From positions 310,001 to 374,000 of the forward strand of contig CAMFKE010000003.1 of the NCBI GenBank assembly GCA_945957395.1: 64,000 nucleotides of DNA, written 5' to 3'. How positions within the stretch are numbered: position 1 is the stretch's first letter; every line of letters begins with the position of its first letter. The stretch is from an uncultured Opitutia bacterium. GTDB lineage: Bacteria > Verrucomicrobiota > Verrucomicrobiia > Opitutales > UBA953. Below are positions 1 through 64,000 of this stretch, one piece after another. The notes under the pieces are model-generated. The model searched no databases and had not been told where the DNA came from. It saw only the letters and a list, made by a program, of their open reading frames with translations. A program made the translations under genes and the position numbers.

Positions 1-1
1 G

Positions 2-64
2 GCGTCGCGTTACCGCTACGCGCTGCTGGCTCTGAAAAAACATCTCGCCGAACATGCGATTTGA
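2..64 (+). CDS. C-terminal end of a probable ECF sigma factor (truncated by window edge)
   Basis: Only the last 20 codons are present, in frame 2, ending ...ALLALKKHLAEHAI before TGA. The pattern (S-R-Y-R-Y-A-L-x-x-L-K-K-x-L) resembles the end of the sigma-70 region 4 helix in ECF factors. This is inference from a short tail. The next two genes, an anti-sigma-like membrane protein and an exported PDZ protein on the same strand, fit a sigma/anti-sigma/envelope-stress operon. Confidence 0.4.
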   Translation, partial: ASRYRYALLALKKHLAEHAI

Positions 65-109
65 GCGATCGGCGACGCTTACACCTCCGGACCTCCCCGC
101 CTTTTTGCC

Positions 110-646
110 ATGAAACCGCACGATCACGACGCCGGCGACGACCTCTCCGGTCTCGAATCCGAACTCCGTTCGCTCCGGCCGCGTTCCGCCTCGGAAGGCT
201 TCGCGGAGCGCGTGGCGTTGGAGGCGAGGCTGCGTTCGCTCAGTCCCCGTGCCCCCTCCGAAGGGTTCGCCGAGCGGGTCGTCGCGGCGGGCGCTGTAAG
301 CGGGCGTTCGCGTCTGTTTCGTTTCCCCGGTGCGCTCGCCCCGTTGGCGGCGGCCGCGGCGCTGGCCGTGGCTTTCGCCCCCGCGCTGCAGCGGAATCGG
401 CACGCCGCGCCCGCCACGGTGGCGGAGCCGGTGGCGGTCGCCTCGGCGGCGACCTATGCGGGGTTGCCCGAGGAGGCCTTGCACCTGCCTGTCATCAACC
501 TGCCTGACGGCAGCGCCTATCGACCGGTGCTGCGCCCAAGGCTGCGCGCTTCCGGCGCGTTTCGTGCGATGCCCGTTGGCGTCGTCATGCCGGTGGGTCA
601 TCCGGTGAGCGCCGGCGTGGATTACGAGCCTGTGGTGTTCGAGTGA
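110..646 (+). CDS. Single-pass membrane protein, anti-sigma-factor-like
   Basis: 178 aa. The N-terminal ~60 residues are charged and contain a near-exact internal duplication: L-R-S-L-[RS]-P-R-[SA]-[AP]-S-E-G-F-A-E-R-V occurs twice, about 26 residues apart. One hydrophobic Ala-rich segment (about residues 73-92) follows, then an extracytoplasmic tail of ~85 residues rich in Val, Pro and Ala. A cytoplasmic head, one membrane span and an outside tail is the usual anti-sigma layout, and the gene starts 45 bp after the presumed sigma factor stop. No zinc-binding HxxxCxxC motif is present, so it would not be a ZAS-type anti-sigma factor. The role is inferred from layout and position only. Confidence 0.5.
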   Translation: MKPHDHDAGDDLSGLESELRSLRPRSASEGFAERVALEARLRSLSPRAPSEGFAERVVAAGAVSGRSRLFRFPGALAPLAAAAALAVAFAPALQRNRHAAPATVAEPVAVASAATYAGLPEEALHLPVINLPDGSAYRPVLRPRLRASGAFRAMPVGVVMPVGHPVSAGVDYEPVVFE

Positions 647-769
647 GGCGGCCCGGCGGGGTGTCGGGGGAACACATCCGGATAAATGGCAGACAAAGGG
701 CGGGGTGTCCGGCGCTTGCACGGTGAAAGGCCGGCCGGAAATCGGGCGGCCGAAACAGGACTCACCGTC

Positions 770-1618
770 ATGAAACGCCGCATCGCCGCACTGCTTCTCG
801 CCATCACCGTCGCCACTCCGGCCGCGCTGCTCGCGTCCGGTCAAGACGCGGCGGACGCCCCCGTCCGGACCGCCGAGCGCCTCCGCGCGCCGCTCTTCAT
901 GGGGGTGGAACTCATTCCCGTGGACGGGCCCACGCGGTCGCTGTTCAAGCTTCCCTCGACCGGCGGCCTGCTGGTGATCGGGGTCGCCCCCGGTTCGCCG
1001 GCCGACGGCAAGCTCGGGCAGGGCGACATTCTGCTGAAGCTGGACGACCAGGTTTTGGTGAATCGTGAACAGGTGCGCGCCTTGGTGCGCTCGCGCAAGG
1101 CCTCCGACACCGTGGTGCTCGGCGTCTCGCGCGGCGGTCGCCCGCTCACCGTGGAAATCCGGCTCGCCGAGGTTCCCGCCGGGCTACGTCCGCGCGGCGA
1201 GCATGGCACGGACCCGGCGCGTCACGAAGAGCTTCTGCGGGGCCTCACGGACCGCACGCGCCGCATGCTCGGGCAGAGCGGCCTGGGAGAGTCGCTGTTG
1301 GACGAGGCCGCGCGCGATGTGTCCGTGACCGTCGAAGCCGGCGGCGCCCCCGAATTCGGGATCGTGACCACCCGCACCTATTCGCGCCCTGAGGGTCGCG
1401 TGACGCTCGTCACCCGCGGTGGCAAAACGACCGTCACGGTCAAGGGCGCCGACGGCAAGGTGCTGGCGGACGGTGAGCTGTCCGACGAGACGCGCGCCAA
1501 GATGCCGGAATGGGCGAAGTCGCTTCTCGAAAACCGCACGGAGTCGGCGCCGAAGGGCGCGGTCAAGCCGGCGGCGCCGGTGGCCAAGGCGGCTCGCGGC
1601 GTGAGCGGGGCCGCCTGA
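770..1618 (+). CDS. Exported PDZ-domain protein
   Basis: 282 aa from the ATG at 770. An in-frame codon at 686 would add 28 non-signal-like residues, so 770 is preferred because it starts a typical signal peptide (MKRR then a hydrophobic core to about residue 24). Residues ~45-125 form a PDZ domain with G-V-A-P-G-S-P-A and G-D-I-L-L-K-L-D as in HtrA-type PDZ domains. No serine-protease domain is present. The remaining ~150 residues are hydrophilic with a beta-rich stretch and an Ala/Lys tail. It probably acts outside the cytoplasmic membrane, binding C-termini or partners. Placement after the sigma/anti-sigma-like pair suggests an envelope role. Confidence 0.75.
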   Translation: MKRRIAALLLAITVATPAALLASGQDAADAPVRTAERLRAPLFMGVELIPVDGPTRSLFKLPSTGGLLVIGVAPGSPADGKLGQGDILLKLDDQVLVNREQVRALVRSRKASDTVVLGVSRGGRPLTVEIRLAEVPAGLRPRGEHGTDPARHEELLRGLTDRTRRMLGQSGLGESLLDEAARDVSVTVEAGGAPEFGIVTTRTYSRPEGRVTLVTRGGKTTVTVKGADGKVLADGELSDETRAKMPEWAKSLLENRTESAPKGAVKPAAPVAKAARGVSGAA

Positions 1619-1641
1619 GGCTGCCGTAGTTTTTTCTTTCA

Positions 1642-1698
1642 GCGGGGTCGCGAACCCGGGGTGGAGTAGGGGTGCTTCGCCGTGGTTCGCGACCCCGC
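1642..1698. repeat. 15-bp perfect inverted repeat between convergent genes
   Basis: Arms GCGGGGTCGCGAACC (1642-1656) and its exact complement (1684-1698) are separated by 27 nt. It sits after the PDZ gene and just beyond the end of the DUF2059 gene. It lacks a strong T-run, so it may be a bidirectional RNA-stabilising hairpin rather than a simple terminator. Confidence 0.7.
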
Positions 1699-1702
1699 CT
1701 TC

Positions 1703-1729
1703 CATTTAAACGGACGGTCGTGCCGTCCG
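1703..1729 (-). terminator. Terminator of the DUF2059 gene
   Basis: The stem CGGACGG/CCGTCCG (1711-1729) lies directly after the minus-strand stop and is followed on that strand by TTTAAAT. Confidence 0.55.
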
Positions 1730-1730
1730 C

Positions 1731-2330
1731 TCACTTGGCGGGAGCCGGCTGCTGCGGTTGCTGCTGGGCGGCCTGCCGGATGCGCAGGTCCAGTTCGTAC
1801 AGAGTGCTCTGGATGCGCGGGCGGATGGTCTCCATGCGCGCGCCGGTGATCGCGCCGATGGAGGCGCCGAGCTTCTCGCTGTTCTCGACGTAGGCCTTGC
1901 CGACTTTCGAGCCGAAGAAGGCCACGAGCTCCTTGAGCTCCGCCTCCGAGTAGGCGTCGGCGTGCGCATTCACGATGTCGCCCTGCAGCGACTTCCAGTC
2001 GAAGCCCTCGTTGACGATGGCGTGGAGCTTGACCCTGTATTCCTCGACGATCGGGCGGAACTGGGCCGCGGGTCCGTTCAGCCCCTGGTTGAGCTGCGCG
2101 TCCAGTCCCGCGTGCGAATCGGCCGCCATGGCCGCGAGGCGCTGTTCCACGCGCGTGAGTCTCACGAGCTCGGCGGCGAGAGTCCGCTTGCTTTCGGCCA
2201 GTTGCTCCAGCGTGCGGCGCGGCGCCTTCCTGGTTTCGGCGGGCGCGGCGGTCTCGGCGCCGGCGGCCGGGGCGAGCAGTGTGAGCAGGGCCATGGCGGC
2301 CATCGGGGCGAGGGGCTTTCGGTTTTTCAT
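1731..2330 (-). CDS. Exported DUF2059-family protein
   Basis: 199 aa from the ATG at 2330, which begins a signal peptide (MKNRK, hydrophobic core, Ala-rich cleavage region near residue 25). An upstream in-frame extension of 16 residues has no signal character. The segment [20 protein letters not shown] is typical of DUF2059: a helical domain of secreted proteins of unknown biochemical role. The rest is helical and charged, with a Gln/Pro tail. It converges on the PDZ gene and is followed by its own hairpin terminator. Confidence 0.65.
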
Positions 2331-2478
2331 CGGCTCCGTGCATGCCCGGTTTTCCCGCCGGGGCACTTCGGAAAACACCCCGGCGCTTCCTTTTCACTGA
2401 GTTTGCAGCGCGCCTTCTACCCGGGGATGCGGGCGCGCGAGTTCTCCCCCGGCGCCAGGTCTGTGCTTTCGCAGGTAC

Positions 2479-2506
2479 TTGACAGCCCCCGGGTGTCCCC
2501 TAAAGA
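2479..2506 (+). promoter_or_regulatory. Candidate sigma-70 promoter of nusA-infB
   Basis: TTGACA at 2479-2484, a 16-nt spacer, and TAAAGA at 2501-2506. The -35 is a perfect match and the -10 is weak. It lies 92 bp before the nusA start and upstream of a terminator-like hairpin. Confidence 0.45.
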
Positions 2507-2537
2507 CGCGGGTGCAAAAACAGCTTTCCACCACGAA

Positions 2538-2564
2538 AGCGGGCCCCACCGGGTCCGCTTTTTT
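2538..2564 (+). terminator. Terminator-like hairpin in the nusA leader (possible attenuator)
   Basis: Stem AGCGGGCC/GGTCCGCT with one G-T pair and a 6-nt loop, followed by a six-T run (2559-2564). It lies between the candidate promoter and the nusA start codon at 2598. No upstream plus-strand gene needs terminating here, because the neighbour is on the other strand. It is therefore more likely an attenuator controlling nusA-infB. Confidence 0.6.
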
Positions 2565-2597
2565 GTTACTCAAAAACCTACCGAAACACATCGCGCC

Positions 2598-3857
2598 ATG
2601 AGCAACGAAATCCTTTCCGTCCTCGAATATCTCGAAAAGGAGAAGGGCATCCCGCGCAAGGAGATGATCGAGACCATCATCTCCTCCATCAAGGGTGCCA
2701 ACGACAAGGGCATCAACGCCGGCCAGGAGCTCAAGATCACCATCGACCCGCGCACCGGCAAGCTCGAGGCCTGGGCCCTCCTGACCGTCGTCGACTCCGT
2801 GTCCGACCCGCTCAAGGAGATTCATATCAAGGCCGCCGGCCTGCATAAGCGCGATGTGAAGCTCGGCGAGATTCTCGAGAAGCCCATCGACGCCTCCAGC
2901 CTCGGCCGCATCGCCGCGCAGACCTTCCGTCAGGCCGTCATGCAGCGCGTGCGCCAGTTCGAGAAGGAGCGCATCTTCCAGGAGTTCAAGGACCAGGTCG
3001 GCGACATCGTCACCGGCACCGTGCGCCGCAAGGAGCGCGGCGACACCGTGGTGGAGCTCGGCAAGGCCGAGGCACTCCTGACCAAACGCGAAAGCTGCCC
3101 CGGCGAGGACTACCAGCCCGGCGACCGCGTCCGCTGCCTGCTGCTCAACATCGAGACCACCCCGCGCGGCCCCGAAATCATCCTCTCCCGCGCCCACCCG
3201 AATTTCGTGAAGCGCATGCTTGAGCTGGAGGTTTCCGAGCTCACCGACGGCACCATCTTCATCGCCGCCATGGCGCGCGAAGCCGGCTTCCGCACCAAGA
3301 TCGCCGTGGACACGCGCGACCCGAAGGTCGACCCCGTGGGCGCCTGCGTGGGCTCGCGCGGCGCGCGCATCCGCAACATCGTCAAGGAACTCGCCGGCGA
3401 GAAGGTCGATGTCATCCGCTGGCACGCCGACCCGCTCGACATGCTCAAGGAGGCCATCAAGCCCGCCGTCCCGCGCAATGTGCGCATGGACGAGGCCGAG
3501 CGCCGCATCTACTTCGAAGTGGCCGAGGAGGATCTCGCCGTGGCCATCGGCCGCAAGGGCACCAACGCCAAGCTCACCTCCCGCCTGATGGGCTGGAAGC
3601 TCGACATCGGCAAGGAGTCGCGCGCCGGCGCCTTCGAGGCGCGCACCGCCAAGGCCGCCTCCGGCCTGGCCCACATCCCCGGCATCTCCGCCGAGCTCGC
3701 CGCGCGCCTCGTCGCCAAGGGCTTCACCGGGCTGGAGGTGTTCGACGATGTGACCGCCGAGGACCTCGTGGCCGAAGGCTTCGAGCCCGCCGAGGCCGCG
3801 ATGGTCATCGACATCGTGATGCACGCGCGAAACAACCCCACCTCCTTCACCTCCTAA
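2598..3857 (+). CDS. nusA: Transcription termination/antitermination factor NusA
   Basis: 419 aa. Binds RNA polymerase and nascent RNA, modulating pausing, termination and antitermination. Domains in order: N-terminal polymerase-binding domain (~1-125), S1 domain (~130-200, GDIVTGTV start), KH1 (~225-290) with [12 protein letters not shown]2 (~300-345) with the G-R-K-G-T-N-A-K loop, and one C-terminal acidic helix-hairpin-helix region (~355-419, HIPGIS...) like the AR repeats of some NusA proteins. The ATG at 2598 matches the family N-terminus; the frame is open much further upstream but has no family similarity there. rimP is not upstream as in many bacteria. infB follows after 52 bp. Confidence 0.95.
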
Positions 3858-3909
3858 GTAGGCACGCTCCCCCGTCGCCCAACTCCGGATACAACACACT
3901 CTCAGCCGA

Positions 3910-6549
3910 ATGAAACGCGCCAACGAACTCGCCAAGGAGCTCGGCGTGCCCAACAAGGAATTCGTCCTCTTTTTGAAGGACGCCTTCCCTGAACTGGGCA
4001 TCACCGACCCCGCACGCCACCACGGCAAGTCCGTGCCCACCCTTTACCTCGACGATGTCGTGGCGAAGTTCAAGGCGGCTCACCCCGTTGACGGGGAGGC
4101 TTCCGCCGAAGCCCCCGCCGAGGCGCCCGCCGAGCCCGCTCCCGCTCCCGAGCCCGAGCCGGTCAAGCCTGTCGAGGCCCCCGCGCCTGTCGCCGAGGAG
4201 CCCGTCAAGCCCGCGCCTGCGCCCGCCCCCGCGGCGGCCAAGCCTGCGCCGACCATCGTCATGCCCGCGCCCAAGCCCGCCCCGGTCTCCGTGCCGCCGA
4301 GCGTGCCGCCCGTGGTGTCCAAGCCCGCGCCCGTGGCGCCGCCTCCGCTGCCGCGCCCCGCGCCGGCCCCGGCCCCCGTCGCCTCCGTGCCTCCCGCGGT
4401 CCCCCGCCCGGCCCCGGTCGCTCCCGCTCCGGCCCCCGCCGTTTCGGCGCCGCCTCCCGTGAGCCGTCCCGCCGCGGTCTCCGCTCCGGCTCCCGCCCCG
4501 GTTTCGCGTCCTTCGACGCCCCCGTCGGTGCCCCCTGCGGTTGCGCGTCCCGCCGGCGCCGCCCCCTCGACGCCCCCGCCCGTGGCCCGTCCCGCGCTCG
4601 CCGGCGCCGCGCCCACGCTGCCGCCCGGCGCCTCGCGTCCGGCTCCTGCCGGCGGCGTTCCCGCCGGTGTGAAGCCCGCGCTGGGTTCGACGCCCAAGCT
4701 GGCCCCGAGCGACATCAAGGGAACGCTGAATGTGCGCCCGCCCATCGTGGTGCGCGACTTCGCCATCGCCCTGCAGGTGAAGCCCTTCAAGCTGCTTTCC
4801 GACCTCATGGAGGCCGGCATCTTCGCGTCGCTGAACACCGCGATCGACGAGGCCGTCGCCGTGCGTGTCGCCCAGAAGTACGGTTTCGTTCTCGAGGTGA
4901 AGCACCGCGGCGAAGCCGGTCAGCAGCAGCCGAAGAAGGTGGAGGCGCCCGCGCCCGCCGAGGACGACCCGTCCCTGCTCGCTCCGCGTCCTCCGGTCGT
5001 CTGCGTGCTCGGTCACGTCGACCACGGCAAGACCACCCTGCTCGACTTCTACCGCAAGGCCAATGTCGTCGCCGGCGAAGCGGGCGGCATCACGCAGCGC
5101 GTCGGCGCCTACACCGTCAAGTACGACGGCGCCAACGCCGAGCATAAGGGCAAGCTCATCACCTTCATCGACACCCCCGGTCACGCCGCCTTCGCCAAGA
5201 TGCGCGAGCGCGGCGCCGCCGTCACCGACATCGCCGTGCTGGTGGTGGCCGCCGACGACGGATTCATGCCGCAGACCGAGGAGGCCCTCCGCTTCGCTCA
5301 GCAGAACGAGGTCGCGCTGGTCGTCGCCATCAACAAGGCGGACGCCAAGGGCGCGAACATCGACCGCGTGAAGCAGCAGATGCAGAAGCTCAACATCGCT
5401 CCGGAAGACTGGGGCGGCACCGTGCTGACCAACCCCGTGTCCGCCCTCAAAGGCACCGGCATGGACGACCTGCTCGAGTCCATCCTGCTCCAGGCCGAGA
5501 TGATGGAGCTGAAGGCCAATCCCAAGTGCCCCGCGCAGGGCGTCGTCGTCGAGTCCCAGATGGAGACCGGCCGCGGCCCCACCGCCACCGTCATCGTCAA
5601 GAAGGGCACGCTCAAGCCCGGAGACGCCTTCGTGTGCGGCGCCGTGAGCTGCCGCGTGCGCGCGCTCATGGACGACCGCGGCAACAAGCTCGACAAGATC
5701 GGCCCCGGCATGACCGCGCTGATCATGGGCTGGTCCGGAACGCCGTCGCCCGGCGCCGTGTTCACGGTGGTGAAGACCCCCCGCGAAGCCGAACGCCAGG
5801 CCGAGGAAAACGCACTCGAACTGCGCCGCGCTCTGGATGAGGAGAACGATCAGGCCAAGGCCGCGAAGGTCGCCGAGCAGCAGAAGATGTCCGACCTGGA
5901 CCGCCTCATGTCGCTCGTCAACGCGCAGACCAAGGAGAAGGTGCTCAAGGTCGTGCTCAAGGCCGACGTCAACGGCACGCTCGAGGCGCTCCAGGCCTGC
6001 CTGGAAGCCATCAAGTCCACCAAGGTCCGCCTCGAGGTGGTCACCGGCTCGGTCGGCCCCATCACGCCCTCCGATGTGAATTCGGCAGCCGCCGCCGGCG
6101 CGGTGATCGTCGCCTTCTCCACGAAGGCCGACCCCTCCGCCACTCCGCTGCTGAAGCGCCACAACATCAAGGTCGTCACCCACGACATCATCTACTTCCT
6201 CATCGACCTGGTGAAGGACGAGATGGCCGGGCTGCTCGACCCCGAGCTCAAGGAGAACAAGATCGGCGCCGCCGAGGTGCGCGCCATCTTCCCGCTGGGC
6301 AAGAACGGCGCCATCGCGGGCTGCATGGTCACCGAAGGCTCCGTCAAGCGCTCCGCGCGAGCCCGCCTGCTGCGCAAGGGCAAGGTGATGCACGACTCGG
6401 AAATCGATACGCTCAAGCGCCTGAAGGAGGATGTGACCGAGGTGAAGGCCGGCTACGAGTGCGGCGCCACGCTCGACGGCTTCGCCGGCTACCAGCTCGG
6501 CGACATCATCGAGGTGTACGAAATCCTCAAGGTGCGCCCCTCGCTCTAA
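3910..6549 (+). CDS. infB: Translation initiation factor IF-2
   Basis: 879 aa. GTPase that places initiator fMet-tRNA on the 30S subunit and promotes subunit joining. It has a short N-terminal IF2_N-like domain (1-50) and a very long Ala/Pro/Val-rich linker (~56-275). A second IF2_N-like module (~280-335) precedes the GTPase domain (~360-530) with GHVDHGKT, DTPGHAAF and NKAD. Beta-barrel domains II-IV follow to the end. The linker is repetitive, built from PAPVAPP-like words, and probably disordered. It lies 52 bp after nusA and is probably cotranscribed. rbfA and truB do not follow; a strong terminator does. Confidence 0.96.
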   Translation: MKRANELAKELGVPNKEFVLFLKDAFPELGITDPARHHGKSVPTLYLDDVVAKFKAAHPVDGEASAEAPAEAPAEPAPAPEPEPVKPVEAPAPVAEEPVKPAPAPAPAAAKPAPTIVMPAPKPAPVSVPPSVPPVVSKPAPVAPPPLPRPAPAPAPVASVPPAVPRPAPVAPAPAPAVSAPPPVSRPAAVSAPAPAPVSRPSTPPSVPPAVARPAGAAPSTPPPVARPALAGAAPTLPPGASRPAPAGGVPAGVKPALGSTPKLAPSDIKGTLNVRPPIVVRDFAIALQVKPFKLLSDLMEAGIFASLNTAIDEAVAVRVAQKYGFVLEVKHRGEAGQQQPKKVEAPAPAEDDPSLLAPRPPVVCVLGHVDHGKTTLLDFYRKANVVAGEAGGITQRVGAYTVKYDGANAEHKGKLITFIDTPGHAAFAKMRERGAAVTDIAVLVVAADDGFMPQTEEALRFAQQNEVALVVAINKADAKGANIDRVKQQMQKLNIAPEDWGGTVLTNPVSALKGTGMDDLLESILLQAEMMELKANPKCPAQGVVVESQMETGRGPTATVIVKKGTLKPGDAFVCGAVSCRVRALMDDRGNKLDKIGPGMTALIMGWSGTPSPGAVFTVVKTPREAERQAEENALELRRALDEENDQAKAAKVAEQQKMSDLDRLMSLVNAQTKEKVLKVVLKADVNGTLEALQACLEAIKSTKVRLEVVTGSVGPITPSDVNSAAAAGAVIVAFSTKADPSATPLLKRHNIKVVTHDIIYFLIDLVKDEMAGLLDPELKENKIGAAEVRAIFPLGKNGAIAGCMVTEGSVKRSARARLLRKGKVMHDSEIDTLKRLKEDVTEVKAGYECGATLDGFAGYQLGDIIEVYEILKVRPSL

Positions 6550-6574
6550 GCGAAGCCCCGAGGTTTCTCGCAAG

Positions 6575-6601
6575 GCCGCCCGGTTCTCCGGGCGGCTTTT
6601 T
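6575..6601 (+). terminator. Intrinsic terminator after infB
   Basis: A 9-bp perfect stem (GCCGCCCGG/CCGGGCGGC) with a 4-nt loop, followed by five T. It ends the nusA-infB unit. Confidence 0.85.
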
Positions 6602-6700
6602 GCTTTGTCGTCTTGTGGTGTTTGAAAATTTGCTCCGGCGTCGGGCGAAACGATGCTCGCTGCGGGAACTTTCCCTTAACCCCGCTGTAAGCTTTTCCCC

Positions 6701-8680
6701 ATGAGACTGCCCCTCCTCGCCCTCGCCGCGCTCGCCCCCTTCGGCGCGCTCTTCGCCGCCGACCTCCCCGCGCTCATTCCGCTTCCCGCCAAGGCCGAAG
6801 CGATTGAAGGTCGCTTCAAGCTCACCGCCGACACCGCCATCGTCGCGCCCGGCGAGCTGGCCAACGAGGCCGGCTACCTCGCGCAGCGCCTGCGCACCGC
6901 CGCCGGCATCCCCGCGCCCGTGAACGCGACCGGCGCGGGCATCGTGCTGGCCCTGGACAAGTCCATCCCCGCCGAGGGTTACGCGCTGGAGGTCACGCCC
7001 GCGGGCGTGAGCATCAGGGGCGGCTCGCCCGCCGGCGTCTTCTACGGCGTGCAGACCTTCCTGCAGGCCCTGCCCGCCGCCGTGTACGGAAGCGACCTCG
7101 CGCCGAAGGCCGACTGGTCCGCCCAGGCCATGAAGGTGCAGGACGCGCCGCTCACGCCGTGGCGCGGCCTCATGCTCGACAGCGCCCGCCATTTCCAGCC
7201 CAAGCCGTTCATCCTGAAGTTCATCGACGCCATGGCGGCGCAGAAGCTGAACAAGCTGCACTGGCACCTGGTGGACAGCGAGGGCTGGCGCCTGGAGATC
7301 AAGAAGTACCCGAAGCTCACCGAGGTCACCAAGGACGCTCCGGCTTACTACCCTGAGGAGATTCCGACCAACCCGACCTTCCGCGCCAAGTACAGGTACG
7401 GATACAACCACGGCGGCGGCCATTACACGCAGGACGACATCCGCGAGATCGTCGCCTACGCGAAGGCCCGCCATGTCGACATCATCCCCGAGATCGAGTT
7501 CCCGGGCCACGCCAAGATCGCGCTCACCGCGTATCCGGAATTCTCCACCACGCGCAAGGTGCCCGAGGTGCGCACGAACATTTCTCCGGATCTCATCGGC
7601 GTGCATCCCGAGGCGCTCCGGTTCATCCGCGACCTGCTCGACGAGACGATGGACCTGTTCCCCGGCGACCACATCCACTTCGGCGGCGACGAGGCCCCCA
7701 AGGGCCAGTGGAAGCAGAGCAAGGAGGTGCAGGCCAAGATCGACGAGCTCGGGCTGCGCTCCTCCTCGCACCCCGAGGACGCCCTGCAGGCCTGGCTGTT
7801 CAACGAGATGGCCGCCTATGTGGCCAAGCGCGGCAAGCGCGCCGTGGGCTGGGAGGAGATCATGCACGGCGACAACCTCGGCCGCCTCGCCAAGGGCTCC
7901 GTCATCATGCCCTGGCTGAGCGTGAAGAACGGCGCCGTGTCGGCGAATTCCGGATACGGCGTGGTGCACACCGCCGTGAGCCCCTTCTACCTCGACTCCT
8001 ACCAGGTGCGCGACGACCGCGAGCCCTCCGCCCTCTACGGAGGCCCGTTCACCGCCGAGTCCATCCACCGCTTCAACCTCTTCCCCGGCGAGCTCACCCC
8101 CGAGGGCCGCAAGAACATCCTCGGCGCCCAGTGCCAGCTGTGGACCGAGCTGATGCCCCGCACTGACGATGTGGAGTACCAGGCCTTCCCCCGCGCCTGC
8201 GCGCTGGCCGAGCTCACCTGGACCGCTCCCGATCGCCGCAAGGACACGGGCGAGTTCATGGCGCGCCTCGCCAAGCATGGCGACCGTCTCACGGCGTTGG
8301 GGCTCAACCACCGCCGCGTCGCGCCGCCCCCCGGCGCCGGCTGGTCGCCCGTGCTGCTCGCCGCGGGCCGACCGATGGAGATTCCCGTGCCTGCGGCCGT
8401 CGCCGCCAAGCTCGCCAAGAACCCCACGCTCACCGCCACCTTCAACTACAAGGAGGGCGGCGCGGGCCTCGACATCGCCTCGGTCGAACTGCTCGCCGAC
8501 GGCAAGGTGGTCGCGACCGACAAGCACGCCGGTTTCGCCGGCACGCATCCGCGTGACAATGTCTACCGCCTCGCGCTGCCCAAGGGGCAGAAGCCCGAGA
8601 AGCTCGTGCTGCGCGCGACGGTGAAGGGCTCCGGCGGCGGCGACAGCACCGGCGAAGTCGCGCTCGACGCGTCCAAGTAA
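6701..8680 (+). CDS. Exported beta-N-acetylhexosaminidase, GH20
   Basis: 659 aa. Predicted to remove terminal GlcNAc or GalNAc from glycans by substrate-assisted catalysis. A signal peptide (~1-19) is followed by a GH20b-like alpha/beta domain (~25-145). The GH20 TIM barrel (~150-520) carries LDSARHF, KLNKLHWHLVDSEGWR and the catalytic Asp-Glu pair in HFGGDEAPKG (about residue 327). A C-terminal beta-sandwich-like extension (~545-650) may bind carbohydrate or pack on the barrel. It is probably periplasmic or surface located. It has its own terminator and looks monocistronic. Target glycan unknown: chitin-type, mucin-type or peptidoglycan fragments are all possible. Confidence 0.93.
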   Translation: MRLPLLALAALAPFGALFAADLPALIPLPAKAEAIEGRFKLTADTAIVAPGELANEAGYLAQRLRTAAGIPAPVNATGAGIVLALDKSIPAEGYALEVTPAGVSIRGGSPAGVFYGVQTFLQALPAAVYGSDLAPKADWSAQAMKVQDAPLTPWRGLMLDSARHFQPKPFILKFIDAMAAQKLNKLHWHLVDSEGWRLEIKKYPKLTEVTKDAPAYYPEEIPTNPTFRAKYRYGYNHGGGHYTQDDIREIVAYAKARHVDIIPEIEFPGHAKIALTAYPEFSTTRKVPEVRTNISPDLIGVHPEALRFIRDLLDETMDLFPGDHIHFGGDEAPKGQWKQSKEVQAKIDELGLRSSSHPEDALQAWLFNEMAAYVAKRGKRAVGWEEIMHGDNLGRLAKGSVIMPWLSVKNGAVSANSGYGVVHTAVSPFYLDSYQVRDDREPSALYGGPFTAESIHRFNLFPGELTPEGRKNILGAQCQLWTELMPRTDDVEYQAFPRACALAELTWTAPDRRKDTGEFMARLAKHGDRLTALGLNHRRVAPPPGAGWSPVLLAAGRPMEIPVPAAVAAKLAKNPTLTATFNYKEGGAGLDIASVELLADGKVVATDKHAGFAGTHPRDNVYRLALPKGQKPEKLVLRATVKGSGGGDSTGEVALDASK

Positions 8681-8704
8681 GCGCGCGGGTTCGTTCCCGC
8701 AGGA

Positions 8705-8740
8705 AGCGCCGGTCCCCGCGCGGGGCCGGCGCTTTTCTTT
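8705..8740 (+). terminator. Intrinsic terminator after the GH20 gene
   Basis: Stem AGCGCCGG/CCGGCGCT with an inner CCCC/GGGG pairing, then TTTTCTTTT. Confidence 0.85.
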
Positions 8741-8829
8741 TGGTGAAGCGGCCCGCGGGCGCAGGGAAAAGTTTTTTGGGGAACAGGGTCGCGGTGCGGG
8801 CGTTGAACGACACAACATCGAACGCCGCC

Positions 8830-9906
8830 ATGTCTCGTCTTCTCATTCTCCAGGATCACCTTCGCCACGGGGGCACCGAGAGCCACGCCGTATGGCTCGC
8901 CGCCGCGCTGCGGGGCGCCGGCGTGGACGCCGGCATCCTCACCTTCCGCCCGAGAGGGCCGCTCGCGGCGAGGGCGAAGGCGGCGGGAGTGCCGCTGGAT
9001 TCCCTGCAAAAGCGCGACACGCGCCTGGACTGGTACGCCCCCGGGCTCGCCCGCGCGGTCAGGGAGCGCGAGCCCGACACCGTGCTGCTCATGGGCAGGA
9101 TGGCCAATGCGCGCGCCGGCACCCTGCGCAAGGCGCTGCCCGAACTGCGCATCGTCGGCTCCGTGCGCACCGGGCGTCGGCTGCCGTGGATCGTTCGCCG
9201 CTCGCTCCTCGCGTGTGATGCGCTGGTGTGCAACGCGCGCGTCATCGCCGACTCTCTCGCCGCCTTCGGTGTCGCCGCCGAGAAGGTCACGGTCATTCCC
9301 AACCCGCCGGTGTCCGCGCCGCTGGCGCCGGACGAGGCGGTGCGCAATCGCGTGCGCGAGGGGCTGCGCGCGTCGCAGTCGGACCGTGTGATGCTGTGCG
9401 TGGCCGGTTTTCGGGAGGGCAAGGGGCAGGCGTCGCTCATTCGCACGATCGCCCGCGCTCCGGAGTTTTCCCGGCTTGTGCTGTGGCTGGCGGGCGACGG
9501 GCCGGAGCGGCGCGCCTGCGAACGCCTTGTGGCGGAGCTGCGCATCGCCCACCGGGTGCGCTTTCTCGGGCACACCGACGACCCTCGCGAACTTTACCTG
9601 GCCGCCGATTTCGCCGTCATGGCCTCGGAGGCGGAGGCGCTGCCGAACTTCCTGGTGGAGGCGCAGTTGCACGGGTTGCCGGTGGTGGCGATGGACGCCG
9701 GTGGCGTGAAGGAGACATTTCTGGACGGGGAATCGGGCGTGTTGGTGCCGGCCGGGGATGAGGCGGCGCTGGCGGCCGCGTGGCTGACGCTGGCCGACGA
9801 CGCGCCGCGTCTGGCCGCCTATGCGGCGAAGGCTCGCGCGTATGCGCCGGGCGTGTTTTCGGAGAGTTCGGCCATCGCGGCCTATCGGCGGGTGCTGAAA
9901 CTGTGA
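8830..9906 (+). CDS. Glycosyltransferase family 4 protein
   Basis: 358 aa from the ATG at 8830. An in-frame codon at 8740 lies in the preceding terminator, so it is rejected. The N-terminus is of Rossmann type (LLILQDHLRHGGTESHAVWLA), with the GGTE loop typical of GT-B group-1 enzymes. The C-terminal half has AGDGPERRACERL, RVRFLGHTDDP, and the nucleotide-sugar site SEAEALPNFLVEAQLHGLPV with the conserved E-x7-E pattern. It transfers a sugar from an NDP-sugar to an unknown acceptor, probably in envelope polysaccharide or lipid glycosylation. No other glycan-assembly genes are adjacent. Confidence 0.85.
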   Translation: MSRLLILQDHLRHGGTESHAVWLAAALRGAGVDAGILTFRPRGPLAARAKAAGVPLDSLQKRDTRLDWYAPGLARAVREREPDTVLLMGRMANARAGTLRKALPELRIVGSVRTGRRLPWIVRRSLLACDALVCNARVIADSLAAFGVAAEKVTVIPNPPVSAPLAPDEAVRNRVREGLRASQSDRVMLCVAGFREGKGQASLIRTIARAPEFSRLVLWLAGDGPERRACERLVAELRIAHRVRFLGHTDDPRELYLAADFAVMASEAEALPNFLVEAQLHGLPVVAMDAGGVKETFLDGESGVLVPAGDEAALAAAWLTLADDAPRLAAYAAKARAYAPGVFSESSAIAAYRRVLKL

Positions 9907-10012
9907 GGCCGGTTTGTTTTTTCGGCCCCTGCCCGACATCTTGCTAAGGTTGATACTAATGACTGCTGTCGCTCAGCCGTTAGACAGCTGAACCCAACCC
10001 ATTTACTTCAAG

Positions 10013-11428
10013 ATGAGCCAGTTACCCCCACCGCCTCCCGGCGCAGACGACTCCATCCCGCCTCCTCCCTCCGACGAGGTGGCCGCTCCTTCCGCCCCCG
10101 AAGCGCCTGCTCAGGCGCCCGCTCCTGTCGACATCCCGCCCCCGGCGCCGACGGGCGAGCAGTACGAGGCCGACCTGCTGAAGCGTAAGAAGACCTTCTC
10201 CTGGAAGACTTTCGGCGGCGACGGCTTCCTGGTGTCGGTGGCCGTGCATGTGCTGCTGCTCATCCTGGGCCTCTTCTGGATCATCTCCAAGTATGTGCCG
10301 GAAGAGAAGAAGCCGGACCCCGAAGTGTTCGCCACCGGCGCCGGCGGCGGCCAGAAGGGCGAGAAGGCCAAGTCTTTCGAGCACAAGCTCAAGTCGCGCC
10401 AGGTGAACCTGGTGAAGTCGCCCTCGCGCATCGTGTCCAAGAGCGCGAACGCCTCGGTCACGCTGCCGTCCACGCCGGCCACGAACACCGCCTCCTTCGC
10501 CTCCGGCCTGTCCGCCGGCGGCATGTCGAAGGGCTCCGGCGGGGGCTCCGGCGGCGGCGAGGGCACGGGCATCGGCATCGGCAAGGGCGGCGGTCGCAAC
10601 TTTGTCTCGCTGTTCGGCGCCAAGGGTTTGGGCTCCACCGGATTGCCCGGCACCTTCTACGACCTGAAGCAGTTCGCGGACGGCAAGCCCACGCCCATGG
10701 CGAGCGGCGAGGGCGCGTATTTCGAGTTTCTGCGCACCTTTGTTAAGAGCTGGGATACGCGGATGCTCTCCAGGTACTTCAAGTCCGAGCAGTCGTTGAA
10801 TGCGGCGCATATCTTCATTCGCATGATTTCCAGCAGTGAAGCGCCCGCGGCCTTCGAGGTCGCCGATCGCGTGAAGCCGACCAACTGGCTGGTCGTGTAC
10901 GAGGGCAAGGTGATCGCGCCCTTCACCGGCACCCTGCGCCTGTGGGGGATTGGCGACCAGTTCCTCTTTGTGAACTGGGACCGCGCCAATGTGCTCGACT
11001 CCGGGTACTTCCTTGCGACCGTTCCGCCGCCCGGCAACGGACGCGGCTACACGAAGCCCGTTCTCGGCACCGAGGATGTGCTCAACCAGGGCGTGCACTT
11101 CACCGACAATCCCGCCAAGGTGCCCTACCGCGCGAGCCGCTGGTTCGAGGTCGTCAAGGGCCGCGAGTACGAGATCAAGATCGCCATCGGCGACACCGGG
11201 GGCGTGACCAGCGCGCACCTGCTTTGGGAAAAGCAGGTGCCCACCACTCGCGGCAAGGGCGACGGCGTGATGCGCGTGTTCCGCATGTCGCCTGACTCCC
11301 TTCCCGAGGCCATTCGCACCCCTGTCACGCACCGTGGCAAGAGCTACAAGAACGGCGGTGCGGACATCGATGTGGAGTTCGACAGCCCGATCTGGTATGT
11401 AAAGCAGACCCGCAGGGTCATCCGCTGA
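10013..11428 (+). CDS. Membrane-anchored protein with PA14-like C-terminal domain (copy 1)
   Basis: 471 aa. The N-terminus is a Pro-rich cytoplasmic segment (~1-55) followed by a KRKKTFSWKTFGGDGFL patch. One transmembrane helix (~72-92, VAVHVLLLILGLFWII) gives a TonB/GltJ-like anchor layout. A Gly/Ser/Lys-rich linker includes GSGGGSGGGEGTGIGIGKGGG. The C-terminal ~270 residues look like a PA14-type beta domain (FYDLKQ..., NWLVVYEGKVIAPFTGTLRLWGIGD..., WFEVVKGREYEIKI). It is probably anchored in the inner membrane with the domain outside. The next gene is a paralogue sharing a 470-bp nearly identical DNA segment. Function unknown. Confidence 0.75.
   Translation: MSQLPPPPPGADDSIPPPPSDEVAAPSAPEAPAQAPAPVDIPPPAPTGEQYEADLLKRKKTFSWKTFGGDGFLVSVAVHVLLLILGLFWIISKYVPEEKKPDPEVFATGAGGGQKGEKAKSFEHKLKSRQVNLVKSPSRIVSKSANASVTLPSTPATNTASFASGLSAGGMSKGSGGGSGGGEGTGIGIGKGGGRNFVSLFGAKGLGSTGLPGTFYDLKQFADGKPTPMASGEGAYFEFLRTFVKSWDTRMLSRYFKSEQSLNAAHIFIRMISSSEAPAAFEVADRVKPTNWLVVYEGKVIAPFTGTLRLWGIGDQFLFVNWDRANVLDSGYFLATVPPPGNGRGYTKPVLGTEDVLNQGVHFTDNPAKVPYRASRWFEVVKGREYEIKIAIGDTGGVTSAHLLWEKQVPTTRGKGDGVMRVFRMSPDSLPEAIRTPVTHRGKSYKNGGADIDVEFDSPIWYVKQTRRVIR
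10149..10618 (+). repeat. 470-bp direct repeat, copy 1
   Basis: It aligns without gaps to 11720-12189. By eye I find two mismatches (10198 C/T and 10603 T/C). It encodes the anchor, transmembrane helix and Gly-rich linker of both tandem proteins. Similarity drops sharply on both sides. Confidence 0.95.
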
Positions 11429-11445
11429 GAGCGTCGAACCAAGAG

Positions 11446-11479
11446 GCCCCTCCACCCGGCAAGGTGGAGGGGCTTTTTT
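11446..11479 (+). terminator. Intrinsic terminator between the tandem paralogues
   Basis: An 11-bp perfect stem (GCCCCTCCACC/GGTGGAGGGGC) with a 6-nt loop, then TTTTTT. The two paralogues are therefore probably transcribed separately. Confidence 0.9.
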
Positions 11480-11601
11480 GCGGGGTAGCGCGGAGCGGGG
11501 GGGCGCATCGGCCTGTTCCGGCCCTGTTGTTTTTTTTTGCCTGAAGCGCCTAAGAGAGGCTTCCGTTCACGCGTTTAACGGCTAACTCCCTCCCACCCCA
11601 A

Positions 11602-12969
11602 ATGAGCCAGCTACCCCCACCCCCTCCCGGCGCCGACAATCCGATACCGCCTCCGCCCTCGGAAACCTCGATTCCTCCCCCCGCACCCGAGTCGCACATC
11701 GACATCCCGCCGCCGGTTGCGACGGGCGAGCAGTACGAGGCCGACCTGCTGAAGCGTAAGAAGACCTTTTCCTGGAAGACTTTCGGCGGCGACGGCTTCC
11801 TGGTGTCGGTGGCCGTGCATGTGCTGCTGCTCATCCTGGGCCTCTTCTGGATCATCTCCAAGTATGTGCCGGAAGAGAAGAAGCCGGACCCCGAAGTGTT
11901 CGCCACCGGCGCCGGCGGCGGCCAGAAGGGCGAGAAGGCCAAGTCTTTCGAGCACAAGCTCAAGTCGCGCCAGGTGAACCTGGTGAAGTCGCCCTCGCGC
12001 ATCGTGTCCAAGAGCGCGAACGCCTCGGTCACGCTGCCGTCCACGCCGGCCACGAACACCGCCTCCTTCGCCTCCGGCCTGTCCGCCGGCGGCATGTCGA
12101 AGGGCTCCGGCGGGGGCTCCGGCGGCGGCGAGGGCACGGGCATCGGCATCGGCAAGGGCGGCGGTCGCAACTTCGTCTCGCTGTTCGGCTCGCGCGGCAA
12201 AAACGCGTCCGGGCTGCCCGGCATCTTCTACGACTGCAAGCAGACCAAGAGCGGCGCCCCGTCCAAATACGCGCCGGAAAACGCCAATGACGAGTACCTC
12301 GACCAGGTGCTGCGCCCGTTCCTGAAAAACTGGGACACCACCAAGCTCGACAACAACTTCTTCAAGTCCCCCGAAAGCCTGACGGCCTCGCAGTTGTTCA
12401 TTCCCATCCAGTCCTCCGGCGCGGCGCCCAAGGCCTACCAGGTCGAGGACAAGTGCAAACCCAACCGCTGGGTCTGCCACTACAACGGCGTCGTCACCGC
12501 GCCCAAGACCGGTCGCTTCCGCTTCTGGGTGTACGCCGACGATGTGTGCGTGGTGCGATGGGAGCGACGGATCGTCGCGGACAACGGCTACGCCACGCTG
12601 GGGCTTCCCGGCATGAACAGCACGGGTTTGCACAAGAGCCCGTTCAAGGGCGTCGACGGCGAGCTGCGCAAGCGCGGCAAGTCGGATGTGGTGATCTTCC
12701 GCCCCGGCGTCTGGTTCGATGTGGCCAAGGGCCGCGATTACCCCGTTGAAATCCTCCTGGGCGATGTCGGCGGCCTTTTCGGCAGCTATGTGCTGATGGA
12801 GGAGTTTGATCCGAAGACCAAGGACGAGGGTGACGGGAAAATCTTCCTGTTCCGCATGAGCCCCGACGAGGTTGGCGGCAACCCGCAGGACGACACCGGG
12901 CTGAATGTGGACTTCTCCGGCAAGGGCCTGATCTGGTTCTCCAAGAACCAGCGCCGCGTCGTTCGCTAA
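11602..12969 (+). CDS. Membrane-anchored protein with PA14-like C-terminal domain (copy 2)
   Basis: 455 aa. Same architecture as the preceding gene: Pro-rich start, KRKKTFSWKTFGG patch, one transmembrane helix (~60-80), Gly-rich linker and C-terminal beta domain. Residues ~40-196 match the first copy, while the C-terminal ~255 residues are clearly diverged (short shared blocks such as FYD-K, RFWVYADDVCVVRWERR versus LRLWGIGDQFLFVNWDR, and a common end FRMSPD...R-R-V-[IV]-R). The shared C-terminal fold plus identical N-terminal DNA points to an old duplication with recent homogenisation of the anchor. Function unknown; no exbB, exbD or tonB partner lies nearby. Confidence 0.75.
   Translation: MSQLPPPPPGADNPIPPPPSETSIPPPAPESHIDIPPPVATGEQYEADLLKRKKTFSWKTFGGDGFLVSVAVHVLLLILGLFWIISKYVPEEKKPDPEVFATGAGGGQKGEKAKSFEHKLKSRQVNLVKSPSRIVSKSANASVTLPSTPATNTASFASGLSAGGMSKGSGGGSGGGEGTGIGIGKGGGRNFVSLFGSRGKNASGLPGIFYDCKQTKSGAPSKYAPENANDEYLDQVLRPFLKNWDTTKLDNNFFKSPESLTASQLFIPIQSSGAAPKAYQVEDKCKPNRWVCHYNGVVTAPKTGRFRFWVYADDVCVVRWERRIVADNGYATLGLPGMNSTGLHKSPFKGVDGELRKRGKSDVVIFRPGVWFDVAKGRDYPVEILLGDVGGLFGSYVLMEEFDPKTKDEGDGKIFLFRMSPDEVGGNPQDDTGLNVDFSGKGLIWFSKNQRRVVR
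11720..12189 (+). repeat. 470-bp direct repeat, copy 2
   Basis: Partner of 10149-10618, at a constant offset of 1571 bp with no indels. Confidence 0.95.
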
Positions 12970-12988
12970 GCGCGCCTTTCTCCGAACG

Positions 12989-13024
12989 AGCCCGTCTCGC
13001 CCCTGCGGCGCGACGGGCTTTTTC
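12989..13024 (+). terminator. Intrinsic terminator after copy 2
   Basis: Stem AGCCCGTC/GACGGGCT with a 15-nt loop region, then a run of T. Confidence 0.8.
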
Positions 13025-13086
13025 TTTGTCGGGTCGGGTGCGCTTGCGCCGCCGCCGGCGCGCGGCGGGAGTTTTCGGCAAAACGA

Positions 13087-13120
13087 AAAGCCTCCGACCG
13101 GCGGACCGGGCGGAGGCTTT
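13087..13120. terminator. Terminator at the end of carB
   Basis: Stem AAAGCCTCCG/CGGAGGCTTT, 10 bp, with the minus-strand continuation TCGTTT. It lies 19 bp beyond the carB stop and could also stop plus-strand read-through. Confidence 0.8.
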
Positions 13121-13139
13121 GTTCAGGCTTTCGGGGCGA

Positions 13140-16385
<3,246 letters not shown>

Positions 16386-16615
16386 GTCGTAAAAGGTTAA
16401 AAAAAGCTGCTAAGGTTCCGAGCCGCCGGCGGTGCCGGCAAGTAAAAACCCACCCGTGCTCCGCCGCGCGGTCCGCCTCCCGTGCGCGAGGGCCCATGAA
16501 AAGACGGGATGCGGACGGGCGAAAAATCTTCGCGCGGCTTGCCGGACTGCCGATGCGGCGGAGCCCGCGCTTTGTCCTGTTGCACTATGCGGGCGGCGGG
16601 TTACCCAACGGCGCC

Positions 16616-16981
16616 ATGTCCGACATCATCAAAATCACCGGCATCCGCTCGTGGGGGCACCACGGCGCCCTGCCCGAGGAGACCCGCCTGGGTCAGCGCT
16701 TCCGCGTGAATCTGGCGCTGGAGCTCGACGCGCGCCCCGCCGCGCTCGCCGACGACCTCACGAAGACCGTGCATTACGGCGAGGTCGTGAAGCTGGTGGA
16801 GACGGAACTGAAGGGCCGCCCGGTCTACCTCATCGAAACGCTGGCCGAGAACATCGCCGCGCGCCTGCTGAACACCTTCCCCGTGCTCAACGCGCTGACC
16901 ATCGAGATCGAGAAACCCTTCGCCCCGGTCGGCACCGACCTGGACGGCATCGCCGTCGTCATCCGGCGCACGCGCAGCTGA
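16616..16981 (+). CDS. folB: Dihydroneopterin aldolase
   Basis: 121 aa from the ATG at 16616, which fits the family length; an in-frame ATG at 16496 adds 40 unrelated residues. FolB cleaves 7,8-dihydroneopterin to 6-hydroxymethyl-7,8-dihydropterin and glycolaldehyde. Typical features: IKITGIRSWGHHGALPEETRLGQRF near the start, TVHYGEVV, and LIETLAENIA with the Glu expected at the pterin site, followed by a C-terminal strand ending VVIRR. folK follows after about 40 bp, so the two steps are probably coexpressed. Confidence 0.92.
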   Translation: MSDIIKITGIRSWGHHGALPEETRLGQRFRVNLALELDARPAALADDLTKTVHYGEVVKLVETELKGRPVYLIETLAENIAARLLNTFPVLNALTIEIEKPFAPVGTDLDGIAVVIRRTRS

Positions 16982-17022
16982 CGCGCTCTGGTTTCATCGC
17001 CGTTTCCCGCATCTTTTTCACC

Positions 17023-17547
17023 GTGCCGCCGATTCCCACCGGACATCGTGACTTGCGCCGGGCTCTGGTGGCCTTCGGTTCCAACCTTGGCGACCGTGCC
17101 GGCACCGTGCGCGGCGCGCTGGCCGCGCTGGATGCGACGGCGGGCGTGCGGCTCGTCGCCGTCTCGCCTTTCTACGCGAGCGACCCGGTGGGCTACGCCG
17201 AGCAGCCGGAATTTTTGAACGGCGTGGCGGCGTTCGACACGCAGCTCGACCCGGACGCGTTGCTGAAGCTGCTGCTGCGGGTGGAGCTCGAGTTCGGGCG
17301 CGTGCGCACCTTCGCCAACGGGCCGCGCACCATCGACCTGGACCTGCTTTTCGTCGACGGCTTCACCCGGCACGCCTCGCCGGAGCTCACTTTGCCTCAC
17401 CCGCGCTGGCGCGAGCGCCCGTTCGTCACGGCGCCGCTCGCCGATCTGCTCGCCTTGCCGGAGCTCGCCGCGGACGCGCGTTGGTCCGGTTTACGTGAGG
17501 AATTGCGCGGGCTGTGCGACCGCACGGGGGTGCGCCGCCCGGGCTGA
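17023..17547 (+). CDS. folK: 2-amino-4-hydroxy-6-hydroxymethyldihydropteridine pyrophosphokinase
   Basis: 174 aa if it starts at the GTG at 17023; no ATG lies in a sensible position. A TTG at 17052 would also fit, so the start is uncertain. FolK transfers pyrophosphate from ATP to hydroxymethyldihydropterin. Family motifs: FGSNLGDR near the start, FYASDPVGYAEQPEFLNGV in the middle, the ATP/Mg site RTIDLDLLF, and LPHPRWRERPFVTAPLADL. It lies between folB and comEC with short spacers, consistent with one transcript. Confidence 0.92.
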   Translation: MPPIPTGHRDLRRALVAFGSNLGDRAGTVRGALAALDATAGVRLVAVSPFYASDPVGYAEQPEFLNGVAAFDTQLDPDALLKLLLRVELEFGRVRTFANGPRTIDLDLLFVDGFTRHASPELTLPHPRWRERPFVTAPLADLLALPELAADARWSGLREELRGLCDRTGVRRPG

Positions 17548-17572
17548 GCCGGACGGAGGCTGACTTTTCAAG

Positions 17573-19243
17573 ATGTCGAACGATTGCGGGAGATTGGGAC
17601 GGGACGGCGAGGCGGTCCCTCCGGCGCGGCTGCTGCCGGGTCGGTTCCCGTTGCTGTGGGCGCTGCTTCCGGTCGTCGCCGGATATCTGGCGGCCGATTC
17701 GGGTATCCGGATTCCGAATGCCCTGTTGTGGGCGGGCGCCGTCGCGGGCGCCTTGGTCGCCGCCTTAGCGGCCTTGCGCCCGAGAGGGCCGGCCTCGCGC
17801 GACACGCCCTGGGCGCTCGCCTTCTGCGTCGCCGTGTTTTGCGCCGGGGCGCTGTGGCATACCCTGGCGTGCCCGCCGCCGCCCGATCGGGCCGGGCTGC
17901 CCCCGCGCGAGGCGATTCTGTCGGTGCGAGTGGACGAGCTTTTCTCCGCCCGTTTCGGCGCCCTTTCCGGCATCGGCACCGTGGTGGGCGCGCCGAACCA
18001 CCTGGGCGAACTGGAGGGGGCGCGCATCCAGTTTCGCGCCACCAGGCCGGGCGAGGACCCGGGGTTCGACCTGGGCGCCACCGTGCGGCTGCGAGGCGTT
18101 TTGGAAAACACGCCGGAGGACGGCGGCGGCTTTTTCCGTCACCTGAGGCAGAAGGGCGTCCCGTTCATGCTGTCGCGCGCCAGGGCCGAGGCGGTGGAGG
18201 TGCCGGCATCGGCGTTCCGCATGGCGTGCACCCGGGCGCGTTCGCGCGTGGCGGCCGCGCTGGGCGTCGGCGTGGACGAGGCGGGCGCGGCCCGGCTTTC
18301 CGCGCTCATGCTGGGCCGCACAGGGCTTTTGCCCGAGTCCGAGCGGACGGATTTCAGGCGGGCCGGGGCGACGCACCTGTTTGCCATAAGCGGGTTGCAC
18401 ATCACCGGTATCGCCGCCGGCCTGCTGTGGGCGACGCGCCGGGTGCGTGTCCGGGATGCGTTCGCCACGCCGGCCGTGCTGGGCGCGCTCTGGCTGTATG
18501 TGCAGATGGCCGGCGCTCCGCCTTCGGCCATGCGGGCCTGGCTCATGGCCGCCTCGATGTTCGGCGCCGTTCTTCTTTCGCGCGGTGCGCGCCCCGCATC
18601 CGGGCTGGTGTTCGCCGCGCTGGTCACGCTGCTCGCCGATCCTGCGGCGCTGCGCGACCCGGGGTTCCTGCTCTCCTACCTCGTGGTCGCCGCCATCCTG
18701 TTCTACGCCGTGCCCGCCGCGCGCGCGCTGGAGGCGGCGTGGCGTCCGTGGCGCTTCGTCGCTCCGGATGCGCTGGGGCCGTTGCGGCGCGGCGTAATCG
18801 CCCTGCGCGTCCCCGTGTTCGGGGCGCTCGCCACCAGCCTGGCGTCCACGCTCGCCGGCGGGCCGCTGGTGGCCGCGCTCTTCGCCAACGCGGCGCCCGT
18901 CGGGTTGGTGGCGAATCTGCTGCTGGTGCCGCTCTCGGCGCCGCCGGTGATACTCGGCTTCGTGTCGTCCGCGCTGGGGGTGTTCGGCGTGCCTGCGGCG
19001 GCCGCCCCGTTCAACGCCGTCGGGGCGTTTTTCATGAAGATGCTCGCCGCCGGAGCGCACGCCGCCGCGAGTGTGCCGGGGGGCTCCTGGAAGACGGGCG
19101 ACCCCGCCGCATGGGCGCCCGTGCCGGCGGGTATGGCCGTGCTGGTCGCTCTTCTGGCGCTGCCGCCCCGTCCCGACCGGTCCCCCTGGCGTTACGCGCT
19201 GCTGCCGGCCGCTTCTCTCGCGGCCTTTCTCCTTTGCGCCTGA
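17573..19243 (+). CDS. comEC: ComEC/Rec2-family membrane protein, short form
   Basis: 556 aa. ComEC forms the inner-membrane DNA channel in natural transformation. Visible features: N-terminal hydrophobic helices (~20-100), a soluble DUF4131-like part (~105-215), then the ComEC core with HLFAISGLHITG (about residue 268), APPSAMRAWLMAA and roughly eight further membrane helices to the C-terminus. The C-terminal metallo-beta-lactamase-like domain of full-length ComEC (usually 700-800 aa) is absent. Such short forms are known in other bacteria, so this may be a lineage trait. Coupling to folB-folK looks incidental. Confidence 0.85.
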   Translation: MSNDCGRLGRDGEAVPPARLLPGRFPLLWALLPVVAGYLAADSGIRIPNALLWAGAVAGALVAALAALRPRGPASRDTPWALAFCVAVFCAGALWHTLACPPPPDRAGLPPREAILSVRVDELFSARFGALSGIGTVVGAPNHLGELEGARIQFRATRPGEDPGFDLGATVRLRGVLENTPEDGGGFFRHLRQKGVPFMLSRARAEAVEVPASAFRMACTRARSRVAAALGVGVDEAGAARLSALMLGRTGLLPESERTDFRRAGATHLFAISGLHITGIAAGLLWATRRVRVRDAFATPAVLGALWLYVQMAGAPPSAMRAWLMAASMFGAVLLSRGARPASGLVFAALVTLLADPAALRDPGFLLSYLVVAAILFYAVPAARALEAAWRPWRFVAPDALGPLRRGVIALRVPVFGALATSLASTLAGGPLVAALFANAAPVGLVANLLLVPLSAPPVILGFVSSALGVFGVPAAAAPFNAVGAFFMKMLAAGAHAAASVPGGSWKTGDPAAWAPVPAGMAVLVALLALPPRPDRSPWRYALLPAASLAAFLLCA

Positions 19244-19366
19244 GCGTGTCGGAGGAGATTTTTGGGCGAAGAAAAAGACGCTGAAACCGGCCGCCGTTCC
19301 CGGCGTTCGACAGGGGTGAAGCGCTCTAACGCGCCGAATCAAACACCCCCCAAAACACCTACATCC

Positions 19367-19906
19367 ATGTCCATCAAGAAACTTCTCCCCCTGCTGGCCC
19401 TCGCCGCCGCTCCGTTCGCCCTCGCCGAAGGTCCGGGTAAGGGCCCCGGCCCCCAGGGCGACAAGGCTCGCGGCCCCAAGGAAGACTGCGCCGAGTGCGA
19501 CGCCCCCAAGGGACCCCGCGTGAGCGACGCCGACAAGGCCAAGCTCAAGGCCGCCCACGAGGCCGCCTCCAAGGACGAATCCGTGATCAAGGCCAAGGAG
19601 GCCGCCAAGGAGGCTCATGAGAAGGCCAAGGCCGCTCGCGAGAAGGCCAAGGAGTCCAAGTCCGAAGCCGACCGCGCCGCCGCCAAGGAGGCCACCAAGG
19701 CCGCCATGGAAGCCGGCAAGGCGGCCCGCGAGGCTCACAAGGCCGCCATGCTCAAGGCCGACCCGAGCATCGCCGACCTGATCGCCAAGGCCGACCAGAT
19801 GCGCGGCGAACGCGGCCTCAAGGGCGAGAAGGGCCCCCGCGGTGAACGCGGTCCCAAGGGACCCAAGGGCGAGAAGTCCGACAAGGGCCCCGAAGGCGAC
19901 AACTGA
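19367..19906 (+). CDS. Small exported helical protein with collagen-like C-terminal Gly-X-Y tail
   Basis: 179 aa from the ATG at 19367. A signal peptide (MSIKKLLPLLALAAAPFALA) is followed by a Gly/Pro linker holding the pair CAEC. Residues ~50-140 are built almost entirely of Ala, Lys and Glu (KAKEAAKEAHEKAKAAREKA-type repeats) and should form a long charged helix or coiled coil. Residues ~146-179 are Gly-X-Y triplets (GER, GLK, GEK, GPR, GER, GPK, GPK, GEK, SDK, GPE, GDN), i.e. eleven collagen-like triplets with one Gly replaced by Ser. The tail could trimerise, which matches an adjacent coiled coil. Codon use is highly biased to GCC, AAG and GAG, suggesting high expression. Function unknown. 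Confidence 0.8.
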   Translation: MSIKKLLPLLALAAAPFALAEGPGKGPGPQGDKARGPKEDCAECDAPKGPRVSDADKAKLKAAHEAASKDESVIKAKEAAKEAHEKAKAAREKAKESKSEADRAAAKEATKAAMEAGKAAREAHKAAMLKADPSIADLIAKADQMRGERGLKGEKGPRGERGPKGPKGEKSDKGPEGDN

Positions 19907-19940
19907 GCGCTTCAAAGCCCGGCCGTCCTCACCGGACGCA

Positions 19941-19975
19941 AAAGACCCCGCAAGGTTCGCACCTGCGGGGTCTTT
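19941..19975. terminator. Bidirectional terminator between convergent genes
   Basis: A long stem AAAGACCCCGCAAGGT/ACCTGCGGGGTCTTT with a TCGC loop. It serves the collagen-like gene (+) and plsC (-). Confidence 0.85.
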
Positions 19976-19995
19976 CCGTCGTCGCGAGTGTCGCC

Positions 19996-20646
19996 TTAGG
20001 CGATCACGCACTGCGGCTCGTTCAGCGCGGCGATGGCGCCCATGATGCGGCGCGAGGCCTCCAGGTAGCGCTCCGGGTGCGTTTTGCCCGGGTCGAACTC
20101 GGCCGTTTCCATCGGTTTGCCGAAGACGACGGTTATTTTGCCGCCGGCGACCGGGATGTTGCGCCCGCGCGGCAGCACATCGAAGGCGCCGAACACGCGC
20201 ACGGGCACCACGCGGGCGCCCATGCTGCAGGCGAGCATGCCCGCTCCGGCTTTCGGCTCCTTCATTTTGCCGTCGGGGCTGCGCGTGCCTTCCGGGAAGA
20301 TGAGCACGGAGTCGCCTCCGGCCACTGCGGAGCGCATGGCCTTCACGGCGCTCAGGTCGTTGCCTTTCGCCAGGTCCACGAAGATGATCTTGCCGCTGGA
20401 CTTGAGCACATGGCCGGCGCCGGGGATGTCCCCCAGCGTCTTTCTCGCGAGAAAATAGATTTCGCGCTCGATGCACGAACCCACCAGGGGCGGGTCGATG
20501 TGGCTCATGTGGTTCGCCGCCAGAACGCAGGCGCCCGGCGGGATGTTCTCCAGCCCGACGACCTCGACGGTCGCGTAGGTCAGCGAGAACACGCGAGCGC
20601 CGTGGTAGGCGAGCAGGTAGTAGGGGTTGAACGAGGTCAGGTGCAT
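19996..20646 (-). CDS. plsC: 1-acyl-sn-glycerol-3-phosphate acyltransferase
   Basis: 216 aa. Acylates lysophosphatidate to phosphatidate at the inner membrane. The catalytic HX4D motif is NHMSHID (His46, Asp51) and the glycerol-phosphate site is FPEGTRS (117-123). Further blocks are VPVRVFGAFDVLPRG and VVFGKPM. Short for the family, with no strong N-terminal membrane helix. It starts 24 bp after the cmk stop, a cmk-plsC order seen in other bacteria, so cotranscription is likely. Confidence 0.88.
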   Translation of the reverse strand: MHLTSFNPYYLLAYHGARVFSLTYATVEVVGLENIPPGACVLAANHMSHIDPPLVGSCIEREIYFLARKTLGDIPGAGHVLKSSGKIIFVDLAKGNDLSAVKAMRSAVAGGDSVLIFPEGTRSPDGKMKEPKAGAGMLACSMGARVVPVRVFGAFDVLPRGRNIPVAGGKITVVFGKPMETAEFDPGKTHPERYLEASRRIMGAIAALNEPQCVIA

Positions 20647-20670
20647 GGCACTCGGCTTGCTTTGAAAACT

Positions 20671-21345
20671 TCAGACTCGGGCGGCGGCGCGTTTCGTGTC
20701 CACCATGCCGCAGATGAGGTCGACCACCTGCTCCAGCGACAGGTGCGTGTTGTCGATGCGCGTGGCGCCCGTCGGGCACACCATCGGCGCCGCGGCCCGC
20801 GTGGCGTCGCGCCGGTCGCGTTCAGCCACGGCGTCCGCCTGGCCTTCCGCCGCCCGGCGCGCCGCGCGCGCCACGAGGTCGGCCTCCAGGAAGAGTCGCA
20901 GGTCGGCGTCCGGCAGGATGACCGAGCCGATGTCGCGCCCTTCCATGATGAGGCCGTCGAAGCCGCGTTCGCGCGCCTCGCGCACCTGGTCGCGCTGGTA
21001 GTCGAAGAGGAATTTGCGCACCTCGGGGATGGCTGCGAACTGCGACACCGCGGCGTTCACCTCGGGCGTGCGGATCTGCGCGTCCGCCGGCAGTTCGCCG
21101 CCCATGGCCAGCCGCGCGGCGCGGCCCTCCACGACGGTGGAGGGGGCGATGCCGGCGAGCGCGGCGGGCACCTTCGCCGCGTCGGCGGGCGTGAGGCCGG
21201 CGCGAAGCAGGGCGAGCGAGACGGTGCGGTAGTGCGCGCCGGTGTCGACATGCAGCAGGTTTTGCCGCGAGGCGACCGCGCGCGAGGTGGACGACTTGCC
21301 GGAGGCGGCTCCGCCGTCCACGGCGATGACGATGAAAGATTTCAT
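20671..21345 (-). CDS. cmk: Cytidylate kinase
   Basis: 224 aa. Phosphorylates CMP and dCMP with ATP. P-loop GGAASGKSS (11-19), DTGAHYRTVSLALL after it, VNAAVSQFAAIPEVR, EGRDIGSVILPDADLRLFLEA, and the C-terminal TRIDNTHLSLEQVVD. Length and order match the bacterial family; the usual D-T-G-A-M-Y-R is D-T-G-A-H-Y-R here. First gene of the cmk-plsC pair, preceded by a spacer with heptamer repeats. Confidence 0.94.
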   Translation of the reverse strand: MKSFIVIAVDGGAASGKSSTSRAVASRQNLLHVDTGAHYRTVSLALLRAGLTPADAAKVPAALAGIAPSTVVEGRAARLAMGGELPADAQIRTPEVNAAVSQFAAIPEVRKFLFDYQRDQVREARERGFDGLIMEGRDIGSVILPDADLRLFLEADLVARAARRAAEGQADAVAERDRRDATRAAAPMVCPTGATRIDNTHLSLEQVVDLICGMVDTKRAAARV

Positions 21346-21416
21346 GGGTTCAGTGTGCTGTTTGAAGTTTCCGGCCCTTCGATTTCCGGCGCTTGAAACC
21401 CGGGTGAGGTTCCTTG

Positions 21417-21444
21417 GCCGAAAATGAAAAACCGGAAGCCGAAA
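21417..21444. repeat. Heptamer array between cmk and the PfkB gene
   Basis: Four in-phase 7-mers with consensus RCCGRAA: GCCGAAA, ATGAAAA, ACCGGAA, GCCGAAA. Two TTTCCGG words near the cmk start (21368 and 21383) are partly complementary to it. Confidence 0.55.
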
Positions 21445-21463
21445 GCCCGCGCGGATGGTGGCG

Positions 21464-22399
21464 TCAGTGGGTGACGAGCGTCCTGAGCGCGGCGAGGCGG
21501 CGCGAGATCTCGGATGCGCCGGCGGCCTCCAGCCTGTCGCAGGAGAAGGACTCCACGGTGAGGCTGGCCGTCACCGTGGCGTAGGCGAGGGCGGTGCGCA
21601 TGGCCGCGAAGTCGGTGCGGTCGAGCGCGGCGAGGCAGCCCACGAAGGCTCCGGCGAAACTGTCGCCGGCTCCGGTGGGGTCGTGCAGTTCGTCCACCGG
21701 GTAGGCGGGCAGGGCGCACAGGCCGTCCTTGTGGAAGAGGATGCTGCCGTGTTCGCCCTTCTTCACGATCACCGTGGCCGGCCCCATTTCGCGAAGGCGG
21801 CGGCCGGCGCGCACGGCGTTGCTTTCGCCCGTGAGCAGTTCGGCCTCGGAGTCGTTCACGATGAACACGTCCACGCGGCGCATCAGCGCGAGCAGGTCGT
21901 CGCGGGCGATGTTGATCCAAAGGTCCATCGAGTCGGCGACCACCAGCCTGGGCTTGCGCACGGCGTCGAGCACATGCGCCTGAAGCGACGGGGCGATGTT
22001 GCCCAGCAGCACGAACGGCGTGTCGCGGTACTCTTCGGGGAGTTCGGGGCGGAACTTCTCGAACACGCCCAGTCGGATGTCCAGCGTGTCGCGCCGGTTG
22101 AAGTTCTCGTGGTAGCGCCCGCGCCAGTAGAAGGTGGGGCCGGCCTCGTCGCGCTGCAGGCCGCGCAGGCAGATGCCGCGCGCCTCGTAGCGGGCGGTGT
22201 CGCGGCCTTCGAAGTCGGCGCCGACGACGCCCACGAGGCGCACCGGGGCGTAATAGGCGGCCGCCAGCGCGCAGAACGAGGCGCTGCCGCCGAGGACGCG
22301 GCCGCTCACGGCGCGGGGGGTCTCGATGTCGTCGTAGGCCACGGAGCCCACCACGAGCACGGGCGCCGGCGTTGTATTTTGAAAGTGGATGCGTGACAT
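21464..22399 (-). CDS. PfkB-family carbohydrate kinase
   Basis: 311 aa from the ATG at 22399; the frame is open further upstream but without family similarity. Ribokinase fold: VLGGSASFCALAAAYYAPVRLVGVVGADF is the N-terminal PfkB signature region, and the C-terminal signature HDPTGAGDSFAGAFVG (239-252) holds the catalytic base Asp246 and the anion hole. VIVKKGEHGSILF precedes it. The substrate (sugar or nucleoside) cannot be told from the sequence. It is third in a minus-strand group after the LysM and NUDIX genes, which suggests nucleotide or sugar salvage but does not prove it. Confidence 0.85.
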   Translation of the reverse strand: MSRIHFQNTTPAPVLVVGSVAYDDIETPRAVSGRVLGGSASFCALAAAYYAPVRLVGVVGADFEGRDTARYEARGICLRGLQRDEAGPTFYWRGRYHENFNRRDTLDIRLGVFEKFRPELPEEYRDTPFVLLGNIAPSLQAHVLDAVRKPRLVVADSMDLWINIARDDLLALMRRVDVFIVNDSEAELLTGESNAVRAGRRLREMGPATVIVKKGEHGSILFHKDGLCALPAYPVDELHDPTGAGDSFAGAFVGCLAALDRTDFAAMRTALAYATVTASLTVESFSCDRLEAAGASEISRRLAALRTLVTH

Positions 22400-22458
22400 G
22401 GGTGATGCTCTGGGGGCGGTTAGGCCCGTCGAAAAGGGGGGGGCGAATGCGCGGGGTG

Positions 22459-23025
22459 TCAGATTCCGGCGCGGAAGAGGTCGGGCCTGCGGGCGCGCAG
22501 GAGGAGTATGGCGTTCACGGCGATGGCGTGATGGATGCGACCGTCCAGCACCATGGCGACCGCCTCGTCCGGCGAGAATACGCCCGTCTCCACCTCCTCG
22601 TTGGCGTCCAGGTCCAGGGCGGCGCCGGGCTCGCAGTCCTCGAGCAGCACGAAGTGCGCACGGTTTCCGAGGATGGCCGGGTTGGGGGAGCATACGCCCA
22701 GCGGGCTCACCTTCGCCGGCGTGTATCCGGTTTCTTCACGCGTCTCGCGCACGGCTGCGGAAACGGGGTCCTCGCCGGCGTCGAGCACGCCTCCGGGCGG
22801 TTCCCAGGAGAGGTTGCGCGTCCCGAACCGGAACTGGCGCACCAGGACCAGACGGCCGTCGCGGGTGACGGGCAGCGCGAGCACCCAGTCGGCGCAGCGG
22901 ATGACAAAAAAATCACCCTCACGCGCGTCGTGAGGGTGTTTGCAGCGCTGCCGGTGGACTTTGAACACCTTGCAATCCGCATGCAGCGAATCGCCCAGGA
23001 TGTCCCAAGCGGCGGGCTCTGACAT
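22459..23025 (-). CDS. NUDIX hydrolase, ADP-ribose pyrophosphatase-like
   Basis: 188 aa. The NUDIX box runs from about Gly79 to Gly100: GGVLDAGEDP then AAVRETREETGY, matching GX5EX7REUXEEXGU fully. Upstream, LPVTRDGRLVLVRQFRFGTRNLSWEPPGG resembles ADP-ribose or nucleotide-sugar pyrophosphatases. It hydrolyses a nucleoside diphosphate linked to another moiety, with Mg2+. It starts 3 bp after the LysM gene stop, so the two are very likely one operon, followed by the PfkB kinase. Confidence 0.88.
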   Translation of the reverse strand: MSEPAAWDILGDSLHADCKVFKVHRQRCKHPHDAREGDFFVIRCADWVLALPVTRDGRLVLVRQFRFGTRNLSWEPPGGVLDAGEDPVSAAVRETREETGYTPAKVSPLGVCSPNPAILGNRAHFVLLEDCEPGAALDLDANEEVETGVFSPDEAVAMVLDGRIHHAIAVNAILLLRARRPDLFRAGI

Positions 23026-23028
23026 GGC

Positions 23029-23574
23029 TTACTTCTTGGCGGGAAGCTTGATGACCTGACCGACCTTGAGCTTGGCGGGGTTCACGCCGGGGTTGGCGGC
23101 GGTGAGGGCGCTGAGCGAGACTCCGTTGGCCTTGGCGATCTTGGCGAAGGTGTCTCCGGACTTCACGGCGTATTCGCCGGCGCCGGCGGCGGGGGCCGCG
23201 GCGGTGGCGGTCTTCTCTCCGTTGGCGGCGGCTGCGGGGGCGACGGACTTCTTCGACACGAGGCCTTCGATGACGCGGTTCTGAGCGGTCACAGCGGCGG
23301 CCACCTTGTCGTAGTTGGCGGCAACGGCGGCCTTGAAGGCGCCGAGGTCTTCGCTGATGGCGGTGACATCGGAGGTCTTGGCGGCGCCGGCGCCGGCCTT
23401 GGCGACTTCGGCGCGCAGCTCGGTGGTGGCGGCTTCCAGCTGGGCCTGGAAGGACTTGGCTTCGCCGCGCGCCTTGAAGGCGAAGAGCAGGGCGAGCAGC
23501 GCGGCGCCCACGGCGACGACGGCGATGATGAGGGGGAGCTTGTTGTCGCTACCGGTGCTGATGGAGTCTTCCAT
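23029..23574 (-). CDS. Membrane-anchored LysM-domain protein
   Basis: 181 aa from the ATG at 23574. One transmembrane helix (13-33) anchors it. An Ala-rich helical or coiled-coil segment follows (~38-105), then an Ala/Thr linker and one C-terminal LysM domain (134-178: YAVKSGDTFAKIAKANGVSLSALTAANPGVNPAKLKVGQVIKLP). LysM binds peptidoglycan or chitin-type glycans, so the protein probably bridges the inner membrane and cell wall. No hydrolase domain is present. First gene of the LysM-NUDIX-PfkB run. Confidence 0.85.
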   Translation of the reverse strand: MEDSISTGSDNKLPLIIAVVAVGAALLALLFAFKARGEAKSFQAQLEAATTELRAEVAKAGAGAAKTSDVTAISEDLGAFKAAVAANYDKVAAAVTAQNRVIEGLVSKKSVAPAAAANGEKTATAAAPAAGAGEYAVKSGDTFAKIAKANGVSLSALTAANPGVNPAKLKVGQVIKLPAKK

Positions 23575-23662
23575 GGTGGTCTGTTTTAAAGGGTTTGGGG
23601 GAGGATTCCCTTGTTGACAGGCCGGGCAACACAAAATCAGGGTGCGTGCATAACTTTTGGAG

Positions 23663-23740
<78 letters not shown>

Positions 23741-23808
23741 TCAAAAGTGCCGGCAACCGGTATCCTGCGGTTTTCCGGCGGCGGGCGACACGCTCGGCCG
23801 GGGGTTAA

Positions 23809-26622
23809 TCACCATCCGCCATCGTCGGCGGGAGGGGGCGGGGGAAGCCCGAGGGAATCGACCTGCTGGGCCTTGAACAGAGCGCCCGGGGTGGGGGCCA
23901 CGGCCCATTCGGGCGAGTCGAGCGTGCCGCGGATGTCGACCGGGAAAAGTCGGGTGCCGCGGTTGACGAAGGCGCGAACGGAGTCGAGGAAGGGGATTTT
24001 GTCGGGCGACTTCGGGTTGAGCACCGCGCGGAAATTCAGTGCGCCGGAGGTGATGGCGCAGTCGCCACGCAGGTCCACCTGCGCCTCGGGGCCGCGCACG
24101 GTGAGTTCGGGGAACCATACCGAGCCGTTGCGGATCACGAATTCGCCGTCGGCCTTGTCGAAGGTGTAGTTGCCGACATTCACGCCGATGTTGGCGAGGC
24201 CGTCGGTGAAGACGCCGAACAGCGGCAGCTTGAAGAGCGCGGCGTCGTTCATCACGAAGCTTCCGGCGCCGTCGAGGGTGGCGATCTCCGGCAGCGCGAT
24301 GCGCGCGCGGATATGCCCGGAGAGGTCGGCCGCGGACGGTTCGGCGGCCTTTGTCTTCGCCGACTCCGGGGCTTCGCCCGCGGCAGGCTTTTTCAATCCG
24401 GAAAGGCCGGCGAAGAACGCGGAGCGTTCGCAGCCCGCGACCGTCGCGTCGAAGGTGAGCCGGTATCCCTCGGGGCGCCGCAGCAACCAGGCGTCGCCCG
24501 TGGCGTCGCCTCCGGCGTAGCGCAGCTTCGCGCCCTTGATTTGGATGCGCCTGTTGTCGAGGACCACGGTGCCCGAGAAGTCCTCGCCGGGGATGCCCCA
24601 GGCGTTGAACGCCCCGCGGGAGCGCACGCGCACCTCCAGCTGGTCGCGGGCCGGCGTGGGGCTGGCGGGGCCGTGGTAGCGCCCGAGGACGGTGGCGTCG
24701 GCCGGCTCGTTCAGGGTCACTTCGGCGAGGGCCTCCACCACATCGTCGCCGCCGAGCTCGGCCGCGACGCGCAGGGGCAGCCGTCCGTTGAAGAGAAAGC
24801 GCACGCTGTCGAGTCTGTGCTCGGGGATCTTGTACACCCAGTCGAGGCGACCGCCGGCGCGCGTGCCGTCGGGGTTGGTCAGGACGATGTCGTGGACGAG
24901 CAGCCGGTTCGGCAGTTCAAGCAGGCTGAGGGCCGCGCGGTCGAAGACCTGTTTGCGGTAGGCGAGTTTGCGCGCGTGGATGGCGGCGAAAATGAATTCG
25001 TGGGGAAGCCCGTCCCACTGGCCGGCCACTTCGATGTCGGCGTGAACGGGGTGTCCCGGGGTCACGGCGAGGTCTCTCCAGACCTTCTTCCACCATTGGC
25101 CCACGAAGGGTTCCACCTGTTCGGGATACGCCTGGCCGCGCAGCAGCAGGCGGTAGGGGGAGTTGGCGTGGAAACCTGTTTCAAACGCGCCTTGCACGCG
25201 CTGCTCGGGCGAAAGCGCGTCGATATCGTAGGCAATCAGCTTGTCCGGGGTCACCTCGACGGCCGCGCGGAAGGAGGGCACATCGATGGCGAAATACTTC
25301 GTCTGGCCGGCCTCGAGGCGCACCTTCGCCTTCTCAAAGGCGTAGTCACGGCCGAGCCGCACGGAGCCCGCCAGGTCGGCGAAGCCGGTCACGCGAAAGG
25401 CGGCGGCCTCCTCGGGGAGGTTTGTCGGGTAGGCCGGGTGGCGTCGCAGCTCGGACGGGCGCAAATGCGCATCGAAGGCTATGTCGCTTTCGCCCGTCTC
25501 GATGTTCAGGTTGATTTTGGCCGCCACGCGTTCGCGATGCCAGATCGCGTCGGCGGCGATCCTGAGCGTCGGATTGGAGGCCCAATCGAAGCTCAGCGCG
25601 AGCCTGTCCAGCGGCAGCCCGTTCACCACCGGGTGCAGGGCGGAGACCTGCGCCGAGGTTGGCGCCGTCCAGTCGGCCCCGAGTCGCGTGGCGATGTCGA
25701 CGCGGTCGCATCGCGCGGAGATCGCCGGCATGGCCTCCTTCGACGGACGCTCCACGCTGAGCGACGCCACGGAAAAGCGGGCGGGACCCTCCGGGCGAAG
25801 CCCCGCTGCGTCCCAGCTCGCCTCGGCATGCAATCGCACTTGCTCCACATCGGAGCCGGGGAACCGGATGGCGTCGGCCAGTCCGTCGAGGGAGAGTTTC
25901 ACGCCGTCGGAAACGCCCTCGCCGTGAAGTTCCAGCGATGCGCCTTCGAGTCTCTCGAGCCAGGGGCGCAGCGCCACGAGGCGCGCCGCGGCCTGGGCGG
26001 GCGCCAGCAGCGGCGCGCCGTGTCCGGGGGCGCCGGCGAGACCGCCGGAGCGCCGCGACTTGCCCGGGTCGAAGCGCGGAGGAAGCAGCGCGCCGTGGGC
26101 CGCCAGCGGCACGCCCGCGCAACGGGCCTGCAGGGTTTCGACGACAAGCCTTTCCCCCTCCCGGGAAAAGGCGGCGCGTATGGAGTCGAGCGCGACTTCC
26201 GTTTTTCCGGTCGGTGAAAGCACGGCCGGGCAAAGCAGCCGGCCGCGGTCGAGCCAGAGGCGCCGGGGCGTCACGCGCCCCTGTGAAATCAGGTCGAACA
26301 TGTCCAGTACGGCCACCAGCCGGCCGGCCTCGAACACCGGGTCGCCTCCTCCGGCCGCTCCCACCCTGGCGTCGGTGAGCTCGATGCGCCCGCTCAGGCT
26401 GACGCTCGCACGCGACCAGGTGCAAGCGATGCCCGCCTGCGTGAGCTTCTCTCGCACGAGGTTTTGCGCGGAATCCGGCAGGACGATCTCCGCGCCGTCA
26501 TGCAGCAGCCACAGCAGGCCGAGTTGTGTCGCCAGCAGGGGGGCCAGCGCCAGCGAGGCGAAGGTGCCCCCCACTCTCGCCGCCTTGTGCAGGGGGCCAG
26601 GCGGCTTGGTAGGCGCGGACAT
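23809..26622 (-). CDS. Large AsmA/TamB-like envelope protein
   Basis: 937 aa. One N-terminal membrane helix (~17-40, ASLALAPLLATQLGLLWLL) and then a very long beta-rich region without cysteines or catalytic motifs. The C-terminal ~170 residues match the AsmA_2-like pattern: SGHIRARIALPEIATLDGAGSF..., LFKLPLFGVFTDGLANIG..., KADGEFVIRNGSVWFPELTVRGPEAQVDLRGDCAITSGALNFRAVLNP. AsmA-family proteins are thought to form hydrophobic grooves that carry phospholipids between membranes. It lies 72 bp after a DUF4340 gene on the same strand. The family call rests mainly on the C-terminus and overall architecture. Confidence 0.75.
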   Translation of the reverse strand: MSAPTKPPGPLHKAARVGGTFASLALAPLLATQLGLLWLLHDGAEIVLPDSAQNLVREKLTQAGIACTWSRASVSLSGRIELTDARVGAAGGGDPVFEAGRLVAVLDMFDLISQGRVTPRRLWLDRGRLLCPAVLSPTGKTEVALDSIRAAFSREGERLVVETLQARCAGVPLAAHGALLPPRFDPGKSRRSGGLAGAPGHGAPLLAPAQAAARLVALRPWLERLEGASLELHGEGVSDGVKLSLDGLADAIRFPGSDVEQVRLHAEASWDAAGLRPEGPARFSVASLSVERPSKEAMPAISARCDRVDIATRLGADWTAPTSAQVSALHPVVNGLPLDRLALSFDWASNPTLRIAADAIWHRERVAAKINLNIETGESDIAFDAHLRPSELRRHPAYPTNLPEEAAAFRVTGFADLAGSVRLGRDYAFEKAKVRLEAGQTKYFAIDVPSFRAAVEVTPDKLIAYDIDALSPEQRVQGAFETGFHANSPYRLLLRGQAYPEQVEPFVGQWWKKVWRDLAVTPGHPVHADIEVAGQWDGLPHEFIFAAIHARKLAYRKQVFDRAALSLLELPNRLLVHDIVLTNPDGTRAGGRLDWVYKIPEHRLDSVRFLFNGRLPLRVAAELGGDDVVEALAEVTLNEPADATVLGRYHGPASPTPARDQLEVRVRSRGAFNAWGIPGEDFSGTVVLDNRRIQIKGAKLRYAGGDATGDAWLLRRPEGYRLTFDATVAGCERSAFFAGLSGLKKPAAGEAPESAKTKAAEPSAADLSGHIRARIALPEIATLDGAGSFVMNDAALFKLPLFGVFTDGLANIGVNVGNYTFDKADGEFVIRNGSVWFPELTVRGPEAQVDLRGDCAITSGALNFRAVLNPKSPDKIPFLDSVRAFVNRGTRLFPVDIRGTLDSPEWAVAPTPGALFKAQQVDSLGLPPPPPADDGGW

Positions 26623-26694
26623 CGGAGCTGAAAGACTGGGTTCTCTTGGACGCCCTCGGGCGTGCGATGGAGCCTGCGGCGCAACGCCCTCGGC

Positions 26695-28746
26695 TTACTT
26701 CTCCGGCGTCGGCCGGGCCGGGGCGGGCGTCGGCGGCGTGCCCGCCGGTTCCGGGGCGGGCGTCGCGGGCGGTTCGCCCGCGGCGTCGCGTCCGAAGGTG
26801 ACCGGGAAGAGCGCGTCCACCCACTCCTGGGGCAGGGCGAACACCGCGGAGTCGACGGCGCTGCCGGCGATCTGCTCCGTGCCTCCGAGTCGGCGGGTGA
26901 CGAGCAGTTCGCGCGACTCGACCTTGGCGGGGTCGGCGCCCGCAGGCACCTTCACGGTCCATTCGATGCGGTAGCGCCAGGGCTCGGCCTCGCGACCGTC
27001 GCCCGCCTCGTGGCGGTAATCGGACGAGAACGGGGATTCCAGGAAACGGTCGGCGCGCAGTTCGCGGCAGCGATCGGCCAGCGTGGCGACCTCGTCGCGT
27101 TCGCGCTTGGGGCGAGACTCCAGCCAGGAGCCCCAGTCGGGCACATCGTCGGGCTTGCGCTCGTCCAGAAGGGTTTTTCCGGTCCCCAGCTCGGTTATCT
27201 TGATCGACGCGAGGCGGGCGCCGGCCGGCATGGAGAAGAGCGTGCGGCTGCGGTAGGCGTCGGGGCGCACGGACAGCGTCTCAAGCACGGCGGGGGCGAT
27301 GGAATAGATGGAGGGCGAGCCGGCCAGTTTGGCGTGGAAGGGCGTTCCCGGTATGGCCGGCGCGGCGATGACGAGCGTGCGCTTGGTGCCGTCGAGGAAG
27401 GCGAGGTCCACCTTGCGCACCGGCGACGAGAAGCCCCAGTCGGACAACTGCGCCGGAGTGGGTTCGTCCGTCACGAACGCCGAGCACAGGGACCTTTTCT
27501 CCTCGGGGACCGAGACGGGCACGGCGAAGTCGCGCGCGGTGAGATTGAGCAGCGCGCCCTGGAGGGCCGCCAGCCGGTCGGCGTCCACCGGCAGCGCGAC
27601 GGTGGCGGTGGATCCGGGGACCACGGGCATGCGCCATTCCGCGCGCAGGGGGGCGCCGGCGGTCGCGGGCTTGGCGGCGGGCGCGTCCAGCCTGTGCAGG
27701 ACGAGGCTGCGGCCGCCGGAGTGGATGGTCACTCCGGAGAGCAGGGCGGGGTCGAAGCGCATGAAGCGATGTTCGCGCATCTCGCGCAGCACGGATTCCC
27801 AAGGCCTGAGGGCTTCGGCGGGGATGGTGAAGATCGCGGGGTTGTCCTCGAATTTCGCATACCGATGGGGCGTCTTGGACTCGGTGTCGCGCGAGCCCAC
27901 GAGCAGCGTCTGCCGGCGCCCGTTGCCCTCCAGGGCGAGGCGCATGGCCGGTGTCGCCAGGCCCGACTTCTCCTGCAGGTCGCCGGTGCCGGCAAGGAAT
28001 CGGACGAACTTCAGTTCGGCGAGGGCGGCGAGCTCCTTGTCCACCACCGGCGTGTCGGCGTCGCTCGCCACGGGCGTCTCGAATCGCCACACGAACTCGG
28101 GTTCGCGACCGGGCGTCTCGCGGCGGGTGCGCGCCAGGCCGATCCGGGTTTCCTGGCCGCGGTCGGCGAGGGTGATGGCGATGGAGTTGACCTCGAAGGG
28201 CTGCACCGAGAACACCTCGGGCTGGCGAAGGTCGGCCGCCGGGCGGGCCAGCGCGGCGAGCACGGAGCGCGGCGTGGGCAGCACGGTCTTGCCGTCCGGC
28301 GAGAGCAGGAAGACCGCGTTGCCGTCGGGCGTGAGGGAGCCGATTTTCACGGCCGTGTCCACGCCGTCGGCCGAGACGGTGAGGGTGTAGCGGGGTTTGT
28401 CCAAGCCGTAGGAGGCCGCGGTGGTGGCGTAGGCGGCGGAGGCTTCCTCGAGGGTGAAGCCGCCCTCGCGGGAGACGAAGCGCAGCTCGTCCAGCATCTT
28501 CTGCACGGCCCAGGCGTTGGCGGGCCAATCGAAGGGCTTCGACAAGCTCCAGCGACCCGCCTTGCGCACAAGCGTGTAGGAGGCGTCCGGGTCGTCGGCC
28601 GCGCTCAGGGTGATGCGGTCGGCGTTCACCGGGAAGACCAGCTCCGCCGGGGGCAGCTCGCGGTTGCGCTCGCGAGCGTTGTTCCAAATCAGTCCGAAGA
28701 CCGCGAGGTTGGCGACGAGCAGGAAAAGGGTAAACCGGATACGCAT
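26695..28746 (-). CDS. DUF4340-domain membrane protein
   Basis: 683 aa. An N-terminal membrane helix (MRIRFTLFLLVANLAVFGLIW) with a periplasmic remainder. The first ~200 residues match DUF4340: residues ~45-110 with ADRITLSA..., WSLSKPFDWPANAWAVQKMLDEL, and then YGLDKPRYTLTV. DUF4340 proteins often accompany GldG-type ABC transporter genes, but no ABC genes are adjacent here; the partner is the AsmA-like gene. The C-terminus is Pro/Ala-rich and probably disordered. Role unknown; envelope-associated by inference. Confidence 0.78.
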   Translation of the reverse strand: MRIRFTLFLLVANLAVFGLIWNNARERNRELPPAELVFPVNADRITLSAADDPDASYTLVRKAGRWSLSKPFDWPANAWAVQKMLDELRFVSREGGFTLEEASAAYATTAASYGLDKPRYTLTVSADGVDTAVKIGSLTPDGNAVFLLSPDGKTVLPTPRSVLAALARPAADLRQPEVFSVQPFEVNSIAITLADRGQETRIGLARTRRETPGREPEFVWRFETPVASDADTPVVDKELAALAELKFVRFLAGTGDLQEKSGLATPAMRLALEGNGRRQTLLVGSRDTESKTPHRYAKFEDNPAIFTIPAEALRPWESVLREMREHRFMRFDPALLSGVTIHSGGRSLVLHRLDAPAAKPATAGAPLRAEWRMPVVPGSTATVALPVDADRLAALQGALLNLTARDFAVPVSVPEEKRSLCSAFVTDEPTPAQLSDWGFSSPVRKVDLAFLDGTKRTLVIAAPAIPGTPFHAKLAGSPSIYSIAPAVLETLSVRPDAYRSRTLFSMPAGARLASIKITELGTGKTLLDERKPDDVPDWGSWLESRPKRERDEVATLADRCRELRADRFLESPFSSDYRHEAGDGREAEPWRYRIEWTVKVPAGADPAKVESRELLVTRRLGGTEQIAGSAVDSAVFALPQEWVDALFPVTFGRDAAGEPPATPAPEPAGTPPTPAPARPTPEK

Positions 28747-29023
28747 GGACCGCGCGACTCAGGCCTATTCGCCCTGCCTTGGCAAGGGCAGGCGTGCCCC
28801 GTGCCTCAAAACGCCCCCGCGCCCCTCCGGCGCGGCGAGTTTGTCGCCAAATCCCCGCTTGCCCGGCGGCGCCGGGGCCGTAGCAAGGGCCGCGCAACTT
28901 TCCCGTTCTTTTCCGAAATTCCCGAGCCCGAACCGGTCCCGAGGCATCCCGTATGCCGCCGGGCGCGTGCGAGCCGGAGAGATCCCCCCCGCCCCCCCGC
29001 AACCCTTTCATTTCCAAATCCGG

Positions 29024-30868
29024 ATGGATATCGTCATCCTCCTCGGCGCCGGCGCCGAGCCCGCCCAAAGCATCGCCCGGCGCCTCGTCGGCCTGGGCGC
29101 ACGCGTCTACGGCTTCGCCCACAAGTTCCCCGATCAGGGGTTCTCTCACCGCGACTTCGTGCATGTCGGCGTGAATCCGGCCGACCCCGCCGCCGTCCGC
29201 GGCGAGGTCGAGCGCATCGTGGCCCGCGAGGGCTCCGTGAACGCCGTCATCCTCGCCGGGTATTCGCCGGTGGAGGACGCTTTCGAGTCCGCGCATCCCA
29301 ACGATGTGGCGCTCGCCGTGTTCGCCGGCCTGGCCGCCCCGCTCGCCGCCGTGCGCGCGGCAATGCCCGGGCTCATCCGCCGCCGCGGCCTCGTCGCCGC
29401 CGTCACTCGCCCCGTGTTCGGCCCCGGCGCCGCGCTGGGCGGCGTGGTCGAAGCGGGCCTTGCGGCCTTCTGCGACGGCCTTTTCGGCGAACTGCGCGAC
29501 ACGGGTGTGCGCGTGTGCCACCTGCGCCTTCAGGAAAACGCCGGCCCCGCCGACCCCGCCGCGCGCTATACCAGCGCTCCGCAGAGCCGTGTGCAGCCGG
29601 ACATCGTGGCCGACACGCTGGAGGCGGTGATGCGCCTTCGCGAGAACAACGCCCTCACCCGTCTCGTGCTGCGTCCGCAGGCCACGCGCGAGGAGCCCCG
29701 CATCCCGGTCACCGCCGAGCCCAAGCTGGCCTCCCTTCAGGTCGTGCAGCTGCCGACCTCGCGCAATTACCCGCCCGCCGAGGACAAGATTTTCACCCCC
29801 GAGTACCGCCGCCCCGACTACGCGCCGCCCCCCGGCGAGCGCGACGAGGATTCCGAGGACGAGGGCGACGACGCCGTCGACCCCGAGCTCGCCTACCTCA
29901 TCAAGCCGCGCCATCGCGACCGCTTTGTGCGCGACACGCACGCCGAGGCGGAGGCCGCACCGACCGAGGGGGGCGAGCCCGCCGAGGGCGCCGAGGCCCC
30001 GGCCGCCGGCGAGCCCGAGGAGCGCCCGCGCGAGCAGCCGCGCCGGCAGGAGCCCCCGCAGCATCGCCAGGAGCCGCGTCAGGAGCAGAACCGTTACCAC
30101 AACCCGTACGCGCCGCAGCCGCCCCGCGAGAACAGGCATCAGCAGCAGCGCCCGCCGCGTCACGGCGCCCTTCGTATCCAGCCGCCGAATACCGGCGAGG
30201 GGGCCCCGCAGCAGCGGGGCGACCTGCACCCGGCGTATAACCGTCAGCAGGGTCAGTCGCAACAGCAGGCGCAGCAGCAGCGTCCGTACGAGCAGACGCC
30301 CCGCCCGAAGGGTTGGCAGGGCCCCCGCCTGCCGCAGGGGTTCCTTTCCCACGGCCATCAGGGCGCTCACAACGGCCACCCCCGCCACGATGAGCGTCGC
30401 GGCCCGCGTTCGGATTCCCGTGCGCCGCACGGCGAGCGCCCTGAACGCGTCGAGCAGCCCGCGACCGAGGGTGTGAGCGCGCCGCGTGAGGTGTCGCCCG
30501 CGTCCGCGCCGCTGCCGGCCATCGTCCCCGTGGAAAGCGCCCGCGCGACCGAGGGGTCGTCCGAGGAGACCGGCGTCCGCGCCGGCTCCGGACGCTCCGA
30601 GGCCGTCGCCCTTTCCTTCCCCGCCAAGCCCCTCGCTCCGGCGGCGCCCGCTTCCGAGCCGGTCGCGGAGAAGCCCGAGGCTCCCGCCAAGCCCGAGCGC
30701 GACGAGGAAGCCGACGAGTCGCCCGTGCGTGTGAAGAAGCGCCCCGCCGCCAAGCGGCCCGCCAAGGCCAAGTCGGCCAAGGATGACGCCGAGGTCGACG
30801 CCGAATCCGCCGAGAAACCGGCTAAGCCGAAGCGCAAGCCGGCCAAGAAGGCCGACGAGGCCGAGTAG
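29024..30868 (+). CDS. Degenerate SDR-fold domain fused to a ~390-residue disordered tail
   Basis: 614 aa from the ATG at 29024; the frame is open upstream into the promoter region of the divergent gene but has no domain there. Residues 1-~225 look like a short-chain dehydrogenase Rossmann domain (IVILLGAGAEPAQSIARRLVGLGARVYGF..., NAVILAGYSPVEDAF, GLVAAVTRPVFG). The catalytic Tyr-x3-Lys is replaced: where YxASK is expected there is a G-G-V-V-E stretch. The remainder is low complexity: an acidic patch, a long region rich in Pro, Gln, Arg, His and Asn (~330-500), an Ala/Pro/Glu region, and a histone-like Lys/Ala/Pro tail (KKRPAAKRPAKAKSAK...). The tail suggests nucleic-acid or polyanion binding. 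Role unknown. Confidence 0.75.
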   Translation: MDIVILLGAGAEPAQSIARRLVGLGARVYGFAHKFPDQGFSHRDFVHVGVNPADPAAVRGEVERIVAREGSVNAVILAGYSPVEDAFESAHPNDVALAVFAGLAAPLAAVRAAMPGLIRRRGLVAAVTRPVFGPGAALGGVVEAGLAAFCDGLFGELRDTGVRVCHLRLQENAGPADPAARYTSAPQSRVQPDIVADTLEAVMRLRENNALTRLVLRPQATREEPRIPVTAEPKLASLQVVQLPTSRNYPPAEDKIFTPEYRRPDYAPPPGERDEDSEDEGDDAVDPELAYLIKPRHRDRFVRDTHAEAEAAPTEGGEPAEGAEAPAAGEPEERPREQPRRQEPPQHRQEPRQEQNRYHNPYAPQPPRENRHQQQRPPRHGALRIQPPNTGEGAPQQRGDLHPAYNRQQGQSQQQAQQQRPYEQTPRPKGWQGPRLPQGFLSHGHQGAHNGHPRHDERRGPRSDSRAPHGERPERVEQPATEGVSAPREVSPASAPLPAIVPVESARATEGSSEETGVRAGSGRSEAVALSFPAKPLAPAAPASEPVAEKPEAPAKPERDEEADESPVRVKKRPAAKRPAKAKSAKDDAEVDAESAEKPAKPKRKPAKKADEAE

Positions 30869-30875
30869 GCCCCGC

Positions 30876-30900
30876 GAAGCCCGCCGTCTAGGCGGGCTTC
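30876..30900 (+). terminator. Hairpin after the SDR-tail gene
   Basis: A 10-bp perfect stem GAAGCCCGCC/GGCGGGCTTC with a 5-nt loop, then GTCGTTT. The T-run is weak. Confidence 0.55.
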
Positions 30901-30979
30901 GTCGTTTCCGGGCCCGGCGGCCGCGCAATTTCGCCGGTTCAACCTTGTTGCCGGGGACGCGCGTCCTCATGCATCGGGC

Positions 30980-31351
30980 ATGACACGACAGGAACTTACG
31001 GACGCCCTTCTCGAAAAGGGCAAGGAGAGCGGCTTCGAGGCCGTCGCCATCGGCGCCAAGCGCAACCCGATCTTCTGGCGGCGTCCCGACGGCGAGATCG
31101 AGTGCGTGTTCAGCATACAGGGGCGCGACATGGCGTTCGCCGAGGACGACAGCCACATCAAGGCCGTGGTGAAGCGCTTCTCCGGTTTCCCCGACGCGCA
31201 TCGGCGCGCCATCGCCCTCTTCTCCAACAACCCGGACGGCACCATCAAGGAGGACGGCCTTCAGGAGGTCGCCGGTTGGATCAAGGCCAACATCAAGGGC
31301 GGCTCCGGCCGCATCGAGGTCTGGGCCGAAGTCCACAAGCGCTACGCCTGA
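30980..31351 (+). CDS. Conserved-looking small soluble protein of unknown function
   Basis: 123 aa; I do not recognise the family. No signal peptide or membrane helix. Mixed alpha/beta character: an N-terminal helix (TRQELTDALLEKGKESGFEAVAIGAK), strands around NPIFWRRPDGEIECVFSIQGRDMAFAEDD, and two further helices before IEVWAEVHKRYA. Codon use is like the neighbours, so it is probably real. It stands alone between the SDR-tail gene and tRNA-Ala and is followed by a terminator. Confidence 0.65.
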   Translation: MTRQELTDALLEKGKESGFEAVAIGAKRNPIFWRRPDGEIECVFSIQGRDMAFAEDDSHIKAVVKRFSGFPDAHRRAIALFSNNPDGTIKEDGLQEVAGWIKANIKGGSGRIEVWAEVHKRYA

Positions 31352-31370
31352 GCGCCTCGCCGGGATACGA

Positions 31371-31409
31371 AAAACGCCGTGGCTGCGAAGCGACGGCGTT
31401 TTCCTTTTT
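31371..31409 (+). terminator. Terminator of the 123-aa gene
   Basis: Stem AAAACGCCGT/ACGGCGTTTT (10 bp), then CCTTTTT. It also separates the gene from the tRNA on the other strand. Confidence 0.8.
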
Positions 31410-31414
31410 GAAAA

Positions 31415-31490
31415 TGGTGGAGCCGAGGAGGCTCGAACTCCCGACCTCTACAATGCGAATGTAGCGCTCTACCAACTGAGCTACGGCCCC
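31415..31490 (-). tRNA. tRNA-Ala (CGC)
   Basis: On the minus strand: acceptor GGGGCCG paired with CGGCTCC, including the G3-U70 wobble that defines tRNA-Ala. The anticodon stem CTACA/TGTAG surrounds loop TTCGCAT (anticodon CGC). The T-loop is AGTTCGAGCCT and the 3' CCA is encoded. Confidence 0.97.
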
Positions 31491-31587
31491 ATTTTGTGTT
31501 GGATGCCGCGGCAAACTGCGGCGGGGCGCGCCGGGGTCAAGCGGAGAAACTTGAAAGATTCGCCGCGGCGTCAGGCGTCGCGCTCAC

Positions 31588-32565
31588 TTAGAAGCGCAGC
31601 GTGACGGCGGCGCGCAGGCGCCATGACGAGACCAGCGCGACTTCGCCCGCGTGGGCGTAGACGGGCAGGTCCAGTTGGAGGTTGGCCTGCAACCAGGAGT
31701 CGTGCTCCACGCGAAGGCGCGGCCCCGCATAGACGGCATGATTGGAGGTGTGTTCATAGACGCGTCCGTCGATGCGGTCGTCGCCGGCGTGTTCGCCCGT
31801 CACGCCCGCGAGCAGCGTGACGCCCGTGCGGTCGTGTCCGCCCTCCATGAGTCGTGCACCGGCCGCGATGTCCCAGCCGTAGGCGTCGGCGAAGTCGTAG
31901 CCGAAGTCGCCTTCCGGGCGCAGCGTGTAATTGGCGGAAATTCTGGAGACGAAGGGGCCGTGCAGGTAGTCGAACGCGGCGCTGAACACGCCGCCGAACG
32001 AGCCCGTGCCCATGGCGAGGTCGTGGTCGTGCACGGCGCCGTGCGCATGGCCGCCGGCTTTGAGCTCCGCGACCTCCTCGCCGATGCGGTCGGTGTCGCC
32101 CAGCGGCAGGGTGACGCCCGCGAAGAGCGAGAATCCTGCGTAGCGGTGCTCGTCGGAGAACACGGCGGGCGACCACTGCACGCCGAGCACGGGGTCGGTG
32201 ATGCCGGATTCGGTGGCGCTCACCACGGTGTCCACGCCGTTGATCTCCTCCGTTCGCCGGTAGCTTTTCGCCGAGTGGCGGATGCCTGCAAAGAGACTCC
32301 AGCTCTCGGAAAGGTCGTAGGAGAGGCTGACCGAGGTGTTGTTCTGGCGGAGGTGCTCGCCCTCCGGGTTGGCGCCGCGCGAGGAGCCGGCGTAGAGCGT
32401 GTCGCCCGCAAAGTAGTCGTGCCGCAGGCCGAGTCCGAGTTTCTCCCCGTGCGAGTGCGCCCCCGGGGCGTCGGGGGTCATCGGGCCGCCGGTGACGCAC
32501 ATGGTGCAGGCGTCGGCGAGGCCGTAGGCGAGCAGGGCGGCGGCGGGCAGGAGCTGTTTCTTCAT
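31588..32565 (-). CDS. Outer-membrane beta-barrel protein with a His-rich loop
   Basis: 325 aa. A signal peptide (MKKQLLPAAALLAYGLADA) followed at once by CTMC, a CxxC that would be at or near the mature N-terminus. The rest alternates short amphipathic strands (LGLGLRHDYFAGDTLY, TSVSLSYDLSESWSLFAGIRHS, RYAGFSLFAGVTLPLGD, ...) and ends in a C-terminal Phe (AAVTLRF), the outer-membrane insertion signature. A loop near residues 174-184 is His/Asp-rich (GGHAHGAVHDHD), and SHGEK near residue 38 adds to it, so metal binding is possible. Substrate unknown. Transcribed away from folC. Confidence 0.75.
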   Translation of the reverse strand: MKKQLLPAAALLAYGLADACTMCVTGGPMTPDAPGAHSHGEKLGLGLRHDYFAGDTLYAGSSRGANPEGEHLRQNNTSVSLSYDLSESWSLFAGIRHSAKSYRRTEEINGVDTVVSATESGITDPVLGVQWSPAVFSDEHRYAGFSLFAGVTLPLGDTDRIGEEVAELKAGGHAHGAVHDHDLAMGTGSFGGVFSAAFDYLHGPFVSRISANYTLRPEGDFGYDFADAYGWDIAAGARLMEGGHDRTGVTLLAGVTGEHAGDDRIDGRVYEHTSNHAVYAGPRLRVEHDSWLQANLQLDLPVYAHAGEVALVSSWRLRAAVTLRF

Positions 32566-32728
32566 GAGAACGGGATATCGGGCGGGGCTGTTTCGGCAGT
32601 GGAGTGGGCCTTGGAACCCGGGGGTGTCTTATTTGCAAGTGTTTTGCAACAAAAGCCGGGCGCGGGCCCTCGGGGTGGCGGCTTAAGAACCCTTTTGCCA
32701 AAGGGCCGAGGCGGCATAACGAGGCGGC

Positions 32729-34054
32729 ATGAACTACGAGGAAACCGTCGCGAAGCTGCAGTCGTTGCGCAACCACGGGTCGCGTTTCGGCATCGACCGT
32801 ATGCGGGAACTGGATGCGGCCTTGGGGGCGCCCTCCCGCGCTTTTCCGGCCATCCATGTGGCGGGGACGAACGGCAAGGGCTCGACCTGTGCGATGATCG
32901 AGGCCGTTCAACGCGCGCACGGCCGCACCACGGGCCTGTACACTTCGCCTCACCTGGTGCGGCTCGGAGAACGCGTGCAGATCAACCGGCGCGCTCTCTC
33001 GGAGCGTGCCATCCTGGCGTATTGCGAGGAGCTTTTCCCGGTCGCGGAGTCGCAGGGCCGGCGCGACCCGGAGCTGGCGCCTTCGTTTTTCGAATTCATG
33101 ACGGCGATGGCGTTTCTGTCGTTCGCCCGCGAGCCGGTCGAGGTCGCCGTGGTGGAGGTCGGATTGGGCGGGCGGCTGGACGCCACGAACATTTTGGAAA
33201 AGCCGCTCGTCACGGTGATCACGAGCATCGGCTTCGACCACATGGACCTGTTGGGGGACACGCTGGGCAAAATCGCCGCTGAGAAGGCGGGCATCCTGAA
33301 ACCCGGCGTGCCGCTGGCTCTCGGATTGGTTCCCCCGGAGGCGGAGGCGGTGATTCGGGCGCGCGCGGCGCAATTGGGCGTGGTTGTGCACTCCGTGCGC
33401 GAACGGTACCGGTTTTCGCCCGAGGCGGGAATCGACCTGCCCGAGCCGCCCGAGACGAATCTCTCCGGCGACCATCAGCGCGCGAACGCGGCGCTGGCCC
33501 TGCTGGCCTGCGAACTGGCCTCCGGCGCGTTGCCCTTCGACGAGGCCACGGCCCGTCGTGCGCTGACGCGCGTGGACTGGTCCGCCCGCTGGCAGACATT
33601 CGAGTTGTCCGACCGGCGCCGGCTCATCCTGGATGTCGCGCACAACGAGGAGGGCGCTCGGGCCTTGGAGTCCAATCTGGCGAGGCTGGCCCGGGAAGGG
33701 GCGCCCATCCATGCGGTCGTCGGGGTGCTGGGCCTCGATCGCGCCGCGCCGCTGCTCGCCGGGGTGGCGCGCCACGCGGCCTCGATCACGCTGGTGCGAC
33801 CCGACAACGAGCGTGCCTGCACGCTCGAGGAATTAAGCGCCTGCGTGCCTTCCGGTTTTCCCGGCACGGTGCGACAGGGGCGGCTGGAGGAGATTTTCCC
33901 GTCCAAGGGCGTGTGCGCCCATGGGGAGCCCGGTTCGGTCGTGGTGGTCGCCGGTTCGGTGTACCTGGCCGGAGAGGTGCTGGCGCGATTCGCCGAGGAA
34001 AAGGTGTGCGACGAGTACGCCAGGCTGCAGGACAGGCTTCCGGGGCGCCCCTGA
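32729..34054 (+). CDS. folC: Folylpolyglutamate synthase / dihydrofolate synthase
   Basis: 441 aa. Adds glutamate to dihydropteroate and/or folates with ATP (Mur-ligase family). P-loop HVAGTNGKGST (43-53), LYTSPHLVRLGERVQIN, the central motif VEVGLGGRLDATNI, and SIGFDHMDLLGDTLGKIAAEKAGI. The C-terminal domain has LDVAHNEEGARAL, where the usual D-G-A-H-N reads D-V-A-H-N. Separate from folB-folK by about 15 kb. The spacer before it contains a CCCTTT/AAAGGG palindrome and a repeated GAGGCGGC next to the ATG. Confidence 0.92.
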   Translation: MNYEETVAKLQSLRNHGSRFGIDRMRELDAALGAPSRAFPAIHVAGTNGKGSTCAMIEAVQRAHGRTTGLYTSPHLVRLGERVQINRRALSERAILAYCEELFPVAESQGRRDPELAPSFFEFMTAMAFLSFAREPVEVAVVEVGLGGRLDATNILEKPLVTVITSIGFDHMDLLGDTLGKIAAEKAGILKPGVPLALGLVPPEAEAVIRARAAQLGVVVHSVRERYRFSPEAGIDLPEPPETNLSGDHQRANAALALLACELASGALPFDEATARRALTRVDWSARWQTFELSDRRRLILDVAHNEEGARALESNLARLAREGAPIHAVVGVLGLDRAAPLLAGVARHAASITLVRPDNERACTLEELSACVPSGFPGTVRQGRLEEIFPSKGVCAHGEPGSVVVVAGSVYLAGEVLARFAEEKVCDEYARLQDRLPGRP

Positions 34055-34156
34055 CTCGCCGCGCCGGGTTCCCGAGGTTCCGCGGGGTAATCGCTGCTTC
34101 CCAAGGGGGTGGTCGGGGCTTAGTCTCGGTGCATCTCGAATCGGAGGAATGACGCT

Positions 34157-34561
34157 ATGAATATGATGCTCGACGACTGGATTCACGGGGCGGCCAAGGC
34201 GGTGGAAATCACCGGGGTGTGCGTGCTTATCGCGGGCGCCCTCATCGCCGCCTTTATCTTCGCCCGACGCCATTTCGGGAAGGAGGGTTTTCACGCGGCC
34301 TACCACGGGCTGCGCGCCGACCTGGGCCGGGCGATATTGCTCGGGCTGGAGCTGCTGGTCATCGCCGACATCATCGACACCGTGGCGATCGAGCCGACCC
34401 TGCATAATCTCGGGGTGCTCGGGCTCATCGTCATCATCCGTACGCTGCTGAGCTTCACCCTCGAGCTCGAGGTGAGCGGCCGCTGGCCCTGGCAGCGCGG
34501 CCTTGTCGCCCCCGGGCGGCATGAGCCGGTCGCCGGTCATCCCGAGTCGCGCGAGGTTTGA
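34157..34561 (+). CDS. DUF1622 membrane protein
   Basis: 134 aa with about three membrane helices: ITGVCVLIAGALIAAFIFA, LGLELLVIADIIDTVAI and LGVLGLIVIIRTLLSFTLEL. The pattern R-x-D-L-G-R-A-I-L-L-G-L-E-x-L-V-x-A-D-I-I and IRTLLSFTLELEV is typical of DUF1622. GGAGG at 34142-34146 is one of the few clear Shine-Dalgarno sites in the window, 10 nt before the ATG. Function of the family unknown. Confidence 0.85.
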   Translation: MNMMLDDWIHGAAKAVEITGVCVLIAGALIAAFIFARRHFGKEGFHAAYHGLRADLGRAILLGLELLVIADIIDTVAIEPTLHNLGVLGLIVIIRTLLSFTLELEVSGRWPWQRGLVAPGRHEPVAGHPESREV

Positions 34562-34625
34562 GCGGGAAAGGGCGGGGCGTCTCGCCGGAAAGCTTGCCCG
34601 CCGTGTGAAGAGAACGGATACAACA

Positions 34626-34661
34626 AACGCCGCCGTCCCGGGGGTCCGGAGCGGCGGCGTT
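34626..34661. terminator. Bidirectional terminator between DUF1622 and gnd
   Basis: Stem AACGCCGCC/GGCGGCGTT with an 18-nt loop, flanked by TGTTT on one side and (minus strand) TGTTG on the other. Confidence 0.7.
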
Positions 34662-34683
34662 GTTTCGCCTGAAGCGGGGGCGC

Positions 34684-36183
34684 TTACGCGTCGAGCTGGG
34701 GGCGCTGCGGGTGCAGCCAGTCGATGTGGAAGAACTTGCCGCGGGGGGCGTCGACGCGCTCGTAGGTGTGCGCGCCGAAGTAGTCGCGCTGGCCCTGCAG
34801 GAGGTTCTGCGGGAGCACGGCGGTGCGGTAGGAGTCGTAGTAGGCGAGGGCGGAGCCGAGGGTGGGCACGGGCACGCCTTCGGTGACGGCGAGGGCGATG
34901 ACCTTGCGCCAGTTCGCCTGGGCCTTCTGCACGGTCTCCGTGAAGTAGGGGTCGAGCAGGAGGTTGGCCAGCCGGGGGTCGCGCGCGTAGGCCTCGGTGA
35001 TCTTCTGCAGGAAGCCGGCGCGGATGATGCAGCCGCCGCGGAAGATCTGGGCGATTTCGCCGAAGTTGAGCTTCCAGCCGTACTTCTTCTGCGCGGCGTC
35101 CATGAGCTGGAAGCCCTGCGCGTAGGAGCAGATTTTGGAGCAGTAGAGGGCGTCGCGCACGGCGTCGATGAGCGCCTTCTTGTCGCCGGTGTAGGCGGTC
35201 TTGGCGGGGCCTTGGAGGATCTTCGAGGCGGCCACGCGCTCCTCCTTGATGGCGGAGATGTAGCGGGCGAACACCGCCTCGGCGATGGTCGGGGCGGCCA
35301 CGCCGGAATCGAGGGCGGACACGGAGGTCCACAGGCCGGTGCCCTTGTTGCCGGCGGTGTCCAGGACGATGTCCACGAAGGCCTTGCCGGTGACGGGGTC
35401 GTTCTGGCGCAGCACCTCGGCGGAGATCTCGACGAGGAAGCTGTTGAGAATGCCGGTGTTCCACTCGGCGAAGATGTCGCCGATTTCGCGGGCGGAGAGG
35501 CCGAGGGTGCCCTTGAGGATGTCGTAGGCTTCGCAGATCATCTGCATGTCGCCGTACTCGATGCCGTTGTGCACCATCTTCACGTAGTGGCCGGCGCCGT
35601 TTTCGCCGATGTATGCGGCGCAGGGCACGCCGCCGGTGACGGGCTTGCCGGGCTTGGCGCCCTTGAGCTCCGCGCCGGTCTTCGCGTCGACCTTGGCGGC
35701 CACGGCCTTCCAGATGGGTTCGATTTCCTGCCAGGAGGAGAAGTCGCCGCCGGGCATGAGGGACGGGCCGAAGCGCGCGCCTTCCTCGCCGCCGGAGACG
35801 CCGGAACCGACGAAGCGGAAGCCCTTGGCCTTCAGCTCCTTCTCGCGGCGGATGGTGTCGTTCCAGTTGGCGTTGCCGCCGTCGATGATGATGTCGCCGG
35901 GCTCGAACACCTTGGTGAGCTCGTCGATCACGGCGTCGGTGGGCGCGCCGGCTTTCACCAGGATGATGGCCTTGCGCGGCTTCTTCAGCGACGCGGCGAA
36001 CTCGGCCATGGTCTTGCAGCCGGTGAGCTTGCCGGGCGTGGCCGGGTTGGCGGCCACGAACTCCTCGGTCTTCGACGCGGTGCGGTTGTACACCGAGATG
36101 GGGAAGCCGTGGTCGGCGATGTTGAGGGCCAGGTTCTGGCCCATGACGGCGAGGCCGATGAGGCCGATGTCGGAGTGCGCCAT
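34684..36183 (-). CDS. gnd: 6-phosphogluconate dehydrogenase, decarboxylating
   Basis: 499 aa from the ATG at 36183; the frame continues 100 codons upstream without similarity. Converts 6-phosphogluconate to ribulose-5-phosphate, CO2 and NADPH in the pentose phosphate pathway. Rossmann motif [18 protein letters not shown] (10-27), [53 protein letters not shown], and the catalytic region [18 protein letters not shown]. The helical C-terminal domain has [13 protein letters not shown] and [13 protein letters not shown]. Length (~500) suggests the long form. It has its own terminator. Confidence 0.96.
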
Positions 36184-36407
36184 GGAGGGAGGTGGTGAGG
36201 TTGGGTTCGGAGGGCTGCCGTCAGGTCCTTCCGGGCGTCGGGCCGCGGGAGGGGCTACGGTTTGGCGCCGGTTCATGCGCGGCGCCGCGGGCAGCGTCAA
36301 GGGTGTGTTCCTGCCGGGCTTCGCAGCAACGGCGAGGAGGCGTCGGGGGACGGGATTGGCAATGCGCGCGGAGGGAAAGGTTGTTGTGGCAGAATAAATT
36401 ACCGGGC

Positions 36408-36434
36408 TTGACGCACCGGGGATGTCGGTAAAGT
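36408..36434 (+). promoter_or_regulatory. Weak candidate promoter
   Basis: TTGACG (36408-36413), a 15-nt spacer and TAAAGT (36429-36434). It lies 48 bp before the following gene. The spacing is short, so this is tentative. Confidence 0.25.
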
Positions 36435-36481
36435 GCCCTTCATTAGGTGAGGCCTTTACCTTGTCCTTTCCGAAAACACCC

Positions 36482-37075
36482 ATGACCCCCGATCAATTCG
36501 CACGCCAGGCCGGCGAATACATTCCGGTAGCGCTACGCACGCCGACCGGGCTTTACACGCCTGTCGCCGTAAGGGCTCTGGAGCTGGGCGTCATCATCCG
36601 CGATGAAGGCGACCGGGGGGACGAGGTGCTGGCCATATCGGGGGCCCTGTTGCGCTACCTGCTCGCGCCCGGCTCGCTGTTGGGCCTTGCGGCGCCCCCG
36701 GTCTGCTTTGATCGCATCGAGCGCCTGTGGGAGAAGACGAGTTTGAAGTGCCGGCATGTCGCCGCGTTGCGTGAGTTTCAGCTGTTGGCCGCCTCGTATG
36801 TGTCGAACGGCGCCGCCTTGTCGGTCGACCCGTCGACGCGGGCGAGACGGCTGGCGCGCATGGCGCAGGAGGCCGTCGGAATGGTGGAGCATCTGTCGGT
36901 GGTGCTCGGTCATCACGGGTACTCGCTCAGCCAGGCCGCGCACCGCGACCTGGACGCGCTGCGCGTGCTGGCGGAACCGGTGGCTCGGGTGCGCGGGGAG
37001 ACGAGCGGCCGGGCCGGGTGCGCGAGAGTTTTGCTGGAAAAGCCGGGCTACGCGCATACTCGGGCCAGCGCATGA
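36482..37075 (+). CDS. Unknown soluble helical protein
   Basis: 197 aa from the ATG at 36482, which follows a promoter-like stretch; an in-frame start at 36422 would add 20 residues. I do not recognise a family. It is largely helical with a central segment rich in Leu, Ala and Arg. No signal peptide or membrane helix. Two stretches suggest a regulatory or chemotaxis-like helical fold ([26 protein letters not shown] and [24 protein letters not shown]), but this is not firm. Its stop overlaps the start of the next gene (ATGA), so translation is probably coupled to the DUF3472 protein. Confidence 0.6.
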
Positions 37076-38007
37076 AATCCTTCCGTCATCTCCTTTTCTC
37101 CGGCGCCGCCCTGATCGCCGGCGCGCAGTCCGCCCTTTGCGCCGGCAAGGCGCCGAGCATTTTCGACGAAAACCACGCGTGCCGGTCCGTGCATCTGGCG
37201 TATCGCGCGGATTCCGGAAGGGCTTTCTACAATGAGGCGCGCGTCATGGAAACCGCCCCGGGGTCCTACTTCATGGTGGCCGGCTTCAACGGCGGCTACT
37301 TCGGCATCCAGGAGTTGGCCAACGGCAAGAAGGTCGTGATTTTCTCGCTGTGGGATTCGCATGCGTCGGATGATCCGAAGTCGGTGCCGGAGTCGCAGCG
37401 CACGAAGGCGGTGTACAACGACCCGCAGGTGCGCGTCGGGCGCTTCGGCGGCGAAGGCACCGGGGGCCAGTCGTTCTTCGACTATGAATGGAAGAAGGGC
37501 GAAGTCTGCCGCTTCCTGGTGCATGTGCGCCCCGCCGCCGAAGGCCGCGCCGAGTACACCGGGTTCTTCTATGTCCCCGAGACGAAGACCTGGAAGCGTC
37601 TCGCCACCTTCTCCTCCCCCTCCGCGCCCAAGAAGCTCGGCGGGCTTTACTCGTTCGTGGAAGACTTCCGCCGCAACGGCGAATCCACCAAGCACACGCG
37701 TCGCGCCCAGTTCGGGCCCGCCTTCGTGCTCGCCGAGGGCGGCGCGTGGACGCCCGCTTCCGAGGCGCGCTTCTCCGCCACCACCGACAACACCTCGCCC
37801 GCCATCGACGCCGGCATCGCCGACGGGCGCATGTTCCTGGCCACCGGCGGCGCCATCGAGAACCGCACGGTCAAGCTGTGGGGGACCATTCCCGCCCCGG
37901 GCGCCAAGGCCGTCGTTCCCGCGGACGCGGCTGCGGCGATAGCGGCCTATGAGGCCGGACTCCCCAAGGAGGCGCCCGCCTCGACGGGCGCTCCGAAGGC
38001 CAAGTAG
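37072..38007 (+). CDS. Exported DUF3472 protein
   Basis: 311 aa from the ATG at 37072, overlapping the previous stop by 4 bp. A signal peptide ([24 protein letters not shown]) is followed by a conserved core: GGYFGIQELANGKKVVIFSLWD, RVGRFGGEGTGGQSFFDYEWKKGEVCRFLVHV, and GFFYVPETKTWKRLATFSSP. This is characteristic of DUF3472, secreted beta-rich proteins often found with glycan-active enzymes. Residues ~200-280 add a second beta region (EDFRRNG, TRRAQFGPAFV). It is Ala-rich at the end. Catalytic activity unknown. Confidence 0.8.
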   Translation: MKSFRHLLFSGAALIAGAQSALCAGKAPSIFDENHACRSVHLAYRADSGRAFYNEARVMETAPGSYFMVAGFNGGYFGIQELANGKKVVIFSLWDSHASDDPKSVPESQRTKAVYNDPQVRVGRFGGEGTGGQSFFDYEWKKGEVCRFLVHVRPAAEGRAEYTGFFYVPETKTWKRLATFSSPSAPKKLGGLYSFVEDFRRNGESTKHTRRAQFGPAFVLAEGGAWTPASEARFSATTDNTSPAIDAGIADGRMFLATGGAIENRTVKLWGTIPAPGAKAVVPADAAAAIAAYEAGLPKEAPASTGAPKAK

Positions 38008-38060
38008 GGTGAGACACGCAGGCCTTGCCGGCTGAGTCCGGCGGGCCCGGCCATGTCGGG

Positions 38061-38837
38061 TCAGAAGCCGAATTCGCTCTGGTCGTCCTCCCCGACCGCT
38101 TCGGCGCCGAGGGCGGCTTTGCCGCCGTCGAGGATGCCGCGCAGGAAGAGTGGGCGGTGCTCCGGGCACGGGCCGTGCCGGTGGATCGCCAGCACATGCT
38201 CGGGCGTGCCGTAGCCCTTGTGCTCGGCGAATCCGTATTGCGGATACACTTTGTCCAGGGCGGTCAGCGCGCGGTCGCGCGTGACCTTGGCGACGATGGA
38301 GGCCATGGCGATGACGAGCGATTTGCCGTCGCCGCCCACGATGGCGTGGTGCTCCCACGCGAAGGGCTTGAGCGGTTTGCCGTCGACCAGCACGGGCACG
38401 GCGGCCGGGCTTCCGGCGGCGAAGAGGGGGTCGCCCGCCTGTCCGACCGGGGCGAAGGGCGGGTGTGAGCCCGGGGCGGCGTCGGCGAGGGTTTTGAGGG
38501 CGCGGCTCATGGCCAGCCGGGTGGCGCCGAGGATGTTGTAGACGCCGATCTCCATCACCGAGGCCTCGCCTGCGGCGAAACGCAGGACGCCCTTGTCGCG
38601 CCACAGCGTGATGAGGTCGAGCAGCTCGGCGCGGTCGTCGGCGGAGAGCTGCTTGGAGTCGTTCACCGCCGATGCCAGGCGGGCGCGCATGCGGCTGTCG
38701 TAGAATTTCGCGTCCGCCCACACGGCGGCGGCGACGACGGGGCCCGCCAGGCAACCGCGTCCGGCCTCGTCGACGCCGCAGAGGCCCGGCGACGCGCCGA
38801 GGCGCTTTTTGTCGAACTGGATGAGCGAGGGGGTCAT
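38061..38837 (-). CDS. rnhB: Ribonuclease HII
   Basis: 258 aa, longer than the usual ~200-220. Cuts RNA in RNA-DNA hybrids and single ribonucleotides in DNA. Catalytic motif GVDEAGRGCLAGPVVAAAV (Asp23, Glu24), NDSKQLSADDRAEL, SIVAKVTRDR, and YGFAEHKGYGTPEHVLAI with the following H-R-x-S-F-like region changed to HRPLFLRG. The extra length comes from an insert (~110-150, GSHPPFAPVGQAGDPLFAAGSPAAVP). RNase HIII lies about 1.3 kb away on the same strand. Confidence 0.93.
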   Translation of the reverse strand: MTPSLIQFDKKRLGASPGLCGVDEAGRGCLAGPVVAAAVWADAKFYDSRMRARLASAVNDSKQLSADDRAELLDLITLWRDKGVLRFAAGEASVMEIGVYNILGATRLAMSRALKTLADAAPGSHPPFAPVGQAGDPLFAAGSPAAVPVLVDGKPLKPFAWEHHAIVGGDGKSLVIAMASIVAKVTRDRALTALDKVYPQYGFAEHKGYGTPEHVLAIHRHGPCPEHRPLFLRGILDGGKAALGAEAVGEDDQSEFGF

Positions 38838-38845
38838 GTCGAAGG

Positions 38846-38880
38846 GATTGCAAAAGGCATAGTGCGGATTGCAAAAGTGG
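38846..38880. repeat. Heptamer array upstream of rnhB
   Basis: Five in-phase 7-mers of type NNNNGCA on the plus strand (GATTGCA twice, AAAGGCA, and two diverged). It ends 8 bp from the rnhB start. The same words occur at 39322-39356 and inside the DUF4838 gene. Confidence 0.75.
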
Positions 38881-38943
38881 CTCCGCTTCGCTGCGCGCGA
38901 GCGAGACCGTTGTTGAGGTGGGTGGAGCTGTCGGGGTCGGGTG

Positions 38944-39315
38944 TCACGGCTGATTTCCCACGGTTTTTTTGGCCGTGTTTATCGATGCCGTGAGGATGGC
39001 CACGAGTTGGCTGCATTCGGAACGAAGGCCCTCAAGTTTGTCGGCGGAAATCGTTTCGGAGCGAACCAGGAGGTTGAGCCAATAGAGGGTTTCTTCGGCC
39101 TCCTTCAGGCAATCGCCAATCTTTGCGATAAATTCTTGGCGAGAGCGCGCTCTGGCGGCTTCGCGGTAGTTGGCGCCGATGGAGGTGCCGGAGCGGAGCA
39201 CCTGCCTGCCCATGATTTTCGACGCCTCGTCATTGGGCAATGAGCGCACCAGGCGGATGATTCGCAGCGCGAACTCTTCGGTTCGATCGAACAGGCTCTG
39301 TGCTTCCGGCGTCAT
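38944..39315 (-). CDS. Four-helix-bundle protein (S23 / IVP family)
   Basis: 123 aa. Matches the 23S-rRNA-intervening-sequence protein family of small four-helix bundles: FALRIIRLVRSLPNDEASKIMGRQVLRSGTSIGANYREA is diagnostic, followed by EFIAKIGDCLKEAEETLYWLNLLV. These proteins form pentamers in solved structures; their cellular role is unclear, and they are often found as isolated, possibly horizontally spread genes. AT content is higher than in the neighbours. It lies between rnhB and rnhC, preceded by a heptamer array. Confidence 0.88.
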   Translation of the reverse strand: MTPEAQSLFDRTEEFALRIIRLVRSLPNDEASKIMGRQVLRSGTSIGANYREAARARSRQEFIAKIGDCLKEAEETLYWLNLLVRSETISADKLEGLRSECSQLVAILTASINTAKKTVGNQP

Positions 39316-39321
39316 CGGCGC

Positions 39322-39356
39322 TTACTTTTGCGATTTGCAATGTGCCTTGTGCAATC
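39322..39356. repeat. Heptamer array upstream of the four-helix-bundle gene
   Basis: Five in-phase 7-mers, four of them clear (TGCGATT, TGCAATG, TGCCTTG, TGCAATC). They are complementary to the NNNNGCA type seen near rnhB. The array starts 6 bp from the start codon. Confidence 0.75.
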
Positions 39357-39363
39357 AGGGCGC

Positions 39364-40392
39364 TCAGCCCTGTGACTTCGGTCTGCGGAAAATCCCCGGG
39401 TCCTTTTTCGCGGGGACGGGCAGGCCGCGCGCCTCGTAGGCGGTGCGGAAGTGCAGTTTGGCGTAGTCGGCGAGGGCGTCGTCGCCGTACTTCTCGACGA
39501 GCTTGCGGGCGATGTCGCGGGCGTTGCCGCCGGAGCCTTTGGGCAGTTCGACGCCGCACTTTTCGGAGAGGGCGCGCAGCTCGCGCACATACCTGGCGCG
39601 GGCGATGATGGAGGCGGCGGCCACGACCGGGTCGCTTTCCGCCTTGGTGCGCATCTGCAGGTCGAAGTCCTGGCCGCGCTTCTTCAACTCGCGCTGCACA
39701 AGCGGGGCGGTGGAGAACTGGTCGAGCAGGCCCCAGGTCGGGCGCGGCTGGCCGGCGGCCTCCCAGGCCTTGAGGGCCTCGTCGAGTCCGGCGGCGTGCA
39801 TCCAGGCGAGCAGCTTGTTCAGGTTGCTGCCGAACTTCACATACAGCTCGTTGTAGCGGCGCATGCCGCCGCAGACGGTCTTGATGGTCACTCCGGGCGT
39901 GCCGCGGATTTTCTTTTCCAGGGAGAGGATGGCGGAGTCGGAGCCGACGGCCTTGGAGTCGCGCACGCCGGAGTCGATCCAGCCGCGCACCATGTCCTCG
40001 GAGGCGATGACCGTGGCGGACACGACCGGGCCGAACAGGTCGCCCTTGCCCGATTCGTCGAGGCCGGCGTGGTCGGTGAACCATTCGGGGTGGTGCACCT
40101 CGTCGTAGCCGAGCTTGGCCACGCCCGTGATTTCCGGCTCGAGGATGTTTATCACGAAATCCTCGGTCTTCTTGCCGGAGACGACGAGTTTGCCGGAGGT
40201 GTAGCCCACGACATTCACGCCGTCGTCCTTGTACGCGAAGGCGGCGTGCTCCACGGCGAAAGGCACCCAGAGCTTGCGGGAAAGCAGGTCGCGCAGCTTC
40301 GCCATCTTCGCCGCATCGAGTTTCTCGGTGTGCAGCGCTTTCTTGGGCGGGCCCGAGGCGGCGTCCCCCGCCGGCTTTTTGCCAAATGTCAT
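39364..40392 (-). CDS. rnhC: Ribonuclease HIII
   Basis: 342 aa. Cleaves RNA-DNA hybrids. An N-terminal TBP-like substrate-binding domain (~25-100, DAAKMAKLRDLLSRKLWVPF..., NVVGYTSGKLVVSGK) is followed by the RNase H fold with AGLDESGKGDLFGPVVSATV (Asp112, Glu113), VRDSKAVGSD, and KAESDPVVAAASIIARARYVREL. The ES in G-L-D-E-S-G-K-G-D is the HIII hallmark versus DEAGRG in HII. Having both HII and HIII in one genome is less common than HI/HII pairs. A heptamer array sits between it and divergent mutY. Confidence 0.94.
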   Translation of the reverse strand: MTFGKKPAGDAASGPPKKALHTEKLDAAKMAKLRDLLSRKLWVPFAVEHAAFAYKDDGVNVVGYTSGKLVVSGKKTEDFVINILEPEITGVAKLGYDEVHHPEWFTDHAGLDESGKGDLFGPVVSATVIASEDMVRGWIDSGVRDSKAVGSDSAILSLEKKIRGTPGVTIKTVCGGMRRYNELYVKFGSNLNKLLAWMHAAGLDEALKAWEAAGQPRPTWGLLDQFSTAPLVQRELKKRGQDFDLQMRTKAESDPVVAAASIIARARYVRELRALSEKCGVELPKGSGGNARDIARKLVEKYGDDALADYAKLHFRTAYEARGLPVPAKKDPGIFRRPKSQG

Positions 40393-40404
40393 GGGGCGGG
40401 AGAA

Positions 40405-40501
40405 AAAGGCTAAAGTCGGCGGGCTAAAGGCAAAAGGCGGGCGATGTTCGTGGGAGGGCGGGCAGGTTTAGCCTTTCTCCGCCGGCGTTCATCCTTTGCC
40501 T
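40405..40501. repeat. Inverted heptamer arrays between rnhC and mutY
   Basis: Left array 40405-40439: five 7-mers near AAAGGCN (AAAGGCT, AAAGTCG, AAAGGCA, AAAGGCG). Right array 40467-40501: five 7-mers near TTTNNCC (TTTAGCC, TTTCTCC, TTTGCCT). The arms are complementary (GGCTAAA at 40408 and 40422 pairs with TTTAGCC), so a hairpin can form in two registers. Confidence 0.8.
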
Positions 40502-40507
40502 GAGGGC

Positions 40508-41548
40508 ATGTTGTCCGCCGAAGCCGAGACGCTTATCGCCAATGCCGACGAATTCCGGCGCGACCTGCATGTGTGGTTCGACGCGCACCACCGCCTGCTG
40601 CCCTGGCGCGAGCGTCCCTCGGTCTACAAGACGGTCGTGTCGGAGTTCATGTGCCAGCAGACGCAGGTGGGCACGGTGATCCCGTACTTCGAGCGTTGGG
40701 TGGCCCGGTGGCCCGACTTCGAGTCGCTCGCCGCGGCCGACGAGGCGGCGGTGCTGCGCGCCTGGGAGGGTCTGGGCTACTACAGCCGCGCCCGCCGCCT
40801 GCACGCCCTGGCGCGGGAGGTCGCTCGCATGCCGGAGCCTCCCCGCACGGCCGACGGCTGGATCGAGCTTCCCGGCGTGGGCGCCTACACGGCGGCCGCC
40901 ATCGCGAGCATCGCGTTTTCCGACCCGGTCGCCGTGGTGGACGGCAATGTGGTGCGCGTGATCTCCCGCCTGGTGTGCGACGAGCGTGTGTTCAAGGACA
41001 ACGGGGCGGCGGTGAAGGCCGTGGAGCCGCTCGCCCGGGCGATGGTGGACCCGGTGTTTCCCGGCGACTTCAACCAGGCCATGATGGAGCTGGGGGCCAC
41101 CGTGTGCTACCGGCGCCGCCCTCTGTGCGCGCTGTGCCCGGTGCGCGAACACTGCGCGGCCGAGCAGCGCGGGCTGGCCGAGGAGTTGCCGAAGTTCCTG
41201 CCGCGAGAGACGCAACGGCACGAGGTCGACAGGGCGCTGGTAATCGACGCCCGGGGCGCCGTGCTGCTTCGCAGGTACGGTCCGGATTCGCCCACGCTTT
41301 CCGGCCTTTGCGAAATTCCCGCCGCGGGCGGCGCGCTCAGGCTGCCGGCGCGGGCCGTTCCCGAGCTCGTGAGGAAGCGCAGCATCGCCAACCGTTCGTA
41401 TACGGAAAACATATACCGGGTGAAGGCGACGGACGCCTTGCGTCGGCGTGTCGCGGGGGATTCCGGACTGTTCTGGGCGGCGCCCGCCGAGCTCGCCGCG
41501 GTCACGCTCTCGGGCCCCCACCGCAAGTGGCTGGGGGAATTGCTCTGA
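40508..41548 (+). CDS. mutY: A/G-specific adenine glycosylase
   Basis: 346 aa from the ATG at 40508 (an in-frame TTG at 40496 is less likely). Removes adenine mispaired with 8-oxoguanine. LPWRERPSVYKTVVSEFMCQQTQV holds catalytic Glu46; WEGLGYYSRARRLH follows. The helix-hairpin-helix LPGVGAYTAAAI is followed by catalytic Asp145 in VVDGNVVRV. The [4Fe-4S] ligands are Cys200-x6-Cys207-x2-Cys210-x5-Cys216. A C-terminal NUDIX-like 8-oxoG recognition domain (~235-346) is short but present. Divergent from rnhC. Confidence 0.95.
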   Translation: MLSAEAETLIANADEFRRDLHVWFDAHHRLLPWRERPSVYKTVVSEFMCQQTQVGTVIPYFERWVARWPDFESLAAADEAAVLRAWEGLGYYSRARRLHALAREVARMPEPPRTADGWIELPGVGAYTAAAIASIAFSDPVAVVDGNVVRVISRLVCDERVFKDNGAAVKAVEPLARAMVDPVFPGDFNQAMMELGATVCYRRRPLCALCPVREHCAAEQRGLAEELPKFLPRETQRHEVDRALVIDARGAVLLRRYGPDSPTLSGLCEIPAAGGALRLPARAVPELVRKRSIANRSYTENIYRVKATDALRRRVAGDSGLFWAAPAELAAVTLSGPHRKWLGELL

Positions 41549-41616
41549 TTTAATGCCGCAGGTCCGGGGGTTTGGGCTTGATGGCATCCGGGGTTTTTCC
41601 GAGTCCATCCGGCGCT

Positions 41617-41856
41617 ATGTCCAACGACGCATCCAAAAAAGTCACCGCCGGAGTGCTCGGCATCCTGCTCGGCGCCTGGGGGATCCATAAGTTCTTCCTC
41701 GGCTACACCAAGGAGGGTGTGATTCAGCTCGTCGCCACGCTGCTGACCTGCGGCTTCGCCGGCATCATCGGATTCATCGAGGGCATCATCTACCTCACGA
41801 AGAGCGACGAGGAGTTCGTGAAGACCTACATCGAAGGCCGCAAGGGCTGGTTCTAA
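41617..41856 (+). CDS. TM2-domain membrane protein
   Basis: 79 aa from the ATG at 41617; 15 further codons upstream are open. TM2 family: K-x-V-x-A-G-V-L-G-I-L-L-G-A-W-G-I-H-K-F-F-L-G-Y in the first helix and connecting loop, then a second helix VATLLTCGFAGIIGFIEGIIYLT. Two membrane helices with a short loop. Function of bacterial TM2 proteins is not established. It sits between mutY and mnmE on the same strand. Confidence 0.9.
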   Translation: MSNDASKKVTAGVLGILLGAWGIHKFFLGYTKEGVIQLVATLLTCGFAGIIGFIEGIIYLTKSDEEFVKTYIEGRKGWF

Positions 41857-41928
41857 GGCCGTCGACGGGGTGGCGCGGGGCAAAGACCTGTTGCCATGGC
41901 GGGCCGGTGTCGTTGCGTGTGGGCCGAT

Positions 41929-43299
41929 ATGGCCGACACCGACACCATCGCCGCCCTCGCCACGCCCCGGGGCGAATCCGCCGTGGCGCTCGTGCGCCTG
42001 AGCGGCCCGCGCTGCGAGCGTCTGGCCGCCGAGCTTTTCGGGCGTACGGCCGCGCCGGCGGCTCGACGCGCGACACTGGGCGTCTACCGCGATGTGGCGG
42101 GGCGCGCCGTGGACCAGTGCCTCTTCACCTGGTTCGCCGAGGGCGCCTCGTACACCGGGGAGCCTTCCCTAGAGATCGTTTCGCACGGCAACCCGCTGGT
42201 CGTGCGGCTCATGCTGGCCGATCTCGCGGCGCGCGGCGTGCGGCAGGCCGAGCCCGGCGAGTTCACCCGTCGGGCCTTCCTTAACGACAAGCTCGACCTC
42301 ACGGAGGCCGAGGCCGTGGCCGATTTGATCCACGCGCGCTCCGAGCGCGCGCTGGAGGTTGCCCGCCGTCAGCTGGCCGGCGAGCTCGGCAGGCGCGTAG
42401 GCGAGTGGACGGACCGTCTGCTGCAGGTCGTGGCGGAGCTGGAGGCGTACATCGATTTTCCCGAGGAGGACCTGCCCTGCGAGGACGCCTCGTCGCCGCC
42501 GGCGCGGGCGCTGGCGCTGGCGGGCGAGTGGGTGCGGGCGGCGGAGACCGCCGACAGGCACGCGTCGATGTCGGGCGGCGTGCGCACGGTCATCCTGGGC
42601 GCGCCCAACGCCGGCAAGTCCTCCCTGCTCAACGCCCTGCTGGGCGAGGAGCGCGCGCTGGTGAGCCCGGAGGCGGGCACCACGCGCGACTTCATCACGG
42701 AGACCGTGACCGTGGGGCCGCATTGTCTTCGCCTTGTGGATACGGCCGGCCTGCGCCACGACGCCGCCTCGGAGCTGGAGCGGCGTGGCATCGGCAAGAC
42801 TTTGGAGAAGGCGGCGCAGGCGGATTTCGCGCTGGTGGTGCTGGACGCGTCCGAGCCGCCGCCGGCGCTGCCCGCGGAGGCCACGGCGTTCCTGCGCCCG
42901 GGCAACGCCTTGGTGGTGCTGAACAAGGCGGATCTGCCGGCGCATCCGGACACGGATCCCGCGAAGCTGTTCCCCAGCATCCCTCGCGTGTCGCTGTCGC
43001 TGCTCACCGGCGAGGGCTTCGAGTCCTTCCGTCAAACGCTCGTGGAGCTGCTGGAGGCCGACGGTCTCGCGCCGGGCGAGGACGACCTGGTGGTGAACGC
43101 GCGGCACGCCGAGGCGCTGCGCGAGGGCGCGCTGGCGCTGCGACGGGCCGACGCGCTGCTGAGGCGGGCGGACCGCCCGGTGGAGCTGGCGGTGGGCGAG
43201 ATGCGGCTGGCGTTGGACCGGCTGGGCGACATCGTGGGGCGCATCGACAACGAGCGCATGCTCGACCGCCTTTTCGCCACCTTCTGCATCGGCAAATAA
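41929..43299 (+). CDS. mnmE: tRNA modification GTPase MnmE
   Basis: 456 aa from the ATG at 41929; an in-frame ATG at 41896 adds 11 residues not typical of the family. With MnmG it adds the cmnm group to U34 of certain tRNAs. An N-terminal folate-binding domain (TDTIAALATPRGESAVALVRLSG...) leads to a helical domain. The G domain inserted in it has GAPNAGKSSLLNALL (~224-238), the GTTRD switch, LVDTAGLR and NKAD. The C-terminal FCIGK holds the conserved Cys of the family. mnmG is not in the window. Confidence 0.96.
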   Translation: MADTDTIAALATPRGESAVALVRLSGPRCERLAAELFGRTAAPAARRATLGVYRDVAGRAVDQCLFTWFAEGASYTGEPSLEIVSHGNPLVVRLMLADLAARGVRQAEPGEFTRRAFLNDKLDLTEAEAVADLIHARSERALEVARRQLAGELGRRVGEWTDRLLQVVAELEAYIDFPEEDLPCEDASSPPARALALAGEWVRAAETADRHASMSGGVRTVILGAPNAGKSSLLNALLGEERALVSPEAGTTRDFITETVTVGPHCLRLVDTAGLRHDAASELERRGIGKTLEKAAQADFALVVLDASEPPPALPAEATAFLRPGNALVVLNKADLPAHPDTDPAKLFPSIPRVSLSLLTGEGFESFRQTLVELLEADGLAPGEDDLVVNARHAEALREGALALRRADALLRRADRPVELAVGEMRLALDRLGDIVGRIDNERMLDRLFATFCIGK

Positions 43300-43333
43300 G
43301 CCGTTTCCGGGGACGCCGGGCCTGTCGGCCTTC

Positions 43334-43368
43334 GCCTCCTTTTCTCTTCAACCTTTCCTCTTTCACCT
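43334..43368 (+). repeat. Heptamer array before the SDR gene
   Basis: Five in-phase 7-mers near TNNNCCT (GCCTCCT, TTTCTCT, TCAACCT, TTCCTCT, TTCACCT), ending 3 nt before the ATG. A 17-nt stretch, TCTTCAACCTTTCCTCT (43345-43361), recurs before feoB with one change and the same 10-nt distance to the ATG. Confidence 0.75.
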
Positions 43369-43371
43369 CCC

Positions 43372-44172
43372 ATGCGACCCCGCCAAGCCCTCGTCACCGG
43401 CGTATCCGCCGGATTGGGACAAGCCATGGCGCAAAAGCTTGTCACGGAGGGCGTGGAGGTGTGGGGCACCGCGCGGGATGTGTCGCGCGTGCCGGAAGGG
43501 CTGCGCCCGGTGGCGTTGGATCTGGGCGACCCCGCATCGGTCGCCGCGTGCGTCGAGCGTGTGCGCCGCGAGGCGCCTGGTCTTGACCTGCTGGTGAACA
43601 ATGCGGGCGCCGGCGCCTTTTACCCGTTGGAGGAGTTCCCGGTCGAGGCGCTTGATGCGCAGTGGCGCGTGCTGCTGCACGGGCCCGCGGAGCTGACGCG
43701 CGCCTTCTATGGAGATTTTCGCAGCAAGGGCCGCGGGTGCGTCGTGAACGTGACCTCGCTGGCGGGCGACTACCCGATACCCTTCATGAGCGCCTACTCC
43801 GGCGCGAAGGCCGGTTTGTCGGCGTTCACGCGCACGCTGATGTTGGAGGCCGAGGGCTCGGGTGTGACGGTGATCGACCTGCGTCCCGGCGATTACGCCA
43901 CGGGCTTCAACGACGCGATGCGCGGATTCGACGCCGTGCGCCGGCCGGACGCGGCGCGTGCGCGGGATGCGTGCGAGGCGCATGTGCGGGCGGGTCCGGG
44001 GCCGGGGCGTGCGGCCGAAGACCTGTGGCGCGCGGTGAGCCAGGGGCGCTCCGGCGTGGTGTGCACGGGCGATTTCTGGCAGGCCGGATTGGGGCCGCTG
44101 CTGGCGCACATGGCGCCGGAGCGGCTCATCCGCCGCTACCTGAGCGGCTACTACGGACTGAAAGGGCGCTGA
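43372..44172 (+). CDS. Short-chain dehydrogenase/reductase
   Basis: 266 aa. Rossmann fold with TGVSAGLG (9-16), LDLLVNNAGAGAF, VVNVTSLAG and the catalytic AYSGAKAGLSAFTR (Tyr about 142, Lys about 146), then VIDLRPGDYATGF. The set of motifs is that of a classical active SDR using NAD(P)H. The substrate is unknown. It follows mnmE by 72 bp. Confidence 0.9.
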   Translation: MRPRQALVTGVSAGLGQAMAQKLVTEGVEVWGTARDVSRVPEGLRPVALDLGDPASVAACVERVRREAPGLDLLVNNAGAGAFYPLEEFPVEALDAQWRVLLHGPAELTRAFYGDFRSKGRGCVVNVTSLAGDYPIPFMSAYSGAKAGLSAFTRTLMLEAEGSGVTVIDLRPGDYATGFNDAMRGFDAVRRPDAARARDACEAHVRAGPGPGRAAEDLWRAVSQGRSGVVCTGDFWQAGLGPLLAHMAPERLIRRYLSGYYGLKGR

Positions 44173-44187
44173 GCGCGCCTCGGGGCG

Positions 44188-44604
44188 TCAGAGCCCGGCG
44201 TGCAGCTTGCCGAAGGCGCGGATCTTGCCCACCAGGTTGGTGAGGCCGTTGCGGCGGTTGGGCGAGAGGTGCTGGGTCACTCCGACCTCGGCGAGGAAGT
44301 CGGCGTCGCCGGCGGCGACCTCGGCGGGCGAGGCGCCGTCGTAGAATTCGCAGACGAGGGAGGCGATGCCCTTGGTGATCATCGAATCGGCGTCGGAACT
44401 GAAGCGGCAGACGCCGTCGTGAAACTCCGGGAGCATCCACAGGTTCGAGGTGCAGCCCTCGATGAGGAGGGTGTCGACGCGGAAGCGCGCGTCGAGCGAC
44501 GGTGCGTTCTTGGCGCGGTCGATGATGTACTGGAAGCGTTCGTGCGGGTCGTCGAACATGGCGAGTTCGTCGATGAGGGCGCGGCGCTTGTCGGAGAGGG
44601 ACAT
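44188..44604 (-). CDS. sufE: SufE-family sulfur acceptor
   Basis: 138 aa from the ATG at 44604. SufE takes the persulfide from the cysteine desulfurase SufS and passes it to the Fe-S assembly scaffold. Active Cys51 lies in LLIEGCTSNLW (usual pattern E-G-C-x-S-x-x-W). ITKGIASLVCEFYDGASPAEV and HLSPNRRNGLTNLVGKIRA are the other family blocks. No sufS/sufBCD genes are adjacent. Confidence 0.92.
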   Translation of the reverse strand: MSLSDKRRALIDELAMFDDPHERFQYIIDRAKNAPSLDARFRVDTLLIEGCTSNLWMLPEFHDGVCRFSSDADSMITKGIASLVCEFYDGASPAEVAAGDADFLAEVGVTQHLSPNRRNGLTNLVGKIRAFGKLHAGL

Positions 44605-44610
44605 GGGGAG

Positions 44611-44689
44611 GTTTTTCGGTTTTCGGTTTCCGGTTTCAAGCCGGTTGAGAACCGGAGGGGGCCGAAAACCTGAAACAGGGGATGCGAAA
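44611..44689. repeat. Inverted heptamer arrays between the TPR gene and sufE
   Basis: 44611-44638 holds four 7-mers near GGTTTYC (GTTTTTC, GGTTTTC, GGTTTCC, GGTTTCA). 44662-44689 holds four near CCNGAAA (CCGAAAA, CCTGAAA, TGCGAAA). The two sets are complementary and flank a CCGG-rich loop. Confidence 0.75.
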
Positions 44690-44705
44690 ATCGGCGCCGG
44701 GGAAA

Positions 44706-46679
44706 TCACTCGCGCACGGAGTCGCGGGCGAGGTCGGGTCGGGCCATGGCGGAGGAGAGCTCGCGCAGCGGGCGCAGCTTCTCGAGCGGCAGCTTGGCCT
44801 CGGTCTGAAGCCAGGTGGCCACGGTGTCCCAGAGGCGAGGGTGAACGCGGCGGCCCTTGGCGATGGAGATGAGTTCGTCCTCGATGGCGGGGCGTGTGCC
44901 GTAGGCCTCGGTCTGGCCGGCGAGGATGCGCACGGCGGCGAGGTCGGCGCGCACCTGGTTGTTCCACGGGTGCAGGCGGCGGCCGGTTTCGAGAATCTTG
45001 AGGGCGGACTGCGTGTCGCCGGCGCGGCGAAGGAGTTTCGCGCAGGAGACATAGGTGGCCGGCGGGAGGGGCTTCCTGGCGTCCAGGAGGGCGCGCACAT
45101 GGCGCTCCGCCTCGTTCTTGGAGACGGGGTCGCCGATGCCGGTCTTGGCGGCGGCGAGCAGGGCGTGAACGGTGTGCTCGGAGCCCTTGAACAGGCCCTT
45201 GTCGTAGCTGAGGAGGCGCGCGTGGGTGTTCACGGCCTCGCGGTACTCGCGGGCGTTCACATGCGCCTCGATGATGAGCAGCGCGAAGAGCGGCTTGTTG
45301 AAGTTGTGCGACTGGGCGCGGCGGAAGCACTCGCCGGCGAGGGCGGACATGCCGCGTTCGGCGGCGAGGTTGGCGAGGCCGAGCATGGCGCCCTGGTCCT
45401 CGGAGAAGCGTTCGAAGAGCAACCGGGTCTCGTTGCCGAACTGCACGCGGTCGCCCATGCGGTCGAAAATCCAGAGGCGGTGCACGCGCGGGGAGGACTT
45501 GTCGGGGAACTCGCGGATGCGCTGGTCGGCGACCGAGAGCGCGAGGCTGTCGCGGCCCAATTCGGTCCAGAAGCGCTGGAGCTGGCTGAGAAGGGCGTCG
45601 CGTTCGGCGCCCTGGAAGTTTCCGGCGGAGCTCTCCAGGGCGCGCGTGGCGGCGTCGGTGCGTCGGCCGTCGAAGAGGCAGCGGGCCTCGAGGAGCTTGC
45701 CCTGGGCGCGTTTGCCGAGGGAGTGTTTTTCGATGACGCGCAGGGCGTCGTCGAAGCGGTTCACATACTGGAGGCAGGTGGCCAGGTGCATCGCGAGCAT
45801 CTCGCGGGCGCGTTCGTCGAAGCCGTCCTTGCCCAGGAGCGTAGCGGTCTGCGTGATCACCTCGTCGTCGTGCTCGTGCATCTCGAGCAACTGGAAATAG
45901 CGGTCGAGGTAGCCGGGGGTGTCGGGCGAGGAGGGCTCCAGGTGGGCGAGGCCCACGCGCATGGTCTGGATGGCCTTGTCGGTGTCGCCCATCGCGGAAC
46001 TGAGCAGGTGGGCGAACAGGAAGCGCGCCTTCACATTCTCGGGTGAGCAGCGCACGGCGATCTGGATGGCGCTGAGCGCCGCCGGGGCGTCGTTGGCGGC
46101 GAAGGAGGCCATGGCGGCGCCGTAGAAACGGTCGCCGACGGCCTTGAGGTGTTCCTTCAGGATTTCGGCGGATTCGCCGGGGCGGTCCTCGAGCTTGGCG
46201 AGGGTGAAGCGCACGGTGCGGCGCAGGGAGGGGTCGCCGAGCTTGTCGGCGTTGGCGTAGGTCTCGCGGGCGAAGCGAACGACCTCCTGGGGCGTCTTGC
46301 AGCGGGTGAGACCGGTGAGGAAGAGCGTTTCGGGGACCTTGGCGCGGATCTCCGCGAGGCGGGCCGTGTGGGCCGAGAGGATGGGGGCGAGTTCGGCCGG
46401 GGTGGCCTCGGCGGAATCCAGCGTGCTTTGGGCCAGCGCGCGCTCCTCGGGGTCCTCGACCGAGGCGAGGCGCTCGCGGGCGGCGCGGATGGCGGCGCGC
46501 AGCGTCCGGGCGTCCTGGATTTTGTCCAATCCCGTCAGCTCGGGCACGGCGAGTTCGGGCGCGACGGAGGCCGGGCTGGCGGCCGGGGCCGGGGGGACCT
46601 GCTGCGCGAGGGCGAGAGGCGAGGCGAGCGCGGCGACGGCGGCGAGGGCCGGGAGGAGGCGGGACGGGCTGGACGACAT
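44706..46679 (-). CDS. Exported TPR-like helical repeat protein
   Basis: 657 aa from the ATG at 46679, which starts a signal peptide (MSSSPSRLLPALAAVAALASPLALA). After a Pro/Ala linker the rest is helical with tetratricopeptide-type spacing: e.g. AAMASFAANDAPAALSAIQIAVRCSPENVKARFLFAHLL and ATYVSCAKLLRRAGDTQSALKILETGRRLHPWN. There is no catalytic motif. TPR proteins act as scaffolds, so this is probably a periplasmic scaffold or assembly factor. sufE follows after a spacer with inverted heptamer arrays. Confidence 0.78.
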   Translation of the reverse strand: MSSSPSRLLPALAAVAALASPLALAQQVPPAPAASPASVAPELAVPELTGLDKIQDARTLRAAIRAARERLASVEDPEERALAQSTLDSAEATPAELAPILSAHTARLAEIRAKVPETLFLTGLTRCKTPQEVVRFARETYANADKLGDPSLRRTVRFTLAKLEDRPGESAEILKEHLKAVGDRFYGAAMASFAANDAPAALSAIQIAVRCSPENVKARFLFAHLLSSAMGDTDKAIQTMRVGLAHLEPSSPDTPGYLDRYFQLLEMHEHDDEVITQTATLLGKDGFDERAREMLAMHLATCLQYVNRFDDALRVIEKHSLGKRAQGKLLEARCLFDGRRTDAATRALESSAGNFQGAERDALLSQLQRFWTELGRDSLALSVADQRIREFPDKSSPRVHRLWIFDRMGDRVQFGNETRLLFERFSEDQGAMLGLANLAAERGMSALAGECFRRAQSHNFNKPLFALLIIEAHVNAREYREAVNTHARLLSYDKGLFKGSEHTVHALLAAAKTGIGDPVSKNEAERHVRALLDARKPLPPATYVSCAKLLRRAGDTQSALKILETGRRLHPWNNQVRADLAAVRILAGQTEAYGTRPAIEDELISIAKGRRVHPRLWDTVATWLQTEAKLPLEKLRPLRELSSAMARPDLARDSVRE

Positions 46680-46776
46680 GGGTGGCGCGTGGGCGTGGCG
46701 TGGGAGGTGGGCGCCGGAGGGGAGGCTGCGGCTCAAAGGGAAGCGGAGCGGAGGGCGCGATTCGTTCGTGGGGCGG

Positions 46777-47532
46777 TCAGTGCGCCGCGAGGGCGGCGCC
46801 GAGGATGCCGGCGTCGTTGCCCAGGTGGGCGATGCGCACGGGGCAGGGCGCCTTGAGCAGGTGCATGAAGTGGTCGGCCTTGTGGGCGCCGCCGCCGCCG
46901 AGCAGGATCTGGTCGGGCCAGAGGGTGTTGTGCACCTCGGTGAGGTAGTCGCTGAACCAGGCCGCCCACTGTTCCCAGGTGAGGTTGAGCTTCTGGCGGT
47001 TGATTTCCGACAGCAGGCACTCCGCGTCGATCTCCTCGCCCGGGGCGCCGAGCGGGTTTTTGATGCGGTAGCGGGCGGGCTCGAAGTTGGGCACGAGTTT
47101 GCCGGCGTACACGAGGGCGCCGCCGATGCCGGTGCCGAGCGTGAGCACGACGGTCAGCCCGGGGGAAACTTCGCCCTCCGAGTAGGCGGCCGTGGCCAGG
47201 CCGGCGGCGTCGGCGTCGTTGACCAGGGTGACTTTGGTCAGGCCGCAGCGTTGGCGAAGCTCTTCGGCGAGGCGCCAGCCGACGAGGGAGGCGCCGAGGT
47301 TGGCCGCCGTGGCGACGACGCCGTTGCGGATGACTCCGGGGAAGCCGAGGCCGACCGGTCCGGTGTGGCCGGATTGGCGCACGAGGCCGACCAGCGCCTC
47401 CATAAGGTTCTCGCGCGTGCAGGGCGACGGCGTGGCGATCTTGGTGGTCGCGCCGACGATTTCGCCGGTGGCGATGTTAACGAGGGCGGCCTTGATGGAG
47501 GTGCCGCCGATGTCGATGCCGAGAATGTTCAT
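46777..47532 (-). CDS. Polyphosphate-glucokinase-like ROK kinase (copy 1)
   Basis: 251 aa from the ATG at 47532. Begins NILGIDIGGTSIKAALV (phosphate-1 motif of actin-fold sugar kinases); VTLVNDADAAGLA and VLTLGTGIGGALVYAGKLVPN are the catalytic-Asp and phosphate-2 regions. LLGGGGAHKADHF and NDAGILGAALA end it. The pattern matches polyP/ATP glucokinases of actinobacteria (PPGK), but the usual E-[LF]-G-H after PN is changed to E-P-A-R. A paralogue lies about 5.5 kb upstream, and DegT lies just upstream on the same strand. Probable substrate is glucose; phosphoryl donor uncertain. Confidence 0.82.
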   Translation of the reverse strand: MNILGIDIGGTSIKAALVNIATGEIVGATTKIATPSPCTRENLMEALVGLVRQSGHTGPVGLGFPGVIRNGVVATAANLGASLVGWRLAEELRQRCGLTKVTLVNDADAAGLATAAYSEGEVSPGLTVVLTLGTGIGGALVYAGKLVPNFEPARYRIKNPLGAPGEEIDAECLLSEINRQKLNLTWEQWAAWFSDYLTEVHNTLWPDQILLGGGGAHKADHFMHLLKAPCPVRIAHLGNDAGILGAALAAH

Positions 47533-47552
47533 GAGCCGGAGAGATGGGGTGC

Positions 47553-47576
47553 GGGCGGCGGGATGTTCCGCCGCCC
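47553..47576 (-). terminator. Hairpin after the DegT aminotransferase
   Basis: A 9-bp perfect stem GGGCGGCGG/CCGCCGCCC with a 6-nt loop, between DegT and the kinase. No T-run, so more likely a processing or pausing hairpin than a full terminator. Confidence 0.4.
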
Positions 47577-47594
47577 AAGGGGTGGGGGCCGGTG

Positions 47595-48746
47595 TCAGGC
47601 CTGCTTGAGCCACTCGGCGATCGCGGCGACCACGGTCTCGAGCTGGGCGGGCTCGAGTTCGGGGAACACCGGGATGCTGAGCACCTCGGAGGAGAGCGTG
47701 TGCGCGACGGGCAGCTTGTCCGCGCCGCGGCCGACGCCCAGGAAGCACTCCTGGCGGTCGAGGGTGAGCGGGTAGTAGATGTCGCAGCCGATATTGCGCT
47801 CGGTCAGGTACGCCTTGAGCGCGTCGCGGCGGCCGCCGGTCACGCGCAGGGTGAACTGGTTCCAGATGCCTTCGCCGGTGAAGTCCACGGGCAGCAGCAG
47901 CTTGGCGTCGGCGGGGGCGCCGGCCTTGTTGAGGGCGACTCCGGGCAGAGCCGAGAGCAGTTCGGTGTAGCGCTTGGCGTTGGCGGCGCGGCCGGCGTTG
48001 TACCCGGCGAGATGGGGCAGCTTCACGGCCAGCAGGGCGGCCTGGAGCGGGTCCATGCGGAAATTGGCGCCCACATACTTGTGGTAGTACTTGGGCTGCA
48101 TGCCGTGCACGCGCAGGATGCGCGCCTTCTCCGCCAGCTTGGCGTCCTGCGTGGTGACGAGGCCGGAGTCGCCCATGCCGCCGAGGTTCTTGGAGGGGAA
48201 GAAGCTGGTGGTGCCGAAGTGGCCGATGCCGCCGACCGGGCGGCCCTTCCACTTGGCTCCCATGGACTGCGCGCAGTCCTCGATGACAAACAGGTTGTGC
48301 TTGGCGGCCAGCGCCATGAGCGCGTCCATGTCGCAGGACTGGCCGAAGAGGTGCACCGGGATGACGGCCTTGGTCTTCGTGGAGATCTTGGCGGCCGCGT
48401 CGGCCACATCGATGTTGAAGGTGTGCGGGTCGCTGTCCACCCACACCGGAGTGGCGCCGGTGCGCGCGATGGAGCCGGCGGTGGCGAAGAAGGTGAAGGC
48501 GGGCGAGAGCACCTCGTCGCCCGGGCCGATGCCCAGCGCCATGAGCGCGAGCAGCAGGGCGTCGGTGCCGGAGGAGACACCCAGGCCGTGCGAGGCGCCG
48601 CACACCTTGGCCGCGTCGGACTCGAACTTCTCGAGTTCCGGGCCCATGATGTAGCAGGTGGACTTGAGCACGCGCGTGAACGCGGCGGTCAATTCGGCCT
48701 CCAGCGGGCCGTTTTGCTTCGAGAGGTCGAGCAGCGGTACTTTCAT
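47595..48746 (-). CDS. DegT/DnrJ/EryC1/StrS-family aminotransferase
   Basis: 383 aa from the ATG at 48746. PLP-dependent sugar aminotransferase fold: VSSGTDALLLALMALGIGPGDEV, SPAFTFFATAGSIARTGATPVWVD, VIEDCAQSMGA, and the PLP lysine in SFFPSKNLGGMGDSG (Lys186). VGANFRMDPLQAALLAVKL follows. It aminates a keto-sugar nucleotide, probably for O-antigen, glycoprotein or exopolysaccharide sugars. The GGMGDSG after the lysine is the variant seen in aminotransferases of the VioA/WbpE/PglE type. Another family member is cut by the window edge at the right end. Confidence 0.9.
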   Translation of the reverse strand: MKVPLLDLSKQNGPLEAELTAAFTRVLKSTCYIMGPELEKFESDAAKVCGASHGLGVSSGTDALLLALMALGIGPGDEVLSPAFTFFATAGSIARTGATPVWVDSDPHTFNIDVADAAAKISTKTKAVIPVHLFGQSCDMDALMALAAKHNLFVIEDCAQSMGAKWKGRPVGGIGHFGTTSFFPSKNLGGMGDSGLVTTQDAKLAEKARILRVHGMQPKYYHKYVGANFRMDPLQAALLAVKLPHLAGYNAGRAANAKRYTELLSALPGVALNKAGAPADAKLLLPVDFTGEGIWNQFTLRVTGGRRDALKAYLTERNIGCDIYYPLTLDRQECFLGVGRGADKLPVAHTLSSEVLSIPVFPELEPAQLETVVAAIAEWLKQA

Positions 48747-48778
48747 GTTGGCGCGCAACTTGGGCGCCCTTCCCGCCT

Positions 48779-48822
48779 CCGGCGAATTTTTTCACTGGGC
48801 CGGCCCAAGGAAAATTCGCCGG
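48779..48822. repeat. Long inverted repeat between DegT and feoA
   Basis: Outer arms CCGGCGAATTTT (48779-48790) and AAAATTCGCCGG (48811-48822), 12 bp perfect. The inner palindrome is TGGGCCGGCCCA (48796-48807). The divergent spacer thus contains a nested hairpin that could act in RNA or as a protein-binding site. Confidence 0.8.
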
Positions 48823-48975
48823 CGACGGCGGTCTTCGGCGGCATGTTCGGCGCACCCGGCGGAATGGGGCGACCACTTCTCCTCGGCGCGTCCGACCGGG
48901 CCGTTCGTGAAATTGCCGGTCTCGGCGGCTGCAGGCGAACCACATGCCGCTTGCAAAAGCCGGCGGGGCGGGCAC

Positions 48976-48990
48976 TGAGAAGAAATCTCA
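48976..48990. promoter_or_regulatory. Possible operator before feoA
   Basis: A short inverted repeat TGAGA-AGAAA-TCTCA, 8 bp before the feoA start. Fur or DtxR/MntR sites would be expected near feo genes, but this does not match either consensus well. Confidence 0.25.
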
Positions 48991-48998
48991 ATATCGGC

Positions 48999-49262
48999 AT
49001 GCTTTCGCTCAGCCAACTTCCCGTGGGGCGCACCGCCCGTGTCATCGAACTGAACGCCTCGCGTCCGGTGGACCAGCGGCTGCTCGCGTTGGGGCTGCTG
49101 CCCGGCATGCGGGTGAAGGTGGTGCGGGTGGCGCCGCTGGGCGACCCCATCGCCATCGAGTTTCACAACCAGTGTGTGAGCCTGCGGCGCGCCGAGGCCG
49201 CGGAGGTCATCGTCGAGGAGGAGCGCGGGGCCGATGGGGAACGATTGAAGACGAACGATTGA
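48999..49262 (+). CDS. feoA: Ferrous iron transport protein A
   Basis: 87 aa from the ATG at 48999. A small SH3-like cytoplasmic protein that assists FeoB. Family pattern: LSLSQLPVGRTARVIELNA..., QRLLALGLLPGMRVKVVRVAPLGDPIAIEF, then VSLRRAEAAEVIVEEE. The last codons (GERLKTND) are encoded by a 14-nt direct repeat that continues into the spacer, so the C-terminus may be recently altered. feoB follows after 75 bp. Confidence 0.92.
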   Translation: MLSLSQLPVGRTARVIELNASRPVDQRLLALGLLPGMRVKVVRVAPLGDPIAIEFHNQCVSLRRAEAAEVIVEEERGADGERLKTND

Positions 49263-49327
49263 AGGGCGAAAGCCCGACGCTTCCGGTTTCTTCCCCGCAT
49301 CTCCTCTTAATCTTCAATCTTTCCTCT
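49239..49327. repeat. Inverted heptamer arrays at the feoA-feoB junction
   Basis: Left, 49239-49266: GAACGAT and TGAAGAC/TGAAGGG alternate, i.e. a 14-nt unit twice, overlapping the feoA 3' end. Right, 49300-49327: four 7-mers near TYAATCT, including TTAATCT, TCAATCT and TTCCTCT, ending 10 nt before the feoB ATG. GATTGAAG on the left is complementary to CTTCAATC on the right. Confidence 0.8.
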
Positions 49328-49337
49328 CCTTTCGTTC

Positions 49338-51572
49338 ATGCGCGTCGCCCTCATCGGCAATCCCAACACGGGCAAGACCACCCTGTTCAACGCCCTCACC
49401 GGGCTGCGACAGCGCGTGGGCAACTACCCGGGCGTCACCGTCGCGAAGAAATCCGGCCTGTTCTCGCTGGCCGACGGCACGAAGGTCGAACTGATCGACC
49501 TGCCCGGCATCTACAGTCTCGCCGCTCAGTCGCTGGACGAGCGCGTGGCGCTCGACGTGCTGTGCAACCATATCGCGGACACGCCGCCGCCCGACGCGCT
49601 GCTGGTGGTGTGCGACGCGGCGAACCTGCTGCGCAACCTCTTCCTGCCCTCGCAGCTCGCCGAGCTGGGCATCCCCATGGTGCTGGTGCTCAACCACATG
49701 GACGAGGCGCGCCGCCGCGGCATGACTCTCGACACCGAACTGCTTTCCCGCCGGTTGGGCGGCGTGCCGGTCGTGCCGTGCTCGGCCGTGCGCGCCGAGG
49801 GCGTGCCGGAGATCCGCGCCGCCCTGGCCGCCTTGCGCGAGAGTCCGGTGAAGGCCTCGCGCGTGGCGTGGGACGCTCCGGTGCAGGCCGCCGTGGAGCG
49901 CGTGCGCGCGGCCATCGAGCGCGACACCGGCAAATCGCTTCAGCCGGCCGAGGCGCAGCGCGTGCTGTTCGACGCCAATTCGCCCGTGCTGGAGCGTCTG
50001 GCCTGGCCCGCCGCGAAGCGCGAGCCGGTGCTGGCCGAGGCGCGCGAACTCATCCGCAAATCCGGGGCCAATCCGTTCGCGGTGGAGGCGCTGCGCCACT
50101 ACGCCAGGCTGCGCCAGGCGCTCGCCGGCGTGGTGAGCGAAGGAGGCGCCGCCACCGGCGTGACGCAGAGGCTGGACGCGGTGCTGCTGCACCGGGTGTG
50201 GGGCACCGTCATCTTCGTGGCCGCCAGCCTGCTCGTGTTCCTGTCCATCTTCTGGCTCGCGAAGTTCCCCATGGACTGGATCTCCGCCGGCGTGGACCGC
50301 GTGAAGGACGCGGTCGGCGCGATGGCGTGGCTGGGCGACAAGCCGATGCTGCACAGCCTGCTGTCCGACGGCGTGGTGGGCGGCGTGGGGGCGTTCCTGG
50401 TGTTCCTGCCGCAGATCCTGATCCTGTTCTTCTTCATCAGTCTGCTGGAGGACTCCGGGTACATGGCGCGCGCGGCGTTCCTCATGGACAAGCTGTTCTC
50501 CTGGTGCGGCCTGAACGGCAAGAGCTTCGTGCCGTTGCTTTCCGGATACGCGTGCGCGGTGCCCAGCATCATGGGCACGCGCACCATCGAGGACCCCAAG
50601 GCGCGCGCCGCCACGGCGTTCGTCGTGCCGTTCATGAGCTGCTCCGCGCGCTTCCCGGTGTACGCGCTGATGATCGGCGCGTTCATCACGCCCAAATACG
50701 GCGCGTGGATCGGGTCGCTCGCCATGGTCGGCATGCACCTGCTCGGCCTGCTTGTCGCCGTGCCCACGGCGTTCGTCGCCACCCGCTTCTTCCTCAAGGT
50801 GCGCCCGCAGCCGTTCGTGCTGGAGATGCCGCGCTACCAGCTTCCGCGCCTCAGGGACACGCTCTGGCGCATGTGGATGAACGCGCGCGAGTTCATCGAG
50901 AAGGCCGGCACGCTCATTTTCGCCATCACCGTCGTGGTGTGGGCGCTCTCCTGGTTCCCTCGCGACGCCGCCGTGGCGGAGCGGGTGAAAACCGGATACG
51001 TCGCCGAGGTCGCGGCGAGGGAGAACATCCCGGTCGCCGAGGCGGCGAAACGCGTCGAGGCGCCCGCTCCCGAGCCCGCGTCGCCGACGGAGGGGGCGCC
51101 GGTCAATCCGCTGGCCGCGGAGCTCGATCACCGCACGGCGTCCGCGTACATCGAGGACAGCTACCTGGGTCGTTTCGGCAAGGCCGTGCAGCCGGTGTTC
51201 GCGCCGGCCGGTTTCGACTGGAAGATCACCGTGGGCGTGCTGGCCAGTTTCCCCGCGCGCGAGGTGATCGTGTCCACGCTCGGCATCACCTACTCGCTGG
51301 GCGAGGGGGCCGAGGCGGAGAGCGACGACCTGCGCGGCGCCATGGCCCGGGCGGTGTGGCCGGACGGGCCGAAGGCGGGCACGCCCATCTTCACGGTGTC
51401 CGTGGCCGTCGCCATCATGGCGTTCTTCGCGCTGTGTTCGCAGTGCGGCGCCACGCTCGCCACGCTGTCGCGCGAACTGGGAGCGCGCTGGGCCGCCGCC
51501 TCGTTCCTGTACATGACCACGCTCGCCTGGCTCGCCGCCGTGGCCATCCACCAGGTCGGGCTTCTGCTTTAA
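49338..51572 (+). CDS. feoB: Ferrous iron transport protein B
   Basis: 744 aa. GTP-dependent Fe(II) uptake across the inner membrane. The N-terminal G domain has GNPNTGKTTLFNALTG (7-22), the switch YPGVTV, DLPGIYSL and NHMD; a helical GDI-like domain follows (~165-265). About ten membrane helices form two Gate regions with LSGYACAVPSIMGTRTIEDPKAR and SCSARFPVY, and GVLASFPAREVIVSTLGITYSLGEG near the end. All family motifs are present. It is followed by a Cys-rich small membrane protein. Confidence 0.96.
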   Translation: MRVALIGNPNTGKTTLFNALTGLRQRVGNYPGVTVAKKSGLFSLADGTKVELIDLPGIYSLAAQSLDERVALDVLCNHIADTPPPDALLVVCDAANLLRNLFLPSQLAELGIPMVLVLNHMDEARRRGMTLDTELLSRRLGGVPVVPCSAVRAEGVPEIRAALAALRESPVKASRVAWDAPVQAAVERVRAAIERDTGKSLQPAEAQRVLFDANSPVLERLAWPAAKREPVLAEARELIRKSGANPFAVEALRHYARLRQALAGVVSEGGAATGVTQRLDAVLLHRVWGTVIFVAASLLVFLSIFWLAKFPMDWISAGVDRVKDAVGAMAWLGDKPMLHSLLSDGVVGGVGAFLVFLPQILILFFFISLLEDSGYMARAAFLMDKLFSWCGLNGKSFVPLLSGYACAVPSIMGTRTIEDPKARAATAFVVPFMSCSARFPVYALMIGAFITPKYGAWIGSLAMVGMHLLGLLVAVPTAFVATRFFLKVRPQPFVLEMPRYQLPRLRDTLWRMWMNAREFIEKAGTLIFAITVVVWALSWFPRDAAVAERVKTGYVAEVAARENIPVAEAAKRVEAPAPEPASPTEGAPVNPLAAELDHRTASAYIEDSYLGRFGKAVQPVFAPAGFDWKITVGVLASFPAREVIVSTLGITYSLGEGAEAESDDLRGAMARAVWPDGPKAGTPIFTVSVAVAIMAFFALCSQCGATLATLSRELGARWAAASFLYMTTLAWLAAVAIHQVGLLL

Positions 51573-51573
51573 A

Positions 51574-51682
51574 AGAAGTCGGAACTCGGAGCGCGGAATG
51601 CGGAACAGGTTTCCGGCTTCGCGATTCGAATCGGCCAAGCCGGTGCGTTGTTTCGCATTCCGAGTTCCTTGTTCCGAGTTTC
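51574..51682. repeat. Inverted heptamer arrays after feoB
   Basis: Left, 51574-51608: GGAACTC, GGAGCGC, GGAATGC, GGAACAG, preceded by one diverged unit. Right, 51648-51682: TTGTTTC, GCATTCC, GAGTTCC, TTGTTCC, GAGTTTC. Left words of type GGAANNC are complementary to right words of type GNNTTCC. An inner CCGGCTT/AAGCCGG stem adds to the fold. Exact 7-nt phasing in both arms. Confidence 0.85.
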
Positions 51683-51686
51683 CTCC

Positions 51687-51884
51687 ATGACCGTCGACAC
51701 CCTCATCGTTTCCGCCGCCGTGCTCGCCGCCCTGGGGTGGCTGGTGGCGCGCGCCCTGCGCCGGATGCGGGCGCGCAACGCCAAGGGCGGCGGGTGCCCG
51801 GGCGGCTGCGGCTGCTCCGGCTCGACCGGGGAACTTTTGAAAAGAAAAACGCCGCCCGGGAAGGGCGGCGAAGGCGGGCGGTAG
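51687..51884 (+). CDS. FeoB-associated Cys-rich membrane protein
   Basis: 65 aa from the ATG at 51687. One N-terminal membrane helix (TLIVSAAVLAALGWLVARAL) followed by a basic patch and the Cys cluster GGGCPGGCGCSGSTG. This matches small FeoB-associated Cys-rich proteins found next to feoAB in other bacteria, which take the place of FeoC. It ends in a Lys/Gly-rich tail and starts 115 bp after feoB. Confidence 0.8.
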   Translation: MTVDTLIVSAAVLAALGWLVARALRRMRARNAKGGGCPGGCGCSGSTGELLKRKTPPGKGGEGGR

Positions 51885-51905
51885 GCGTGGCGCCCCCCCC
51901 GGGGC

Positions 51906-52118
51906 TCAGTAGTGAGGCGGGCGCTCGTCGGGCGAGGAACCCGCGCCCGCGGGGCCGGAGTCGCCGCCCTGTTTCACACTCTCCGCAAGGCGGCCGAGTC
52001 GGCGCTCCAGGAGGTCCATGCGGCGGGTCATCTCCATCATGGCGCGGTCCTGCTCGCCCACATGTCGCTCCAGGAAGGCGATTTTGATTTCCAGCTCGTG
52101 CAGTCGGTCGTCGGACAT
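51906..52118 (-). CDS. slyX: SlyX-family coiled-coil protein
   Basis: 70 aa. A short coiled coil (RLHELEIKIAFLERHVGEQDRAMMEMTRRMDLLERRLGRLAE) and a C-terminal tail ending DERPPHY. The L-E-x-K-I-A-F-L-E start and the PPHY end are the SlyX signature. Function unknown, named after neighbours in E. coli. Confidence 0.82.
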   Translation of the reverse strand: MSDDRLHELEIKIAFLERHVGEQDRAMMEMTRRMDLLERRLGRLAESVKQGGDSGPAGAGSSPDERPPHY

Positions 52119-52166
52119 GGCTGACGGAGTAGGGGCGGTTGACCGGGTGGAAACGGAAAAAGGCGG

Positions 52167-52188
52167 CGGGTGCGCCTCACCCGTTTTT
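52167..52188. terminator. Hairpin between slyX and the second kinase
   Basis: Stem CGGGTG/CACCCG with a 5-nt loop, then TTTTT on the plus strand. On the minus strand it is followed by CCGCCTTTTTCC and could end the kinase transcript. Confidence 0.5.
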
Positions 52189-52219
52189 ACGCGGGAAGGC
52201 GCATGCCGTCGGGTGGGGC

Positions 52220-52981
52220 TCAGAGGTGCTTGGCCGAAAGGGCCGCGCCGATCACGCCGGCGTCGTTGCCCAGTTGCGCGATATGGATGGGGCAGGGGGC
52301 CTTGAGCAGGTGCAGGAAGTGCTCGGCCTTGTGCGCGCCGCCGCCGCCCAGGATGATGAGCTCGGGCTGCAGCAGCATGTGCAGCTCCTCCAGGTACTCG
52401 TTGAAGAGCTCGGCCCAGCGTTCCCAGGAGAGGCCCAGCTTCTCGCGGTTGATGTCGGAGAGCAGCTTCTCGGCGCGGATGCGTTCGCCGGGGGCGCCCA
52501 AGGGGTTGGGGATGTGGATCTGTCCGGGCTCGAGGTTGGGCACCAGGTTGCCCCCGTGCACGAGCGCGCCGCCGATGCCGGTGCCTAGTGTGAGCACGAG
52601 CGTCACGCCGGGCGCGATCTCCGATTTGTCGTAGGCGGCGATGGCCAGGCCCGCCGCGTCGGCGTCGTTCACCAGCGTGATGTGGTGCAGCCCGGTGCGC
52701 GCCTTCAGCTTGTCCACCAGGCGCACGCCGATCAGGTCGGGGTCGAGGTTAGAGGCGGCGCCGATGACGCCGGAGCGCACGATGCCGGGGAAACCGATGC
52801 CCACATGGCCCGAGTGCCCGGTGGCCACGATGATGCTGCTGAGCGCCACGAGCAGCGACTCCTGCGTGCAGGGCTTGGGCGTGGGCGTGCGCATGACATC
52901 GCCAATCAGCATGCCGGTCGAGGTGCGCACGAGGGCGTACTTGATGTTGGTTCCGCCGATATCGATGCCGAGGATGATCAT
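52220..52981 (-). CDS. Polyphosphate-glucokinase-like ROK kinase (copy 2)
   Basis: 253 aa. Paralogue of the kinase at 46777, with the same layout: ILGIDIGGTNIKYALV, ITLVNDADAAGLAIAAY, LTLGTGIGGALVHGGNLVPN, NPLGAPGERI, LIILGGGGAHKAEHFLHLLKAPCP and NDAGVIGAALSA. After PN the sequence is LEPGQ, so the E-x-G-H motif of PPGK is changed here as in copy 1, suggesting a shared lineage-specific variant. A heptamer array lies directly before the start. The two copies are not in tandem, so this is an older duplication. Confidence 0.82.
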   Translation of the reverse strand: MIILGIDIGGTNIKYALVRTSTGMLIGDVMRTPTPKPCTQESLLVALSSIIVATGHSGHVGIGFPGIVRSGVIGAASNLDPDLIGVRLVDKLKARTGLHHITLVNDADAAGLAIAAYDKSEIAPGVTLVLTLGTGIGGALVHGGNLVPNLEPGQIHIPNPLGAPGERIRAEKLLSDINREKLGLSWERWAELFNEYLEELHMLLQPELIILGGGGAHKAEHFLHLLKAPCPIHIAQLGNDAGVIGAALSAKHL

Positions 52982-53016
52982 GGTTGGGTTTCCGGGTTCA
53001 GGTTGTCGGTTTCAAG
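52982..53016. repeat. Heptamer array before the second kinase
   Basis: Five in-phase 7-mers near NTTCNGG on the plus strand: GGTTGGG, TTTCCGG, GTTCAGG, TTGTCGG, TTTCAAG. It begins directly at the start codon of the minus-strand gene. Confidence 0.7.
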
Positions 53017-53099
53017 CGAGGGGCTTGCTCCGATTCTGTACGCATAATTTACATTCCGGCGCCTTGGCCGGTGGAAAAATCGTTTTCCCGGAAAATTTT

Positions 53100-54197
<1,098 letters not shown>

Positions 54198-54207
54198 GCG
54201 AGACGAA

Positions 54208-54242
54208 GAAAGGGGAAAGGGGAAAGAGGAAAGGGGAAAGAG
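54208..54242. repeat. GAAAGRG heptamer array before ruvB
   Basis: Five perfect 7-nt units: GAAAGGG at 54208, 54215 and 54229, and GAAAGAG at 54222 and 54236. It begins 10 bp from the ruvB start codon; on the ruvB sense strand it is a pure C/T tract. Confidence 0.9.
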
Positions 54243-54251
54243 GCGGCGGCC

Positions 54252-54307
54252 GACGCGAGGTACGAGACGCGAGGTACGAGATGCGAGGTACGAGAGACGA
54301 GGGATGA
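54252..54307. repeat. 14-nt tandem repeat (two heptamers per unit) between DUF4838 and ruvB
   Basis: The unit GACGCGAGGTACGA occurs at 54252 and 54266, with one change at 54280, and degenerate at 54294. Seen as heptamers, all eight follow GNNNYGA. A related array lies at 57011-57066, so the two bracket the DUF4838 gene. Confidence 0.92.
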
Positions 54308-54354
54308 GAGGCCCCCGGACTAAGAACTTGGGGCGAGTGGGAAATTTCGCCGGA

Positions 54355-56988
54355 TTACTCGCCGACCGGGGCCTTGCGCACGCGCACGACGAGGTCGTCC
54401 ACCCACAGAGCGTCCTCGGGCCCTTGGTACATCACGCGCAACTGCACCTCGGCGGCGACCGCTCCGGGCGGCGCGGAGGCGAAGGTGGCGAGGTCACGCC
54501 AGCCCGTGTCGGGACCGGGCAGGGCGACCGACTCGGAACCGCCTGCGAGCACGCGGCCTTCGGCGCTCAGGAAACGCAGACCGAGCGCGACATGCACGCC
54601 GGCGGTGATTTCGCCGGCGTGCCGGAGCCTGGCGGCGAGCAGGTCGCCGGGCCGCACGGGCACGATGCGCGAGAGCCGGGCGAGGTCGCCTCCGGCGATC
54701 AAAAGGGAGGATTCGCCGGAGGCGGCGCGACGGTCGCTGCGGCCGAAGCGGGTGTGTTCGGCCTCGAAGAGATTCGTGCGCCAGGGCGCCTTGGGCAGCG
54801 TCAGGCCGCGGCGGGCCGCCCAGGTGCCGGGGGTCCCCTCACGGAAGCCCGCGAGTTCAAAGCCTTCGTTCACTACCGTTTCCACGGCCGCCCCGGGGTG
54901 TTCGGCCAGCGCGTCAGCGGCTTCGGCCGGCACGGGCGAGCCGGCGGGCAGCGAGGCGGCGAAGGCGCCGCACTTCAGCGCGGCCAGAGCCCCGGCGTCG
55001 GCCCTTCGGAATGCATCGGGTGTGAACGGGCCGCCGGGGTTGAGTGCGCAGGCGTTCCAGCGGCGTGCCGCCTCAAAGTAGCGCGCCTCGGCGGCCAGAC
55101 ATTCGGCGAGCGCCCCGGTGATGCGGCGGGCGCCGGCCGCATCGGTGGCAACGGGCAGCGCGTCCAGCCGGCGTTTGGCGGCGTAGGCCGCGGCGAGAGC
55201 CTCGGTCTTGGCGAACGACACCGACACGGCTCGCACGCGCAGCCGGCGTCGTTCCGTCCGTTCCGCCTGATCCTCCGGCGCGTCGGGCTCGGCGCGCGGG
55301 AAGGCTCGCTCGGCCTCGTCGAGCGCGGAGCGCATGTCGGCGCATACGGAGGCGGGGAAGAGCTCGGCGACGGATTCCTCGCGGAAGAAGCGTATCCATC
55401 GGGGCGGTTGGGGGCGGTCGGCCCAGCGGGACTCGGCGATTTCGTAGAATCGGCGCATGGGGCGCGCCGCGGGGCCGTAGGCGCGCTTGTAATAAAAATC
55501 CAAGGACGCCTCGGCGTTGGCGAAGGGGTCTTGGGCGAGTCGGGCGGCGAGCCAGGCCTTGGGGCCGTCGAAGCCCCAGTCGGGGTAGAGTTCGGCGTAA
55601 AAGAGCTTCGCGCCGCAGGCGGCGGCGTGACGCATGGAGGCGGCCTGGGCGCGGTGGAAAATGCGCGGGGCGGCGACATCGCGGCCGTAGTAATAATCGT
55701 AGATGCCGAAGGCCGCTGCGCCGGAGGCGGCCCAGCGCCGCATGAGCGCGGCGTCCTCGGCGGCGAAGGCCGGGTCCCGCCATTCCGAGCGGTCGGCCGT
55801 GAGGATGGGGAACACCTCCGGCTCCACTCGGAATGACGGCGTGTTCTCGCAGTGGTAGTAGGCGTAGGCGGTCAGAAAACGCCGGTGGGCGTTTTCTGAC
55901 GAAGGGGGGAGGTGGATGGTGGAAGGTGGAAGGGCGGAGGAGGGCGCGTCGGCGTCGTTTTTTGCGGGCGACTGTGGCGGTTTTGCAATTTGCCTTTTGC
56001 AATCTGCATTTTCCCGAAGGGCGACTGCGCTCCGGTTCATGAACCCGAAGACATAGTCGGAGTAATCGGGGCGGTTGCGGAAGAATTTCCCGGTGCCGAG
56101 CGCGGCGCGCGACTCGGGCGATTCGTCCCAGGTCATGTTGTCGTTGATGCTCAGCGAGAACGCCGGTGCGTCCTGGTTTTGCTCAAAGAACTCGCGGGCC
56201 CGGCGCGCCGCGTGGGTGGCGGAGTCGGGGTTGGCGAGGTTGGGCTGCGGCTCATAGCCGCCGCGCCCGGTGGGGCCGACTCGCCTGCCGCCCAGCAGCG
56301 GGAACATCGCCGGGTTTTGCTCGAACGCCGCGGCGTCGAACACCGACCACAGCGCGTGGTTCATCGCGGGCAATTCGCCCAGTCCGTTGTCCTTGGCCCA
56401 TGCTCGCTCGACAGGGGTGTCCAGTCCGGACAGTTGCCGCCAGGCGAACGCGGGGACGAACTCGCGCCGCGTGTCCGGGGCGGCGATGTCTTGTCGCGGC
56501 TCCCAGTCCGCGCCGAAATCTCCCGGTAGCAGGAATTCCACGCCGAGGTGTTCGCGCGCGAAACGCGAGACGGCCAGGCGCGTGGCGAGCGGGCTCTCGC
56601 CCACCAGGAAGACGGTGCGCCGGTCGCGGCGCGCCTCCCACGCGAAGGCCTCGCGGGAAAGTGACTTAGGGGGCAAGACACCGGCGGCCTTGGCGCGCCG
56701 CGTGTCGCCCACATACACCCCGGTTTCGGTGCGCCCCGGGTTCTCGACGGCCACGACGGGCGACGCGCCTGTCACCGTGCGGGTGTATCGCGCCAGCAGC
56801 CGCGCCGCCTCGCGCTCCTCGTCGGACGCCTCCGCGGCGACGAAGATTTTCCCTGAAAAGACGCCGTCGCGCACGAGCCACGACGGGCTTTCCGTGAACG
56901 GCATGCCGGGTTCCGCCCCGAGCTTCGCCGCCGCACACGCGAGGGCGAGTGCTGTCAGCGGCAGGCGGTGCTTTGGCGGGCGGGGCAT
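54355..56988 (-). CDS. Exported DUF4838-domain protein
   Basis: 877 aa. A signal peptide (MPRPPKHRLPLTALALACAAAKLG) is followed by an alpha/beta N-terminal part resembling glycosidase-associated domains (~45-150, AARLLARYTRTVTG, YVGDTRRAKAAGV). A large central DUF4838 region (~155-560) contains FLLPGDFGADW, AFSLSINDNMTWDESPESRA and GIYDYYYGRDVAAPRIF. The C-terminal ~150 residues form a CBM-like beta domain (YQGPEDALWVDDLVVRV). These proteins are presumed to act on glycans but lack biochemical data. Within the domain, about residues 325-375 are low complexity (AKPPQSPAKNDADAPSSALP...) and are encoded by repeat arrays of the intergenic type, an unusual in-frame insertion. Confidence 0.8.
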   Translation of the reverse strand: MPRPPKHRLPLTALALACAAAKLGAEPGMPFTESPSWLVRDGVFSGKIFVAAEASDEEREAARLLARYTRTVTGASPVVAVENPGRTETGVYVGDTRRAKAAGVLPPKSLSREAFAWEARRDRRTVFLVGESPLATRLAVSRFAREHLGVEFLLPGDFGADWEPRQDIAAPDTRREFVPAFAWRQLSGLDTPVERAWAKDNGLGELPAMNHALWSVFDAAAFEQNPAMFPLLGGRRVGPTGRGGYEPQPNLANPDSATHAARRAREFFEQNQDAPAFSLSINDNMTWDESPESRAALGTGKFFRNRPDYSDYVFGFMNRSAVALRENADCKRQIAKPPQSPAKNDADAPSSALPPSTIHLPPSSENAHRRFLTAYAYYHCENTPSFRVEPEVFPILTADRSEWRDPAFAAEDAALMRRWAASGAAAFGIYDYYYGRDVAAPRIFHRAQAASMRHAAACGAKLFYAELYPDWGFDGPKAWLAARLAQDPFANAEASLDFYYKRAYGPAARPMRRFYEIAESRWADRPQPPRWIRFFREESVAELFPASVCADMRSALDEAERAFPRAEPDAPEDQAERTERRRLRVRAVSVSFAKTEALAAAYAAKRRLDALPVATDAAGARRITGALAECLAAEARYFEAARRWNACALNPGGPFTPDAFRRADAGALAALKCGAFAASLPAGSPVPAEAADALAEHPGAAVETVVNEGFELAGFREGTPGTWAARRGLTLPKAPWRTNLFEAEHTRFGRSDRRAASGESSLLIAGGDLARLSRIVPVRPGDLLAARLRHAGEITAGVHVALGLRFLSAEGRVLAGGSESVALPGPDTGWRDLATFASAPPGAVAAEVQLRVMYQGPEDALWVDDLVVRVRKAPVGE
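55871..55900. repeat. 13-bp inverted repeat inside the DUF4838 gene
   Basis: GTCAGAAAACGCC (55871-55883) and its exact complement (55888-55900) with a 4-nt loop. It directly precedes the repeat arrays on the plus strand. Confidence 0.9.
55907..56015. repeat. Two heptamer arrays inside the DUF4838 coding region
   Basis: 55907-55941: GGGAGGT, GGATGGT, GGAAGGT, GGAAGGG, CGGAGGA. 55981-56015: TTTTGCA twice, ATTTGCC, ATCTGCA, TTTTCCC. The second set shares the TTGCAAT words of the rnhB and four-helix-bundle leaders. The reading frame stays open across both. Confidence 0.85.
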
Positions 56989-57363
56989 CGGGGCTCAGGA
57001 TGGGCTTCCGGATTCGAGATACGAGAGAGGAGATGGGAGATACTAGATTAGAGATACGAGGAGGGAGAACCTCCGAGGGGGGCCGTTTCCCCGTGGGGCG
57101 CTACCCTCGCCGTCCCGGGAGCGAAAGACGTCCGATTGATGGGGCGCGATGCCGTTCGTTTCAGGTTTTTAACGCCCCCGGGGTGCTTTTTGTCTGAAAA
57201 TTATGGGTATAAGGGCCCGAGCGGCGTCAGGAAAGTGTGAATGCCGGGTTTGTGAAGAGTGGCGGCTTGTCGGTTTTGGGGAAGGGTGGAATGTTCTCCG
57301 TCGCACCACCCGCTAGGGGGTGAAACATACCATCATACAAAACCCAAAAGAAAGACTCATACT
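56989..57363. other. Gene-free region between DUF4838 and the prepilin gene
   Basis: 375 bp. It holds the heptamer array 57011-57066 and then a stretch without recognisable gene. A TATAAG box (57208-57213) lies in a locally AT-rich patch; I see no good -35. Its transcript would give a ~140-nt leader before the prepilin start at 57364. No tRNA or other RNA gene is seen. Confidence 0.5.
57011..57066. repeat. Heptamer array before the DUF4838 gene
   Basis: Eight in-phase 7-mers of type GANNNGA, including GATTCGA, GATACGA, GAGAGGA, GATGGGA, GATTAGA and GGAGGGA. Related to the array at 54252-54307 (GATACGA versus GGTACGA). It starts 22 bp from the start codon. Confidence 0.85.
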
Positions 57364-57972
57364 ATGAAGACTCAGCTCAAGAAGGGCTTCACGCTCGTCG
57401 AAATCATGATCGTCGTGGTCATCATCGGCCTGCTCGCCGCCCTCGCCATCCCGGCCTTCAAGAAGGTGCGCAACAACGCCATCGAGAAGACCCTCATCAA
57501 CGACGGCCGCCAGATTTCCTCCGCCGCTTCCCAGATTATGTCTGAGAACGCCGTCAATGTGATTCCCGCCAACCAGCTCGTGAAGTATGTTGCCGGCGGC
57601 AAGCTCTCCTCGGGCGTGCGTATTGTTTCCTCCACCACGACTCTGCCTGCTCAGGGTGGCGTTTACTTTACTGGTGTGGCTGCTGCAGCTTCTGCGACTT
57701 CGGTTGTCAACGCGCAGCTCGGCGTGCTTGATGCTTCCGGTGCCGTGACGGGTGGTGCTACTGGCACCTTTGTGCAGGGTGGCGGTTTCGTGCTCGCTCA
57801 CGCCAACTTTGACAAGAGCCTGGCCTCGAGCGACCGCGTTCGTCTCTCCGGCACTACGGCTACTTGGTCCAATGCTGCCACTGACACCCCTCCCGGCCCC
57901 TCCGGCACTGCTCTGACTGCTACGGATCTCACCCAGGTTGCCTTCTCGGTCGACACCGGCGAAGTTCTCTAA
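57364..57972 (+). CDS. Prepilin-like protein (type IV pilin / pseudopilin)
   Basis: 202 aa from the ATG at 57364. A type III signal with cleavage expected at KKG|FTLVEIMIVV (Glu5 of the mature protein present), then a hydrophobic helix. A conserved helix follows (IPAFKKVRNNAIEKTLINDGRQISSAASQIM), and then a Thr/Ser/Gly/Ala-rich C-terminal domain without the usual Cys pair. Codons in the C-terminal half shift to T-rich choices, unlike neighbours. A paralogue lies in inverted orientation at 59813-60307 and shares FVLAH-x-x-[FY]-D in the tail. It probably forms part of a pilus or type II secretion pseudopilus; no pilus assembly genes are nearby. Followed by a strong terminator. Confidence 0.88.
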   Translation: MKTQLKKGFTLVEIMIVVVIIGLLAALAIPAFKKVRNNAIEKTLINDGRQISSAASQIMSENAVNVIPANQLVKYVAGGKLSSGVRIVSSTTTLPAQGGVYFTGVAAAASATSVVNAQLGVLDASGAVTGGATGTFVQGGGFVLAHANFDKSLASSDRVRLSGTTATWSNAATDTPPGPSGTALTATDLTQVAFSVDTGEVL

Positions 57973-57992
57973 GGGTAGACTTCCTGAAAAAG

Positions 57993-58019
57993 GAGCGGCG
58001 GAAACGCCGCTCTTTTTTT
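57993..58019 (+). terminator. Strong terminator after the first prepilin gene
   Basis: Stem GAGCGGCG/CGCCGCTC with a GAAA tetraloop, then seven T. The loop and T-run are ideal for intrinsic termination. Confidence 0.93.
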
Positions 58020-58063
58020 GTTTTAAGCGGAAGGGTGGAGAGCAGTTTTTAATCCAAAAGACG

Positions 58064-59788
58064 ATGAAGGAAGTCGCACCAAAGAAGTGGTATGCCGTGG
58101 CCGAAGGCGTCGCCTTGGCCGTGGCCCTTGGGCTGCTGGCCTGGCTCGTGTGGGAAGGGTCGCTTGGGGCGGTGCTGGCGCGTGAGCGGCTGTCGCAGAT
58201 GTTTTGGCTAGAGCCTTGGGCCGGAGGCGGCCTTCGTCCGGGGTCAAGCGTCCCCGGCGTCGGCGTGAGCCTCTTGATGGTGGCGCTGTCCGCCTATGCC
58301 TTGGTGCGGGGCGCGGGCAGACCTAAAGGCGAGTTTCGCCTACCCTGGTTGCTGGCCGTCGTACTGGGGGCGCTGGCTTTTGTCGGTGCGGGTGACCCCG
58401 TTGGCGTGTGGGCAGTGGGGTGCGTTGTCGTCGCCTTCGTGATCCGCGGCGGTGCTCGATGGAAGCTGATGGGCATGAGCTTGTTATTTGCCTCAGGGGT
58501 GCTCGTGGGGGTGAATCAGTTATGGACCTGGACATCCCCTTCGCCCGATATGGCGCCGGGTCTGTTTTGGCGTGTGGCAGCGGGAGTTTCGTTGGCTGCT
58601 TTGGCGGGTTTTGGGATGCGCCGTGCCGCCGAGCTCAGCCCGCTAAAGACAATGGGTGTCGTGGCACTGCTATCTTGTGTCGCGTATGCCCCCATGCTTC
58701 CCGACGGGCGGCGTATCGGGTTGTCGGACCTTGGTCCGCGAATCGTCGAGGACTGCGCAAGTGCCGGGATGCGGAGAAATCGCAGCGCGTTGGCGGGGTA
58801 TCGTCTGTCATCCGCGGACGCCTCGGAGCGCAGGCATGCCCGGCAGGAGGATGCCACGGATTGGAATCGGCTCGGGGGCCTCTTGTCTGACCTTTCGCCC
58901 GAATCGCAGGTGAAGCAGTGGCTTTTGGCCGATGCGGCGCTCTTTGCTTCCGGTGAGACCGGCCCCCGACAGGACCGGATAGTAGCGGCTCTGGCCGAGA
59001 TTCCTGAGAGCGGCCCTTGGGCGCAGGAGTTGCGCGGGGCGTTGCTGCTGTCAATCGGTCGAGCCGGCGATGCGGCGCTTTGCTTTCAGGAAGTGGTCGG
59101 GGCCGCCCCCGGCAATGCCGGCGGTTGGCAGGCCTTGGCGCAGGCGCAAGGTCGGTGCGGCGACCGTTCAGGATGCGCCAAGTCGTTGGCGATGTGGCTT
59201 TTGTTGGAGCCCAAGGCCGCGTTTTCCCCTGTGTTGAACAAGCCGCCTTTGCTTGATTCCTGCGCCGAGGCGTTTCGGCACATTCGCGGCTATCTTTCCC
59301 TTCGGCCCGATTTTGACCGGCAAGGCTTTTACCTGGCTGCGGAAAAATGGGTTGCTTCAAAAGAAGCGCCCTTGGCCAAGGCGAGCGATTTGGGGGCCTT
59401 CAAACCTGCGCCGGCCTGCCTTGAGTTGCGGGAGCGTCTGATGAATTTGGCCAAGGCGGGCGGTGTTGGAGCGGACGCGCTCGTGAGTTCCGCAGTGACC
59501 GCCTTGACCGACAGGTATGTGAATTCCGGTCAGGCGACTCAGCTTTGGGCGGCAACAGGGGCGCCCGGTGCGGGTCCTGAGGTGGCCGGTATTCAGCCTC
59601 TGCGTACCAGGCCCGCCATGTCCGGCAGGGATTTTTCCTGGTTGGGCGCGGGCGATTCAGTCGGCACCCGGCTGGTGGCCTTGGAGGAGGATGTGTGGGC
59701 TCGCCTCTTGGTGTATGGTGGTTCGCCATTACCCTGCCTTGACGATGTCGCGCCTGCTCTAAGCCACGTGCGCAGCTCTCATCCCTAG
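58064..59788 (+). CDS. Multi-pass membrane protein with C-terminal helical/TPR-like domain
   Basis: 574 aa from the ATG at 58064; the open frame begins earlier, inside the preceding gene's end. The first ~200 residues contain five or six membrane helices (WYAVAEGVALAVALGLLAWLVW, LMVALSAYALV, LLAVVLGALAFVGA, VWAVGCVVVAFVI, MSLLFASGVLVGV and LFWRVAAGVSLAALAGFG). The rest is a soluble, mostly helical part with TPR-like spacing (LLLSIGRAGDAALCFQEVVGAAPGNAGGWQALAQAQGRCGD). No known catalytic motif. Base composition is less GC-biased than the region around it. It lies between two inverted prepilin genes, so a link to pilus or O-glycosylation (PglL/O-antigen-ligase-like layouts) is possible but unproven. 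Confidence 0.65.
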   Translation: MKEVAPKKWYAVAEGVALAVALGLLAWLVWEGSLGAVLARERLSQMFWLEPWAGGGLRPGSSVPGVGVSLLMVALSAYALVRGAGRPKGEFRLPWLLAVVLGALAFVGAGDPVGVWAVGCVVVAFVIRGGARWKLMGMSLLFASGVLVGVNQLWTWTSPSPDMAPGLFWRVAAGVSLAALAGFGMRRAAELSPLKTMGVVALLSCVAYAPMLPDGRRIGLSDLGPRIVEDCASAGMRRNRSALAGYRLSSADASERRHARQEDATDWNRLGGLLSDLSPESQVKQWLLADAALFASGETGPRQDRIVAALAEIPESGPWAQELRGALLLSIGRAGDAALCFQEVVGAAPGNAGGWQALAQAQGRCGDRSGCAKSLAMWLLLEPKAAFSPVLNKPPLLDSCAEAFRHIRGYLSLRPDFDRQGFYLAAEKWVASKEAPLAKASDLGAFKPAPACLELRERLMNLAKAGGVGADALVSSAVTALTDRYVNSGQATQLWAATGAPGAGPEVAGIQPLRTRPAMSGRDFSWLGAGDSVGTRLVALEEDVWARLLVYGGSPLPCLDDVAPALSHVRSSHP

Positions 59789-59812
59789 CCGCCGTGCGCC
59801 TCTCTTACGGTG

Positions 59813-60307
59813 TCAGTTGGGGTCGCGTTCGGGAAGACCTGTGGCGACGGAGAATTGCAGTGCTGCGCTATTGGTGGTAACGAACCCTTGGGCGGCGCTT
59901 CCCGAGGTGCTCCAGGCTCTGTCATAGGTGTTGTGCGCCAGAACAAAGTAGCCGTCTCTGCCGAAGTCTCCTGTCGCCGTGTTGACCGGCTCGTTGGGCG
60001 CAAGTCTTGCCGGTGTGATTGGCTCGCCTCGGCCCGGGGACGAAGTGAGGATTTCCACGCCCGAACTAAGGCGCGGAATGGCATTGGCGAGCCTGGCTAC
60101 GGGTACCGTCGAGGTCGGGTTTTCCGTCATGAAAATGCAGGCGGCGGAGGCCAGCTGCTTGCCGTCGTAAATCAGAGTGTTCTCGATACTTTTATTGCGG
60201 ACCTTTTTGAAAGAGGGCACCGCGATTGCGGATAGGAGGCCGATAATCACCACGACAATCATGATTTCAACCAGGGTGAAACCTTTGTTTTTAAGGCTGA
60301 TTTTCAT
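59813..60307 (-). CDS. Prepilin-like protein, second copy
   Basis: 164 aa from the ATG at 60307. Cleavage site NKG|FTLVEIMIVV, then a helix and VPSFKKVRNKSIENTLIYDGKQLASAACIFM, nearly the same as in the first prepilin. The tail shares GYFVLAHNTYDRAW with GGFVLAHANFDKSL there, so the two are homologous along the whole length. The C-terminus is shorter. It is transcribed toward the membrane/TPR gene, in inverted orientation relative to the first copy. Function presumably in the same filament or secretion complex. Confidence 0.87.
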   Translation of the reverse strand: MKISLKNKGFTLVEIMIVVVIIGLLSAIAVPSFKKVRNKSIENTLIYDGKQLASAACIFMTENPTSTVPVARLANAIPRLSSGVEILTSSPGRGEPITPARLAPNEPVNTATGDFGRDGYFVLAHNTYDRAWSTSGSAAQGFVTTNSAALQFSVATGLPERDPN

Positions 60308-60397
60308 GGGGTTAAACTCCGTTTTCGGAAGTGATGCCGTCCTCAGGCGAGCTTGGCAATGCGGATTTGGCAACCTTCCGCCGACCCTCGGTTCCGA

Positions 60398-60440
60398 GAA
60401 AAAACGAAACACGCCGCCCGGGTTTCCCCGTGGCGGCGTG
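60398..60440 (-). terminator. Terminator of nuoD
   Basis: Stem CACGCCGCC/GGCGGCGTG, with the minus-strand continuation TTTCGTTTTTTCT. It ends the nuoB-C-D transcript before the second prepilin gene. Confidence 0.85.
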
Positions 60441-60470
60441 GTTTGCGATTCTCGGCTCTCTTTTCAGCGC

Positions 60471-61709
60471 TCAGCGGTCGCACTCGCCGAGCACGAAGTC
60501 GAGGGATCCGAGGATGGTCGGGATGTCCTGCACCATGGTGCCGCGGCAGATGTCGGGGATGATGGAGAGGGAGACGAAGGAGGGGCCCTTGATGCGCAGG
60601 CGGTAGGGGACGCCGCCGCCGGTGGAGTGGATGAAGAAGCCGAGGGCGCCCTTGGGGTTTTCGGCTTCGAAGTACACCTCGCCGGCGGGAAGGCGGGGGC
60701 CTTCGGTCACGAGCATGAAGTTCTGGATGAGCTCTTCCATGCGCGTGAGGACCTTGTCCTTCGGGGGCAGGAAGATCTTCTTGGCGTCCTCGGCGTAATA
60801 GGCGCCGGAGGGCATGCGGGCGATGACCTGGCGCACGATGCGCACGGACTGGCGCATCTCTTCCATGCGGATGAGGTAGCGGTCGTAGCAGTCGCCGACG
60901 GTGCCCACGGGGATGTCGAAGTCGTACTGTTCGTAGCCGGAGTACGGGTTGTCCTTGCGCAGGTCGTTGGGCACGCCGGAGGCGCGCAGGTTGGCGCCGG
61001 TGATGCCGTAGGCGAGGGCCTTCTCCTTGGAGATGGGCGCGAGTCCCTGGGTGCGGTCGATGAAGATGCGGTTGCGCGTGAGGAGCGAGTCGACCTCGTC
61101 GAGCACCTTGAGGAAGCCGTCGCAGAACTTTTCGACCTTGGGAAGCCAGCCGTCGGGGATGTCGCGGGTGACGCCGCCGATGCGGGTGTAGGAGGTGGTG
61201 AAGCGCGCGCCGGTGAGCTCTTCGAAGAGGGAGTAGAGCTTCTCGCGCTCGGTGAAGGTGTACATGAACACCGTGAGGGCGCCGGTATCCATGCCGTACA
61301 CGCCGAGGCCGAGCAGGTGCGAGGAGATGCGGGAGAGCTCGCAGACGAGCACGCGGATGGCCTGGCAGCGGGCGGGAATCTCGAGCTTGGCGAGTTTCTC
61401 CACGGCGATGGCGTAGGCGACATTGTTGGCCAGGGGGGCCAGGTAATCCAGTCGGTCGGTGTAGGGGACGAACTGGTTGTAGGTCATGTTCTCGGCGATC
61501 TTTTCGTCGCCGCGGTGCAGGTAGCCGATGACCGGGTCGCACTTCGTCACCACATCGCCGTCGACCTCGAGCTTGAGGCGCAGCACGCCGTGCGTGGCGG
61601 GGTGGGAGGGGCCCATGTTGAGGATCATCTTTTCGCCCTGGACGGCGTCCTCGTGGGAGGCGCCGCGGGCGGCGATGTCGCCGAGGGAGATTTCCTTGGT
61701 GGTGGTCAT
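60471..61709 (-). CDS. nuoD: NADH-quinone oxidoreductase subunit D
   Basis: 412 aa. 49-kDa-type subunit at the quinone-binding site of complex I. Begins LNMGPSHPATHGVLRLKLEVDGD, with GYLHRGDEKIAE; then CELSRISSHLLGLG, RDIPDGWLPKVEKF, and the C-terminal IKGPSFVSLSIIPDICRGTMVQDIPTILGSLDFVLGECDR. The usual ...G-x-x-D-x-V-x-G-E-x-D-R end is present. Last gene of nuoB-nuoC-nuoD. Confidence 0.96.
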   Translation of the reverse strand: MTTTKEISLGDIAARGASHEDAVQGEKMILNMGPSHPATHGVLRLKLEVDGDVVTKCDPVIGYLHRGDEKIAENMTYNQFVPYTDRLDYLAPLANNVAYAIAVEKLAKLEIPARCQAIRVLVCELSRISSHLLGLGVYGMDTGALTVFMYTFTEREKLYSLFEELTGARFTTSYTRIGGVTRDIPDGWLPKVEKFCDGFLKVLDEVDSLLTRNRIFIDRTQGLAPISKEKALAYGITGANLRASGVPNDLRKDNPYSGYEQYDFDIPVGTVGDCYDRYLIRMEEMRQSVRIVRQVIARMPSGAYYAEDAKKIFLPPKDKVLTRMEELIQNFMLVTEGPRLPAGEVYFEAENPKGALGFFIHSTGGGVPYRLRIKGPSFVSLSIIPDICRGTMVQDIPTILGSLDFVLGECDR

Positions 61710-61714
61710 GGAAA

Positions 61715-61742
61715 GTTGGAACTGAGATCTAAGAAGTAAGAA
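61715..61742. repeat. Heptamer array between nuoC and nuoD
   Basis: Four in-phase 7-mers: GTTGGAA, CTGAGAT, CTAAGAA, GTAAGAA. They share CTAAGAA with the next spacer. On the nuoD sense strand the array is pyrimidine-rich and ends 5 nt before the ATG. Confidence 0.75.
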
Positions 61743-61764
61743 CCTGATTGCGGAGCCGCCCGGC

Positions 61765-62373
61765 TCACGCCTTGGGCTTGGATTCGTTCCAGGACTGGTC
61801 GAGCGCGCGCGGTTCGCCGGAGGCGAGGGTGGTGCCGCAGGAGGAGACGAAGGGGCCGCCGGCCATGGGGGCCGGTGCGGCGTGGATGCCGGTGGCTTCG
61901 ATGAGGTCGGCGGAGGGCACCGGGGTGTCGATGCCGGCGAGAGGGAACTCCTTGCGCAGGGGGTGGAACGGGTAGCTGTCCCACATGAGGATGCGGCGCA
62001 GGTCGGGGTGGCCTTCGAAGCGGATGCCCATCAGGTCGTAGGCTTCGCGCTCATGCCAGTCGGCGGACGGGTAAAGTCCGGTCAGCGAGGGCACGGACGG
62101 GGCGGTGTCGTCGGGGGCGGCGCAGTTCACGCGCAGGAACTGCTTGGAGGTGCTGCCGTAGAAGTGGTAGACGACGGAGAAGCGCGGCGCGGCCTTGTCC
62201 CAGTCCATGCCGGCGAGGTCGGTGAGCACATCAAAACCAAGCTCGTCGCGCAGGGTGCGCGCGAGTTCGACCAGCTTGTCGGCCGGGGTGTTCACGGCGA
62301 CATAGTCGAGGCTGGCGCGCGCGGTGAGGAAGGGGAATTTCGCGAGGAGGTCGGCTTGCGTGAGCTGGGACAT
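61765..62373 (-). CDS. nuoC: NADH-quinone oxidoreductase subunit C
   Basis: 202 aa. 30-kDa-type subunit of the peripheral arm. Family blocks: VLTDLAGMDWDKAAPRFSVVYHFYG, RVNCAAPDDTAPSVPSLTGLYPSADWHEREAYDLMGIRFEGHPDLRRILMWDSYPFHPLRKEFPL. The C-terminal ~50 residues (IEATGIHAAPAPMAGG...) are an extension not seen in many NuoC proteins. Separate from nuoD (no NuoCD fusion). Confidence 0.93.
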   Translation of the reverse strand: MSQLTQADLLAKFPFLTARASLDYVAVNTPADKLVELARTLRDELGFDVLTDLAGMDWDKAAPRFSVVYHFYGSTSKQFLRVNCAAPDDTAPSVPSLTGLYPSADWHEREAYDLMGIRFEGHPDLRRILMWDSYPFHPLRKEFPLAGIDTPVPSADLIEATGIHAAPAPMAGGPFVSSCGTTLASGEPRALDQSWNESKPKA

Positions 62374-62379
62374 GGCAGC

Positions 62380-62454
62380 GGGAAAACTAAGAAGTTAGAA
62401 CTGGGAAGATCCGGAAGGTGGCGCGGTTCTTCGCTCATCCTTCTTCGGTTCTTC
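62380..62454. repeat. Inverted heptamer arrays between nuoB and nuoC
   Basis: 62380-62407: GGGAAAA, CTAAGAA, GTTAGAA, CTGGGAA (type NNNNGAA). 62427-62454: TTCTTCG twice, CTCATCC, GTTCTTC (type TTCNNCN). The arms are complementary. Confidence 0.8.
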
Positions 62455-62461
62455 TTTGGCG

Positions 62462-63016
62462 TTAGCCGACGACCTTGGTGTCGATGATGCGGTGGCGTCC
62501 CTTGAAGGTGTCGCGCACCGAGTTGCGTTCGCTGTGAATCTTCTCCTGAAGCAGCAGCATGCCGTCGAGGAGGGCCTCGGGGCGCGGGGGGCAGCCGGAG
62601 ATGTAGACATCGACGGGGACGATGCGGTCGACGCCCTGGAGGGTGGCGTAGGAGCGGTACATGCCGCCGGAGGAGGCGCAGGCGCCCATGGCCACGACCC
62701 ACTTGGGCTCGGCCATCTGATCGTAGATGCGGCGCACCACTTCGGCCATCTTGTAGGTGACGGTGCCGGCGACGATCATGCAGTCGGACTGGCGGGGCGA
62801 GAAGCGCATCACTTCCATGCCGAAGCGGGCGATGTCGAAGCGGGAGCCGCCGGCCGCCATGAGCTCGATGGCGCAGCAGGCCAGGCCCATGGGCATGGGC
62901 CAGACGGAGTTGGCGCGAAGCCAGTTCACCACGGCGTCGGCGCGCGTGACGATGATCTCGCCCTCGATTTTGCTGTCGTAGGCGATTTCTGAGGCGGCGG
63001 CGGCGTTGTTGCTCAT
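62462..63016 (-). CDS. nuoB: NADH-quinone oxidoreductase subunit B
   Basis: 184 aa from the ATG at 63016. Carries cluster N2, the last Fe-S centre of complex I. Cys ligands: Cys47-Cys48 in [10 protein letters not shown], Cys113 in [11 protein letters not shown], Cys142 in [15 protein letters not shown]. All four are present. First of nuoB-C-D; nuoA is not upstream and nuoE-N are not in the window, so the remaining subunits are encoded elsewhere. Confidence 0.96.
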
Positions 63017-63090
63017 GCGGGAAGTGCGTTTTGGCGGGCAAGCTACGCCCGAGTGTTCCCTCGGCAAGGCCGGAGTGGGGATTGCCGGCG

Positions 63091-63132
63091 GGGAAGGTGG
63101 GAGGTGGTAGGTGCGCAAAGCGCAAAGGAAGG
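63091..63132. repeat. Heptamer array upstream of nuoB
   Basis: Six in-phase 7-mers: GGGAAGG, TGGGAGG, TGGTAGG, TGCGCAA, AGCGCAA, AGGAAGG. Confidence 0.7.
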
Positions 63133-63203
63133 CCGAAGCGGCGTGGTCGTGGGGGCGGGCGGGGCGAAGGATGACGGGCTTGGGCGTGGTCGGCGTGGGC
63201 GGA

Positions 63204-63237
63204 AACAAAACGGCCCCGCGGTGAGGCGGGGCCGTTT
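63204..63237 (-). terminator. Terminator downstream of the DegT gene
   Basis: A 12-bp perfect stem AAACGGCCCCGC/GCGGGGCCGTTT with a 6-nt loop. The minus-strand continuation is TGTTT. Confidence 0.85.
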
Positions 63238-63395
63238 GGGGGTAAATCGGTGTGCAGGGCGAGGGCGTGAAACCGGGAGGGACGGCGGGTGTAGTTTCCG
63301 GTGCAGGGTTTTTTCCGGCCACAAAGCGGCCTGCGCGCAACCTCCGCTCGCCCGCTTTTTCACCCTCTCACTTTCTATCTCTCTTGCCGGTGTTC

Positions 63396-64000
63396 TCAGT
63401 GCTTGCCGAAGACGGCGCGGAAGGCGGCGATCACGCGGTCGCGTTCGGCGTCGCTCATGCCGGAGCCGGAGGGCAGGCAGAGGCCGTTTTCGAAGAGTTT
63501 TTCCGAGACGGCGCCGCCGAGCATCTCGCAGTCCGCAAAGACCGGCTGAAGGTGCAGCGGCTTCCACACGGGGCGCGATTCGATGTTGGAGGCGTCGAGC
63601 GCGACACGGAGCTTTTCGCGGTCGGTGCCGGCGAGCTTCGGATCCACCGTCAGGCAGGTGAGCCAGCGCGTGCAGCGGCCGTAGGTGGCCTCGGGCATGA
63701 AGTCGATTCCGGGCAGGTCGGCGAAGGCGGACTTGTACGCGTCGAAGTGCGCCCGACGGCGCGCCACCTTGGACTCAAGCTGCTCGAGCTGGCCGCGGCC
63801 GATGCCGGCGAGCACGTTGCTCATGCGGTAGTTGTAGCCCCAGGTGGAGTGCTGGTAGTGCGGGGCGGCGTCGCGCGCCTGCGTCGCGAGGTGGCGCGTC
63901 TGCGCGGCGAAATCGGCGTCGTCGGTCACCAGCATGCCGCCGGAGGAGGTCGTGATGATCTTGTTGCCGTTGAACGAGAAGATGCCGGCCTTGCCGAACA
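63396..64000 (-). CDS. DegT/DnrJ/EryC1/StrS aminotransferase (5' end beyond the window)
   Basis: About 201 residues are visible; the gene continues past position 64000. It opens mid-domain with FGKAGIFSFNGNKIITTSSGG, where the Lys of GNK is the PLP lysine in this family, then MLVTDDADFAAQTRHLATQ and YNYRMSNVLAGIGRGQLEQL. The end carries ESRPVWKPLHLQPVF and LFENGLCLPSGSGM. This is closest to the PglE/PseC type of sugar-nucleotide aminotransferase used for bacillosamine- or pseudaminic-type sugars. It may belong to a larger glycan gene cluster to the right. A hairpin terminator lies ~160 bp after the stop. Confidence 0.9.
   Translation of the reverse strand, partial: FGKAGIFSFNGNKIITTSSGGMLVTDDADFAAQTRHLATQARDAAPHYQHSTWGYNYRMSNVLAGIGRGQLEQLESKVARRRAHFDAYKSAFADLPGIDFMPEATYGRCTRWLTCLTVDPKLAGTDREKLRVALDASNIESRPVWKPLHLQPVFADCEMLGGAVSEKLFENGLCLPSGSGMSDAERDRVIAAFRAVFGKH

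Follow-up and report, generated by a model that had tools for sequence, protein, structure and literature searches.

Two tandem genes in the window, the whole 64,000-nucleotide stretch of DNA analysed here, share a membrane-anchor segment that very probably reflects recurrent segmental gene conversion between old paralogues, with heads that keep ancient identities of their own. Gene A (10013-11428, plus strand) encodes 471 amino acids with a proline-rich N-terminus, an anchor and a PA14-like head, the last recognised by alignment with B and relatives; gene B (11602-12969, plus strand, 455 amino acids) follows the same plan. A sequence-only reading of this DNA had described a 470-bp almost identical segment with two differences, and gapless comparison proved the description exact. 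The copies in A (10149-10618) and B (11720-12189), both on the plus strand, align without gaps at an offset of 1571 and differ at 2 of 470 positions, the substitutions being 10198 C/T and 10603 T/C, both synonymous and at the third codon position. Every residue is the same over the 144 anchor codons counted (dS 0.02, dN 0), and the flanking mismatches begin at 10148 and 10619.

The same reading had noticed a sharp drop of similarity outside the anchor with C-termini that are still related, and had proposed comparing synonymous divergence on either side of the segment edge. This comparison agreed with it: against 0.02 in the anchor, dS is 0.57 in the 52 codons upstream (nucleotide identity 0.79) and 0.87 in the 255 aligned codons of the C-terminal part (nucleotide identity 0.54, amino-acid identity 0.38), the last value being saturated, so that it sets a lower limit on the age and does not date the divergence. 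In these GC-rich genomes, distant pairs often reach synonymous differences of just ~0.3-0.6, which supports saturation outside the anchor. At the C-terminal rate (91.6/177), two or fewer differences in 114 synonymous sites have a binomial probability of 6e-33. Recent duplication of the whole gene is excluded, since the pre-anchor stretch and the head (38% identical) have both diverged. Besides the A/B segment the window contains one self-repeat longer than 60 bp, at 76% identity (46784-47245 versus 52233-52694); its two copies lie in paralogues that we named by eye, from their translation, as ROK-type kinases.

A promoter scan of positions 9880-13130 found none. The only strong hairpin detected in a scan of the same interval lies between A and B at 11446-11473, listed on the minus strand. 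Inspection by eye of 11446-11479 showed a perfect GC-rich hairpin followed by T's on the plus strand, and the hairpin with its T's suggests that A and B are transcribed separately.

The family to which A and B belong was matched in 38 of the 57 genomes searched. It is present in the window's genome (G000) and in all 36 other genomes of the same taxonomic family searched, and 20 genomes of further members of the order gave one weak match (5.3e-5). When named genomes were scanned with a protein of genome G009, five loci came up, all titled Verrucomicrobiota or Opitutae; with B as query the named-genome scan found no relative. Regions were fetched for part of the matches, from 34 of the 36 other genomes (G031 and G035 were left out). 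The common plan is a proline-rich N-terminus, one transmembrane helix with a Ser-x3-His motif, a glycine-rich linker and a PA14-fold or VWA-like head. In relatives the anchor is common to two classes, one with PA14-type heads, often in tandem, and one with VWA-like heads carrying an invariant DxSxS. Alignments A1, A2 and A3 comprised 48, 39 and 30 of the 52 complete PA14-class genes, and A4 comprised 28 of the 35 VWA-class genes. The C-terminal residue is arginine in 56/63 PA14-class and 22/35 VWA-class members versus 64/390 other long ORFs, a background that includes ORFs that are no genes.

To compare the histories of anchor and head, trees were built from 62 PA14-class members of 34 genomes, 20 of which have two or more copies; members whose head is cut by a contig end or whose anchor is incomplete were left out, as were the YfbK-like gene described below and L133 (a named duplicate of G009). 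In the multi-copy genomes 34 of 48 anchors, versus 9 of 48 heads, have their nearest neighbour in their own genome. Likewise, the copies of one genome form a single clade in 11 of the 20 genomes by anchor and in 1 of 20 by head. That sole genome is the window's own, in which the head of A has that of B as its nearest relative in the tree, and vice versa. The set holds no congener of this genome; therefore orthologues of its heads are not recognisable, and orthologous loci are not demonstrable for A and B.

Syntenic loci in relatives display the conflict directly. The locus of the g2 group has the same amidohydrolase flanks in 12 genomes (g2 and its named relatives). For the syntenic tandem types b and c, anchor identity within a genome is 0.99 in G009 and 0.98 in Opitutae bacterium BS10, while the orthologous b and c anchors of these two genomes are 0.87 and 0.86 identical. 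Silent sites follow the same course, with anchor differences (pS) of 0.10 and 0.11 within G009 and BS10 versus 0.30 and 0.30 between orthologues. In the heads of the same genes, orthologues have an identity of 0.91 and 0.90 and paralogues one of 0.50. The anchor tree pairs b with c by genome in G033, BS10, G009, G001, Kiruna3 and UppL5, the arrangement in UppL6 being open, and in the head tree they split into separate b and c groups. Topology tests gave a corresponding result: anchor DNA rejects a b group, a c group and a b pair of G009 with BS10 (three tests, AU p under 1e-38), and head DNA rejects a b-c pair in G009 and does not reject the b group (p 0.246). The gene conversion proposed by the sequence-only reading is upheld by the silent near-identity confined to the anchor and by the conflict of anchor and head trees throughout the family.

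The boundary of the uniform segment is shared. Among 17 pairs profiled, identity falls near FVSxFG, the end of the anchor, in most, including pairs on different contigs; the exceptions are G011, where it falls earlier, and two adjacent genes of G003 that show no sharp edge. Homogenisation does not extend to every relative. In genus g3 the anchors at two loci track orthology, not genome, and its eight genes account for 8 of the 14 anchor exceptions; in G001 the anchor pair is 0.89 identical as protein with saturated synonymous sites. Relatives with diverged anchors, which had been named beforehand as speaking against conversion, are therefore found in g3 and G001, and other relatives show conversion. 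These two cases imply that conversion is recurrent, not constant, and that purifying selection acts too; as far as the sequences tell, conversion is episodic and mostly within the PA14 class, with selection on the protein also keeping the anchors alike. Anchor conversion between the PA14 and VWA classes is not supported: silent values within a genome are 0.39-0.90, the saturated range. At the protein level, PA14-class and VWA-class anchors of G009 and G004 are most alike inside one genome, and some of the anchors of the two classes cluster by genus in the anchor tree.

The window pair by itself would equally fit a head replacement, in which a recent duplicate received another head by recombination, so that the head and not the anchor moved. 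Modules do move, as the YfbK-like gene has a linker piece that its G007 relative lacks as a whole. Replacement of the head is nevertheless improbable, because the part preceding the anchor has diverged too (nucleotide identity 0.79) and because head types in relatives hold syntenic positions in a fixed order, with anchors that follow the genome. No recent head swapping was seen in the family. Still less probable is an assembly artefact, an anchor duplicated in the contig or a collapse wrongly resolved. The anchors are hard to assemble, since 10 of the 16 truncated members of relatives break inside the anchor, a count that is biased in that members were picked by their anchor; but two fixed differences part the copies in the window, both lie between unique flanks inside a 389-kb contig, and independent assemblies with different sequences show the same pattern. 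Purifying selection alone, without conversion, is the least probable explanation, for although the anchor protein is strongly conserved despite silent saturation in G001, the window pair differs at 2 of about 114 synonymous sites and selection on protein does not draw the paralogues of a genome nearer to each other at silent sites than orthologues are. We thus favour conversion of the anchor.

Three more of the 16 truncated members break within 22 residues after the anchor, and the contig ends concerned belong to G004, G012, G016, G020, G023, G024, G026 and G032. Given such contig breaks, binned genomes may undercount these anchor genes.

The heads of A (10625-11425) and B (12196-12966), both on the plus strand, gave no Pfam match at E<=1, in A or in B as a whole, and NCBIfam gave none for A, B, one VWA-class protein and one PA14-class protein of G009. 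The Pfam PA14 profile (PF07691) matches 26 of 48 family heads at E<=0.1 (best 2e-7), and the modelled head of B has the PA14 fold, matching 6m8m with Z 12.8 and rmsd 3.4 over 164 aligned residues and 6qdi with Z 11.6; the best Foldseek row for this head has E 2.6e-7. The C-termini had already been called PA14-like from the letters, and the profile and fold matches substantiate that name. In PA14-fold lectins an Asp-Asp pair binds calcium. This pair is found in 44 of 48 family heads, including that of B (12538-12543); A is one of the four exceptions, the second Asp being Gln (codon 10958-10960). The heads are putative binders of periplasmic or wall glycans, a role to which we give nearly an even chance. 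In VWA-class heads D18, S20 and S22 of the DxSxS motif are invariant in 28 aligned rows. The model of such a head has a pLDDT of 87.8 and its listed structural matches are mostly VWA-fold by name, with Z only up to 7.4; Pfam VWA gave one weak match in 28 of these heads. A VWA-class pair in G001 and in G013 adjoins T2SSE and T2SSF genes of the kind used to assemble type IV pili or type II secretion systems; the pairs, L044:6040-8549 and L050:5431-8168, adjoin two T2SSE genes and T2SSF, and an ApbE-family gene is near the L044 pair.

A search of the window's genome for further copies of the segment with other C-termini, suggested by the sequence-only reading, found the full segment in A and B only and one partial copy in a third gene. 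This gene, on contig C10 (L012:3276-5765, minus strand), encodes a YfbK-type VWA protein with an otherwise unrelated body and carries 167 nt of the segment at 77% identity along with shorter pieces; its N-terminus looks anti-sigma-like by eye. The 167-nt piece is part of the anchor's linker. A G007 relative of the protein, 45% identical overall, lacks the linker except for a short FATGSGGG stretch, from which it follows that the piece was probably gained in the line of the window's genome. Beyond the YfbK-like gene no VWA-class member was found in this genome.

The anchor contains a transmembrane helix that spans residues 70-94 in A (10220-10294, plus strand; by alignment with B) and 64-88 in B (11791-11865, plus strand; AlphaFold model, block pLDDT up to 95). 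The model of B, built with 39 family members, shows this helix followed by a glycine-rich, disordered linker that runs until about residue 190, and after it a beta-rich head. The linker cores, recognised in the sequence and by invariant glycines in the family alignment, are at 10529-10594 in A and 12100-12165 in B, both on the plus strand. Within the helix both proteins have the motif SVAVH, at S75-H79 in A (10235-10249, plus strand) and S69-H73 in B (11806-11820, plus strand). Of the 95 family members whose helix is complete, 92 have such a Ser-x3-His, both window genes among them; in other ORFs, 3 of 175 first hydrophobic stretches have it. It corresponds to the Ser-His part of the SHLS motif, which is where TonB and TolA touch ExbB and TolQ according to PMC12215075. 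The full Ser-x3-His-x6-Leu-x3-Ser spacing is absent: in the window helix SVAVHVLLLILGLFWIIS the places of Leu and Ser are taken by Gly and Ile. The three members lacking Ser-x3-His are all three complete PA14-class copies of genome G003, and the putative motor link is hence not universal. The G003 copies are at L065:2312-5038 and L066:5907-7214; their joint loss of the motif is what would be expected if an altered anchor spreads by conversion.

Lysines and one arginine precede the helix of A and B. This basic stretch and the TonB/TolA-type motif indicate that the N-terminus is probably cytoplasmic and the head periplasmic. The window's genome contains six MotA/ExbB and seven ExbD matches, and no ExbB or ExbD was found among the part of the neighbouring ORFs that was scanned with Pfam. 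We tentatively take an ExbB/ExbD-type motor as the best candidate partner of the anchor, at somewhat less than even confidence, in view of Ser-x3-His and of the ExbB/ExbD families in this genome. A PDB profile search returned just glycine-rich chance matches, and homology between the anchor and a TonB of solved structure was rejected on that ground.

The idea of a swappable surface-sensor system, put forward in the sequence-only reading, is retained in one respect: the same anchor does bear other heads, VWA-like in relatives and a YfbK/VWA body, with a partial piece, in the window's genome. Its three qualifiers are not retained. At syntenic loci the heads have stable orthologues, and what moves is the anchor; the predicted topology places the head in the periplasm and not at the surface; and no output domain, as a sensor might have, was found.

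According to our proposed mechanism, A and B would be old paralogues within a family of inner-membrane proteins of this Opitutae lineage, in which a cytoplasmic proline-rich tail, a TonB/TolA-type helix and a long glycine-rich linker would offer a PA14-fold head to the periplasm. Ectopic gene conversion of the RecA type, between tandem or dispersed paralogues, would repeatedly replace one copy's anchor by the anchor of a different copy, the likely agent being non-reciprocal homologous recombination over a long similar stretch, ending where similarity ends. The tract would stop there because the heads are too unlike to recombine or because a converted head is lost to selection; heads too different for a tract to enter would in turn reinforce the boundary. 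Anchors would become alike within each genome and heads would retain their own ancient identities. Uniform anchors would be valuable in that all copies probably use one membrane partner, and we infer that this common partner, possibly of the ExbB/ExbD type, holds them alike; if motor coupling is true, a single shared partner means that anchors must match.

In environmental bacteria these genes offer a clean, replicated example of conversion holding a membrane-anchor module constant as the heads attached to it diverge; among the relatives, some have converted recently, others long ago and others not at all. More speculatively, and in our opinion rather doubtfully, the family could represent undescribed TonB/TolA-like adaptors, in which one motor-coupled anchor, made uniform in each genome by conversion, serves many periplasmic heads that compete for ExbB/ExbD-type motors. 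In the same doubtful joint reading the heads would be the PA14 lectin-like and the VWA-like ones, the VWA pair being a neighbour of genes for type IV pilus or type II secretion assembly. Should the anchor couple to ExbB/ExbD, the TonB/TolA principle would no longer be confined to one or two C-terminal domains and would take in a whole set of interchangeable heads.

A literature search, limited in reach and no proof of novelty, found no description of this protein family, and parts of it resemble known systems. Its heads share their fold with PA14 lectins, namely the PA14 domain of the Marinomonas primoryensis adhesin, the yeast Epa/Flo adhesins and an anti-sigma factor domain protein of Clostridium clariflavum. 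B resembles these lectins in its Asp-Asp pair, of which A lacks the second Asp; unlike them, A and B are anchored by a TonB/TolA-type helix and have no anti-sigma or adhesin-repeat part. With TonB and TolA the family shares a single N-terminal helix with Ser-x3-His, basic residues ahead of it, a long flexible periplasmic linker and a separate C-terminal domain, and ExbB and ExbD homologues exist in the window's genome. It differs in that Leu and Ser of the full motif, as given in PMC12215075, are off the expected spacing, in that the head is PA14 or VWA-like, A and B having no match to the Pfam TonB or TolA C-terminal domains, and in the lack of a TonB sequence match in the PDB profile search.

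As a process, segmental concerted evolution is of a known kind. In babA and babB of Helicobacter pylori one segment is strongly alike within a strain and others are alike between strains, according to the review PMC3960876. Similarly, in the relatives studied here the anchor clusters by genome and the head by orthologue, the A/B pair itself showing the silent-site contrast only. In contrast to babA and babB, where the segment is a 3' one of outer-membrane adhesins, here it is a 5' segment encoding a cytoplasmic-membrane anchor and linker, and conversion in this family occurs at tandem as well as dispersed loci, across several genera.

Follow-up and report, generated by a model that had tools for sequence, protein, structure and literature searches.

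An in-frame segment of intergenic-type heptad repeats in a DUF4838-family gene of an uncultured Opitutia bacterium, probably a lineage-specific insertion

The window, by which we mean the whole stretch of 64,000 nucleotides that was analysed, contains a DUF4838-family gene on the minus strand. The original prediction had described in this gene a 13-bp hairpin, followed by a GGAAGGT array and a TTTTGCA array, in a reading frame that nevertheless stays open. This description, including its coordinates, was confirmed by a perfect-hairpin search, TRF and a comparison with shuffled sequences, and the frame is indeed open over 877 codons. The features in and directly around the gene are as follows.

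54355 to 56988, minus strand: DUF4838-family gene carrying the insert, ORF of 877 aa, matching Pfam PF16126 in two stretches (E 1.4e-15)
55885 to 56013, minus strand: estimated inserted segment of 129 nt or 43 codons, encoding about ENADCKRQIAKPPQSPAKNDADAPSSALPPSTIHLPPSSENAH, absent from distant homologues and replaced by a different loop in the sister genus
55871 to 55900, strand not given: perfect hairpin with 13-bp arms and a 4-nt loop, GTCAGAAAACGCC-GGTG-GGCGTTTTCTGAC
55903 to 55940, plus strand: GGAAGGT (GGTGGAA) heptad array found by TRF, lag-7 segment score 17
55981 to 56012, plus strand: TTTTGCA heptad array found by TRF, related to about 15 other arrays of the genome
55966 to 55974, plus strand: GGGCGACTG, a 9-bp direct copy of native 56019-56027 across the TTTTGCA array, suggestive only (chance about 6%)
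54208 to 54312, plus strand: two heptad arrays (GAAAGGG and GCGAGGTACGAGAG) in the gene's downstream spacer, found by TRF
57003 to 57060, plus strand: heptad array (GAGATACGAGA) in the gene's upstream spacer, found by TRF

The limits of the inserted segment are an estimate, approximate to a few codons. Of the two hairpin arms, the one at 55871-55883 belongs to the native coding DNA and codes for RFLT, which lines up with residues conserved in the homologues. The arm at 55888-55900, within the insert, is an inverted copy of it; GGCGTTTTCTGAC encodes RFLT. As a control for this edge copy, inverted matches of at least 12 bp to random flanks were obtained in 0.2% of trials. For the hairpin, a third-order Markov control gave about 0.7 perfect hairpins with arms of at least 13 bp per 389 kb. 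The majority of the perfect hairpins in the contig with arms of at least 11 bp are intergenic and terminator-like. Perfect hairpins inside genes are rare in the contig, and a second one, with 11-bp arms, is present in the same gene at 54594-54622. TRF reported a period of 7 at 55901-55933 (unit GAAGGTG) and of 7/14 at 55981-56012 (units TTTTGCA/TTTTGCAATCTGCA), and a non-repetitive spacer of 40 nt (55941-55980) separates the two arrays. With at most two mismatches, TTTTGCAWTYTGC had 8 matches in the window versus 2.1 expected, and GGAAGGTGGAAGG had 7 versus 2.0; these counts were reached in 0 of 100 shuffles in either case. Unlike many other arrays of this genome, and unlike the one in hrpA described below, the two arrays are not Watson-Crick inverted partners and can pair only via G-U on the plus strand (z -2.35); the mRNA strand folds mainly through the 13-bp hairpin. 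An Rfam scan of 50000-60000 gave no family match at gathering score. Beyond tolerance of the insert, no function is supported for either the inserted peptide or the plus-strand G-U hairpin.

The homologue alignment that the original prediction had proposed brought out the insert. A DUF4838 homologue was present in 39 of the 57 genomes searched, and the alignments repeatedly break near residue 324 and resume near residue 369. Distant homologues have almost no loop at this position. In the nearest sister genus the loop measures roughly 20-35 residues, is unrelated and non-repetitive, and has WDAxRW as a recurring motif, which is absent from the protein studied here; a scan of these sister-genus loops for a lag-7 signal found none. 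Since the loop is short in distant homologues and unrelated in the sister genus, the position tolerates insertions, and, judged from the alignments, it is an indel-prone, length-tolerant loop and not a rigid domain. Of the idea that the repeats interrupt an otherwise conserved domain, the insert itself thus stands, but the sister genus has a loop of its own at the same place, which makes it an indel hot spot. The stretch encoded by heptads occurs in this lineage only, as far as can be seen from a comparison that covers a single assembly of the organism, distant homologues and the nearest sister genus. A PDB sequence search with the protein gave no match. The AlphaFold model of the protein is weak (pLDDT 57.9, pTM 0.42), and in this model the insert (residues 328-368) has a pLDDT below 50 and lies between a helix (308-326) and a strand (371-376).

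The inserted DNA had been taken to be of intergenic type, with its TTTTGCA words shared with the leaders of rnhB and a four-helix-bundle gene. Both words do recur in gene leaders and spacers, and TTTTGCA arrays lie upstream of both genes. The arrays concerned in the window are listed here.

38842 to 38876, minus strand: TTTTGCA-type array in the leader of rnhB (38061-38837)
39326 to 39351, plus strand: TTTTGCA-type array upstream of the four-helix-bundle gene (38944-39315)
63092 to 63127, plus strand: GGAAGGT-type array in the leader of the NADH-dehydrogenase 20-kDa-subunit gene (62462-63016), not within the gene

The array at 63092-63127 and those at several gene starts had been considered as intragenic candidates, and were rejected because they actually lie upstream of likely start codons. 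By eye, the gene at 38061-38837 is RNase HII-like and lies near an RNase HIII-like gene (39364-40392), with the four-helix-bundle (S23-type) gene between them (38061-40392).

The distribution of heptad arrays was determined in 1.21 Mb, or 43% of the genome, comprising contig C3 as a whole and contigs C1 and C2 nearly as a whole, with gene starts assigned by simple scoring. Lag-7 self-similarity segments numbered 23 in C3, 15 in C1 and 15 in C2, versus 0-3 at control lags. In C3, the control lags (4, 5, 8, 10, 11, 13 and others that are not multiples of 7 or 3) gave 0-2 segments, and an excess was also seen at lag 14. The arrays are dispersed, degenerate, mostly intergenic and mostly situated between co-directional genes. 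An inverted partner was found within 200 bp for 48% of the arrays, versus 5% expected, and a direct partner for 9%. The arms at one locus resemble each other, which fits intrastrand templating. Array words vary by locus and are shared by neighbours, as with GAAAACC/GAAACCT across the ATP-synthase operon, GGTTTCA at 378-385 kb and CGAGATA at 364-376 kb. The spacers of atpA, atpG, atpD and atpC, genes that were recognised by eye (C3:184192-188843; L053), hold inverted pairs of GAAAACC/GAAACCT-type arrays, and since these are inside an operon that is probably co-transcribed, the arrays are not simply terminators. The array heptads are stop-free in six frames in 75.5% of cases, versus 62.6% of shuffled heptamers (p 0.014).

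TTTTGCA arrays are often paired as ...GCAAAAGTGG - core - CCACTTTTGC..., and in intergenic pairs of this subfamily (L117-L131) the array repeatedly meets a core of 40-100 bp at the inner boundary AAAAGTGG/CCACTTTT. When a conserved core was sought near the arrays (AAAGGACTT, AAAAGTGG and others), none proved general and recurrence was limited to this subfamily boundary; likewise, the array flanks had no k-mers in common except the array words. The two heptad words that adjoin in the DUF4838 insert are unrelated, and they follow each other in the same order at one intergenic locus (C10, L122). Perfect (GGTGGAA)n arrays of about 53 bases stand at four contig ends (the end of C1 and the starts of C2, C8 and C11), where these long arrays probably broke the assembly. 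Besides these contig-end arrays, the exact GGTGGAA-type 16-mer matches only this DUF4838 gene. The GGTGGAA word is absent from 56 relatives but turns up in six genomes scattered over the phylum. The stretches sampled from those six genomes show a period-7 excess with an overlapping vocabulary, clearest in the genomes G196, G216 and G272.

When the 1.21 Mb were scanned for arrays flanked on each side by coding sequence in a single open frame, only three cases were accepted, namely the DUF4838 gene, hrpA and an SNF2-type helicase gene. The hrpA gene is a clear second case, with an 84-bp inverted heptad pair (C1:368658-368741; L150:8658-8741; RNA fold z -6.6) in a linker near the HA2/OB region, which is longer than in three same-order orthologues, the fourth having a different long linker. 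The SNF2-type helicase, named by eye from its sequence, carries an imperfect inverted heptad pair in a variable linker (RNA fold z -3.1); this is a probable third case and the least certain of the three. The peptides encoded by the three inserts differ. Several other candidates were dismissed: the GC-rich period-7 segments at C3:271493, C3:352225, C1:194456 and C2:300016 had a positive coding score throughout and looked like ordinary coding sequence, and a weak candidate antisense of C3:67571 was taken for an intergenic array and set aside.

In G272, a distant genome of the same phylum, two neighbouring glycosyltransferase ORFs (L188:40-6248) carry several in-frame heptad inserts. Two of these interrupt the GT2 domain in frame, the first with about 65 residues, at places where homologues (50-58% identical in segments and 37-47% over longer alignments) have short loops. 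Three of the inserts share a core in the same frame (REQEREESEQKIAEA, REQREESSRKIAED and RRREESEQQIVEN; the DNA of the best pair is 77% identical over 62 nt), which is not composed of heptads and encodes a REQ(E)REESEQKIAEA-like peptide. This shared core is evidence of copying between sites in G272. A search of the G272 genome with the core found copies at that one locus only, indicating a local and not a dispersed family. The insert pieces from G272 that were folded as RNA had no folding arms.

With moderate confidence, we interpret the segment in the DUF4838 gene as a lineage-specific, in-frame insertion of an intergenic-type heptad element into a length-tolerant loop, most likely caused by a replication error and not by a transposase. 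Template switching plus slippage is suggested by one edge of the insert, where 13 bp of native coding DNA reappear as an inverted copy; an edge of this kind results when a strand changes its template at a stalled fork. The replication fork would have stalled at the DUF4838 site, after which the nascent strand may have switched template and produced the inverted copy at one edge, and perhaps also the 9-bp direct copy near the other. Heptad words would then have been copied in, possibly from other loci, and slippage in a 7-nt register would have lengthened the arrays; PMC4692102 cites a published hypothesis that ties the length of 7 nt to the polymerase contact length. The insert presumably survived as a neutral change, retained by tolerance, because its net length is a multiple of three, both heptads are stop-free in six frames and the length of the loop is variable. 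In whichever frame a 7-bp unit is read, the heptapeptide is one and the same, which in this insert gives a degraded PPSTFHL repeat. The frame therefore matters only at the two junctions, and a stop-free array is readable wherever it lands, so that the total length alone must fit. The original prediction had also suggested that these elements can move or be copied between sites. Copying is plausible in view of the recurrence in hrpA, probably in the SNF2 helicase gene, and in the glycosyltransferase genes of G272, but for movement as an element neither a donor copy in the two sampled contigs searched nor a core common to the arrays was found. In those two contigs, exact matches of the insert to other places did not exceed 15-16 bp, and the weak 9-bp direct repeat was the only sign of a target duplication. 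A much wider reading, which we offer as a doubtful speculation, would make heptad-array palindromes a class of transposase-free selfish or mutational DNA, scattered over Verrucomicrobiota and relatives, that spreads by template switching between nearby sites, has arms kept alike by intrastrand copying, and repeatedly adds disordered segments in frame to conserved enzymes.

Alternatively, the variable loop could have gained its heptads in situ by local slippage, like a microsatellite, with the resemblance to other loci reflecting a shared 7-nt mutational bias. We consider this unlikely, though it deserves to be taken seriously: the loop varies in all homologues, the two sampled contigs yielded no donor, and the occurrence of GGTGGAA in scattered, distant genomes of the phylum and not in near relatives means that words may arise repeatedly. 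However, local growth does not fit well with two unrelated heptad words placed side by side in the order seen at the C10 locus, with the inverted copy of the native flank at the insert edge, or with the non-heptad core shared by three G272 inserts. That same core, together with the inverted-arm layout, the in-frame genic copies and the precedent in Rickettsia (PMC10969869), could instead point to a non-autonomous palindromic element, MITE- or RPE-like, that is mobilised by a transposase in trans and inserts in frame into genes. This is improbable, since the sampled arrays of this genome have no conserved termini or core, the words change from locus to locus, a convincing target duplication is missing and the edge hairpin takes one of its arms from native coding DNA; the label 'mobile element' is thus unproven.

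It is very improbable that no insertion took place and that the common ancestor with the sister genus already had a loop of about 20-35 residues, which decayed here to low complexity. The site varies in length in any case, so that such a loop could have drifted. The sister-genus loops are of similar order, lie at exactly the position of the insert and have the recurring WDAxRW motif, but this motif is absent here, the sister loops have no lag-7 signal, and coding drift would not be expected to produce two period-7 arrays in a gene on a contig of 68% GC.

The invasion of genes in frame by palindromic repeats is best known from Rickettsia. That it occurs in unrelated bacteria with heptad material, which in many cases has no stop codon on either strand, suggests that there is a general way for non-coding repeats to turn into protein sequence. 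The finding also offers a test bed for the over-representation of 7-nt units in bacteria. In practical terms, domain annotation can be misled by heptad inserts, and several contig ends of the assembly carry long perfect arrays.

Several known systems share features with these arrays. As in intergenic palindromes such as REP/BIME (PMC3733652), inverted arrangements occur in spacers, but a conserved palindrome of 20-40 nt was not seen and the arms are heptad arrays. The common terminal inverted repeats and target duplications that characterise MITEs were not found, apart from the single 9-bp direct repeat. Borg tandem repeats create disordered protein segments (PMC9879509), and here too repeat DNA gives rise to new, low-complexity and probably disordered protein segments; however, Borg units in ORFs are near-perfect and divisible by three, whereas the unit here is 7 nt, degenerate, and in frame only by total length. 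Rickettsia palindromic elements (RPE) are families with a conserved sequence and a conserved peptide that are found in frame in genes (PMC10969869). The arrays resemble them in size (roughly 100-200 nt), in their inverted arms, in their location between and inside genes and in their in-frame insertion at tolerated positions (in DUF4838, in hrpA, with less certainty in the SNF2 gene, and in GT2 of G272), and G272 has a repeated core that is read in one frame. In contrast to RPE, their arms are degenerate period-7 arrays with words that vary by locus, the genome of the window shows neither a family consensus nor a conserved peptide, and core sharing is restricted to the G272 inserts. Heptameric simple-sequence repeats are known from Xanthomonas and Nostoc, including heptanucleotide repeats of Calothrix, and in Xanthomonas 7-11% of them overlap ORFs; the work on these dealt with a single G-rich type of word that has G-quadruplex potential (PMC4692102). 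The arrays agree with these heptameric SSR/STRR in their degenerate 7-nt unit, which is enriched over other unit lengths, and in their dispersed and mostly intergenic location, mainly between co-directional genes. They differ in having many locally shared words per genome, a frequent inverted partner and inserts that interrupt conserved proteins. In its outcome the DUF4838 case therefore resembles RPE, and in its material it resembles the heptamers of Xanthomonas and Nostoc.
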